Source: Spirochaetales bacterium (lineage in GTDB: Bacteria; Spirochaetota; Spirochaetia; Sphaerochaetales; Sphaerochaetaceae). Taken from it: a stretch of 36,694 bases of DNA. The stretch lies in contig JAAZAT010000294.1 of NCBI GenBank assembly GCA_012514185.1, positions 1 through 36,694 on the forward strand, given 5' to 3'. Shown here piece by piece: positions 1 to 36,694 of the stretch. The position numbers and the translations under genes were made by a program. The notes below the pieces were generated by a model. The model did not search any database, was not told the DNA's origin, and saw only the letters and a program-made list of their open reading frames with translations. Numbering within the stretch: position 1 is the stretch's first letter; each line of letters starts with the position of its first letter.

Positions 1-2
1 AG

Positions 3-656
3 CGGTTGATGGTCGTCCTCGATCCCTTGAAGCTGGTCATCGACAACTACCCCGAGGGAAAGGTCGAGTACTTCGAGGCTGTGAAAAATCCTGAAGATCC
101 CAATAGCGGCACCCATCAGATTCCCTTCTCCCGAGAGCTGTACATTGAAAAGGAAGATTTCATGGAAGTTCCCCCCAAGGGGTACCACCGCCTCTTCATT
201 GGAGGAGAAATCCGCCTGAAATACGCATATTATGTCACGGCGAACTCGGTCGTGAAGGACGAAGACGGCAACGTGGTTGAAGTACACTGCACCTACGACC
301 CCGAGTCACGGGGAGGAGCAACACCGGACAACCGCAAGGTGAAAGGAACCAGCCATTGGGTAAGTGCAACAGAAGGCGTCACCATAGAGGCCCGCTTGTA
401 TGACAAGCTCTTCTTGTCCGAGTATCCAGGAGCGGCTACCGGCAACTACCTGAACGACCTGAATCCCGATTCCTTGAAAATTGTTACCGATGCAAAAGCC
501 GAACCCGAGATTCTCAACGCCAAGGTTGGCGATTACCTGCAGTTCATCAGAAATGGATACTTCTGCAAAGACAACCGCAGTGAAGGCTTGGTCTTCAATC
601 GGACCGTGACCTTGAAGGATTCCTGGGCGAAGCTCAAACAGAAAATGGGTGTGTAA
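3..656 (+). CDS. glnS: Glutaminyl-tRNA synthetase, C-terminal part (5' truncated by window edge)
   Basis: This is the C-terminal anticodon-binding part of glutaminyl-tRNA synthetase, which charges tRNA-Gln directly with glutamine in the cytoplasm. The frame is open to the window edge, and the first codons read as the R-x-MVVLDPLKLVI segment that begins the beta-barrel anticodon-binding region in this family. Further signatures are FSRELYIEKEDF, the PPKGYHRL segment, RLKYAYYV and KGTSHWV. The HIGH and KMSKS catalytic motifs lie upstream, outside the window. About 217 residues are visible, ending in TAA. The next gene follows after 51 bases on the same strand. A matching tRNA-Gln(UUG) and a separate glutamyl-tRNA synthetase are both present in this window, so a direct charging route fits. 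The first visible ATG is internal, not a start. Confidence 0.95.
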   Translation, partial: RLMVVLDPLKLVIDNYPEGKVEYFEAVKNPEDPNSGTHQIPFSRELYIEKEDFMEVPPKGYHRLFIGGEIRLKYAYYVTANSVVKDEDGNVVEVHCTYDPESRGGATPDNRKVKGTSHWVSATEGVTIEARLYDKLFLSEYPGAATGNYLNDLNPDSLKIVTDAKAEPEILNAKVGDYLQFIRNGYFCKDNRSEGLVFNRTVTLKDSWAKLKQKMGV

Positions 657-662
657 GACACG

Positions 663-696
663 TGCTGCGGGGGACGGTGTCCGTCCCCTTCCAGCA
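663..696 (+). terminator. Strong hairpin after glnS, no U-tract
   Basis: An 8-bp perfect GC-rich stem (670-677 with 681-688, 3-base loop) lies inside an outer 5-bp stem (663-667 with 692-696). No run of T follows, so it may be a weak terminator, an mRNA-stabilising hairpin or an attenuator between glnS and the amidohydrolase gene. The Shine-Dalgarno of the next gene begins just after it. Confidence 0.4.
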
Positions 697-707
697 GGGA
701 GAGAGTT

Positions 708-1934
708 ATGGATTACTTTTTTGACCAGCACTTCCATGTGATGCATATTTCCCATCCGAACCTCATCAGTTTCCTCTCTTCGCTGGATACCGGCATTCCC
801 GATCTCATCACCAGCGGAGCCCTTTCCCCCAGTTACATCCTCACGACCAAGAACCGAAAAGGCCCGATCCTTCTGAACCGGCTGACCAATACGTTGACCA
901 CCTTCGAACAGTCCATCGGGCAGACTCTGGTGATGATGGAGGACGACCTGAGAGGGGTGTTCACCTCCCATGAGGAGGGAGCTCCCAGACCAGAGCTTCC
1001 CTATATCAGGGAAGGAAAACTGCATATGCGGGGAAGGACGTACGACAAAATGGCGATGTGCCCTTTGCTTATGGACTTTTCCAGCAGCCTGGTACGCAAG
1101 GAAACGTTGTACTACCCCACTCCCAATGAACAGAAAATCCTCGATTACGTGAAAGATTCGCTTGAGGGATTTTCCTACTACCACAGCCAGCGGCCAGACG
1201 GCCTTTTCGAGTTCTTTCCTTTTTTGGGAATCAATCCACCGGTTCACTCCCTGGATTTCATCAAGGAACTGTTGTCCACCTATATCGCAACCGGGACCAA
1301 ACAGTTCTACGGCATCAAGTTCTACCCGCCGCTTGGATACGACCCGTGGCCATCCGATGAGATCGAGCGCCAAAAGGTCCTCTACATCTATGAGTTTTGC
1401 AGCCGGAACAATATTCCCATCATGACGCACTGCGACGACCAGGGTTTCCGTGGAATCCCTGCCAAGGAAGCATGGAAGTATACAGCCCCTTCGGCCTATA
1501 AACCGGTGCTCGCACGCTTTCCGCTGCTTCGCATCGACTTTGCACATTATGGCTGGCAATATACACCGTTGCAGAAGAATCCCATCACCGTCATCTCCAG
1601 CCTGACCAGCAAGGTCCCCGACTCCACATGGTTTTACGAGATCACCGAGTTGATGCAGCTCTATCCCAACATCTATGCCGATGTATCCTTCAGCGGGGCA
1701 AATCCGGACTTCTATCCGCAATTGGTCAATTATCTCAATTCCTTGGAGGAAGAGAAACGGCAGGTCATCCTGAGCCGTTCGCTGTTCGGCACTGATTTTT
1801 CAGTCAACCTGATGAAGGTTGAAAGTTATACTTCCTATTATCGGATGTTCGAGCAATCCCCGCTTTCCGATGATGAGGTTCATGCAATGGTTTCGGTCAA
1901 TCCGCTTCGTTTCATGCATATCGGGCAACAATAA
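708..1934 (+). CDS. Amidohydrolase-family (TIM-barrel) metal-dependent hydrolase
   Basis: A 408-residue protein with the layout of the amidohydrolase superfamily. It has an N-terminal H-x-H metal motif (H8, H10), a strand-end histidine in the MTHCDD segment (H241), a second histidine in DFAHYGW (H280) and a late aspartate in LFGTDFS (D363). These are the expected positions for a mononuclear or binuclear metal site in a TIM barrel. No signal peptide is visible, so it should be cytoplasmic. The substrate cannot be told from sequence. The start is supported by an AGGGAG Shine-Dalgarno 6 bases before ATG. It lies downstream of glnS on the same strand, with a hairpin between, so co-transcription is possible but gives no functional clue. 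It is longer than most amidohydrolase-2 members (about 300 residues), the extra length lying between the HxH motif and the mid-barrel histidine. Confidence 0.7.
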   Translation: MDYFFDQHFHVMHISHPNLISFLSSLDTGIPDLITSGALSPSYILTTKNRKGPILLNRLTNTLTTFEQSIGQTLVMMEDDLRGVFTSHEEGAPRPELPYIREGKLHMRGRTYDKMAMCPLLMDFSSSLVRKETLYYPTPNEQKILDYVKDSLEGFSYYHSQRPDGLFEFFPFLGINPPVHSLDFIKELLSTYIATGTKQFYGIKFYPPLGYDPWPSDEIERQKVLYIYEFCSRNNIPIMTHCDDQGFRGIPAKEAWKYTAPSAYKPVLARFPLLRIDFAHYGWQYTPLQKNPITVISSLTSKVPDSTWFYEITELMQLYPNIYADVSFSGANPDFYPQLVNYLNSLEEEKRQVILSRSLFGTDFSVNLMKVESYTSYYRMFEQSPLSDDEVHAMVSVNPLRFMHIGQQ

Positions 1935-1955
1935 AGGCAGGCTTTGAGCCTGCCT
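1935..1955. terminator. Bidirectional hairpin between convergent genes
   Basis: A perfect 8-bp inverted repeat (1935-1942 with 1948-1955, 5-base loop) sits between the stop of the plus-strand amidohydrolase and the stop of the minus-strand rubrerythrin gene. Read on the minus strand the stem is followed by TTTATTG, a fair U-rich tail; on the plus strand the tail is poor. Confidence 0.6.
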
Positions 1956-1978
1956 CTGTTGCGGTGCACCGGATATGC

Positions 1979-2521
1979 TTAGTAATTCTTGGCAACAATC
2001 TCGAAATATGCCTGGGGATGAGCGCATACAGGGCACATGCCGGGAGCCTTCTTGCCGATAACGATATGGCCGCAGTTGGAGCACTTCCAAATCTGGTCGC
2101 CCTCCCTGCTGAATACCAAGCCACCTTCAACATTCTTCAAGAGGTCGAGATAGCGTTGCTCATGGTGCTTCTCAATGGCGGCAACCATTTCAAAAAGAGT
2201 GGCAATCTTGTTGAATCCTTCCTCACGGGCTTCTTTTGCGAAACCAACATACATCTCGGTCCACTCATAATGCTCGCCGGCGGCAGCATCCTTGAGGTTG
2301 GTGGCAGTATTCTGGATCTCACCGCCTTCCTGCAGAAGCTTGAACCAAATCTTGGCGTGCTCTTTCTCATTGAAAGCGGTTTCCTCAAACAGATTGGCAA
2401 TCTGTACATAGCCTTCTTTCTTGGCCTGGGAGGCATAATACGTGTACTTGTTACGAGCCATGGACTCCCCTGCAAATGCAGCGTTCAGATTGGCTTCCGT
2501 CTTTGATCCTTTCAATTCCAT
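1979..2521 (-). CDS. rbr: Rubrerythrin
   Basis: Rubrerythrin, a cytoplasmic non-haem diiron peroxidase that reduces hydrogen peroxide in anaerobes with electrons passed through a rubredoxin-like iron site. The 180 residues show the N-terminal four-helix ferritin-like domain, with [22 protein letters not shown] and [13 protein letters not shown] carrying the Glu/His diiron ligands. A C-terminal rubredoxin-like domain follows, with CSNCG and [11 protein letters not shown] giving the four-cysteine iron site. Length matches classic rubrerythrin (about 190). The start has an AAGGAG Shine-Dalgarno 6 bases upstream. It lies 11 bases after perR on the same strand, so both are probably transcribed from the promoter upstream of perR and controlled by PerR itself. 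Confidence 0.96.
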
Positions 2522-2532
2522 ACCTTACTCCT

Positions 2533-2937
2533 TCACTGCCTTTGGGCAGCATGCTTTTTTTGGCAATCGGGACAAATCCCGTTGAACACTATTTCGTACG
2601 ATTCAAGGACGTATCCGAAAGTTTCCACATTCTTGGCACAAAGATCGATATCATCGAACACTTCGATGTCGCTCACCTGTTTGCAAGCCGTGCATTGGAT
2701 ATGGTAATGATTACCCAGGGTGCGGTCGAAATGATCAGGGCCGCCAAGCACTCGAATACGCTTCACCTTTCCCTCATCCACGAGCATGTTTAAATTTCGG
2801 TACACCGTTGCCCGACTGATGGAAGGATGCTTCAGCACAATGTTCTCGTAAATTTGTTCAGCATTCGGATGGTTGGTTGCAGTGGTGACAGCTTCCCAAA
2901 CCAATCCTTTCTGTATTGTCTGTCGCTTCTCTTTCAT
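2533..2937 (-). CDS. perR: Peroxide-responsive Fur-family repressor PerR
   Basis: A 134-residue Fur-superfamily transcriptional regulator. The winged-helix DNA-binding half carries SRATVYRNLNMLVDEG. The dimerisation half holds the structural zinc site C82-x2-C85 and C122-x2-C125. All five regulatory metal ligands known for Bacillus PerR can be aligned: H23, D71, H77, H79 and D90, with Asp rather than Glu at the position that marks PerR. It therefore probably senses peroxide by metal-catalysed histidine oxidation and represses perR-rbr. The ATG at 2937 is preferred over the longer open frame because AGGAAA lies just upstream and family homology begins here. A good promoter (2972-3000) lies between this start and the longer one. 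Fur or Zur function is less likely, given the ligand pattern and the rubrerythrin neighbour. Confidence 0.9.
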   Translation of the reverse strand: MKEKRQTIQKGLVWEAVTTATNHPNAEQIYENIVLKHPSISRATVYRNLNMLVDEGKVKRIRVLGGPDHFDRTLGNHYHIQCTACKQVSDIEVFDDIDLCAKNVETFGYVLESYEIVFNGICPDCQKKHAAQRQ

Positions 2938-2971
2938 GGAATTTCCTAAATGATATACAATCTCAATAGTC

Positions 2972-3000
2972 ATGATAGTCCATGCCAAACGCAGTGTCAA
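2972..3000 (-). promoter_or_regulatory. Sigma-70 type promoter of perR-rbr
   Basis: On the minus strand TTGACA (2995-3000) is followed after exactly 17 bases by TATCAT (2972-2977), 35 bases before the perR start codon. The leader contains the AT-rich stretch where a PerR operator would be expected, but I see no clear match to the PerR-box palindrome. Confidence 0.8.
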
Positions 3001-3032
3001 CAAGATACTGGTAAAACCGGACATCCACGTGG

Positions 3033-3056
3033 AAACCCCAGGGAATCCTGGGGTTT
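3033..3056 (-). terminator. Hairpin downstream of the RlmK-like gene
   Basis: A perfect 10-bp inverted repeat with a 4-base loop (3033-3042 with 3047-3056) lies 18 bases after the methyltransferase stop. The stem itself ends in TTT on the minus strand; there is no longer U-run. It separates this gene from the perR promoter. Confidence 0.6.
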
Positions 3057-3073
3057 CGCAGTACAGGATAGCA

Positions 3074-5542
3074 TTATTTATCCTTGTTCTTCCCTTCGTC
3101 ATCAAGCCAGAAGAAGGAGTCGTTTTCGTTCTCTCCCCTGGTTCTGGTCTCACGGAATTTGTCAAAACCGTAAGGCTTGGGAGACGATTTGCGTTCACGC
3201 TTCACCCTGCCTTCCGAACCGGCCTCATCACGTGGTGTGGCGAACGCAGGGCGGTCTTCCCTGCGGAATGAAGGACGATCAGGCCTGTCGCCGAAAGGTC
3301 TTCTCTCACCATAGGAGGGACGATCGGATGAAGGTCTTCGATCATCACGATCTCGGAATGAAGGACGCTCGTCCCTGTCACCGTAGGGTCTTCTCTCCCC
3401 ATATGAGGGACGATCGGATGAAGGTCTTCGCTCCTCGCGGTCACCGAACGGTCTTCTCTCGTCGCGGTCGCGGAACGAAGGACGATCGGGCCTGTCGCCG
3501 AAGGGTCTTCTCTCACCATAGGAGGGGCGGTCGCCGAACGGCTTTCGATCGTCGCGGTCGCGGAACGAGGGACGGGCATCTCTGTCGCCGTAGGGTCTTC
3601 TCTCACCATAGGAAGGGCGGTCGCCTGAAGGTCTTCGGTCATCGCGGAACGAGGGACGATCGGGCCTGTCACCATAGGGTCTTCTCTCACCATAGGAGGG
3701 ACGATCGGATGAAGGTCTTCTCTCATCACGGTCACCGAACGGCTTTCGATCGTCGCGGTCGCGGAACGAAGGACGGGCATCCCTGTCGCCGTAGGGTCTT
3801 CTCTCACCATAGGCGGGGCGGTCGCCTGAAGGTCTTCTCTCATCACGGTCGCCGAACGGCTTTCGTTCGTCGCGGTCGCGGAACGAAGGACGATCGGGCC
3901 TGTCGCCGTAGGGTCTTCTCTCACCATAGGCGGGGCGGTCGGATGAAGGTCTTCTCTCATCACGGTCACCGGACGGCTTTCGTTCGTCGCGGTCGCGGAA
4001 CGAAGGACGATCAGGCCTGTCGCCGTAGGGTCTTCTCTCACCATAGGCGGGGCGGTCGCCGCGGTCGCGGTAGGAGGGTCGTTCGCCCCTGTCGCCGTAG
4101 GATCTTCTCTCTCCATAGGAAGGACGGTCGCCGGAGGACCTTCTGTCATCACGATCGCGGTAGGAAGGACGACGGTCATCACGTGCCACTCTTTGGTCAT
4201 CGTTACGACTCTCGCGCTCTTTTCTGGGAGCATGCTCGGGTTGAGCCTGTTCAGCCTCTTCGTTTCCTTCAAAAAGCGGAGCAATATCTTCATCATCCCA
4301 GCGAAGGGTCAAAAGGTCGTCTTCCACTTCATTGGCTTCCATTTCAACAGCAGCTTCTTCAGTTTCCAGTTCAAGATCAGAGGACTCTTCTTCCTGTACG
4401 ACTTCTTCTGCACTCTCTGCTACCATTGCGTCTGCCTGTACAGTTTCTTCCTGAGCAATATCTGCTGCAACGTTCTCTTCCTGTACATCAATGTCTTTTG
4501 CTACTTCTTCTTTTTTCATACTTTTTTCTTCCACATGTTCTTCACGCTGGTCTCTGCCAGCTTTTTTCTCAACGGTCCGCAGATCTGCTGCAGTTATCCG
4601 TACATCCTGTTGCTTTTCAAGCAACCACGTCCTTGCCGTTCCTAGACGGCGTGTAAACCCAGGGGCTGCAACCTGGGCCGTTATCTCTTGAACCTCAAAT
4701 CCTCGAACTGCTTTCGTGTCCATGCTGAATGTTCCCAGATTTGTTGAGAACACCAGTTTCCCTTCCCTCGCCAAGAGTGCATTGAGCACTTTCATCCAAC
4801 GCTGATAATCTCTTTGGACATCAAAATCATACTCCATCTTCCTGCTGTTGGAAAAACTCGGGGGATCGAATATGATCAAATCATACACCTTTCCACTCGA
4901 GAGTGCTTCAACAACATACTGCCACGCATCTGCAGCAACACAAGGATACAATGCGGAACCATACCCATTGTCAGCAAGATTCTTTTCAGCCCATGCAGTA
5001 TAGGTACTGGACAAATCCACCGACTCAACGCTGGAGGCCCCGCCCCTTGCTGCATAGACCGAGAACGATCCTGTATAAGAAAACAGGTTCAGAACCCGGC
5101 ATCCCCGGCTCATCGACTCAACCAGCATTCTCGTTGCCATGTGGTCAAGAAATAAACCGGTATCAATTCTCTTGGTCAAGTCTACGGTAAAGAACAGTTC
5201 ATTCTCCGTGACTTGTACAACCAACGAGGTCTCGCCCTGCAAGCTGTGTTGTTCCTTGCCCACCCGTTTCGGTCGGCGATGGAAAATCACACGGTCCGCT
5301 TGGACATAAAGCATACGGGAGACGATATCGCAGCATATCCGCTCCTCCTCTTCATCCAAGCCCTCTTCACTGTAATCGGTGACCCTGGCATAGGGACCAT
5401 AGAGATCCACAGTTACGGGAAACCTTTCAAGGTTTCGATCATACACTCTCATACAAGTCGTGCCGCTTTTGAGCATCATACGGCGCATTTTGAGAGCATT
5501 TCCTTTCAAAATCTTGCTAAAATCCTTCTCTGTGTAATCCAT
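3074..5542 (-). CDS. RlmK-type 23S rRNA methyltransferase with acidic linker and Arg/Asp-rich repeat tail
   Basis: Residues 1-310 match the RlmK half of E. coli RlmL, which makes m7G2069 in 23S rRNA. They contain MRVYDRNLERFPVTVDLYG, a TGLFLDH segment, the SAM-binding motif LNLFSYTGSFSVYAARGGA (about 151-169), DLSSTYTAWAEKN and the catalytic FDPPSFSNSRKM (225-236). The THUMP and RlmL domains of the E. coli fusion are absent. Residues 330-450 form a Glu/Asp-rich linker. Residues 452-765 are a low-complexity repeat built of R, D, P, S, G, F and Y, with nine copies of an RP-[SA]-YGERR-x-[YF]-GDR core at residues 473, 497, 536, 575, 614, 642, 672, 711 and 741. A basic tail, then an acidic end (766-822), closes the protein. 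The start has AGGA 7 bases upstream. The tail is almost surely disordered and RNA-binding (inference). It is divergent from the next operon. Confidence 0.88.
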   Translation of the reverse strand: MDYTEKDFSKILKGNALKMRRMMLKSGTTCMRVYDRNLERFPVTVDLYGPYARVTDYSEEGLDEEEERICCDIVSRMLYVQADRVIFHRRPKRVGKEQHSLQGETSLVVQVTENELFFTVDLTKRIDTGLFLDHMATRMLVESMSRGCRVLNLFSYTGSFSVYAARGGASSVESVDLSSTYTAWAEKNLADNGYGSALYPCVAADAWQYVVEALSSGKVYDLIIFDPPSFSNSRKMEYDFDVQRDYQRWMKVLNALLAREGKLVFSTNLGTFSMDTKAVRGFEVQEITAQVAAPGFTRRLGTARTWLLEKQQDVRITAADLRTVEKKAGRDQREEHVEEKSMKKEEVAKDIDVQEENVAADIAQEETVQADAMVAESAEEVVQEEESSDLELETEEAAVEMEANEVEDDLLTLRWDDEDIAPLFEGNEEAEQAQPEHAPRKERESRNDDQRVARDDRRPSYRDRDDRRSSGDRPSYGERRSYGDRGERPSYRDRGDRPAYGERRPYGDRPDRPSFRDRDERKPSGDRDERRPSSDRPAYGERRPYGDRPDRPSFRDRDERKPFGDRDERRPSGDRPAYGERRPYGDRDARPSFRDRDDRKPFGDRDERRPSSDRPSYGERRPYGDRPDRPSFRDDRRPSGDRPSYGERRPYGDRDARPSFRDRDDRKPFGDRPSYGERRPFGDRPDRPSFRDRDERRPFGDREERRPSSDRPSYGERRPYGDRDERPSFRDRDDRRPSSDRPSYGERRPFGDRPDRPSFRREDRPAFATPRDEAGSEGRVKRERKSSPKPYGFDKFRETRTRGENENDSFFWLDDEGKNKDK
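3248..4189 (-). repeat. In-frame tandem repeat encoding the Arg/Asp-rich tail
   Basis: About 940 bases of imperfect tandem repeat inside the methyltransferase gene. The full unit is 39 codons (117 bases), with shorter units of 24, 28 and 30 codons, all multiples of three. Copies differ by small substitutions and by loss of an internal block, which suggests expansion and contraction by slippage or unequal recombination while the frame was kept. It is a coding minisatellite, not a CRISPR array: there are no unique spacers. Confidence 0.9.
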
Positions 5543-5621
5543 GACAATCCTGGTAGCTCTTTCTGCAACGCAGTGTATATGCTAATATGGAAAAAAGCTA
5601 GTGAAGCAAAGGATAAAAATA

Positions 5622-6095
5622 ATGGAAGAAGATGCACAAGCCTTCATCGCTGCACTTGAAACGAGGCACGAAGCACCGCTGACATGGAAAACCTATGCCA
5701 CTTGGTATGGAAACAACCATGAGGTATTCAGAGAGTTCGGGGTTTTCTTCTATAGATGCAAAAACTCTTTCTACTTTGAAGATTTTGAACGCAATCCAAC
5801 CATGTTCGGCATTAGTTTGAAATCGAAGAGAGCAAAAACCCCCTTCAATAAATATGAAGGTTCCTTTTCTCTCGAAGAAGTTGAGGATACCAGGCCCATC
5901 CCCAAAACCTTGGCTGCAAAAATCATCCAAGGAAAGCGTGACAGCGCTTCGGTAAAGAACCCCAACCTTCTGGACAGGCTGTTCAGGCAGATGGTTGAGA
6001 TGGTGACGTTGAAGGATGGAACCGTTCATTTCTTTGAGCTGATGAATCGGAAACAGTTTGTGAATGAGTTGCAGCAAAGCAACAAGGAGGAATAG
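5622..6095 (+). CDS. Hypothetical protein, first gene of the phosphohexomutase-galE operon
   Basis: A 157-residue protein that I do not recognise. It is soluble-looking, without signal peptide or membrane segment, rich in aromatic and charged residues (for example TWKTYATWYGNN and FGVFFYRCKNSFYFEDF), and ends in a helical segment with a charged tail. The ATG at 5622 is preferred over an upstream GTG at 5601 because AAGGA sits 8 bases before it. Its TAG stop directly abuts the ATG of the phosphohexomutase gene, and the Shine-Dalgarno of that gene lies inside this one, so the two are translationally linked. A role near sugar-phosphate metabolism is only a guess from position. Confidence 0.75.
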   Translation: MEEDAQAFIAALETRHEAPLTWKTYATWYGNNHEVFREFGVFFYRCKNSFYFEDFERNPTMFGISLKSKRAKTPFNKYEGSFSLEEVEDTRPIPKTLAAKIIQGKRDSASVKNPNLLDRLFRQMVEMVTLKDGTVHFFELMNRKQFVNELQQSNKEE

Positions 6096-7433
6096 ATGGG
6101 AGCGTTCAAGGCATACGATATCAGAGGAATCTACAACAAGGATTTCAATAAGGATACCGTCTATAAAATAGGGTATTTTCTTCCAAAACTCCTTAAGAGC
6201 AACGTAGTGCTCGTAGGAAGGGATGTCCGTACCAGTAGTGAGGAAATATTTGAGTACCTGTGCAAGGGTATTACTGATAGCGGCAGCGATGTGTACGACA
6301 TCGGCCTGGCCACCACTCCCATGGTGTATTATTCCACCGTTCATTTTGAGGTTGGTGCTTCGGTTCAGATCACAGCCAGCCACAATCCCGCGAGATACAA
6401 CGGACTGAAGATCAGTAGGACAAAGGCTGTGCCAGTGGGCTCTGACAGCGGCCTTGTTGAGCTGGAACAGATGGTTCTCAACGACCCCATCGTTTTGGCA
6501 GCAAAGAGAGGCAGCATCATCGCCAAGGATGCAAAAACGCCCTATCTTGCATTCCTCAAGCAGTTTGTCCCCGATACCTCCAATCTGAACCTCACCATCG
6601 ACTGTTCCCACGGTATGGCCAACCTTTTGGTGAAAGACCTCTTGGGAAATCACCACCACTACTTGTACGACCATTTCGACGGAACATTCCCCGCCCATGA
6701 GCCAAACCCGCTTGAAGTGGAAAACTGCAAGGACCTTGAAGTTGCGGTGCTGAAAAACAAGAGCGACATCGGGATAATCTACGACGGCGACGCTGATCGT
6801 GTCATGTTCCTCGATGAGAACGGCAGATTCCTCCAGCCCGACTACATCACAGCAGTCCTGGGCCACTACTACCTGGGCAAAGAAAAAGGGAATGTCCTGG
6901 TCGACATCAGGACCAGCCGCTCGACAACCGAATACTTGACCGGCCTAGGGGCGACCGTCCATGTCTGGAAGGTAGGTCATGCATTTGCAAAAACCAAGCT
7001 CAGGGACTTGGGTGCGATTTTCGGCGGCGAGCTCGCAGGGCACTACTACTTCAGGGACTTTTATAACTGCGACAGCGGCTTTCTCGCTTCCCTCATCGTA
7101 CTGCAGGTTGTCAGTGAACTGAAGAAGCAGGGTATCAGCATCGGTTCTTTCATCGATTCAGTCATTGCATACGCAAACAGCGGCGAGATGAACTTCAAGC
7201 TGGAACACAAGGATGACGCCATGGCCGCCTTGCATGCCAGGTTCGTAGAGCATGATAAGCCTTCCAAGGTCATGGATTTCGACGGCTATCGCATCGAATT
7301 CCCCTCTTGGTGGTTCAATGTCCGAAAGTCCAATACCGAACCGTATCTGCGCCTGGTTGTAGAAGCCAAGAGCGATGCAGAACTGCAGCAGAGGACCAAA
7401 GAGCTCTCTGACATCATCAAGAAGTTCGACTGA
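6096..7433 (+). CDS. manB: Phosphomannomutase/phosphoglucomutase
   Basis: A 445-residue alpha-D-phosphohexomutase that interconverts hexose 1- and 6-phosphates (mannose and/or glucose) through a phosphoserine. All four family signatures are visible: the phosphoserine loop TASHNP with S95, the magnesium loop DGDADR (D230, D232, D234), the sugar-binding loop GELAGHYYF (E312) and the phosphate-binding loop RKSNTEPYLRL near the C-terminus. The GELAGH form of the sugar loop (GE-x2-GH) fits dual phosphomannomutase/phosphoglucomutase enzymes, but specificity is uncertain, so the symbol is provisional. The start has AAGGAGG 5 bases upstream. galE follows after 13 bases, which fits supply of glucose 1-phosphate or mannose 1-phosphate for nucleotide-sugar and envelope glycan synthesis. 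Confidence 0.93.
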   Translation: MGAFKAYDIRGIYNKDFNKDTVYKIGYFLPKLLKSNVVLVGRDVRTSSEEIFEYLCKGITDSGSDVYDIGLATTPMVYYSTVHFEVGASVQITASHNPARYNGLKISRTKAVPVGSDSGLVELEQMVLNDPIVLAAKRGSIIAKDAKTPYLAFLKQFVPDTSNLNLTIDCSHGMANLLVKDLLGNHHHYLYDHFDGTFPAHEPNPLEVENCKDLEVAVLKNKSDIGIIYDGDADRVMFLDENGRFLQPDYITAVLGHYYLGKEKGNVLVDIRTSRSTTEYLTGLGATVHVWKVGHAFAKTKLRDLGAIFGGELAGHYYFRDFYNCDSGFLASLIVLQVVSELKKQGISIGSFIDSVIAYANSGEMNFKLEHKDDAMAALHARFVEHDKPSKVMDFDGYRIEFPSWWFNVRKSNTEPYLRLVVEAKSDAELQQRTKELSDIIKKFD

Positions 7434-7446
7434 CCAGGAGCGTCAT

Positions 7447-8433
7447 ATGAAAGTACTATTGTTCGGAGGTGCCGGCTATATAGGCACGCATGTAGCTTTG
7501 GAGTTTATCGACCGCAATGACACAGTGGGAATCTTCGACAACTTGTCTTCAGGCTTGAAAAGCAATGTTCATTCAGACTCTCTCTTTTATGAAGGTGACA
7601 TTCGAGACAAGGCCCGGGTGCTTGAAGTGTTGTCGCTTGGCTGGGATGTGGTGATCCATCTTGCTGCATACAAAGCAGCAGGTGAGTCGATGATAAAGCC
7701 GATCAAGTATTCTGAAAACAACATCACCGGCTCGCTCAATCTGATCACCGGTTGCATCAAGGCGGGAGTGAAGCACTTCATTCTCTCCTCCTCAGCTGCA
7801 GTCTACGGAGAACCGGCTTATCTTCCAGTCGATGAGAATCATCCAAAGAATCCCACCAACTATTATGGATATACGAAGCTGTGCATTGAAGAGAACCTGA
7901 AGTGGTATGCCGAGTTGAAGGATTTTGAATATGTATCGTTGAGGTACTTCAATGCAGCCGGGTATGATGAAAAAGGAAGGATGCTTGGTCTTGAGAACAA
8001 TCCAGCCAATCTGATACCTGTGGTCATGGAAGTCGCCATGGGCATCCGACCCAATCTTTTGGTTTTCGGCAATGATTATGACACCGTCGATGGTACCGGA
8101 GTCAGGGATTATGTACACGTAACAGATCTAGCCAAGGGTCATGTATTGGCTGCCGACCACTTGATGGCAGGGAAAGGCAACTTGATTGTGAATCTAGGCT
8201 CTGAGGAGGGCCTCAGTGTTCAGCAACTGCTCGACACCGCCAGAAGCATAACAAAGAAGCCCATAGAGGCCCAGTATGTAGACCGCCGTCCCGGAGATCC
8301 CGCCAAGCTGGTGGCTTCATCCAAGATGGCCCAGAAGGTGCTTGGATGGAAAGCAGAACATTCGTCCGCACAGACCATCCTGGAGACAACCTGGAGAGTC
8401 TATGAGGCCAATCAGAAGAGACTGAAGGCCTAA
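7447..8433 (+). CDS. galE: UDP-glucose 4-epimerase
   Basis: A 328-residue short-chain dehydrogenase-type epimerase that interconverts UDP-glucose and UDP-galactose with bound NAD. The N-terminal Rossmann loop GGAGYIG (7-13), the catalytic serine region SSSAAVYGE (114-122) and the Y140-x3-K144 dyad are all present. FNAAG and the GVRDYVHVTDLAKGH segment are typical of GalE. The ATG at 7447 is chosen because AGGAG lies 6 bases upstream and the NAD motif starts here; the longer open frame overlaps the preceding gene. It is the last gene of a three-gene operon and is followed by a bidirectional terminator. A galM mutarotase gene elsewhere in the window completes part of the Leloir pathway. Confidence 0.95.
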   Translation: MKVLLFGGAGYIGTHVALEFIDRNDTVGIFDNLSSGLKSNVHSDSLFYEGDIRDKARVLEVLSLGWDVVIHLAAYKAAGESMIKPIKYSENNITGSLNLITGCIKAGVKHFILSSSAAVYGEPAYLPVDENHPKNPTNYYGYTKLCIEENLKWYAELKDFEYVSLRYFNAAGYDEKGRMLGLENNPANLIPVVMEVAMGIRPNLLVFGNDYDTVDGTGVRDYVHVTDLAKGHVLAADHLMAGKGNLIVNLGSEEGLSVQQLLDTARSITKKPIEAQYVDRRPGDPAKLVASSKMAQKVLGWKAEHSSAQTILETTWRVYEANQKRLKA

Positions 8434-8495
8434 CGGGTCATCAAAGCTCAAGCGGCAGCCAACCCTGCCCCTTTTCTTTGTTCGTCATACTATGA

Positions 8496-8528
8496 AAAAA
8501 AGACAACCCACAAAGGATTGTCTTTTTT
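8496..8528. terminator. Bidirectional terminator between galE and tRNA-Asn
   Basis: An 11-bp inverted repeat (8496-8506 with 8518-8528) made of an A-run plus GACAA and its complement. It gives a hairpin followed by a T-run on either strand, so it can end both the galE transcript and the tRNA-Asn transcript. Confidence 0.8.
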
Positions 8529-8532
8529 CTTG

Positions 8533-8605
<73 letters not shown>

Positions 8606-8607
8606 AT

Positions 8608-8622
8608 ATCGTTTCGAACGAT
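8608..8622. other. Perfect inverted repeat in the tRNA-Asn leader
   Basis: ATCGTT-TCG-AACGAT lies between the promoter -10 box and the first base of tRNA-Asn. It could form a small 5' leader hairpin affecting RNase P processing, or it may be chance. Confidence 0.4.
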
Positions 8623-8626
8623 TGGT

Positions 8627-8655
8627 ACATTACCTCATACCATTTTTTATGTCAA
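8627..8655 (-). promoter_or_regulatory. Promoter of tRNA-Asn
   Basis: TTGACA (8650-8655) and TAATGT (8627-8632) on the minus strand are separated by exactly 17 bases, 21 bases before the mature 5' end of the tRNA. No GC-rich stringent discriminator is evident after the -10 box. Confidence 0.8.
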
Positions 8656-8715
8656 GCAGTTTCCTTTACAATCCCTAGAAAATCAGGTGAAAGAAAATTC
8701 GGCTGAAAGTGAAGA

Positions 8716-8737
8716 ACGGCTACCCGAAGGTAGCCGT
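8716..8737 (-). terminator. Hairpin with UUCG tetraloop after the nucleotidase gene
   Basis: A perfect 9-bp stem closed by C(UUCG)G on the minus strand (8729-8737 with 8716-8724), 23 bases after the nucleotidase stop. The following tail is only moderately U-rich. The very stable loop suggests an intrinsic terminator or a 3'-end stabiliser. The remaining bases, 8656-8715, hold nothing I recognise. Confidence 0.6.
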
Positions 8738-8760
8738 CCAATGAATCTGGTTCGTGTGAA

Positions 8761-11526
8761 TTACTTCACAGGGTAGTTCTTCTTCAGGAACTCGATGAAC
8801 ACATCGCTCAACAGGGAACCTTCGGAAAGAACCTTGCCGAACATGGTGTATCCGTCACCGCCGGCGGCCATGAAGTCGTTCGTGGCAACCTTGTAGGTCG
8901 CGTTGCGATCGAGGGCCTTGCCATTGAGCAGGACACGAAGGATGCGCTTGCCAGGGGCTGCAAAGCGGTTGTAAACAACCTGCAAGTCAGTCTGGGAGAA
9001 TGCACCATTCTGTTCGGGCAGCTTGCTGTAGCCATGCTCGAGAGCGGCATAGACGTCGGAACCCTTCACTTCAACAACAGTGATGATGTTGGTGAACGGC
9101 AGGACGTTGATGACATCGCCCATCGTCACGTTTCCAGCCTTCAAGGAAGCACGGATGCCACCACCATTGGTAATGGTGAAGTCAGCGCCGCTTTCTGCGG
9201 TCATTGCCATGGTGATCAACTTCGAAAGGTTGGTCTGCTTGGTGCGGACGTTTGCACGCTCGCCATCCAAGTTCTCAGGCAGTGTCGCAACAACAGTACT
9301 GAGTTTATCGCTCAGCTGAGCAGACATGAATCCGACATACTCATCGACCTGAGGATCGTTGGGAACATCAGTGATGCCGTACTGCTTGGCAAGAGCGGAA
9401 TCCTTGGCATTCAGGACATCGGTTGCAGGAATCAACATCGGATAGGTTGCGGTCACCTTACCGTTCTTGACATGCAGCTGAACCAGTCCAAGGTTCCTCA
9501 AATAATCGCCAGTCGATACTACCAGGGTGTCGCCAATCTTCATGCCCTCTTTGAGCAAGGTATGGCTGTGACCATCAATGAAGAGGTCGATACCCTTGAT
9601 TCTACTGACAATCTTATCGGTGGTAAGCCCACTGGCTCCATCAGGATCCATACCGATGTGGCCGAGTACGATGATGTAATCAACATACTGTTTTGCCATA
9701 TCGATTGCCATCTGACCGATCTCAAAGATTTCTTCATTAGCAAAGGTTATGCCTTTGACGTTCTTCGGATGGGTCTTGGTGGCGGTGTCAGGAGTGGTCA
9801 AACCAACGACTGCAATCTTGAAACCGTTGAAATCGTACACCTGGTACGGCTGGAACAGCAGATAGCCGTTCTCATCCAATACGTTGGCGGAGAGGACCTT
9901 GAGATCACTGTACTCTTCAGCAAACCTTGCAGCCTCAACCAAGCGGTCAGCGCCGTAGTTGAAGTCATGGTTGCCCGGAGCAACAGCATCGTAGCCGAGC
10001 ATGTCGAGCAGGACTCCTACGGTCTCGCCTTCAAACATGTTCGCAAGGTTCGTTCCGTGGGAAACGTCACCAGCATCAAGAACGAGAATGTTGTCGGTGA
10101 GAGCACGTCCCATCTTCAGCATTGTGGACAGCTTGGAATAACCCATTCCACCGTCGGCAGGAACGATACGTGCATGCACGTCGTTGGAGTGGACGATGAA
10201 GAGGTCGAACTCAGCAGTCCCTGCATCGTTCTTCACAATTTCAGTAACACCGAGCGGATACTCAACAGCCTTGGGAGCGGCAGCAACAGGGGCCGGGGCC
10301 GGAGCCGGGGCAACCGGTGCAGGAGCAGGAGCAGGTGCGGGAGCCGGTGCAGGAGCCGGAGCGGGCACTGCTGCCTTCACCACCGGGGTCGCACCAATCT
10401 TCGCCACAATCGCCGGATCCTCGGGCACCGTCACCATCAGCGTGTATCCCATCGCCCTGGCAATCGGCTCGTAGGCCTTGGCTATCGCACTCTTGGAAGG
10501 CTCGAGAACGTCGGCTGCAGGAAGCAGCATCGGGTAGACAGCCTTCACCTCGTCGTTCGCAACGCTCAGCTGCACAGCACCAACGCTCTTCAGCTGCTCG
10601 TCGGCCCTGACTATCAGCGTGCCGTTCACCGTCTTCGCCATCGCAGACCCGTTGCCGTCAACGATCAAGTCGATGCCGTCGATGTTCTGCGCCACCATCT
10701 CGCTGGTGATCGGGCCCTTGTCGCCCAGATCGCTCAGGATTACCAGGTAGTCAACATATCCCTTGGCAAGGTCGACCGCATACTGCGCGTTGTCCAGGAT
10801 CACGTCGCTGGTGAAGCTCACGCCCTGGATCGGCTTCGGGGCAACCAGGCCGGCCACGCCAACCTTGAACCCGTTGAAGTCGTAGATCTGGTAGGGCTGC
10901 GCAACCAGGTATCCGTTCGCGTCGAGGGCGTTCACGCTCAGCGGAAGGGCCTTCTTCGTCCCGGCTATGCCGGTGGCCAGCTGGATCGCCTGCGGGGTGT
11001 AGGCGTCGTAGCCGAGCTCGTCGACGACTTCGGCCGCCAGCATCGCTGCCTCGGCGGGTACCTCACCAACGTTGCCGCTGTTCAGAAGCAGCCAGTTGTC
11101 GGTGATCGCACGTCCGGCCTTCAGGGCGGTCGAGAACTTCGCAAGTCCCAGTCCGCCGTTCGCGGCGTAGATGTTGCCGTTCAGGTCGTTCGTATGCACG
11201 ATGAACAGATCGAATACCTTCGCTCCGTCATCATTCTTAACAATTTCCTTCACTCCGTAGGGCAGCTCCATCTCAACAGGAGCGGCAGCAACAGGGGCCG
11301 GGGCCGGAGCCGGGGCAGGCGCCGGGGCGACTGGTTCAGGAACCGGTACGGGGGCCGGGGCGGGCTCAGGAACGGGTGCTGCAGGAGCGACTGGCTCGGG
11401 AGCAGGTTCTACAACAGGAGCTGGCGGAATTGGCTCAACCTTGGCGGTGCTCTTACAACCTACAAGGGAAAAAGCCAACAAAGCTACCAGCATTGCTGTC
11501 ATAATTGTTCTTGAAAGACGTTTCAC
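8761..11526 (-). CDS. Lipoprotein with tandem 5'-nucleotidase/metallophosphatase domains, the first degenerate
   Basis: Probable exported lipoprotein of 921 residues. The signal peptide ends in lipobox L-V-G-C24. Pro/Ala-rich linkers lie at about 31-85 and 382-420. Domain 1 (about 103-340) copies the calcineurin-like fold but has lost the metal site: HTNDLNG instead of HSNDVHA, NSGN for DAGD, no GNHD, SDLG for GHIG and DGNGS for DGHSH. Domain 2 (about 438-680) keeps every motif (D449, H451, D484, D487, N519-H520-D521, H623, H653, H655). It is followed by the 5'-nucleotidase C-terminal substrate domain (about 735-921) with TNGGGIRA and AAGGDGY. It should release nucleosides from extracytoplasmic nucleotides. 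The GTG at 11526 is preferred because AGGAGG sits just before it; an ATG at 11541 is in frame but lacks a Shine-Dalgarno, and AGGAGG would then lie inside the coding sequence. Confidence 0.88.
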   Translation of the reverse strand: MKRLSRTIMTAMLVALLAFSLVGCKSTAKVEPIPPAPVVEPAPEPVAPAAPVPEPAPAPVPVPEPVAPAPAPAPAPAPVAAAPVEMELPYGVKEIVKNDDGAKVFDLFIVHTNDLNGNIYAANGGLGLAKFSTALKAGRAITDNWLLLNSGNVGEVPAEAAMLAAEVVDELGYDAYTPQAIQLATGIAGTKKALPLSVNALDANGYLVAQPYQIYDFNGFKVGVAGLVAPKPIQGVSFTSDVILDNAQYAVDLAKGYVDYLVILSDLGDKGPITSEMVAQNIDGIDLIVDGNGSAMAKTVNGTLIVRADEQLKSVGAVQLSVANDEVKAVYPMLLPAADVLEPSKSAIAKAYEPIARAMGYTLMVTVPEDPAIVAKIGATPVVKAAVPAPAPAPAPAPAPAPAPVAPAPAPAPVAAAPKAVEYPLGVTEIVKNDAGTAEFDLFIVHSNDVHARIVPADGGMGYSKLSTMLKMGRALTDNILVLDAGDVSHGTNLANMFEGETVGVLLDMLGYDAVAPGNHDFNYGADRLVEAARFAEEYSDLKVLSANVLDENGYLLFQPYQVYDFNGFKIAVVGLTTPDTATKTHPKNVKGITFANEEIFEIGQMAIDMAKQYVDYIIVLGHIGMDPDGASGLTTDKIVSRIKGIDLFIDGHSHTLLKEGMKIGDTLVVSTGDYLRNLGLVQLHVKNGKVTATYPMLIPATDVLNAKDSALAKQYGITDVPNDPQVDEYVGFMSAQLSDKLSTVVATLPENLDGERANVRTKQTNLSKLITMAMTAESGADFTITNGGGIRASLKAGNVTMGDVINVLPFTNIITVVEVKGSDVYAALEHGYSKLPEQNGAFSQTDLQVVYNRFAAPGKRILRVLLNGKALDRNATYKVATNDFMAAGGDGYTMFGKVLSEGSLLSDVFIEFLKKNYPVK

Positions 11527-11651
11527 GTGTTTCCTCCTCATGACGTTCTCATGTGTCGTTGTTTACGTACTCAACAACACTATAACACACACTGCTAGAA
11601 TCGGATACATCAAAAATACGCGAAAAATGCTGATTTAGACCGTTATTTCCA

Positions 11652-11688
11652 GAAAAAAGAAGCCTGTGATTGTTATATTCACAGGCTT
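11652..11688 (-). terminator. Intrinsic terminator of the 56-residue protein gene
   Basis: On the minus strand a perfect 10-bp stem with a 9-base loop (11660-11669 with 11679-11688) is followed at once by C and six T. It is a textbook rho-independent terminator 29 bases after the stop codon. The rest of the gap up to 11541 shows no other clear element. Confidence 0.9.
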
Positions 11689-11716
11689 ATGGTTATAATT
11701 TCAGATACGAAAATCC

Positions 11717-11887
11717 TTACATCAAGTCTTTCGGCTTGCGAGCGGTATTCCCAGATTTCTCGCAATAAGCCACGTGGCGAAGTTTTCCATTCTCGAAAAC
11801 CGCCTTCATCTTGATCGGGCCGCCCCAGCGGCTCATCATAACCTTTGCACCTTCACGGCGAGCGTTCTTAGATACGTTACCAGCCAT
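11717..11887 (-). CDS. Small basic protein of unknown function (56 residues)
   Basis: A short frame running from ATG at 11887 to TAA, 56 residues, strongly basic (about 15 Lys/Arg). It has a Ser-Lys-Asn-Ala-Arg-Arg N-terminal part, a central SRWGGPIKMKAVFENGKL segment, a single cysteine in VAYCEKS and a basic C-terminus (ARKPKDLM). I do not recognise a family. The case for a real gene is strong: a consensus promoter (TTGACT, 17 bases, TATAGT), a GGAGG Shine-Dalgarno 9 bases before ATG and an intrinsic terminator just after the stop, which makes it a monocistronic unit. The charge and size suggest a nucleic-acid- or ribosome-associated protein, but that is inference. No known ribosomal protein matches from memory. 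Confidence 0.82.
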   Translation of the reverse strand: MAGNVSKNARREGAKVMMSRWGGPIKMKAVFENGKLRHVAYCEKSGNTARKPKDLM

Positions 11888-11925
11888 ATACCTATCCCTC
11901 CATACAATTTGCTCAATTCTTGGTT

Positions 11926-11954
11926 ACTATAGCGATTCTCACCTGTCAAGTCAA
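11926..11954 (-). promoter_or_regulatory. Promoter of the 56-residue protein gene
   Basis: TTGACT (11949-11954), a 17-base spacer and TATAGT (11926-11931) on the minus strand, about 39 bases before the start codon. The two boxes match consensus at 5 of 6 and 5 of 6 positions, suggesting strong constitutive expression. Confidence 0.82.
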
Positions 11955-11982
11955 ATCCCTACCTTTCTATTTTACCTACTTG

Positions 11983-12011
11983 TTGCAACTTTGACAATCC
12001 AAACATAGAAT
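11983..12011 (+). promoter_or_regulatory. Promoter of yidD giving a leaderless transcript
   Basis: TTGCAA (11983-11988), 17 bases, TAGAAT (12006-12011). Counting from the -10 box, the expected first transcribed base is 12018, the A of the yidD ATG. No Shine-Dalgarno precedes that ATG, which agrees with a leaderless mRNA. Confidence 0.72.
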
Positions 12012-12017
12012 GTTCCT

Positions 12018-12302
12018 ATGAAAAAACCAACAAAGTTGCTTAGACAAATATTTCTTATCCCGGTATATCTCTACAAAGGATTGCTCTCCCCGTTTTTCGG
12101 AGGCGGTTGCCTGTACCATCCCACCTGCTCCACGTACATGGTCAATTCCGTGCTCAAGCATGGCATCGCAAGAGGCTTCATCATGGGCTTTGCCCGAATC
12201 CTGCGCTGCAGCCGGTGGTACTATGGGGGTGACGACCAGGTCCCGGAAACCTGGTCCTGGAAAGCCATACGGGATGGGTTCACCCTCTTCAGGAAACGAT
12301 GA
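12018..12302 (+). CDS. yidD: Membrane protein insertion efficiency factor YidD
   Basis: A 94-residue YidD-family protein, a small membrane-associated factor that assists YidC/Sec-dependent insertion of inner-membrane proteins. Signature residues are clear: an amphipathic N-terminal helix, then YKGLLSPFFGGGCLYHPTCSTYMVNSVLKHG with the family cysteines, then the RILRCSRW-type segment and the DDQVPE end. In many bacteria yidD sits between rnpA and yidC; here it stands alone. No Shine-Dalgarno precedes the ATG and a promoter places the transcript start at the ATG itself. Its TGA stop directly abuts the udk stop on the other strand, leaving no room for a terminator between them. Confidence 0.93.
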   Translation: MKKPTKLLRQIFLIPVYLYKGLLSPFFGGGCLYHPTCSTYMVNSVLKHGIARGFIMGFARILRCSRWYYGGDDQVPETWSWKAIRDGFTLFRKR

Positions 12303-12914
12303 TCAGCGGGAGAGTTCCTTGACAAAGGGGATGAGCACCGACAAGGCGTTTTCATTGTAGCCGCCTTCGGGAATTATTATATCGGCAAACACTTTTGTGG
12401 GTTCAATGAAATTGAAATGCCCGGGTCTGACCACCTCAAGATACTGGTTGCAGACACTTTCCACCGTTCTCCCGCGCTCGGCGATATCTCGTTTGAGGCG
12501 ACGGATGAACCGAATATCGTCAGGGGTGTCCACATACAACTTCAAATCGAGCAGATCACGTATCTGCTTGTCATACAAAACCATCAACCCCTCAATAATC
12601 ACCAAAGGCTTTGGCTGGACACTCACCGCTTCATCCCTGCGGCGATGGTGCACGAAATCATACAGGGGCATCTCGATGCTCCTGCCTTCTTTCAACGCCT
12701 TCAAGTGTTCATACAAAAGCTCGATGTCGAAGGCGTCAGGATGGTCGAAATTGAATGCAGTGATATTTTCATTGCTGATGTATGAAGCAGACCGATAGTA
12801 ATTGTCCTGGGGAATAAACACGAAGTCGGAACAGACTTCTCCGATTTTTCTTACAATAGTGGATTTACCGGATCCGGAGCCTCCGGTAATACCAATGATC
12901 TTCACCTCTCTCAT
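12303..12914 (-). CDS. udk: Uridine kinase
   Basis: A 203-residue uridine/cytidine kinase of the P-loop phosphoribulokinase/uridine kinase family, which phosphorylates uridine and cytidine in pyrimidine salvage. The Walker A loop GGSGSGKST lies near the start. QDNYYRS, NFDHPDAFD, PLYDFVHHRR and the Walker-B-like PLVIIEGLMVL are characteristic, as is the RRLKRDIAERGR lid. Two ATG codons lie in tandem (12917 and 12914); the second gives better spacing (6 bases) from the GGGGAG Shine-Dalgarno. It follows galM by about 40 bases on the same strand and is probably co-transcribed. It is near the nucleotidase lipoprotein gene, and together they could serve uptake and salvage of nucleosides, though they are not in one operon. 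Confidence 0.95.
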   Translation of the reverse strand: MREVKIIGITGGSGSGKSTIVRKIGEVCSDFVFIPQDNYYRSASYISNENITAFNFDHPDAFDIELLYEHLKALKEGRSIEMPLYDFVHHRRRDEAVSVQPKPLVIIEGLMVLYDKQIRDLLDLKLYVDTPDDIRFIRRLKRDIAERGRTVESVCNQYLEVVRPGHFNFIEPTKVFADIIIPEGGYNENALSVLIPFVKELSR

Positions 12915-12956
12915 CATGTACTCCCCTGCATTTTCGGCAACACCCGGACGCAATCG

Positions 12957-13988
12957 CTATCTACTTCCAAAACTAAAAACCGTTGTATGCTTGAAGCTTC
13001 GTTCCTTATTGAAAATGCAGGACGGAAACTCAGGATGGTTTGGGCTGTCAGGATAATACTGGGTCTCAAAACACATTCCTGCATGCTTTGGATAGGCTAT
13101 GTTCCCCTTGCCGATCTCAGCTGCCTTGAGGTAGTTGCCCGTATACAGCTGCACAGCCGGCATAGTCGTGCTGATTTTCATGGTACGACCGCTGTTCGGT
13201 TCATAAATCGATGCGAATTCAACCAGTTTATCCGAACTCTGGGAGAGGATGAAACAATGATCATACCCTCCGGCTTTCTCGATATCACGGCCTATCGCTT
13301 TCTTCTTCGTGAAATCAAAAGCAGTGCCTTTCACATCAATGATCCTGCCGGTAGGAATGGATGCAGAATCAACTTCCAGATATCGGTCGCAGGCAAGCTG
13401 GAGTTCATGATTGAGAATGGTCCCGCTTGCAGCCCCACCCAAATTGAAATATGAATGATTGGTCAGATTGATGGGAGTATGTCCTGTTGCCGTTGCTTCA
13501 TAATCTATGCGCAGATTGCCGTCTCTTGTCAGTACATACGAAACCGTGCAATTCACTGCATGGGGAAAGCCGCCGTCACCGGCGGGACTGAACAGGCTCA
13601 GCACCACCCCCGGATCACCATTCCAGTCAAACGTTTCCACATGCCAGTTGCGCCAACCCCAGTTGCTCTTGCCGCTGTGAAGGCTGTTGTTTCCCTCATT
13701 TTTCTCAAGCGTGCAGGTCTTGCCATCCAACACGAACTCGGCATTGGCGATTCTATTGGCAAATCTGCCCACAACCTGTCCGAAATACGTAGTTGAGGTA
13801 AGATTGTCCAGCGGGTTGTCAAATCCCAGCACGATATCGCGGATTTCACCGTTGCGGTCAGGAGTTTTCAGGGTCTTGAGATTGGCACCAAGACTGAGAA
13901 TTTCAGCAGTGATATCACCCTGGGTGAGCGTAATGGAAAAAATATCGTCACCTTCAGCAGTAGTGGCAACCGAGCGTTTGGTCAACAT
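12957..13988 (-). CDS. galM: Aldose 1-epimerase (galactose mutarotase)
   Basis: A 343-residue galactose mutarotase that interconverts alpha and beta anomers of galactose or glucose before the Leloir pathway. The family landmarks are GANLKTLKTPDRNGEIRDIVLG near the start, GRFANRIANAEF, NNSLHSG with its histidine, the catalytic histidine in LTNHSYFNLGG, YDHCF, and the C-terminal glutamate in GMCFETQYYPDSPNHPEFP. Length is standard. AGGGG lies 7 bases before the ATG. It leads a probable two-gene operon with udk. The upstream gap to lepA holds a GC-rich hairpin and a TATACT box without a convincing -35 element. Confidence 0.95.
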   Translation of the reverse strand: MLTKRSVATTAEGDDIFSITLTQGDITAEILSLGANLKTLKTPDRNGEIRDIVLGFDNPLDNLTSTTYFGQVVGRFANRIANAEFVLDGKTCTLEKNEGNNSLHSGKSNWGWRNWHVETFDWNGDPGVVLSLFSPAGDGGFPHAVNCTVSYVLTRDGNLRIDYEATATGHTPINLTNHSYFNLGGAASGTILNHELQLACDRYLEVDSASIPTGRIIDVKGTAFDFTKKKAIGRDIEKAGGYDHCFILSQSSDKLVEFASIYEPNSGRTMKISTTMPAVQLYTGNYLKAAEIGKGNIAYPKHAGMCFETQYYPDSPNHPEFPSCIFNKERSFKHTTVFSFGSR

Positions 13989-14026
13989 AGGATACCCCTT
14001 GTTCTAGTTCTTCTTTCAAGTATACA

Positions 14027-14045
14027 CCCCCTCTCCTCGAGGGGG
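14027..14045 (-). terminator. GC-rich hairpin between lepA and galM
   Basis: A 7-bp perfect stem (14027-14033 with 14039-14045) with a 5-base loop lies 28 bases after the lepA stop on the minus strand. There is no U-run, so termination may be partial or rho-dependent. Confidence 0.45.
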
Positions 14046-14072
14046 CAATAAAGAATGCAGCAAAGAACAGTG

Positions 14073-15890
14073 TCACTTTGCGTCGTCGTCGCTCTTGAGA
14101 ACGGCAAGGAAGGCACTCTGCGGGATCTCAACGTTTCCAACCATTTTCATGCGCTTCTTGCCCTCTTTCTGTTTCTCAAGCAACTTCCGCTTCCTGCTGA
14201 TATCACCACCATAACACTTGGCGGTAACGTCCTTGCGGAATGCCGTGATGGTCTCGCGGCTGACAATGGTCCCCCCGATGGCTGCCTGGATGGCGATCTT
14301 GTACTGCTGGCGGGGGATTTCACCTCTGAGCCTTTCACAAACTTGACGGCCGCGTGTTTGGCTGTTCCCACGGAAAACCAACTGGCTGAGGGCGTCTACA
14401 GGTTCCCCGTTGACCAGAATATCCAGGCGGACCAGATCGGTGCGCTTGTATCCGATGACCTGATAATCGAAGGAAGCATACCCACGGCTGATTGACTTGA
14501 GACGGTCATAGAACTCAAACAACACTTCCGCCAAGGGCATTTCATAAATCAGCTCAACACGCTTCTCATCCAGATAGTTCATGCCGGTCTGCGTCCCGCG
14601 CTTCTCCATGCACAAATTGATGATCGGCCCCACATACTGGGTCGGAGTGATCACATTGGCTTGGATATAGGGTTCTTCAGCATATTCAACCCGCATCGGG
14701 TCGGGATATTCCAAGGGATTATCAATATTGATGGTCTCACCGTTCTTCAGGTGAACGATGTACTTCACCGAAGGGCTGGTAAACACGATGGACAGGTCGA
14801 ACTCCCGTTCGATCCTCTCCTGAACAACTTCCAGATGCAGCATGCCCAGAAAACCGCAGCGGAATCCGAAACCCAGGGCAGCAGAACTGTCCTTCTCATA
14901 CACGAGGGAGGCATCGTTGAGCTTCAACTTCTCAATTGCGCTGACCAGCTCCTCATAATCATTCGTATCCACCGGGTAGATTGAACTGAAGACAACCGGC
15001 TTGACGTCCTTGAATCCGGGAAGCGGCTTCTTTGCCGGATGACTGGTGGTGGTGATGGTATCACCAACCCGTACATCGCTGATGGTTTTCACCCCGGTGA
15101 TCACATACCCTACATCACCGGCATGCAGCTCGCCGGTCTTGATGAGCTCAAGCTGGAAAATCCCGGCCTCTTCAACCTTGTAGACACCGCCGGAGTGCAT
15201 GAACTGGATTTCGGTACCGACTTTCACAACACCGTCGAACACACGGCAATGAACAATGACACCCCGATAGGCATCGTAGTGCGAGTCAAAAATGAGAGCT
15301 TGCAACGGCAATGCGTCATTGCCTTCAGGGGCCTTGATCTGCTTGACGATGGCCTCGAACAACGCATCCACGCCAAAACCGGTCTTGGCACTGACCTTGA
15401 CTGCCAAGGAGCTGTCAAGACCGAGATCGTGATCGATCTGATGCAGGCAGGCCTCAATATCTGCAGATGCCAGGTCAACCTTGTTGATGACCGGGATGAT
15501 CGTCAAATCATGTTCCATGGCCATATACAAATTGGCCAGCGTCTGGGCTTCAACTCCCTGGGATGCATCGATGAGCAGCAGCGCGCCTTCACAGGAGCTG
15601 ATAGCCCTTGACACCTCATAGGAAAAGTCGACGTGGCCCGGGGTGTCGACCAAATTCAGTGAGTAGGTTTTTCCATTTTTTGCAGTATAAGGAATCGTCA
15701 CCGCCTGACTCTTGATGGTGATGCCCCTTTCCCGCTCTATATCCATATTGTCAAGGATCTGGGCTTGGGCTGGTCCCCGCGAAGAGTTGATATGGGCCAT
15801 CTCAATGAAACGATCGGCAAGGGTCGACTTGCCGTGATCGATATGCGCAATAATGCAAAAGTTTCGGGTCAGTCTGGAATCAGCACTCAT
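14073..15890 (-). CDS. lepA: Elongation factor 4 (LepA)
   Basis: A 605-residue translational GTPase of the LepA/EF-4 family, which acts on stalled or mistranslocated ribosomes. The G domain begins NFCIIAHIDHGKSTLADRF (G1), followed by RERGITIKSQ (G2 region), DTPGHVDFSYEVSRA (G3) and NKVDL (G4). The LepA-specific C-terminal region includes YCGFRCGFLGMLHLEV-like sequence (here FGFRCGFLGMLHLEV) and the C-terminal domain with CYGGDISRKRKLLEKQKEGKKRM. Length is as expected (about 600). AAGGA lies 5 bases before the ATG. It starts 8 bases after the ftsH stop and is the last gene of the rplY-pth-tilS-ftsH-lepA run. Confidence 0.97.
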   Translation of the reverse strand: MSADSRLTRNFCIIAHIDHGKSTLADRFIEMAHINSSRGPAQAQILDNMDIERERGITIKSQAVTIPYTAKNGKTYSLNLVDTPGHVDFSYEVSRAISSCEGALLLIDASQGVEAQTLANLYMAMEHDLTIIPVINKVDLASADIEACLHQIDHDLGLDSSLAVKVSAKTGFGVDALFEAIVKQIKAPEGNDALPLQALIFDSHYDAYRGVIVHCRVFDGVVKVGTEIQFMHSGGVYKVEEAGIFQLELIKTGELHAGDVGYVITGVKTISDVRVGDTITTTSHPAKKPLPGFKDVKPVVFSSIYPVDTNDYEELVSAIEKLKLNDASLVYEKDSSAALGFGFRCGFLGMLHLEVVQERIEREFDLSIVFTSPSVKYIVHLKNGETINIDNPLEYPDPMRVEYAEEPYIQANVITPTQYVGPIINLCMEKRGTQTGMNYLDEKRVELIYEMPLAEVLFEFYDRLKSISRGYASFDYQVIGYKRTDLVRLDILVNGEPVDALSQLVFRGNSQTRGRQVCERLRGEIPRQQYKIAIQAAIGGTIVSRETITAFRKDVTAKCYGGDISRKRKLLEKQKEGKKRMKMVGNVEIPQSAFLAVLKSDDDAK

Positions 15891-15898
15891 ACTCGTCC

Positions 15899-17866
15899 TT
15901 ATTCGTTCGGTTGTTCGACGGGAACTTGTCCGGTCTCTTCAGAAGCAGGGGATGCAATCTGGTCGAAGCCCAAAAGCACGCGGATCTGAGCATCGTCCAA
16001 GGTCTCTTTCTCCACCAATTCCTTGGTAAGAACTTCTAACTTGTCCCGGTTTGTCGAGAGCAACGATCTTGTCTCATTCATGGCATCATCGAGAATTGCA
16101 TGAATCTCCTGGTCAATCCGTTTTGCCGTCTCTTCGCTGTAATCCTTATGCTGGGTGATCTCACGCCCAAGAAACAAGGGTTCCGATTCATCAGCCAGAT
16201 TGACGAATCCCAAGCCGCTCATCCCCCATTCGGTGACCATGCGTCGAGCCAGGTCGGTTGCCTGCTTGATATCATTGCTGGTTCCCGTGGTGGTTTCACC
16301 ATAGACCAGCTCTTCAGCTACATATCCGCCCATGCATACCTTGATCCAGTCGGAGAGCATCGACTTGGTCTTGGTATAGGGATCGCGTTCGGGCAGGCTC
16401 ACCGTAAGACCGAGCGCCCTGCCATGGGGAATGATCGTGACTTTATGCAAAGGGTCCAAATGCTTCAAATAGTAGTGAAGAAGGGCATGGCCGGCTTCGT
16501 GGTAGGCGGTTGCAAGCTTCTCCTGCTCGTTCATTGCACGACTCTTGCGTGCCACACCAAGCAGGATCTTGTCCCTGGCTTCTTCCATATCTTCCATATT
16601 GACCGTGGACTTGTTCTTGCGTGCTGCAAACAGGGCGGCTTCATTGACAAGATTGGCAAGGTCCGCACCACTGGTGCCTGCACTTCCACGGGCGAGCCGC
16701 TTCAAATCCACATCCTTTTCCAATTTGATCTTGCGGCAGTGTATCTTCAAGATTTCTTCACGTTCCTTGATATCGGGAAGGTCCACCACAACCTGCCTGT
16801 CGAAACGGCCTGGCCTGAGCAATGCAGGATCAAGAACATCAGGACGGTTTGTGGCCGCCATCACGATGACCCCTGCAGTAGTGGAAAATCCATCCATCTC
16901 GACGAGAATCTGGTTCAGCGTCTGCTCCCGTTCATCGTTCCCGCCGCCGAGACCGCCGCCGCGGGTTCGCCCGACAGCATCCAACTCATCGATGAACAGG
17001 ATGCAGGGTGCGTGCTTGCGGGCTTGCTCGAACAAGTCGCGGACACGGGCGGCACCCATGCCGACGAACATCTCCACAAAGTCGGAACCGCTGGTGTGGA
17101 AGAAGGAAACCCCGCTCTCCCCTGCAACAGCTTTCGCCAACAAGGTCTTGCCGGTTCCCGGAGGACCCACCAACAGAACACCGCGGGGTATCTTTGCCCC
17201 TACTTTGGTGAAGTGGTCCGGATGCTTGAGAAAGGCAACGACCTCTTCGAGTTCATATTTCGCCTCAACCTGCCCGGCAACATCCTTGAACGTTATTTTC
17301 GTATCGGTTTCCATGTACTCCTTGGCCCTGCTCTTGCCCAAGGTGGACATCATCTTGCCATTCAGTCCACTGGACTGGCGATACAGCATGATGGTAAATC
17401 CGATGAAGATGATCCAAGGCAGAAGCTGCAAAACAATCTGCAAAAACGAGATCTCTTGTACGCTGCCGGTTACCGAGACTCCCTTCGCCTTCAAAGAGGG
17501 CAGCAATGTCTCATCAAAATACGGGATCCTGGTCTGGGCGGAAAGACCGTTCTTCAGGACAAAACGGATCAAGGACTGCTCCTTGATCTCGACCTGCATG
17601 ACCTGGTTTGCATCCACATATCCTGTAAATGTCGTATAGGGAACCACTTGGTCTTTTACACCAGCGGCTGAATCAAAAAACATATAGGCAAACATGATCG
17701 CCAAGGTGATGAACACAATCAGGGCGAAACGGTTTTTCGGATTGTTTGAAGGCCTGAACGACGGTTTTTTGTTATCCTTTCCCGGACCTTGCCAATATTG
17801 GTTGGGATCCTGGTTCCCAGGCTTCTTTTCCGAATCGCTTTCTTGGCTGTCTTTACTCAATTTCAC
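15899..17866 (-). CDS. ftsH: ATP-dependent zinc metalloprotease FtsH
   Basis: A 655-residue membrane-anchored AAA+ protease that degrades misfolded membrane proteins and selected soluble regulators. Two membrane segments lie at about 47-65 and 143-162, enclosing the periplasmic domain. The AAA domain has Walker A GPPGTGKT (234-241), Walker [12 protein letters not shown] (289-299) and the second region of homology [18 protein letters not shown]. The protease domain has the zinc motif HEAGH (456-460). A long charged N-terminal tail (about 45 residues, Asn/Lys/Gln-rich) precedes the first membrane segment. The start is GTG at 17866 with AAGGA 9 bases upstream. Its first 14 bases overlap the 3' end of tilS, suggesting coupled translation. 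Confidence 0.97.
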
Positions 17867-19289
17867 TGCAATGATTCCTTATGGTACTACTATATATATT
17901 TGTCAATCTTCGGGCAAGGGGAGCTTTAAACCGCTTGGCAAGCCGATCACGCCCCCCGTGAAGGCGGGCGAAAACGGCGACAATGCCGCTGCGGTCGGCA
18001 AGCACCGGAACCGAGGAGTGCAGGTGTTTCGGTATCTTATAGGAAGAGAGGAGTTTGGTCACCTTCACCGTTCCTCCCTCCAAGGCAATTTCATCACAAG
18101 GTTGGACCGACCGGAGCACCGCCCCTTGCAGCATCGACTCATCGAGGGCGAGCAACGTTGGGTCGGCTGGATGTTCCTCATAAAGCCGAATAGAGAAAAG
18201 TACATTGTTTCCAAGCTCCAATGTCTGAGGCTCACCAGGATTTGCCAGGGCAAGGCAAAACTGCCAATCGGACCCTCTCATCACATAATAGGAGCAAACA
18301 TCCCGATTGACTTGCAAACGGCGGATTCCGGATTCCAAGATCCAGCCATCGTCACCGCGATGCATTTCCAATGCAAGCCTCAAGCGTTGGATGAATGAGT
18401 TTTTGATGCGGTTGGCCTCATCATGGTATGAAACGATGCGAAAGAGCACCAAATCCCGCAAAGCAGGAGAGAGGGAGTTGAACCATGAGCGGGAAAAGAC
18501 AATACGGTCGGCAGAAAAAGTCACTGCCTTGAGACAATTCTCGACAAGTGAATCCAACAAGTGCCCCGTTTCGCCGAAGCGCTTGGTCATCAGGGCGACA
18601 GCCTCATATGCACCGCCGAACACCGAGAGTATCGCAGGGGTGATTGTATGGCGGATGGTGTTTCTCAGGTATGCATCCTCACTGTTGCTGGAGTCTTCCG
18701 ACCAGACCATGTCGTGCTGTTTCACAAAGTTGGAAAGTTCTTCATGAGTGCACCCCAGAACCGGCCTGATGAGGGTGAGGTTGCACTCATCAATGGTACG
18801 CAGGACACGCACCCCTTCCAATGCCGCTATGCTGGCCCCTTGGAAAAGCCTCATCAACAGGGTTTCCAGCCGGTCATCGGCATTATGGGCGGTGGCAAGG
18901 CAGGAAATGCCGGCTCGGGAGCACTCGGTGTACAAGGCTTCATAGCGAAGGTGCCTTGCCGCCTCTTCAATACCGCCTTTCCTGCTTGCAGAAGCCTGCA
19001 CGACACTGCCCTTGCCCAAATCGAGCACATGCAAAACCACCCCCAGCTTCCGGCAATTTTCCCTGTTCAGGGCAGTCTCGGCTTCGAGCTCGGAGTCCGG
19101 CCGCAGATGATGCTGCACATACATCACATGCAAACGATGCGGTTCATAGAGCTGGGCAAGAGCCAGAAGCAGGGCGAGGGAGTCGCTTCCACCGGAAAAT
19201 GCCACCCCGATGCGCTCATGCCTATCGATGTGGTGCTCAGAGAGAAAAGAATCAACCTTTTCCCACACGGCTGCGTCGATTGTAGGCAA
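17853..19289 (-). CDS. tilS: tRNA(Ile)-lysidine synthase
   Basis: A 478-residue N-type ATP pyrophosphatase that converts the wobble cytidine of tRNA-Ile(CAU) to lysidine so that it reads AUA. The P-loop SGGSDSLALLLAL lies near residue 30. It is followed by YVQHHLRPDSELEA, TAHNADDRLETLLMRLFQGA and the RPVLGCTHEEL region, then the TilS-specific C-terminal substrate-binding domains. The start is an unusual TTG at 19289, supported by a near-perfect AGGAGGTGATGG Shine-Dalgarno region 6 bases upstream. It overlaps the end of pth by 38 bases and the start of ftsH by 14 bases, so the three are one tightly packed operon. Confidence 0.95.
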   Translation of the reverse strand: MPTIDAAVWEKVDSFLSEHHIDRHERIGVAFSGGSDSLALLLALAQLYEPHRLHVMYVQHHLRPDSELEAETALNRENCRKLGVVLHVLDLGKGSVVQASASRKGGIEEAARHLRYEALYTECSRAGISCLATAHNADDRLETLLMRLFQGASIAALEGVRVLRTIDECNLTLIRPVLGCTHEELSNFVKQHDMVWSEDSSNSEDAYLRNTIRHTITPAILSVFGGAYEAVALMTKRFGETGHLLDSLVENCLKAVTFSADRIVFSRSWFNSLSPALRDLVLFRIVSYHDEANRIKNSFIQRLRLALEMHRGDDGWILESGIRRLQVNRDVCSYYVMRGSDWQFCLALANPGEPQTLELGNNVLFSIRLYEEHPADPTLLALDESMLQGAVLRSVQPCDEIALEGGTVKVTKLLSSYKIPKHLHSSVPVLADRSGIVAVFARLHGGRDRLAKRFKAPLARRLTNIYSSTIRNHCSEIE

Positions 19290-19812
19290 CCATCACCTCC
19301 TCCAGCGCCCGTCCCCCAACCAGCTCATTCAAGGCTTGGGATGCCAGGCGTATACCATCCACTATCTGCTGATCATCAAAGCGGCCAAGGACATGCTCAA
19401 TTACCGACACACCTTCTTTAGGTCGACCTATCCCTACATACATCCGAATAAAATCACCGCTTCCCAGATGTTCAATCAAACTCTTGAGCCCATTGTGGCC
19501 TGCAGACGAACCTCCCTTGCGAATGCGAATCATTCCTGCAGGTAGATCCAACTGGTCACAGATTACAATCATATCGGAAGCATCCGTCCCGCGAAAGTAT
19601 TTGAGAACCTTTCCACTTGCATTCATGTAGGTAAGCGGCTGGACCAACAGTACATCATCGCCCACTTTGGCTTGACGATAGAGACGAAAACAGCGTTTCT
19701 TCAGAGTGACCTGAAAAAACGCTGCACTCATTTCCACTACATCAAAGCCGACGTTGTGTCGGGAGTGTTCATACTTGGCCCCGGGATTGCCCAGTCCAAG
19801 AATCAACCTCAT
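19252..19812 (-). CDS. pth: Peptidyl-tRNA hydrolase
   Basis: A 186-residue Pth1-type peptidyl-tRNA hydrolase, which recycles peptidyl-tRNAs dropped from ribosomes. It starts with LILGLGNPGAKYEHSRHNVGFDVV, containing the catalytic histidine (H20 in SRHN) and the family asparagines. QPLTYMNASGK, VICDQLDLPAGMIRIRKGGSSAGHNGLKSLIEHLGSGDF and RMYVGIGRP are the other signatures. Its ATG overlaps the rplY stop as ATGA, so translation is coupled to rplY. Adjacency of rplY (L25) and pth is widespread in bacteria and matches spirochaete order. Confidence 0.97.
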   Translation of the reverse strand: MRLILGLGNPGAKYEHSRHNVGFDVVEMSAAFFQVTLKKRCFRLYRQAKVGDDVLLVQPLTYMNASGKVLKYFRGTDASDMIVICDQLDLPAGMIRIRKGGSSAGHNGLKSLIEHLGSGDFIRMYVGIGRPKEGVSVIEHVLGRFDDQQIVDGIRLASQALNELVGGRALEEVMVAYNRRSRVGKG

Positions 19813-20444
19813 TTCTTCGCCTTTGCATCCTTTTCTGCATCAGCAGGAGCAGCAACTTCAGCGACTACCTCTGCAGGAGCGGCAACTTCAGCCTTGACAC
19901 CCTTGACGGAAGCAACCGTCTTGGAAAGATCATCAAGCACTTTCACGTTGGGAGGGATCACCACATCCTTGAGATGGAGACTCTGGTTGATCTTCATGGC
20001 AGACACATCAGCCCCGAGGGAAGAAGGAAGATCCTTGGGCAGGCATTCAATTTCAACTTCATGCATGACCTGGTCGAGGACGCCGCCCTCTTTGGTTCCA
20101 ACCGGATTGCCCTTCAGCACGATGGAAACCAGTGTGCGAAGAACCTGGCCGCGGGTAACCTCAAAGAAGTCAACGTGCTTGATCTCACCGATCATCAGGT
20201 TTTCCTGATAGTCCTTCATGAGGCACTCATAGGTCTTTTTCCCTACTGAAATCTTCAACAGGGCGGTTTCAGAGAAATGGCGCATCTTATTGGTGAATTC
20301 ACGGGAATCCAGGATAATGTGCACCGGAGCATTCTTCCCATAAATTACTGCCGGAATGCGTTTTGCTCGAAGCAAACGACGGGCGCCGGCACTTCCGAAA
20401 TCTTCGGTTCTCAATTCCGCCTTCAAACTCTTGTTGTCAGCCAT
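19809..20444 (-). CDS. rplY: 50S ribosomal protein L25/general stress protein Ctc
   Basis: A 211-residue long-form L25 (CTC/TL5 type), a 5S rRNA-binding ribosomal protein. The N-terminal L25 domain (about 1-95) has GSAGARRLLRAKRIPAVIYGKN and NLMIGEIKHVDFFEV. The C-terminal TL5 beta domain follows, with VPTGLP-like sequence (here NPVGTKEGGVLDQVMHEVEIECLPKDLP), and the end is an Ala/Val/Glu-rich tail finishing in lysines. The ATG at 20444 has AAGGAG 5 bases upstream; the longer open frame lacks homology and a Shine-Dalgarno. It is probably the first gene of the operon running through pth, tilS, ftsH and lepA. Confidence 0.96.
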   Translation of the reverse strand: MADNKSLKAELRTEDFGSAGARRLLRAKRIPAVIYGKNAPVHIILDSREFTNKMRHFSETALLKISVGKKTYECLMKDYQENLMIGEIKHVDFFEVTRGQVLRTLVSIVLKGNPVGTKEGGVLDQVMHEVEIECLPKDLPSSLGADVSAMKINQSLHLKDVVIPPNVKVLDDLSKTVASVKGVKAEVAAPAEVVAEVAAPADAEKDAKAKK

Positions 20445-20529
20445 ACAAACTCCTTGTACTCTCATTGGCACATGCATCGATGTCCAATTACCATAGCATT
20501 TTGGATATTCAGAATACCACTAAGAAGCG

Positions 20530-20559
20530 AGTATAGAGTGTTTAGCCCTACAAGGGCAA
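20530..20559 (-). promoter_or_regulatory. Possible promoter of the rplY-lepA operon
   Basis: TTGCCC (20554-20559), 18 bases, TATACT (20530-20535) on the minus strand, just after the tRNA-Gln terminator. The -10 box is good and the -35 box is weak. It would give a leader of about 80 bases before the rplY start. Confidence 0.45.
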
Positions 20560-20568
20560 GCCCTCTAC

Positions 20569-20600
20569 AAAAAAACAGGCAACCCATATCCTGGATTGCC
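20569..20600 (-). terminator. Intrinsic terminator after tRNA-Gln
   Basis: On the minus strand a 5-bp core stem (20596-20600 with 20578-20582) with a 13-base loop is followed by TG and seven T (20569-20575). It ends the tRNA-Gln transcript 4 bases after the mature 3' end. Confidence 0.72.
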
Positions 20601-20603
20601 CTA

Positions 20604-20675
20604 CTGGGAAGGAGGGATTCGAACCCCCGGTGCCGGCACCAAAAACCAGAGCCTTAACCGCTTGGCGACTTCCCA
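20604..20675 (-). tRNA. tRNA-Gln(UUG)
   Basis: A 72-base cloverleaf on the minus strand. The acceptor TGGGAAG/CTTCCCA shows the U1-A72 pair typical of tRNA-Gln. The D-arm is GCC/GGC, the anticodon stem CTGGT/GCCGG with G-U pairs has loop TTTTGGT (anticodon TTG), and the T-arm is GGGGG-TTCGAAT-CCCTC. Discriminator G; no encoded CCA. It lies 46 bases after the spoVG stop and may be co-transcribed with ispE-spoVG. Confidence 0.96.
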
Positions 20676-20721
20676 ACAACGGATACGACAGTATACGAAA
20701 ATACCGGGTTTGTCCAGCGGT

Positions 20722-21006
20722 TTATGAGAGCTCTTCTTCGCCAGTTGCTTCACCGGTGTCGGAGGCGTAGGCCTCCATGATTACTTTTTGGAGATGATCG
20801 CGGAAATCACTGCTGATCGGATGCGCAACATCCTTGAATTCGCCATTGGCCAACTGCCTGCTCGGCATTGCAATGAAATCACCATCACGGCCTTCGATGA
20901 CCTTGATGTTATGAACCACGAATTGGCTATCGAACGTAACGGTCACATAAGCCTTGAGTTTTCCTGTCTGATTGACTTTCCGTACACGTACCTCTGAAAT
21001 ATCCAC
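20722..21006 (-). CDS. spoVG: SpoVG-family nucleic-acid-binding regulator
   Basis: A 94-residue SpoVG protein. In Borrelia and Firmicutes this family binds DNA and RNA and affects cell division, envelope or sporulation-linked processes. The match covers MDISEVRVRKV at the start, AYVTVTFDSQFVVHNIKVIEG, FIAMPSRQLANGEFKDVAHPISSDFR and the helical C-terminus, with a short acidic tail. The start is GTG at 21006, supported by GGAGG 5 bases upstream and by homology; the upstream open frame overlaps nothing meaningful. It lies 38 bases after ispE on the same strand, an order shared with other spirochaetes and Firmicutes. Confidence 0.96.
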   Translation of the reverse strand: MDISEVRVRKVNQTGKLKAYVTVTFDSQFVVHNIKVIEGRDGDFIAMPSRQLANGEFKDVAHPISSDFRDHLQKVIMEAYASDTGEATGEEELS

Positions 21007-21044
21007 AAAAACCTCCAAACAACTACCAGCAACTTCATTGAACT

Positions 21045-21926
21045 TTAACTCATCAGGCGGGTAATCCAACACCTGACACGAGGGCCGAAAGCGGCGACAA
21101 TGTCTCTATGCGCATCATGGACTTGAGAAGCATCCTCACTGACGAAAAACCAACAGGCTCCACTACCGCTCATACTGGAAAATCCCTTATATCCCTTGCA
21201 AACAGTCTCCAAAGTCTCGTAAAAAGCACCATTGCCCGAGCACGACTGAAAATCATTATACAATGAACCTCTCCAATTTTGGGAAGGTTTTTTGTAGATT
21301 CGCAACAACTCCCGGGCGTCGGGCATAGGTACGTTCTGCAGATCCCCTCTTTTTTCATCCAACGCCCGATACGCCGATGACGTAGATACGTCAAAATAAG
21401 TCGGCATTACCAACAGAGCGGGCATTGAACGGCTTTCAACTGGAGCAACCTGCTCCCCTCTTCCAGTCACCAGAGCCGCACTTGAACCGGAAAGAAAGAA
21501 GGGAACATCGCTGCCGACCTGCAGAGCGACGTCTTTCAACAGCTGATCAGAAACCGAGCGCCCGGGATCGATGGCCTGCAACAGGGCCAATAAAGCGGCT
21601 GCATCACTTGAACCACCACCAAGCCCTGCTTTCACAGGAATCTGCTTGTCGCACCGGATGTCCAATTGCAAAGGATACCCCCCGGCTTCATGCCAGAGGC
21701 GGGCCGCCTTCGTCAGGGTATCTTCAGACCCACTGCAAATCGCTTCCAATCCATGCACGTGAACAGAAAATGTCCTGGACTTTTTCCACACCAGAGAAAC
21801 GGTGTCGCTCAAGCCCACCAATGCAAACAGGGACTGGATGGGATGATACCCATCCGGGTAAGGAAGTCCGACGGCCAGATGCAGATTTACTTTGGCATAG
21901 GCAGGACGCGAACATGCGGTATCCAT
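21045..21926 (-). CDS. ispE: 4-diphosphocytidyl-2-C-methyl-D-erythritol kinase
   Basis: A 293-residue GHMP kinase that phosphorylates CDP-methylerythritol in the non-mevalonate isoprenoid pathway. The N-terminal AYAKVNLHLAVGLPYPDGYHPIQS holds the catalytic lysine K12 and the substrate-binding DGYH. The ATP loop PVKAGLGGGSSDAAAL lies at 98-112. LQVGSDVPFFLSG with its catalytic aspartate and MSGSGACWF near the C-terminus complete the family pattern. No Shine-Dalgarno precedes the ATG; a promoter ends 7 bases before it, so the mRNA is probably leaderless. Downstream spoVG is likely co-transcribed. Confidence 0.96.
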   Translation of the reverse strand: MDTACSRPAYAKVNLHLAVGLPYPDGYHPIQSLFALVGLSDTVSLVWKKSRTFSVHVHGLEAICSGSEDTLTKAARLWHEAGGYPLQLDIRCDKQIPVKAGLGGGSSDAAALLALLQAIDPGRSVSDQLLKDVALQVGSDVPFFLSGSSAALVTGRGEQVAPVESRSMPALLVMPTYFDVSTSSAYRALDEKRGDLQNVPMPDARELLRIYKKPSQNWRGSLYNDFQSCSGNGAFYETLETVCKGYKGFSSMSGSGACWFFVSEDASQVHDAHRDIVAAFGPRVRCWITRLMS

Positions 21927-21933
21927 GCATAAC

Positions 21934-21962
21934 AGAGTATCAAAGGGGAACCTGATTGTCTA
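21934..21962 (-). promoter_or_regulatory. Promoter of ispE-spoVG, near-leaderless
   Basis: TAGACA (21957-21962), 17 bases, TACTCT (21934-21939) on the minus strand. The expected start of transcription is 21927, one base before the ispE ATG. The -35 box matches 5 of 6, the -10 box only 3 of 6. Confidence 0.55.
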
Positions 21963-22011
21963 GTAAGATTTTTGCATATGTAGTTTCTCTGAGCAAGTTT
22001 TTTAAAACAAT

Positions 22012-22028
22012 ATCACTCTCAAAGTGAT
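22012..22028 (-). terminator. Small hairpin after the uracil-DNA glycosylase gene
   Basis: A perfect 6-bp stem with a 5-base loop (22012-22017 with 22023-22028), followed on the minus strand by ATTGTTTTAAAAAA. A second 6-bp inverted repeat lies at 22036-22041 with 22054-22059. Either could terminate the gene that stops at 22067; both are weak. Confidence 0.45.
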
Positions 22029-22066
22029 TAATTCACCAAGAATACAATACAAATCTTGGATTGCAT

Positions 22067-22798
22067 TCAGCTCCACACTCCCAAAGATCGAAGTTGCTCC
22101 TCTACTTTTTCCTTCCACCCATGATTGGCTTGCGGGCTGGCAGGACTTGGGTGCAATATCGAGGAGATGACTACATCGCTTCTCTTGTTCGCAACATGGG
22201 TGAATTTCTGCATTGCATACTTGCCGATTCCAATGAGGTAGACGGGTTCGAGCAGGTCGATCATGTCAAGCAAGTATCGATCGCAAATTGTCTCAAGGGC
22301 AAGACGCTCCCCTTTTACCAACATATCGGGAGTGATGTTTTTTGCAGTAGGCTTCCTGTCCATGAAGACCAAGGGACAATAATTGATGACCGCCATCTCC
22401 TTCGAAAACGCCTCGGCACTGCCATAATGCTCGGCAATGAGGCCCCAGAGCCGTTTCCCGCTCACCTCGCTTCGCTTCGTCTGCAGTCCCAACACCGGTC
22501 GTGAGGGGTGCTCAACCAAGGGCTTGGCAATTTCTGCCTCAAGCTTGAGAAAGTGCTTCACCGCATCAATCTCACCGAACGGAACCCCGGTCTGCGTCAT
22601 CCCCCAAGGCCCAGGGTTCATTCCCAGCAGCAGTGTCTTGACCGGCTGTCTGAGATACGTTCGGATATACAGTTCATGCATCGCCCATGCATACGTCAAT
22701 GGATTGTATATATAGCAGTCGCAGCTGAAACGGAGCGTTTCCACCTGTTGTGCGAACGTTTTTGTGCGCTCGATAACTCTTTCTTGCAACGTTTTCAT
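22067..22798 (-). CDS. SMUG1-type uracil-DNA glycosylase
   Basis: A 243-residue protein of the uracil-DNA glycosylase superfamily, closest by motif to SMUG1, which removes uracil and oxidised pyrimidines from DNA. Motif 1 is LLLGMNPGPWGMTQTGVPFGE (about 57-76), nearly that of animal SMUG1 (GMNPGPFGMAQTGVPFGE), with N61 as the water-activating residue. Motif 2 is HPSPASPQANHGW (about 214-226), where the human enzyme has HPSPRNPQANKGW. YIYNPLTYAW near the N-terminus also matches. SMUG1 is common in animals but patchy in bacteria. The ATG at 22798 has GGGGGA 5 bases upstream. It is divergent from the HAD gene across 51 bases. Confidence 0.9.
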   Translation of the reverse strand: MKTLQERVIERTKTFAQQVETLRFSCDCYIYNPLTYAWAMHELYIRTYLRQPVKTLLLGMNPGPWGMTQTGVPFGEIDAVKHFLKLEAEIAKPLVEHPSRPVLGLQTKRSEVSGKRLWGLIAEHYGSAEAFSKEMAVINYCPLVFMDRKPTAKNITPDMLVKGERLALETICDRYLLDMIDLLEPVYLIGIGKYAMQKFTHVANKRSDVVISSILHPSPASPQANHGWKEKVEEQLRSLGVWS

Positions 22799-22812
22799 AC
22801 ATTCCCCCTAGG

Positions 22813-22841
22813 CAGACGTCAAGCGTGTACCGTATGATAAT
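22813..22841 (+). promoter_or_regulatory. Possible promoter of the HAD phosphatase gene
   Basis: CAGACG (22813-22818), 17 bases, GATAAT (22836-22841). The start of transcription would be at about 22848, two bases before the ATG. The -10 box is good and the -35 box is poor (3 of 6). Confidence 0.4.
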
Positions 22842-22849
22842 ACCCCAAC

Positions 22850-23611
22850 ATGGCACAAATGAATGAGAAACTCAAGGGAATCATTTTTGACAAGGATGGC
22901 ACACTCTTCGACTACGCCCAGGTATGGGAGGATGTGCTGAAAGAAGGAATCAACAGCGCCTTTGCATCCATGGGCAAGGCAGGCCATCAGAAAGCCAAGA
23001 AGGCGATGCTGCATCTGATGGGGATAGACGAACACGGAGACTGCCATCCCAAGGGCCTTGTGTTCACCCACCGACCTTTCCATATTTTTCGCAGATTCCT
23101 CACGTACTGCCTCCGCTACCGGGTGAACGCCATCAAGACTATCAGGGCCTATCACCAAAGTGTACAAAACAGCGAAGCGATCCTGAGCCGCAAACTCAGC
23201 AAGATGGACTTCACCGTCCAGCAGACGTTGTTTTCAAACCTCAAGGAACAAGGATACTCCATTGGAATCATCACCAATGACAACGCCTCCTCCACATCCC
23301 TCTTTCTCTCCTTGATGGGATTGGGCGGGTATGTCGATTTCGTCTCCTGCCGCGACAGCCACTACAAGAAAAAACCCCACCCCCAAGCCTTCCAGGAGTT
23401 CTGCAAGCAGCAAGGCCTCGGCACAAACCAGGTGGCCATGGTTGGGGACACCATCACCGACATGGTGTTCGCAAAGCGAGCAGAGGCCGGCTACACCATC
23501 GCACTGTTGAGCGGAAGTAATGACAAGAAGAGCCTCAGGCGCCTTTCTGATGTCGTATATCCGGATATTTCAGCCTTGCTCACAGACAAACGACTGTTTC
23601 CCGCTCCCTAG
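22850..23611 (+). CDS. HAD-superfamily phosphatase, phosphoglycolate phosphatase-like
   Basis: A 253-residue haloacid-dehalogenase hydrolase. Motif I is IIFDKDGTLFD with nucleophile D14 and acid/base D16. Motif II is the threonine in IITND (T142). Motif III is the lysine in KKKPHP (around K174-K175). Motif IV is MVGDTITDM (D200, D204). A helical cap (about 25-115) lies between motifs I and II, so this is a C1-cap member like Gph or related housecleaning phosphatases. The physiological substrate cannot be read from sequence. The ATG at 22850 has no Shine-Dalgarno and sits 8 bases after a GATAAT box; an in-frame ATG at 22859 is the alternative start. Confidence 0.85.
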   Translation: MAQMNEKLKGIIFDKDGTLFDYAQVWEDVLKEGINSAFASMGKAGHQKAKKAMLHLMGIDEHGDCHPKGLVFTHRPFHIFRRFLTYCLRYRVNAIKTIRAYHQSVQNSEAILSRKLSKMDFTVQQTLFSNLKEQGYSIGIITNDNASSTSLFLSLMGLGGYVDFVSCRDSHYKKKPHPQAFQEFCKQQGLGTNQVAMVGDTITDMVFAKRAEAGYTIALLSGSNDKKSLRRLSDVVYPDISALLTDKRLFPAP

Positions 23612-23663
23612 TATTTTTTAACTATCTATTCAATCATAATTGAGTCAAGGAGTTATCCGTTTC

Positions 23664-23692
23664 TTGACAAATAGGGTGTATTCTGTGAAAAT
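23664..23692 (+). promoter_or_regulatory. Possible promoter of the acyl-CoA synthetase gene
   Basis: TTGACA (23664-23669) is a perfect -35 box; 17 bases later comes GAAAAT (23687-23692), a weak -10 box. It would give a leader of about 65 bases. The same gap holds a short inverted repeat (TCAAT-CATA-ATTGA) upstream. Confidence 0.45.
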
Positions 23693-23764
23693 CATACCAA
23701 CAATGCCCATAACGGGTGAATAGTATGTTTGTATCATGCGTTGAAACGTGGAGTATCCCTTATC

Positions 23765-25474
23765 ATGAAACACTCTTGGGATGATTTAGACCAATATCGC
23801 GGGGTTCTGTTCCAAGGACAGTGGCCGACCATCATAGATTTATTGCTTATCACCGAACAAAAGTTCGGCATGAGAAACGGTTTTACGGTATTCAGGCCCG
23901 ACCGGGTCACGCTTACCTACACCCAAATCCTCGACCAGGTGAAGCGGGTAGGATCATACCTTGGGGAACGGGGGATCAAGAAAGGGGACCGCATCGTCAT
24001 CAATGGGAAGAACAGCCCTGCCTGGGCAATAGCATATCTTGCAACCTTGTATGCAGGGGCTGTGGTGGTGCCGCTAGACAACCAGTTGCACACCGACAGG
24101 GTTGAGAATCTCAGCAGTTTTGTAGATGCCTCATTTTTCTTTGGCGACAAGCCTGTCATCGACGCACTCGATCCAGAGAAGGCTTGGTTTCGGAATCTCA
24201 AGGGTTTGGCGACGCTGGGTGGAAAGAGTGACAAGCATCCTTCCATCGATGAGCTTGCTCCCCTTTCGATTGGTGAACGTGTGCCTTCAGCTGAACACGA
24301 CCTTGCAGCGATCCTGTTTACCAGCGGTACCACCGGAAACGAAAAAGGAGCCATGCTCACCCATGCCAATATAGTCAGCGACCTCTATCAGGCATGTGAC
24401 GGCACCTTCCTCAGCCTCGATGAAAACGACGTCCTGTATGCATTGCTGCCACTGCACCACTCGTATTGCTGTACTGCCGTACTGCTTGAATCCATCAAGC
24501 ACGGCGCCGAGTGTGTCTTCGGCCAGGAAATCGCCGTCAGTCGGATGATCAACGACCTCACCCAGGGCAAAGTCACCATATTCATGGGAATCCCCCTGCT
24601 CTACAACAAACTTCTGTCCGGGCTGCTCAAACAGGTGAAAAAGAAAGGAGCCTTTGTATATGGGTTGGTTTGCACCATGATGACCATCAACGGCTTTACC
24701 AAGAAGTACCTGCACTGGAACCTCTTTCGCAAGGCCTTCAATACAATGCTGCTCGAAAAGATCGGCCTTGACCGCAACAATTTCCTCATCTGCGGAGCGG
24801 GTCCCTTGAGCCCGAAGGTATTCAAGCAGTACCAGCAGCTCGGCTTGGATTTCATTCAAGGCTACGGGCTTACCGAAACCAGTCCCATCCTCACCCTCAA
24901 TCCCATCAGCCACTTCAAGGTGGATTCAGTCGGCATGGTATTCCCCATGGTGGATATGATAATCGCAGACCCGGACGAGAACGGGGTGGGAGAGATCAGG
25001 GTCAAGGGTCCGAATGTAACCCAAGGCTACTACAAGGATGCACAGCACACTGCCGAGCTTTTTGATGAGCAAGGATACTTGAGGACAGGTGATCTGGGGT
25101 ATCTGGACAAAGAGAACTATCTCTATCTCAAAGGCAGGATGAAAAACATCATCGTCACCGAAGGGGGGAAAAATGTCTACCCCGAGGAGATCGAGGATCT
25201 TTTCCAGCTCTACACTCAAGTGGAGCAGATCCTGATCCGAGGCTATCAGGAGGACAAGGATGTTCCTGCTGAAATGATCGAGGCGGTAATCTATCCAAAT
25301 GCAGAATATTACAAGGAGCACCCGGTCTCCGTCAGTGAGGATCTGGACCGGGTCATCAAGGAAGTGAACCAACAGGTTTCCGGATACAAGAAAATTACCC
25401 GCCTGACCATCTTGGACAAGCCGATGGATATGACCAGTACAAAAAAGATCAAGCGCAACAAGGTGACTGCATAA
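23765..25474 (+). CDS. AMP-dependent acyl-CoA synthetase/ligase
   Basis: A 569-residue adenylate-forming enzyme of the long-chain fatty acid-CoA ligase (FadD) type, which activates a carboxylic acid as acyl-AMP and transfers it to CoA. The AMP-binding P-loop ILFTSGTTGNEKG lies at about 183-195. Later motifs are LPLHHSY, the GYGLTETSP core, TGDLGYLD with the ribose-binding aspartate, KGRMKNIIVTEGGKNVYPEE and the C-terminal lysine region KKIKRNKV. A hydrophobic stretch around 290-305 may associate with membrane. Chain-length specificity is unknown; use in activating exogenous fatty acids for lipid synthesis is likely. The ATG at 23765 is preferred (GGAG 11 bases upstream, weak); TTG codons at 23729 and 23741 are in-frame alternatives. 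Confidence 0.88.
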   Translation: MKHSWDDLDQYRGVLFQGQWPTIIDLLLITEQKFGMRNGFTVFRPDRVTLTYTQILDQVKRVGSYLGERGIKKGDRIVINGKNSPAWAIAYLATLYAGAVVVPLDNQLHTDRVENLSSFVDASFFFGDKPVIDALDPEKAWFRNLKGLATLGGKSDKHPSIDELAPLSIGERVPSAEHDLAAILFTSGTTGNEKGAMLTHANIVSDLYQACDGTFLSLDENDVLYALLPLHHSYCCTAVLLESIKHGAECVFGQEIAVSRMINDLTQGKVTIFMGIPLLYNKLLSGLLKQVKKKGAFVYGLVCTMMTINGFTKKYLHWNLFRKAFNTMLLEKIGLDRNNFLICGAGPLSPKVFKQYQQLGLDFIQGYGLTETSPILTLNPISHFKVDSVGMVFPMVDMIIADPDENGVGEIRVKGPNVTQGYYKDAQHTAELFDEQGYLRTGDLGYLDKENYLYLKGRMKNIIVTEGGKNVYPEEIEDLFQLYTQVEQILIRGYQEDKDVPAEMIEAVIYPNAEYYKEHPVSVSEDLDRVIKEVNQQVSGYKKITRLTILDKPMDMTSTKKIKRNKVTA

Positions 25475-25491
25475 GCTGTTCATGGTACAAT
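25463..25491 (+). promoter_or_regulatory. Promoter of mtaD-mtnA inside the end of the synthetase gene
   Basis: GTGACT (25463-25468), 17 bases, TACAAT (25486-25491). The expected transcript start is 25498, one base before the ATG at 25499. The -35 box lies within the last codons of the preceding gene. The -10 matches consensus at 5 of 6, the -35 at 4 of 6. Confidence 0.6.
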
Positions 25492-25498
25492 GCCATCC

Positions 25499-26788
25499 AT
25501 GAAACTACTCATCAGCAACGCCCTGATAGTTCCCATGACGGAGCAGGGGCTTTCTTTTCACGGCGATATCGGCATTAACGGCAAATACATTGCCTATGTT
25601 GGAAAGAACGACCCTTCGTTCATACCCGATCGAATCATCGACGGATCTTCTTTCATCGCCATGCCGGCTTTGGTCAACGCACACACCCATCTGAGCATGG
25701 GCTTGATGCGCAACTACAAGGACGATCTGCCCACCCTCCAGGCCTGGCTTGCCGAAATATTCCCCATCGAGGACAAGCTCTCTGAAAAGGACATCCTGTT
25801 CGCCTCGCGGTTGGGTTTGGTTGAGCTGATCCAAAGTGGAGTAACGACCTTCGCCGATATGTACTTTCATCCCCAAGCTACAGCCGAGGCAGTAGTGGAA
25901 TCAGGCATTCGGGCCAGCATCAGCATGACGCTCTTCGGAAGCCTTGAGGATAACAAGCAGCGATTCTTCGAGCGCGAAAAGCTGCTTGGACCCTATGTCG
26001 ACCGAAGTGAAGGCCGCATCCAGGTCGATTGTGCACCGCATGCCATCTACACTTGTCCCAAGGAAACGTACCAATTCGCCCACAGCTGGGCCAAGGATCA
26101 TCAGGCGGTGTTGCACACCCACCTCAGTGAAACGCAACTGGAAGTCCAGGACTGCGTAAAAGAAACGGGAAAGACCCCCTTGGAATACCTGCTGGATATC
26201 GGCTCTTTGCAGGATGTGAAAAGCTTGCTGGCCCACTGCGTACACCTCACGGACACGGAAGTAGGATTGTTGAGGGGACTGGACTCGAGCATTGTGCACA
26301 ATCCCAGCAGCAACTGCAAACTATCCAGCGGCATCGCCCCGGTCGGCACCTATGTACAGAGCGGCTTGAATGTGGCTCTCGGCACCGACGGGGCAAGCAG
26401 CAACAACAATCTGAACATGGTTGAAGAGATGCATATCGCAAGTCTTCTGGGCAAGGTATATGCCCCTACCGATTACAAGCTTCATCCCTACGATGTTTTG
26501 GACATGGCTACAGCAGCTGGTGCGAAAGCTTTGGGATTGGATGGTAAAATCGGACAACTGAAAGCTGGAATGGAAGCCGATATCATCCTTGTGGATATGC
26601 AGAAGAGCCACCTCACCCCGCTCAACGACCCCTTCAGCGCCTTGGTCTACGCCACCCAGGCTTCGGATGTTGACACCGTGTTCTGCCAAGGCAGGATTCT
26701 CATGCAAGGTCGGAACGTGCTGACTTTGGACCATGATCGGGTAATCAGGGATGTACAGGAAAGCTGGGCCGAGGTTCAGCAACGATAG
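25499..26788 (+). CDS. mtaD: 5'-methylthioadenosine/S-adenosylhomocysteine deaminase
   Basis: A 429-residue amidohydrolase of the MtaD/Atz-Trz group, which deaminates 5'-methylthioadenosine and S-adenosylhomocysteine to the inosine forms. The N-terminal beta-sandwich part leads to PALVNAHTHLSMG (H62 and H64 metal ligands). HTHLSET holds the third histidine and the catalytic glutamate, LAHCVHL the next histidine, and LGTDGASSNNNLNM the metal aspartate. WLAEIFPIEDKL and MRNY match MtaD. The neighbouring mtnA, 11 bases downstream, strengthens the call over a generic chlorohydrolase. No Shine-Dalgarno is visible; the ATG at 25499 fits a leaderless transcript, and an ATG at 25490 is the alternative. 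Confidence 0.88.
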   Translation: MKLLISNALIVPMTEQGLSFHGDIGINGKYIAYVGKNDPSFIPDRIIDGSSFIAMPALVNAHTHLSMGLMRNYKDDLPTLQAWLAEIFPIEDKLSEKDILFASRLGLVELIQSGVTTFADMYFHPQATAEAVVESGIRASISMTLFGSLEDNKQRFFEREKLLGPYVDRSEGRIQVDCAPHAIYTCPKETYQFAHSWAKDHQAVLHTHLSETQLEVQDCVKETGKTPLEYLLDIGSLQDVKSLLAHCVHLTDTEVGLLRGLDSSIVHNPSSNCKLSSGIAPVGTYVQSGLNVALGTDGASSNNNLNMVEEMHIASLLGKVYAPTDYKLHPYDVLDMATAAGAKALGLDGKIGQLKAGMEADIILVDMQKSHLTPLNDPFSALVYATQASDVDTVFCQGRILMQGRNVLTLDHDRVIRDVQESWAEVQQR

Positions 26789-26799
26789 GAGAAACAAGC

Positions 26800-27837
26800 A
26801 TGGATGAATCGTTTGTCGCACTGCAGTTCAAAGAAGAGAAGTTGGTCCTGCTCGACCAAAGAATCCTGCCTTCCAAGGTGGAATATGTATCCTGTGCAAC
26901 CTTCGAGGAGGTTGAGTTTGCAATCCGCGACATGGTTGTTCGAGGAGCTCCCGCCATTGGTGCAGCTGCGGCTTACGGAGTATACCTTGCACTCAAGCAA
27001 TGTCCAAAGGAAGCCGATTTTTATCAGGGCTGCAGGTTTCTGGGTCTAGCCCGGCCGACGGCAGTGAATCTACGTTGGGCGATCGACCGGATGCTCGCCG
27101 TCTATGAAGCGACGAAGATGAAAGGCCGTTCCCAAACCATCCAAAGACTCCTTGATGAGGCGGATGCCATTCGCCAAGAAGATATCCAAACCAATAAAAC
27201 CATCAGCAGAATCGGCAATGCGATTGTCCCCTACGGGGCGACCATCCTTACCCACTGCAATACCGGCGCCCTCGCAACCGCAGGCTGGGGGACCGCCCTG
27301 GGGGTGATCAAGCAGGCTTTTTATGACAAGAAAAACATATTCGTCTATGCAGATGAGACACGGCCGCGATTCCAGGGAGCCAGGCTTACCGCATGGGAGT
27401 TGATGGAAGCCAAGATTCCATCCAAACTCATCCCTGACAGTGCCGCCGCAACCCTCATCCGAGATGGAAAGATCGACTTGGTCATTCTCGGGGGCGACCG
27501 AGTCGCTGCCAACGGGGATGTCGCAAACAAGTTGGGGACCTTCGCCCTCTCGGTCATCTGCAAAGCATACGGGGTGCCTTTTTACAGCGTGGTGCCTGTC
27601 TCCACCATCGACTTCTCCATTCCCGATGGATCGGCAATTCCCATCGAGGAACGTGAAGCAACTGAAGTCACCCACGTGCAGGGAGTGCAGGTGGCTCCTC
27701 TAGGCATGCAGGTCTACAACCCCGCTTTTGATGTCACGCCGCACCAGAATCTTACCGGCATCATCACCGAACGGGGAATCATCTATCCCCCGTTCAAGCA
27801 AAACATTGAACGGCTGAGGCATGGAGAGAATCTCTGA
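26800..27837 (+). CDS. mtnA: S-methyl-5-thioribose-1-phosphate isomerase
   Basis: A 345-residue MtnA of the eIF2B-related fold, which converts methylthioribose 1-phosphate to methylthioribulose 1-phosphate in methionine salvage. Signatures are MVVRGAPAIGAAAAYG (R48), the catalytic cysteine in THCNTGALATAGWGTALG (C153), DETRPRFQGARLTAWEL and the catalytic aspartate in ILGGDRVAANGDVANK (D233). These match the Cys/Asp pair of the Bacillus enzyme. It has AGGAG 8 bases before ATG and follows mtaD by 11 bases, so the two form an operon. No methylthioinosine or methylthioadenosine phosphorylase gene lies in the window; one must be elsewhere if the route is complete. Some MtnA enzymes also act on 5-deoxyribose 1-phosphate. 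Confidence 0.95.
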   Translation: MDESFVALQFKEEKLVLLDQRILPSKVEYVSCATFEEVEFAIRDMVVRGAPAIGAAAAYGVYLALKQCPKEADFYQGCRFLGLARPTAVNLRWAIDRMLAVYEATKMKGRSQTIQRLLDEADAIRQEDIQTNKTISRIGNAIVPYGATILTHCNTGALATAGWGTALGVIKQAFYDKKNIFVYADETRPRFQGARLTAWELMEAKIPSKLIPDSAAATLIRDGKIDLVILGGDRVAANGDVANKLGTFALSVICKAYGVPFYSVVPVSTIDFSIPDGSAIPIEEREATEVTHVQGVQVAPLGMQVYNPAFDVTPHQNLTGIITERGIIYPPFKQNIERLRHGENL

Positions 27838-28083
27838 CTTAATTCACGGGAACTTTTTTCGGAAAAATTTCTTTCGGATAAATTGGTGGAATGGGTAATA
27901 GACGAGCCCTCGATTGAGCACTCCCTCAACCGTGGCCGCCAAGCCCTGTGTTTCTACGCATCCCGCAAAATTTAGAATTAATTTTTCGCATTTCCGAAAG
28001 CCTTTACCAAGTTTGACAAATTCATTAGTATCGTATGCAGTTTTATGTATATTTATACATGCCTATGAGGAGTGATACCCACC
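27838..28083 (+). other. 246-base intergenic region upstream of gdhA
   Basis: A gene-free stretch with AT-rich flanks and a GC-richer core (about 27890-27965). It holds an 8-base inverted repeat CTTTCGGA (about 27871-27878) with TCCGAAAG (about 27993-28000) that could close a roughly 130-base structure, an inner imperfect stem around TTGAG/CTCAA, a TTGACA box (28013-28018) without a clear -10 partner, and the palindrome at 28045-28060. The mtnA frame stays open after its stop up to a TAG at 27973-27975. I cannot match it to a known riboswitch. Confidence 0.4.
28045..28060. promoter_or_regulatory. 16-base palindrome upstream of gdhA, candidate operator
   Basis: ATGTATA-TT-TATACAT is a perfect 7-bp inverted repeat with a 2-base centre, 24 bases before the gdhA ATG. 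It lies where the -10 region or transcript start would be, so a dimeric repressor bound here could control gdhA. It is AT-rich, so chance cannot be excluded. Confidence 0.5.
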
Positions 28084-29445
28084 ATGCACGACGCAACCCA
28101 AAAGATTCTTGACCATGTAATCATGCTCGATCCCTATCAAAAGGAATTCATCCAAGCGGTGACATCATTCCTTGCTTCCATCGACCCCTTGGTGGACGAC
28201 ATCCCGCAGGTTGTGTATCACAAAGTACTCGACCGTATCGTAGAACCGGAGCGTGTCATCATGTTCAGGGTGCCCTGGATTGATGATGATGGACAGCTGC
28301 AGATCAACCGCGGGTACCGGGTGCAAATGAACAGCGCCATCGGCCCGTACAAGGGCGGCCTCCGTTTCCATCCATCGGTGAACCTCTCAATCCTCAAGTT
28401 CCTGGCTTTCGAACAGACCTTCAAGAACAGTCTCACCGGACTTTCCATGGGTGGCGGCAAGGGGGGCAGCGACTTCAATTCCAAGGGAAAGAGCGACAAT
28501 GAGGTGATGCGTTTCTGCCAAAGCTTCATGACCGAGCTTGCACGGCATATCGGAGAGGATACCGACATACCTGCCGGAGACATCGGTGTAGGCGGCCGCG
28601 AAATCGGTTACATGTACGGCCAGTACCGGAGAATCACCAATCGTTCGGTCGGAGTTCTTACCGGAAAAGGACCTTCGTACGGAGGTTCCTACATCCGTCC
28701 CGAGGCAACTGGGTATGGATTGGTCTATCTCTCGGCTGCGATCCTCGAATCGAAGGGAAAGACCCTGGAAGGCAAGAGCTGTCTGGTGAGCGGAAGCGGC
28801 AACGTGGCGCAGTTCACCGTCGAGAAGCTGTTGCAGATGAAGGCCAAGGTGCTTACCCTCAGCGACTCCTCCGGCGTCCTCGTCGATCCTAGCGGCATCG
28901 ACGAGAAGAAGCTTGCCTACATCAAGACCCTCAAGAACGTACGACGTGGAAGAATTGCCGAATATGCCACCCAGTTTAAGGAAGCAACATACATTCCGCA
29001 CAATGGAAGCCAAACGAGCAACCCGCTTTGGAACGTCAAGGCCGATTATGCATTCCCTTGCGCCACACAGAACGAAATCAACGCCCTGGATGCACAGAAC
29101 CTCGTTGCCAATGGAATCCAGCTTGTGGGTGAAGGTGCCAATATGCCCACCACCCTGGAAGCAGATGCAATCTTCAAGGATGCAGGAATCCTCCATGCCC
29201 CCGGCAAGGCGGCAAATGCAGGCGGAGTTGCCGTCTCTGGTCTTGAAATGGCTCAGAACAGCCAGAAACTGCAGTGGACTCCCCACCAGGTCGACATCCA
29301 GCTGCAGCAGATCATGAAGAACATTTTTGCCTCCATCAGCAGTGCAGCTGAGAAATACAGCACGAAGGACAACTATGTCGATGGTGCCAACATTGCAGGC
29401 TTCATCAAAGTCAGTGAAGCGATGATCGCCCAGGGTTATGTATAA
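28084..29445 (+). CDS. gdhA: Glutamate dehydrogenase (hexameric, probably NADP-linked)
   Basis: A 453-residue small hexameric glutamate dehydrogenase that links 2-oxoglutarate plus ammonia with glutamate. The catalytic lysines are in GPYKGGLRFHPSVN (K90), FKNSLTGLSMGGGKGGSDF (K114, K126), with the active-site aspartate in IPAGDIGVGGREIGYM. The nucleotide-binding fold has LVSGSGNVAQFTVEKL. Length and motifs follow the E. coli GdhA type, which suggests NADP(H) and an assimilatory role. The ATG at 28084 is preferred over GTG at 28072 because GAGGAG ends at 28072, giving 11-base spacing. It has its own leader with a palindrome and a strong terminator after it, so it is a single-gene unit. Confidence 0.96.
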   Translation: MHDATQKILDHVIMLDPYQKEFIQAVTSFLASIDPLVDDIPQVVYHKVLDRIVEPERVIMFRVPWIDDDGQLQINRGYRVQMNSAIGPYKGGLRFHPSVNLSILKFLAFEQTFKNSLTGLSMGGGKGGSDFNSKGKSDNEVMRFCQSFMTELARHIGEDTDIPAGDIGVGGREIGYMYGQYRRITNRSVGVLTGKGPSYGGSYIRPEATGYGLVYLSAAILESKGKTLEGKSCLVSGSGNVAQFTVEKLLQMKAKVLTLSDSSGVLVDPSGIDEKKLAYIKTLKNVRRGRIAEYATQFKEATYIPHNGSQTSNPLWNVKADYAFPCATQNEINALDAQNLVANGIQLVGEGANMPTTLEADAIFKDAGILHAPGKAANAGGVAVSGLEMAQNSQKLQWTPHQVDIQLQQIMKNIFASISSAAEKYSTKDNYVDGANIAGFIKVSEAMIAQGYV

Positions 29446-29466
29446 TATCCCTGGCTTTTGAGAGCA

Positions 29467-29492
29467 GGCAGGTCTTCGGACCTGCCTTTTTT
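29467..29492 (+). terminator. Intrinsic terminator of gdhA
   Basis: A perfect 8-bp stem closed by C(UUCG)G (29467-29474 with 29479-29486) and followed by six T. It lies 22 bases after the gdhA stop. Confidence 0.93.
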
Positions 29493-29584
29493 CTCCCCAG
29501 GGGATGCAAGGGCGTGCGTAGCAAGAGAAATCGACTGTACGGTAGCGGTTTTTTCGGTTAGAATGAGAGACAAGGAGAATACCG

Positions 29585-29965
29585 ATGAAAGAACATGAAT
29601 TTTACATTTGCAAACATTGTGGAAACATTGTTGCCAAGGTGATCGACCGCGGGCCGAAAATCTCTTGCTGTGGAGAGGAGATGATTGTTCTCAAGGCCAA
29701 TACCGTTGATGCTGCCAAGGAAAAGCACGTTCCTGTCGTAAAGATTGAAGGCAATAAGCTTGAAGTGAACGTGGGATCGGTTGACCATCCGATGACCAAG
29801 GAACACCACATCGCCTTCATCTATGTCCAGACCGAGAAGGGCGGCATGCGCAAAAGTCTTCCTGTCGATGGAAAGCCCCATGCAACCTTCGCCCTTGACG
29901 ACGACAAGGCCGTTGCCGTGTATGAGTACTGCAACCTGCATGGATTGTGGAAGGTTGCGCTCTAG
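29585..29965 (+). CDS. dfx: Superoxide reductase (desulfoferrodoxin, two-iron type)
   Basis: A 126-residue desulfoferrodoxin, a cytoplasmic enzyme that reduces superoxide to peroxide without making oxygen. The N-terminal desulforedoxin domain has the centre-I iron ligands C9-x2-C12 and C28-C29. The catalytic centre II has H48 (in EKHVP), H68 (in DHPM), H74 (in EHHI), C116 and H119 (in CNLHGLW). E46 and K47 lie beside the active site as in characterised enzymes. AAGGAG sits 7 bases before ATG. The peroxide it makes would be removed by the rubrerythrin encoded at the left end. A TAGAAT box lies upstream with a poor -35. Its stop codon overlaps the stop of the convergent ABC ATPase gene. Confidence 0.96.
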   Translation: MKEHEFYICKHCGNIVAKVIDRGPKISCCGEEMIVLKANTVDAAKEKHVPVVKIEGNKLEVNVGSVDHPMTKEHHIAFIYVQTEKGGMRKSLPVDGKPHATFALDDDKAVAVYEYCNLHGLWKVAL

Positions 29966-30675
29966 GAGCTGACCAAAGCCTGCACCAATGAGGCTTCCAC
30001 AGCCAACAAAGTCTGATCACCAATATTCCTCGCTTTGCGGGGAATATGTATTTTCTGGTAGAGCAAGGGTTTTTTTGGATCGCCCAAACAACAAACCGCA
30101 TCTCCAAGCAGGATTGCTTCCTTGGGATCATGGGTTACGAACAGCGTAGTTCTCGGACTCTCCTCCCAAAGACGTATGAAGGCATTGAGCAGAGTAACCT
30201 TGAGCTTGATGTCCAAGCTCTGAAACGGTTCGTCCAGAAGCATCAACTTCGCAGGATGGGCGAAAGCACGGGCGATTGCCACCCGTTGGCGCATACCTCC
30301 CGAAAGCTGGGCGGGATACAAGCAGGCGCTGTCCGACAAGCCGACCATCTTAAGATAATGCAGTACGACCGCTTCGCGCTCCGTCCTGCTGGACACAAAA
30401 GATCGCAAGGCAAGTTCTACATTGCTGAAAACGGTGCTGGAGGGAAGCAGGCGCGGTTCTTGGAAAAGGTAGCTGATACTCCCCTGCTCCTCTGCTTCCT
30501 TGATGACCCTTCCGCCATCCAATTCGACCAAGCCGGCGGCAATCTGCAGCAAGGTCGTCTTCCCTTCACCCGAGGGACCTACCACCGAGAGAATCGTATG
30601 TGCTTCAATCTCCAGGTTGAATGAATCAAAAATGCAATTCTGAGCATATGATTTGCTTATGTTTTGGAATTGCAT
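29962..30675 (-). CDS. ABC transporter ATP-binding protein, NitT/TauT family
   Basis: A 237-residue ABC ATPase of the nitrate/sulfonate/taurine importer type. Walker A is VGPSGEGKTT (32-41), the Q-loop is LFQEPRLLP, the signature is LSGGMRQRVAIARA, Walker B is LMLLDEPFQSLD and the H-loop is FVTHDPKEA. It energises import of an unknown small molecule. The start has GGGAGGG 5 bases upstream and overlaps the permease gene end by 19 bases, so it is the last gene of the binding protein-permease-ATPase operon. Its TAG stop shares a CTAG palindrome with the TAG of the convergent superoxide reductase gene. Confidence 0.92.
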   Translation of the reverse strand: MQFQNISKSYAQNCIFDSFNLEIEAHTILSVVGPSGEGKTTLLQIAAGLVELDGGRVIKEAEEQGSISYLFQEPRLLPSSTVFSNVELALRSFVSSRTEREAVVLHYLKMVGLSDSACLYPAQLSGGMRQRVAIARAFAHPAKLMLLDEPFQSLDIKLKVTLLNAFIRLWEESPRTTLFVTHDPKEAILLGDAVCCLGDPKKPLLYQKIHIPRKARNIGDQTLLAVEASLVQALVSS

Positions 30676-31445
30676 ATCGCCCTCCCTCGATCAACACGCT
30701 TCTTCAGCTTTCCGAAAGCCCAGACGGAGGCATCAAACAGCAAATCAAATACGGCGGTCAGCAGGACTGCAATCAAGGTCCAGGAGAGCACCTTGTCGGT
30801 CTCCAATTGCACCTGGGCAAGCTGCATCCGCGCTCCCACCCCGAAGCGCGGGACGGTAAGCACTTCGGCTGCAATGACCACCTTCCAGACCATGGAAAGG
30901 GCGGAACGTGAACCGATGATGAAAAACGGCAGGATGGATGGAATCGTATAGTGAAAGAGCTTATCCCTGCCCCTGATGTCGTAGAGGCGACACATCTCAT
31001 CGAGGCTCTTGTCCATCTGTCGAACGCCTCCCTCTATTTGTACGTACATGACGGGAAAGCCCATCAAGAAGGCGGAGAAGAGGGGTACTGTTCCACTGGT
31101 GAACCAGATGAAGGCCAACAGGATGATGCTCATCACCGGAATTGCCTTCAGGACCGTGACAAACGGCTTGAGGGCCAGGGAAAACAAGGGAAACTTTCCT
31201 CCAAGCAGACCGATCACCGTTGCGCTGGCAACGATGATCACAAAACTCTGCAAGGCCCTGATGATGGTGATAAATACGTTTGCGAAAAACGGGCCGCCTT
31301 GCACCAGCTCGATCAGGGCGGAAAAAACAGGGCCGAGGCCGGGAAGCAGAATCTGGCTATCAAGCACAACCGAACCAAGCTGCCACACCACGAGCAGCAA
31401 AGCCGATGAGAGAAAGAGAATCAGACTACGCTTGACCGAATGCAT
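30657..31445 (-). CDS. ABC transporter permease, NitT/TauT family
   Basis: A 262-residue integral membrane permease of the SsuC/TauC type. Several hydrophobic helices are clear, beginning with LILFLSSALLLVVWQLG. The EAA-like cytoplasmic loop that meets the ATPase is recognisable around DEMCRLYDIRGRDKLFHYTIPSILPFFIIGSRSALSMVWKVVIAAEVL, including the conserved G and the P-x-I-LPFF segment. The start has AAGGA 9 bases upstream. It lies 11 bases after the binding-protein gene and overlaps the ATPase gene. The substrate is unknown. Confidence 0.9.
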   Translation of the reverse strand: MHSVKRSLILFLSSALLLVVWQLGSVVLDSQILLPGLGPVFSALIELVQGGPFFANVFITIIRALQSFVIIVASATVIGLLGGKFPLFSLALKPFVTVLKAIPVMSIILLAFIWFTSGTVPLFSAFLMGFPVMYVQIEGGVRQMDKSLDEMCRLYDIRGRDKLFHYTIPSILPFFIIGSRSALSMVWKVVIAAEVLTVPRFGVGARMQLAQVQLETDKVLSWTLIAVLLTAVFDLLFDASVWAFGKLKKRVDRGRAICNSKT

Positions 31446-31456
31446 CGACTCATCCT

Positions 31457-32431
31457 TTATAGATACAGATCGTCAGAAGGAATGGTACCACCGATGGAGG
31501 CCGGACTGAAGCCGTGGAGGAAGGAAAAATATGCTTGTACCTCGGTCTTCGCTTCCTGGCTGGGAACGAATACCAAGTTGCAGGAGGGAATTGCAGGGGT
31601 TGCCATGGCGCTTGCCATGATGCCTGCAGCCTCGATGGCCTGGCCTGCTGCTATTGGATCTGCATTGACCCATGCAACCGAATCCTCATATGCCTTGAGC
31701 ACCGCAGCCAAGGCAAGCGGATGGTTCTTCGCAAAGGACTCGGACACTACAAGCACACTCATCGGATAACTCTGGAAACCGGAAAGCCGGCGGTACAGGG
31801 CCTGCACATCCAAAACCTCGCGGGCCTTCGGACTGCGGTTGAGAATCATGGAGACAAACGGCTGGGGAAGAACGGCAAGGGAGACCTTGCCGGCAATGAC
31901 CAGCTGGGCCAGCTGTGCCGGAGCTGCAACAGAATAGTCAAGAATGACATCCTTTCCTGCCTCAAGACCCGCCTGCTTGAGCAGAAGCTGGCTCATCTGG
32001 TCGGGAGTCGACCCTGAGCCGGGAACATGCACGGTTTTGCCCAAGAGATCCTGAACGTCGGTGATTGAATCGTCGCTGGAAAGTACGCTGAGCATGCCGT
32101 TGCCGATGACGGCGGCAAGCTTGACCTTGACTCCTTTGTTATACAGATTTGCAGCCACGTTGGTAGGCAGAGCGGCAAAATCCAGCTCGCCGTTGGCAAG
32201 TCGTGCGATGACTTCATTCGGAGAGGGGAACACACTCATGTTGACCTGCACCGTGTCACTGATTTTACCCTCATTTTGGGTCAAGGCCACCGAAGAGAAC
32301 CCAGTGGGCCCGGCCATGACGCCGAATTGAACATCCAATAAGGAAGCAACCGGGGTCTCGGAAACCGCTTGGGCTCCCAGGGTGAAGGTGACGGTCAGGA
32401 TAATCAAAAAAATACACAGCAAACGTTTCAT
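31457..32431 (-). CDS. ABC transporter substrate-binding protein, NMT1/TauA-like
   Basis: A 324-residue periplasmic binding protein. It has an N-terminal signal peptide (MKRLL, hydrophobic core, cleavage likely after LGAQA) without a lipobox cysteine, so it should be soluble in the periplasm. The mature part has features of the NMT1/TauA superfamily: GVMAGPTGFSSVAL, ELDFAALPTNVAANLYNKGVKVKLAAVIGNG, LLGKTVHVPGSGSTPDQM and VSLAVLPQPFVSMIL. These resemble type-2 binding proteins for small anions, sulfonates or thiamine-related compounds, but the ligand cannot be assigned. GGGAG lies 7 bases before ATG. Only 50 bases separate it from the tyrS stop, with a terminator-like hairpin between. Confidence 0.88.
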   Translation of the reverse strand: MKRLLCIFLIILTVTFTLGAQAVSETPVASLLDVQFGVMAGPTGFSSVALTQNEGKISDTVQVNMSVFPSPNEVIARLANGELDFAALPTNVAANLYNKGVKVKLAAVIGNGMLSVLSSDDSITDVQDLLGKTVHVPGSGSTPDQMSQLLLKQAGLEAGKDVILDYSVAAPAQLAQLVIAGKVSLAVLPQPFVSMILNRSPKAREVLDVQALYRRLSGFQSYPMSVLVVSESFAKNHPLALAAVLKAYEDSVAWVNADPIAAGQAIEAAGIMASAMATPAIPSCNLVFVPSQEAKTEVQAYFSFLHGFSPASIGGTIPSDDLYL

Positions 32432-32446
32432 ATACTATCTCCCTAT

Positions 32447-32466
32447 GAAGAAAGGGGGTTTCCCCC
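32447..32466 (-). terminator. Hairpin between tyrS and the ABC operon
   Basis: A five-G/five-C perfect stem with a 3-base loop (32462-32466 with 32454-32458), followed on the minus strand by TTTCTTC. It probably ends most tyrS transcripts but could allow read-through into the binding-protein gene, for which no separate promoter is obvious. Confidence 0.6.
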
Positions 32467-32481
32467 CTCTCTCTTTGCAAT

Positions 32482-33738
32482 CTACGCTATGATGATGCGG
32501 AAGTACCGCTTCTTGCCCGCCCTGAGGATCATCTCCCCAAAAGCATCCAAGTACTTTTCATCTATCACGGTCCTGGGATCATCGATCCTCGTATCACCGA
32601 TCCAGGCACCACCGCCTGCAACAAGCCTTCGCGCATCGCTGTTGGTGGCGGCAAGGTCGGTACGGCTGAAGAGGTCAAGGACAGGAATGCCGCTTTCAAG
32701 TTCGGAGGCTGTGATGGTAATCGAGGGCATGCCTTCCCTTCCTTCCTGACCAAGATCGGCCCCCTTGAACATAGCCTTGGCGGCAACTCTTGCTTTCTCG
32801 GCTTCGTCAACGCCATGGATGATTTTCGTCTGCTCGTAGGCAAGCCGCTCCTTGGCCTCGTTGATGTTCACCCCGTCCTTCTCATACTGTGCAATCTCCT
32901 CCAACGAGAGGAAGGTGAACAGCTTGAGGAACTTGATGACATCGTCGTCGTTTACATTACGCCAATACTGATAGAAGTCATAAGGGCTGAAAAGCTCGGG
33001 ATCGAGGAACACCGCTCCCTTCTCACTCTTTCCCATCTTGTGCCCGTCGCTGCGGGTGATGAGGTTGAAGGTAAGGCCGTAGCACTCCCCCCCATTCATC
33101 CTGCGGATCAACTCGATGCCGCTGACGATGTTGCCCCACTGGTCGTCCCCGCCGATCTGCAGTCTGCATCCATGCTCCTGGTTGAGGATGTAGAAGTCAT
33201 AGGACTGCAACAGCTGATAGTTGAACTCGATGAAGGAAAGTCCTCGTTCGAGCCGCTGCTTGTACGATTCAAAAGTCAGCATGCGGTTTACCGAAAAATG
33301 CCGCCCGATCTCGCGCAGGAAGGTGATGTAGTTCAAATCAGTCAGCCAATCGGCATTGTTGAGCATGATCGCCTTGCCCATCCCATCACTCGGATGCTCG
33401 GAGAAGTCCACCACCGTTCCCAGCTGGGCCTTGATCGACTTGCAGTTCTCCTGCACCTGCTCGGGGCTGAGCATCTGGCGCATTTCAGTCTTGCCCGACG
33501 GATCGCCGATCATCGCCGTCCCGCCGCCGACAAGGGCGATGGGGTTGTGGCCGGCCTTCTGCAGGTGGTGCATGGCAAAGAAGGGCACCATGTGGCCGAT
33601 GTGCAAGCTCCTTCCCGTCGGGTCCGCCCCGACGTAGAAGGTGATTTTTTCTTTGTCCATCAGATCGCTGAGCGCATCAAAATCGGTACATGCCTTGATG
33701 AACCCGCGGTCGATCAAGGTCTGAAGTGCTGTATTCAT
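32482..33738 (-). CDS. tyrS: Tyrosyl-tRNA synthetase
   Basis: A 418-residue class I synthetase that charges tRNA-Tyr. The catalytic domain has FYVGADPTGRSLHIGHM (HIGH at 46-49), GGGTAMIGDPSGKTEMR, the tyrosine-binding QLLQSYDFYIL segment, GGDDQWGNIVSGIELIRR and the KMSKS-equivalent KMGKSE. The C-terminal S4-like RNA-binding domain ends in RAGKKRYFRI. Length is normal. The ATG lies 1 base after the glyS stop, so it is the third gene of gltX-glyS-tyrS and probably depends on read-through of the same transcript. Confidence 0.97.
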   Translation of the reverse strand: MNTALQTLIDRGFIKACTDFDALSDLMDKEKITFYVGADPTGRSLHIGHMVPFFAMHHLQKAGHNPIALVGGGTAMIGDPSGKTEMRQMLSPEQVQENCKSIKAQLGTVVDFSEHPSDGMGKAIMLNNADWLTDLNYITFLREIGRHFSVNRMLTFESYKQRLERGLSFIEFNYQLLQSYDFYILNQEHGCRLQIGGDDQWGNIVSGIELIRRMNGGECYGLTFNLITRSDGHKMGKSEKGAVFLDPELFSPYDFYQYWRNVNDDDVIKFLKLFTFLSLEEIAQYEKDGVNINEAKERLAYEQTKIIHGVDEAEKARVAAKAMFKGADLGQEGREGMPSITITASELESGIPVLDLFSRTDLAATNSDARRLVAGGGAWIGDTRIDDPRTVIDEKYLDAFGEMILRAGKKRYFRIIIA

Positions 33739-33739
33739 C

Positions 33740-35071
33740 TTACCGCTCCACCCGCTTGTACTCCTTGGTCGCCTGCTTTATGGTGGCTACCAGGTCCGTA
33801 ATGGCTACCCGTACTTGTTCCATGCTGTCGCGCAGGCGCAAGGTTACCGTCTGGTCCTCAAGCGTCTGATAATCGACGGTGACGCAGTAGGGGGTTCCAA
33901 TCTCATCCATGCGGCGATAACGCCTGCCGATGGCGCCGCTTACATCATAGAAGGTGGAGAAATCGTCTCTGAGCTCACGTTCCAGCTTGGAAGCGAACTC
34001 GGCGATGCCGTCCTTCTTGACCAGGGGCAGCACAGCGACGGTGACCGGGGCAAGAATGGGATGGAAATGCAGGACGGTCCTCACATCCCCTCCTTCCAGC
34101 TCCTCTTCATCATAGGCATCACTGAGGGCCATCAGCACGTTGCGGGTAAGACCGGCAGAGGTTTCCACCACATAGGGGATGTACCGCTCATTGGACTCGG
34201 GATCGAGATAGGTCATCTCCTTGCCGCTGAAAGTCTGGTGCTGGGTGAGGTCGTAATCAGTGCGGCTGTGCACGCCTTCAAGCTCCTGCCACCCCATCGG
34301 GAAGAGGAACTGGATGTCGTATGCATCCTTTGCATAGAAGGCAAGTTCATCAGGCCCATGCTGGTGCCATCTGAGGCTGCTTGGCTTGATGCCCATCTTA
34401 TGGTAGAACGCCATCCTCTGCTCTCTCCAGTAGCTGAACCAATGCTCATCGCTGCCGGGCTTGCAGAACCACTGCATCTCCATCTGCTCGAACTCGCAGG
34501 AACGGAAAATGAAGTTCTTGGTGGTGATCTCATTGCGGAAGGATTTACCGACCTGGGCGATGCCGAAGGGAATCTTGACCCGGCTTGAGGAGACTACGTT
34601 CTTGAAATCCACGTAGATGCCCTGGGCTGTCTCCGGGCGGAGGTAAACCGTGGAGCTTGCATCTGCGTTCGCGCCGATATGGGTGGCGAACATCAGGTTG
34701 AAGTTCCTCGGCTCGGTGAAGCTGTCTTTTGTACCGCAGGTCGGGCATGCACCCTTGAGATCGATCTGATCGGCGCGGAACCGACTCTTGCACTGCTTGC
34801 AGTCAACCATGGGATCACTGAAATTCGAAACGTGACCGCTTGCCTCCCAAACACGGGGATGCATGAGAATGGAAGCATCAAGCCCTACAATGTCATCATG
34901 GATCTGGGTCATCTCCTTCCACCAGAAATCACGGATATTGTTCTTCAGCTGGACACCCAGCGGACCGTAGTCGTAGGCACCGTTCAAACCACCGTAGATT
35001 TCGCTCGACTGGAAAATGAATCCACGTCGCTTGCACAAAGAGACAATCTTGTCCATCGTTACTTCTGCCAT
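33740..35071 (-). CDS. glyS: Glycyl-tRNA synthetase (dimeric alpha-2 type)
   Basis: A 443-residue class II synthetase that charges tRNA-Gly. It is the single-chain dimeric form found in archaea, eukaryotes and some bacteria, not the two-gene glyQ/glyS form. Signatures are SLCKRRGFIFQSSEIYGGLNGAYDYGPLGVQLKNN at the start, the zinc-type cysteines CKQCKSRFRAD and CPTCG, LMFATHIG, LRPETAQGIYVDF (motif 2 region), IGKSFRNEI-like sequence (here VGKSFRNEITTKNFIFRSCEFEQMEMQWF) and the C-terminal anticodon-binding domain. Its ATG directly abuts the gltX stop (TAAATG), with GAGAGG upstream. Confidence 0.97.
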   Translation of the reverse strand: MAEVTMDKIVSLCKRRGFIFQSSEIYGGLNGAYDYGPLGVQLKNNIRDFWWKEMTQIHDDIVGLDASILMHPRVWEASGHVSNFSDPMVDCKQCKSRFRADQIDLKGACPTCGTKDSFTEPRNFNLMFATHIGANADASSTVYLRPETAQGIYVDFKNVVSSSRVKIPFGIAQVGKSFRNEITTKNFIFRSCEFEQMEMQWFCKPGSDEHWFSYWREQRMAFYHKMGIKPSSLRWHQHGPDELAFYAKDAYDIQFLFPMGWQELEGVHSRTDYDLTQHQTFSGKEMTYLDPESNERYIPYVVETSAGLTRNVLMALSDAYDEEELEGGDVRTVLHFHPILAPVTVAVLPLVKKDGIAEFASKLERELRDDFSTFYDVSGAIGRRYRRMDEIGTPYCVTVDYQTLEDQTVTLRLRDSMEQVRVAITDLVATIKQATKEYKRVER

Positions 35072-36556
35072 TTATCGTACCTCTCTCTTCAGTAAAGCCA
35101 ATGCGTTTTCTATGCGTGAACAAGTCACTTCCTGCCCAAGCAGGCCAATGGAATCAAACAAAGGAAGGCTGACGGTGCTTCCGGTCAGGGCCACCCTCAG
35201 CGGCATGAACACCCCGTTGACCTTCAGTCCCATCTCACCGGCCAAATCGGTAAGCTTCTGTTCGGTGGCCTCATGGCTCTCATCCGCCTTAAAACCCTGT
35301 TTGAGGATCTCGTAGGCACGCTCGAGGGCTGCGAGTGTGACCGCAAGCTCAACACCCTTTGCAGCAAACAAGCTTACATCCTCATACTTCGGCTCCTCAA
35401 AGAGGAACCGGGCCAAATCAACAACGTCGCCGAGGACTTTCAAGCGCTCCTTCACCACCTTGGTGAGGTCGAGCAGCTTCGCCCGCTCTGCTTCAGATGG
35501 GTTGGAAGGCAGAAATCCGGCCTTGGTCAAATAGGGCAGCAACAAAGCCATCAACTCTTCATCGCTCTTTTGTCGGATGTACTGGCCGTTGAACCAGTCA
35601 AGCTTCTTGTAGTCGAACACTCCGGGCGCCTTGTTGATCTTCTCAAGGCTGAATACCTGTTCAAGGTCTTCCTTGCTGAAGAACTCACGCTGTCCGTCAT
35701 ACGACCAACCGACCATGCTGACATAGTTCATCAAGGCTTCCGGCAGATACCCTTTCTCCTTGAAATCACGTACCGAAGTGGAACCATGCCGCTTGGAAAG
35801 CTTCTGTCCGTCCTTGCCCATCACCATCGGCAGGTGGCAATACATCGGAGGCTCCCATCCGAATGCTTCGTACAGCAGGATATGCAGAGGACCCGAGGGT
35901 ATCCACTCTTGGGCGCGCATGATATGGGTGATGCCCATCAGGTGGTCATCAATGACGTTTGCCAAGTGGTAGGTGGGAAAGCCGTCGCTCTTCAGCAATA
36001 TCGGGTCAGGGCTGACATCACGGTTGCGCCGGGTGATATCACCCATCAACACATCGTGAAAGGTCGTTTTTCCGTCGGTAGGAACCTTGAGTCGGATGAC
36101 AGGCTGGATTCCCTGCTGCTCATACTCCGAACGCTCTGCCTCACTTAGGTTGCGGCAGTGCCGGTCATACCCCTGAACCTCGCTCTTCTCTTCCTGCTGC
36201 TTGAGGCGGACTGCTTCAAGCCGCTCGGGTGTGCAATAACAATAATACGCCTTGCCGTCCCGAACGAGTTGCTCGGCGTAGCTGCGATACAGCTCAAAGC
36301 GCTCGCTTTGGATGTAGGGACCGCAAGGGCCGCCCACGATAGGGCCCTCGTCCCAAGCAATGCCCAGCCAGGACAGCGTGTCATAGAGGTCCTGCAAGGA
36401 CTCGTCACTGTACCGTTCACGGTCAGTATCCTCGACTCGCAGAATGAATTTGCCTCCGTTCGCCCGGGCAAAGAAATAATTGAACAAAGCCGTCCTCACT
36501 CCACCGATATGCTGAAGACCGGTTGGAGAGGGAGCATAGCGTACTCTCACTTCCAT
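35072..36556 (-). CDS. gltX: Glutamyl-tRNA synthetase
   Basis: A 494-residue class I synthetase that charges tRNA-Glu. It starts VRVRYAPSPTGLQHIGGVRTALFNYFFAR, with HIGG (16-19) as the HIGH motif. RVEDTDRER and the zinc-type segment beginning YCYCTPERL with C134 in DRHC follow. DHLMGITHIMRAQEWIPS and the KMSKS-equivalent KLSKRHG (252-258) complete the catalytic core; the helical anticodon-binding domain follows. GAGGAG lies 9 bases before the ATG. It is the first gene of gltX-glyS-tyrS. Because glnS and tRNA-Gln(UUG) are present, this enzyme is probably discriminating (Glu only). Confidence 0.97.
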   Translation of the reverse strand: MEVRVRYAPSPTGLQHIGGVRTALFNYFFARANGGKFILRVEDTDRERYSDESLQDLYDTLSWLGIAWDEGPIVGGPCGPYIQSERFELYRSYAEQLVRDGKAYYCYCTPERLEAVRLKQQEEKSEVQGYDRHCRNLSEAERSEYEQQGIQPVIRLKVPTDGKTTFHDVLMGDITRRNRDVSPDPILLKSDGFPTYHLANVIDDHLMGITHIMRAQEWIPSGPLHILLYEAFGWEPPMYCHLPMVMGKDGQKLSKRHGSTSVRDFKEKGYLPEALMNYVSMVGWSYDGQREFFSKEDLEQVFSLEKINKAPGVFDYKKLDWFNGQYIRQKSDEELMALLLPYLTKAGFLPSNPSEAERAKLLDLTKVVKERLKVLGDVVDLARFLFEEPKYEDVSLFAAKGVELAVTLAALERAYEILKQGFKADESHEATEQKLTDLAGEMGLKVNGVFMPLRVALTGSTVSLPLFDSIGLLGQEVTCSRIENALALLKREVR

Positions 36557-36576
36557 CAGGATATACTCCTCTCAAT

Positions 36577-36590
36577 GGTACTGTTGTACC
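36577..36590. promoter_or_regulatory. Inverted repeat in the gltX leader
   Basis: GGTAC-TGTT-GTACC lies between the gltX -10 box and the Shine-Dalgarno. It can form a 5-bp hairpin in the leader RNA or serve as a protein-binding site. The signal is short and only suggestive. Confidence 0.35.
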
Positions 36591-36601
36591 GTAAAACAGA
36601 G

Positions 36602-36610
36602 ATTATAGCA
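36602..36610 (-). promoter_or_regulatory. Extended -10 promoter of gltX-glyS-tyrS
   Basis: On the minus strand TGC-TATAAT: a consensus -10 box (36602-36607) with the TGn extension (36608-36610). No good -35 box lies at 16-18 bases, which is usual for extended -10 promoters. The start of transcription would be about 36595, some 39 bases before the ATG. Confidence 0.65.
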
Positions 36611-36694
36611 ACACAAGGAAGGGGCAACCACGACCTGATTCATACAGTTGTCCAAACCAAGAAAAAAAAGCAACACCAGTCTTGACCATTCCCT

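Follow-up and report, generated by a model that had tools for sequence, protein, structure and literature searches.

In the window, a 36,694-nucleotide stretch of spirochaete DNA (contig JAAZAT010000294.1), a known enzyme fold occurs in a new architecture that is real, conserved and family-specific: an RlmK-type methyltransferase core followed by an acidic linker, a long Arg/Asp-rich repeat segment and a short conserved C-terminal motif. With moderate confidence, we interpret the product as an RNA methyltransferase tethered by a mixed-charge tail, whose C-terminal motif would dock to a partner; its gene is a second copy beside RlmKL. From the sequence we infer its enzyme activity, substrate, docking, tether function and acidic shielding. 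The core would use S-adenosylmethionine to methylate RNA, the target most likely being guanine N7 of 23S rRNA in the assembling large subunit, either at G2069, a site shared with RlmKL, or at another site. Placed beside the core, the acidic linker may stop the enzyme adhering to RNA unspecifically; the Arg/Asp segment, with its well-mixed charges, may act as a long soluble spacer whose contacts are weak and multivalent; and the C-terminal ~34 residues (K-P-Y-G-F/Y-D-x-F...) would dock to a specific partner, probably within the ribosome-assembly machinery. Because the tail ends in a short conserved motif, it probably holds or delivers the enzyme and is not sequence noise.

The gene is a single 822-aa frame on the minus strand, read from 5542 (ATG) to 3074 (stop), and its parts are listed in Table 1. 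The core, acidic linker and nine-repeat Arg/Asp tail proposed in a first-pass annotation all lie inside this one frame, and nine copies of P[SA]YGERR were indeed found. Dual coding over the repeats was considered and rejected: stops interrupt the overlapping frames (568 aa on the plus strand, 364 aa on the minus strand) in some of the 15 relatives inspected, each of which has the frame of the gene itself open. We regard the long overlapping frames as a side effect of the repeats.

Table 1. Positions of the methyltransferase gene parts and of the divergent neighbour in the window.
Feature	Position	Strand	Basis
RlmK-type methyltransferase core, residues 1-312	4607..5542	-	NF008748, 3v8v, AlphaFold2, Foldseek
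DPPSFSNS core motif, residues 226-233	4844..4867	-	D226, P227, P228, F230, S231, N232 common to RlmKL
Acidic linker, residues 313-427	4262..4606	-	Net charge; mostly low pLDDT
Conserved linker stretch EANEVEDDLLTLRWDDEDIAPLF, residues 402-424	4271..4339	-	Kept across host genus
Arg/Asp-rich mixed-charge segment, residues 428-789	3176..4261	-	Composition, charge mixing, predicted disorder
Nine P[SA]YGERR repeat units inside Arg/Asp segment	3242..4123	-	Unit starts, tandem repeats
C-terminal motif region KPYGFDKF...FFWLDDE, residues 789-822	3077..3178	-	Family census, small pLDDT rise
Divergent neighbour gene, 164 aa, PH-like predicted fold	5601..6095	+	Conserved linkage

Core residues 5-311 match the RlmK half of the NCBIfam RlmKL model NF008748 (positions 395-703 of 704, E 9e-81), and the confinement of the match to this half bears out the earlier description of an RlmK-type core without THUMP. 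The protein scores 272 bits, short of the 466-bit cut-off set for the entire RlmL-RlmK fusion, and by covering the C-terminal half only it falls outside the RlmKL equivalog. The core also matches Pfam Methyltrans_SAM (E 5e-23), and the best solved structures in a sequence search are those of E. coli RlmKL (3v8v/3v97, E 1.4e-55). In the AlphaFold2 model, built from 55 sequences, most of the core has a pLDDT >90 and its top Foldseek match is 3v97, with 33-35% identity to 3v97/3v8v across 309-316 columns. Forty-five positions are common to 31 tailed, 20 tailless stand-alone and 22 RlmKL proteins, including N152, D176 and D226-P227-P228, which we take to be SAM-binding and DPP motif residues; DPPSFSNS is presumably the catalytic motif. 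These shared residues, together with the Foldseek match, suggest that the core is competent, with a predicted activity.

A complete RlmKL of 743 aa (L002:241-2472), with RlmL, THUMP and RlmK parts, is encoded in the window genome as well (NF008748 806 bits against the cut-off of 466; THUMP E 2.5e-16). Within the host genus, with partial matches counted, the stand-alone type was found in 25 of 26 genomes and the RlmKL type in all 26; the only genome without the stand-alone type (G007) is listed as 80% complete. Sequence comparison places the window gene in a second, stand-alone RlmK lineage. A quick tree, midpoint-rooted and without bootstrap, was built from 74 K-type proteins. It took in the window protein with 31 of the 60 family members fetched, alongside 22 RlmKL and 20 tailless stand-alone proteins, the latter from other families. 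All 32 family proteins, including one that itself lacks a tail (G042), lie on one side of a branch with SH-aLRT 99, adjoining the tailless G453, and all 22 RlmKL K-domains, that of E. coli among them, form a separate branch, also with SH-aLRT 99. The nearest tailless stand-alone relatives (G453, G325, G417 and G423) are proteins of 312-327 aa with neither THUMP nor tail, and their genomes likewise contain RlmKL loci. Tailless versions coexist with RlmKL in three sister families, where they share the conserved neighbour gene. Our reading of these relationships is that the tail is a later addition to an old gene.

Seventeen spirochaete genomes were chosen for comparison. Seven of them, picked for a stand-alone RlmK (open frame of 319-391 aa), have RlmL-type frames that measure 347-430 aa and never reach 700 aa (G156, G355, G371, G425, G393, G242 and G152); eight have fused frames of 723-795 aa, and in G046 (583 aa) and G294 (495 aa) the RlmL-type frames fall between separate and fused lengths. 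RlmK and RlmL are known as separate proteins in other bacteria (PMC11194073, in excerpt). We read the sequences as suggesting that RlmL and RlmK were once separate, that a fused RlmKL may then have entered or formed, and that several lineages would have retained the old RlmK.

Sequence comparison likewise establishes a conserved linkage between the methyltransferase gene and the divergent 164-aa gene. A homologue of this neighbour lies near the gene in 58 of the 60 first-set family loci, always on the opposite strand; in the second set, with its short flanks, 53 of the 66 loci had it. At one locus (L103) the starts of the two genes are 2068 bases apart. It also lies within the fetched flank of the tailless G453, G325, G417 and G423 (four of 19 outgroup loci), three of which have a phosphomannomutase gene as well. 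The neighbour had no match in Pfam or NCBIfam; its model has a pLDDT of 90.6, and the best PDB match is a PH domain, albeit weak (E 5e-3, TM 0.42). A single-sequence search found it in 11 of 197 genomes of the phylum. We have not adopted it as the partner of the tail motif, because it is present beside tailless genes.

A tentative alternative that deserves serious weight is that the core has been retargeted to another RNA site, for example another 23S guanine in the manner of RlmQ at 2574, or that it has become a non-catalytic assembly factor. RlmKL is present to serve G2069, and two residues that are 100% conserved in the 22 RlmKL proteins are replaced: H99, found in 90% of tailed proteins, stands where all RlmKL proteins have Y, and G295, found in 97%, stands where they all have D. 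However, the core retains its SAM and DPP motif residues, and positions 99 and 295 carry no assigned role. The Y99 to H and D295 to G changes are typical of the clade, so that the activity may differ from that of RlmKL, and a change of substrate is possible; since the tailless G453 already bears both (G325 has the H99 change alone), any such change would predate the tail. SMU.776, which we take to be RlmQ-like, matches the core worse than RlmKL does. RlmQ (YwbD), which forms m7G2574 in Bacillus subtilis and is likened here by its description, is also a 23S rRNA m7G methyltransferase (PMC12805891, in part). Retargeting of the core is compatible with our main explanation. Relative to RlmKL (YcbY), the E. 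coli m7G2069/m2G2445 enzyme, the window protein is alike in core fold and motif residues, but it lacks the RlmL half and THUMP, lies on a separate tree branch, has H99/G295 for Y/D and bears a long tail predicted to be disordered. E. coli RlmKL is described as having a function in large-subunit assembly that is independent of its modification activity (PMC11194073, in excerpt), and by analogy an assembly role of the window protein is plausible.

The Arg/Asp segment of the window protein (362 aa) contains 100 R, 60 D, 48 P, 34 S, 30 G, 29 E, 18 Y, 15 F, 12 A and 8 K; R makes up 28% and D 17%, and the net charge of +0.05 per residue is nearly neutral. The repeat units start at residues 474-742 with a spacing of 24-39 residues, and Tandem Repeats Finder independently detects repeats in the DNA. 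The segment was rightly described at first pass as Arg/Asp-rich; what that description missed is its near-neutrality, the non-repeat conserved C-terminus and the conserved linker stretch EANEVEDDLLTLRWDDEDIAPLF. AlphaFold2 gives nearly all of residues 350-785 a pLDDT <50, which agrees with the disorder that had been proposed, and it gives no confidence for any docking of the tail on the core. Charge segregation in the window segment is below that of shuffles (z -4.7), indicating well-mixed charges, with the proviso that repeats inflate such z values within a single tail, so that agreement across tails is what counts. Tail composition was measured in the 99 of 101 motif-bearing tails with a measurable Arg segment. 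In these, R has a median of 29% and aromatics of 10%, K makes up 10% of positive residues, and the median net charge is +0.075 per residue (5-95% range 0.050-0.108). All 99 show less charge segregation than shuffles, 67 of them past z -2; for short-range charge autocorrelation, 69 tails lie past z -2 and some have positive values, up to a maximum z of +1.5. Repeat number and sequence vary widely across the family while this composition stays. Values of pN/pS between repeat units are 0.13-0.38, which is weak evidence because the pairs were pre-filtered for amino-acid similarity. Two members (G054 and G088) have a 109-aa Lys-rich tail that keeps the C-terminal motif without an Arg segment.

The tail, dominated by R and D, nearly neutral and with interspersed charges, has the character of an Arg-enriched mixed-charge domain. 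Such domains have been studied in human cells (PMC9324279, in excerpt), whereas the window tail is bacterial, has about 10% aromatics and ends in a conserved motif. In that study, alternating R/D peptides did not phase-separate, from which its authors infer a lost affinity for neighbouring molecules, and RNA uptake was shown only for droplets of a blocky peptide; these peptides were without the aromatics that the tail carries (PMC9324279). Since alternating R/D peptides form no droplets, a spacer with weak contacts is favoured over RNA capture, and RNA capture or droplet formation by the Arg-rich repeats, as suggested at first pass, is weakened by this analogy.

It is unlikely that the Arg/Asp/aromatic tail drives or joins RNA condensates that concentrate ribosome assembly in the manner of fibrillarin. 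Fibrillarin belongs to a different enzyme family. The segment is long, Arg-rich, aromatic-bearing and predicted to be disordered, an acidic block adjoins it at larger scale, and there are two precedents. The first is fibrillarin, also an rRNA methyltransferase with a disordered Arg-rich extension, whose Gly/Arg domain acts in nucleolus condensation (PMC11599257, in part); that domain is N-terminal, whereas the window tail is C-terminal and near-neutral Arg/Asp. The second is Bacteroides Rho, by analogy the nearest bacterial parallel, whose disordered region, like the window tail, conserves composition and short motifs while length and sequence vary; unlike the tail, it is Lys/Glu-rich and Asn/Gln-rich and belongs to a termination factor (PMC13269538, as excerpted). 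Against condensate formation stand the well-mixed, near-neutral charges of 99 of 99 tails, the behaviour of the alternating R/D peptides and the two members without an Arg segment.

The linker has a net charge of -0.27 per residue over residues 319-427. Its length in the family has a median of 68 and a minimum of 0 residues (56 measured), and it is short or absent in many members. A strict [DE][DEN]xLxLxW-type pattern occurs in 35 of the 104 complete family members, and several others have a related form directly after the core; docking of this motif on the core was considered and set aside, as AlphaFold2 gave it no confidence. Shielding by the linker would have a precedent in Nop15, where acidic clusters are reported to lower unspecific RNA binding (PMC8348266, in excerpt).

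A search with the Arg/Asp segment for other proteins of the same genome returned only the protein itself. Among 16 relatives, eight of which gave any match, all matches with E <0.01 were at the same locus and one stray match had E 0.09; drifted copies elsewhere would be missed, because only these eight matched. The tail was accordingly rejected as a module shared with other proteins, matches with E <0.01 being confined to its own locus. No solved structure matched it at E up to 1. Searched separately, as had been proposed at first pass, the core was found in tailless form in other spirochaete families as well, and the tail matched at its own locus among these relatives. Among the spirochaetes examined, the tail is restricted to the Sphaerochaetaceae.

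The last 34 residues of the protein (KPYGFDKFRETRTRGENENDSFFWLDDEGKNKDK) form a conserved motif region and not a repeat, and a small rise in pLDDT to 52-53 across residues 781-800 coincides with the start of the terminal motif. Our census took in 127 stand-alone-type loci from 139 family genomes (the window, 60 and 66), made up of 104 complete loci, 19 running off a contig and four containing N; the other 12 genomes gave weaker matches (best E about 1e-37 to 1e-51 among the matches listed), with none in G127. The motif [PAL][YF]G[FYM][DEG] occurs in the last 70 residues of 101 of the 104 complete members, at a median of 31 residues from the end, against eight of 2011 other open frames from the same loci (at least 100-120 aa, many non-coding); the pattern is post hoc, because it was widened after the variants AYGY, LYGF, PFGY and PYGFG had been seen. 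Among the 101 carriers, G is present in all, P in 96, Y in 95 and D in 94, and their tails range from 109 to 650 aa (median 256). A motif-bearing member is found in at least 18 of the 22 genus codes of the family. The three complete members without the motif are G042, which is core only, with 12 residues after the core, G020, whose frame is interrupted within the repeats, perhaps through a sequencing error, and G129, in which the core is cut short. Conservation of the motif and the narrow composition of the 99 tails imply a function for the tail.

An assembly artefact was rejected as the source of the tail: although contigs do break at the repeats, the motif is reached in 101 complete loci, and some of these come from single-contig genomes. 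In G102, an open frame of 1315 aa suggested a fused upstream domain; this too was dismissed, as the upstream part looks by eye like a chance frame. A DNA pattern of the terminal motif, searched in 13 genomes, gave 12 matches in nine of them. A genome-wide role of the motif was not taken up; the other match in the window genome falls within a frame of 807 aa that, on visual inspection, resembles BamA. Similar second matches to the DNA pattern were seen in G001 and G002.

It is quite improbable that the repeats are a tolerated by-product of slippage and that the core, perhaps with the last residues, alone matters. Repeat number and sequence do vary widely, and the tail is missing in G042, the Arg segment in G054 and G088 and an intact frame in G020, but in 101 of the 104 complete members the reading frame is maintained across the repeats as far as the conserved motif, and composition and charge mixing are narrow across the 99 tails. 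More speculatively, and in our judgement with a slender chance of being right, the old rRNA methyltransferase may have been freed when RlmKL took its site and become a ribosome-assembly organiser, a bacterial equivalent of what fibrillarin does, in which the tail would concentrate pre-50S particles, PYG[FY]D would anchor the assembly to a specific partner, and methylation would be secondary or directed to a new site. In the first-pass model, the tail takes the place of THUMP and holds 23S rRNA so that the G2069 equivalent can be methylated. This is highly improbable: the core is indeed RlmK-type and without THUMP, but the genome is not short of a THUMP, since it encodes a full RlmKL that has one; tailless relatives also lack THUMP; and the tail is nearly neutral. 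Relatives with the same core and no tail, one part of what that annotation had named as counting against it, do exist.

In the open-licence literature searched (titles and the starts of abstracts), we found no description of such a tail. Within that literature, the one paper that joins Sphaerochaeta and rRNA methyltransferase concerns Erm.

The family constitutes a natural experiment, with one core, one conserved neighbour and a tail that at least 18 of 22 genus codes have and that the examined sister families lack. It offers a way to test what such a mixed-charge disordered tail contributes to an RNA-modifying enzyme in bacteria. The retained second RlmK poses the question of whether it performs a new methylation or a job other than methylating, and the terminal motif points to a partner, perhaps in ribosome assembly.

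Another Sphaerochaetaceae genome, G042 (1.2 Mb), carries at L107 an RlmK-type gene with a fast-evolving core and no tail, making this genome a candidate case of tail loss. In the single-contig genome G020 (L012 and L186), the tail frame is disrupted within the repeats and more open pieces, of 97–256 aa, lie downstream of the break; this could reflect either a sequencing error or true frame switching. At L108 (genome G044), an acidic, repeat-bearing insertion, judged by eye at roughly 150–200 residues, lies within the methyltransferase core itself, in the 5' half of the gene.

Features of the window other than the RlmK-type gene
Feature	Position	Strand	Remark
Long open frame, 568 aa	2950-4656	+	overlaps tail repeats of RlmK-type gene
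Long open frame, 364 aa	3202-4296	-	overlaps tail repeats of RlmK-type gene
Divergent neighbour, 164 aa	5601-6095	+	PH-like fold in predicted structure
926-aa protein	8761-11541	-	by eye, two tandem halves, Pro/Ala-rich linkers between

The 568-aa and 364-aa frames were rejected as genes, being repeat-created and inconsistently open in relatives. Both halves of the 926-aa protein look, by eye, like the 5'-nucleotidase type. By eye, the first half carries HTNDLNGNI where the second has HSNDVHARI, and from this sequence difference the first half may have lost metal-binding residues.

The 164-aa neighbour matched nothing in Pfam or NCBIfam. Its gene is linked to stand-alone RlmK within the family and also in genomes outside it (G453, G325, G417 and G423). 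In many species, ∼78 bases separate the starts of the two divergent genes, and the codons upstream of the RlmK-type ATG (window 5542), preceded by a stop, read HIHCxAERAxRxxM and are conserved in the genus (L005-L022). This region is perhaps a shared promoter or leader.
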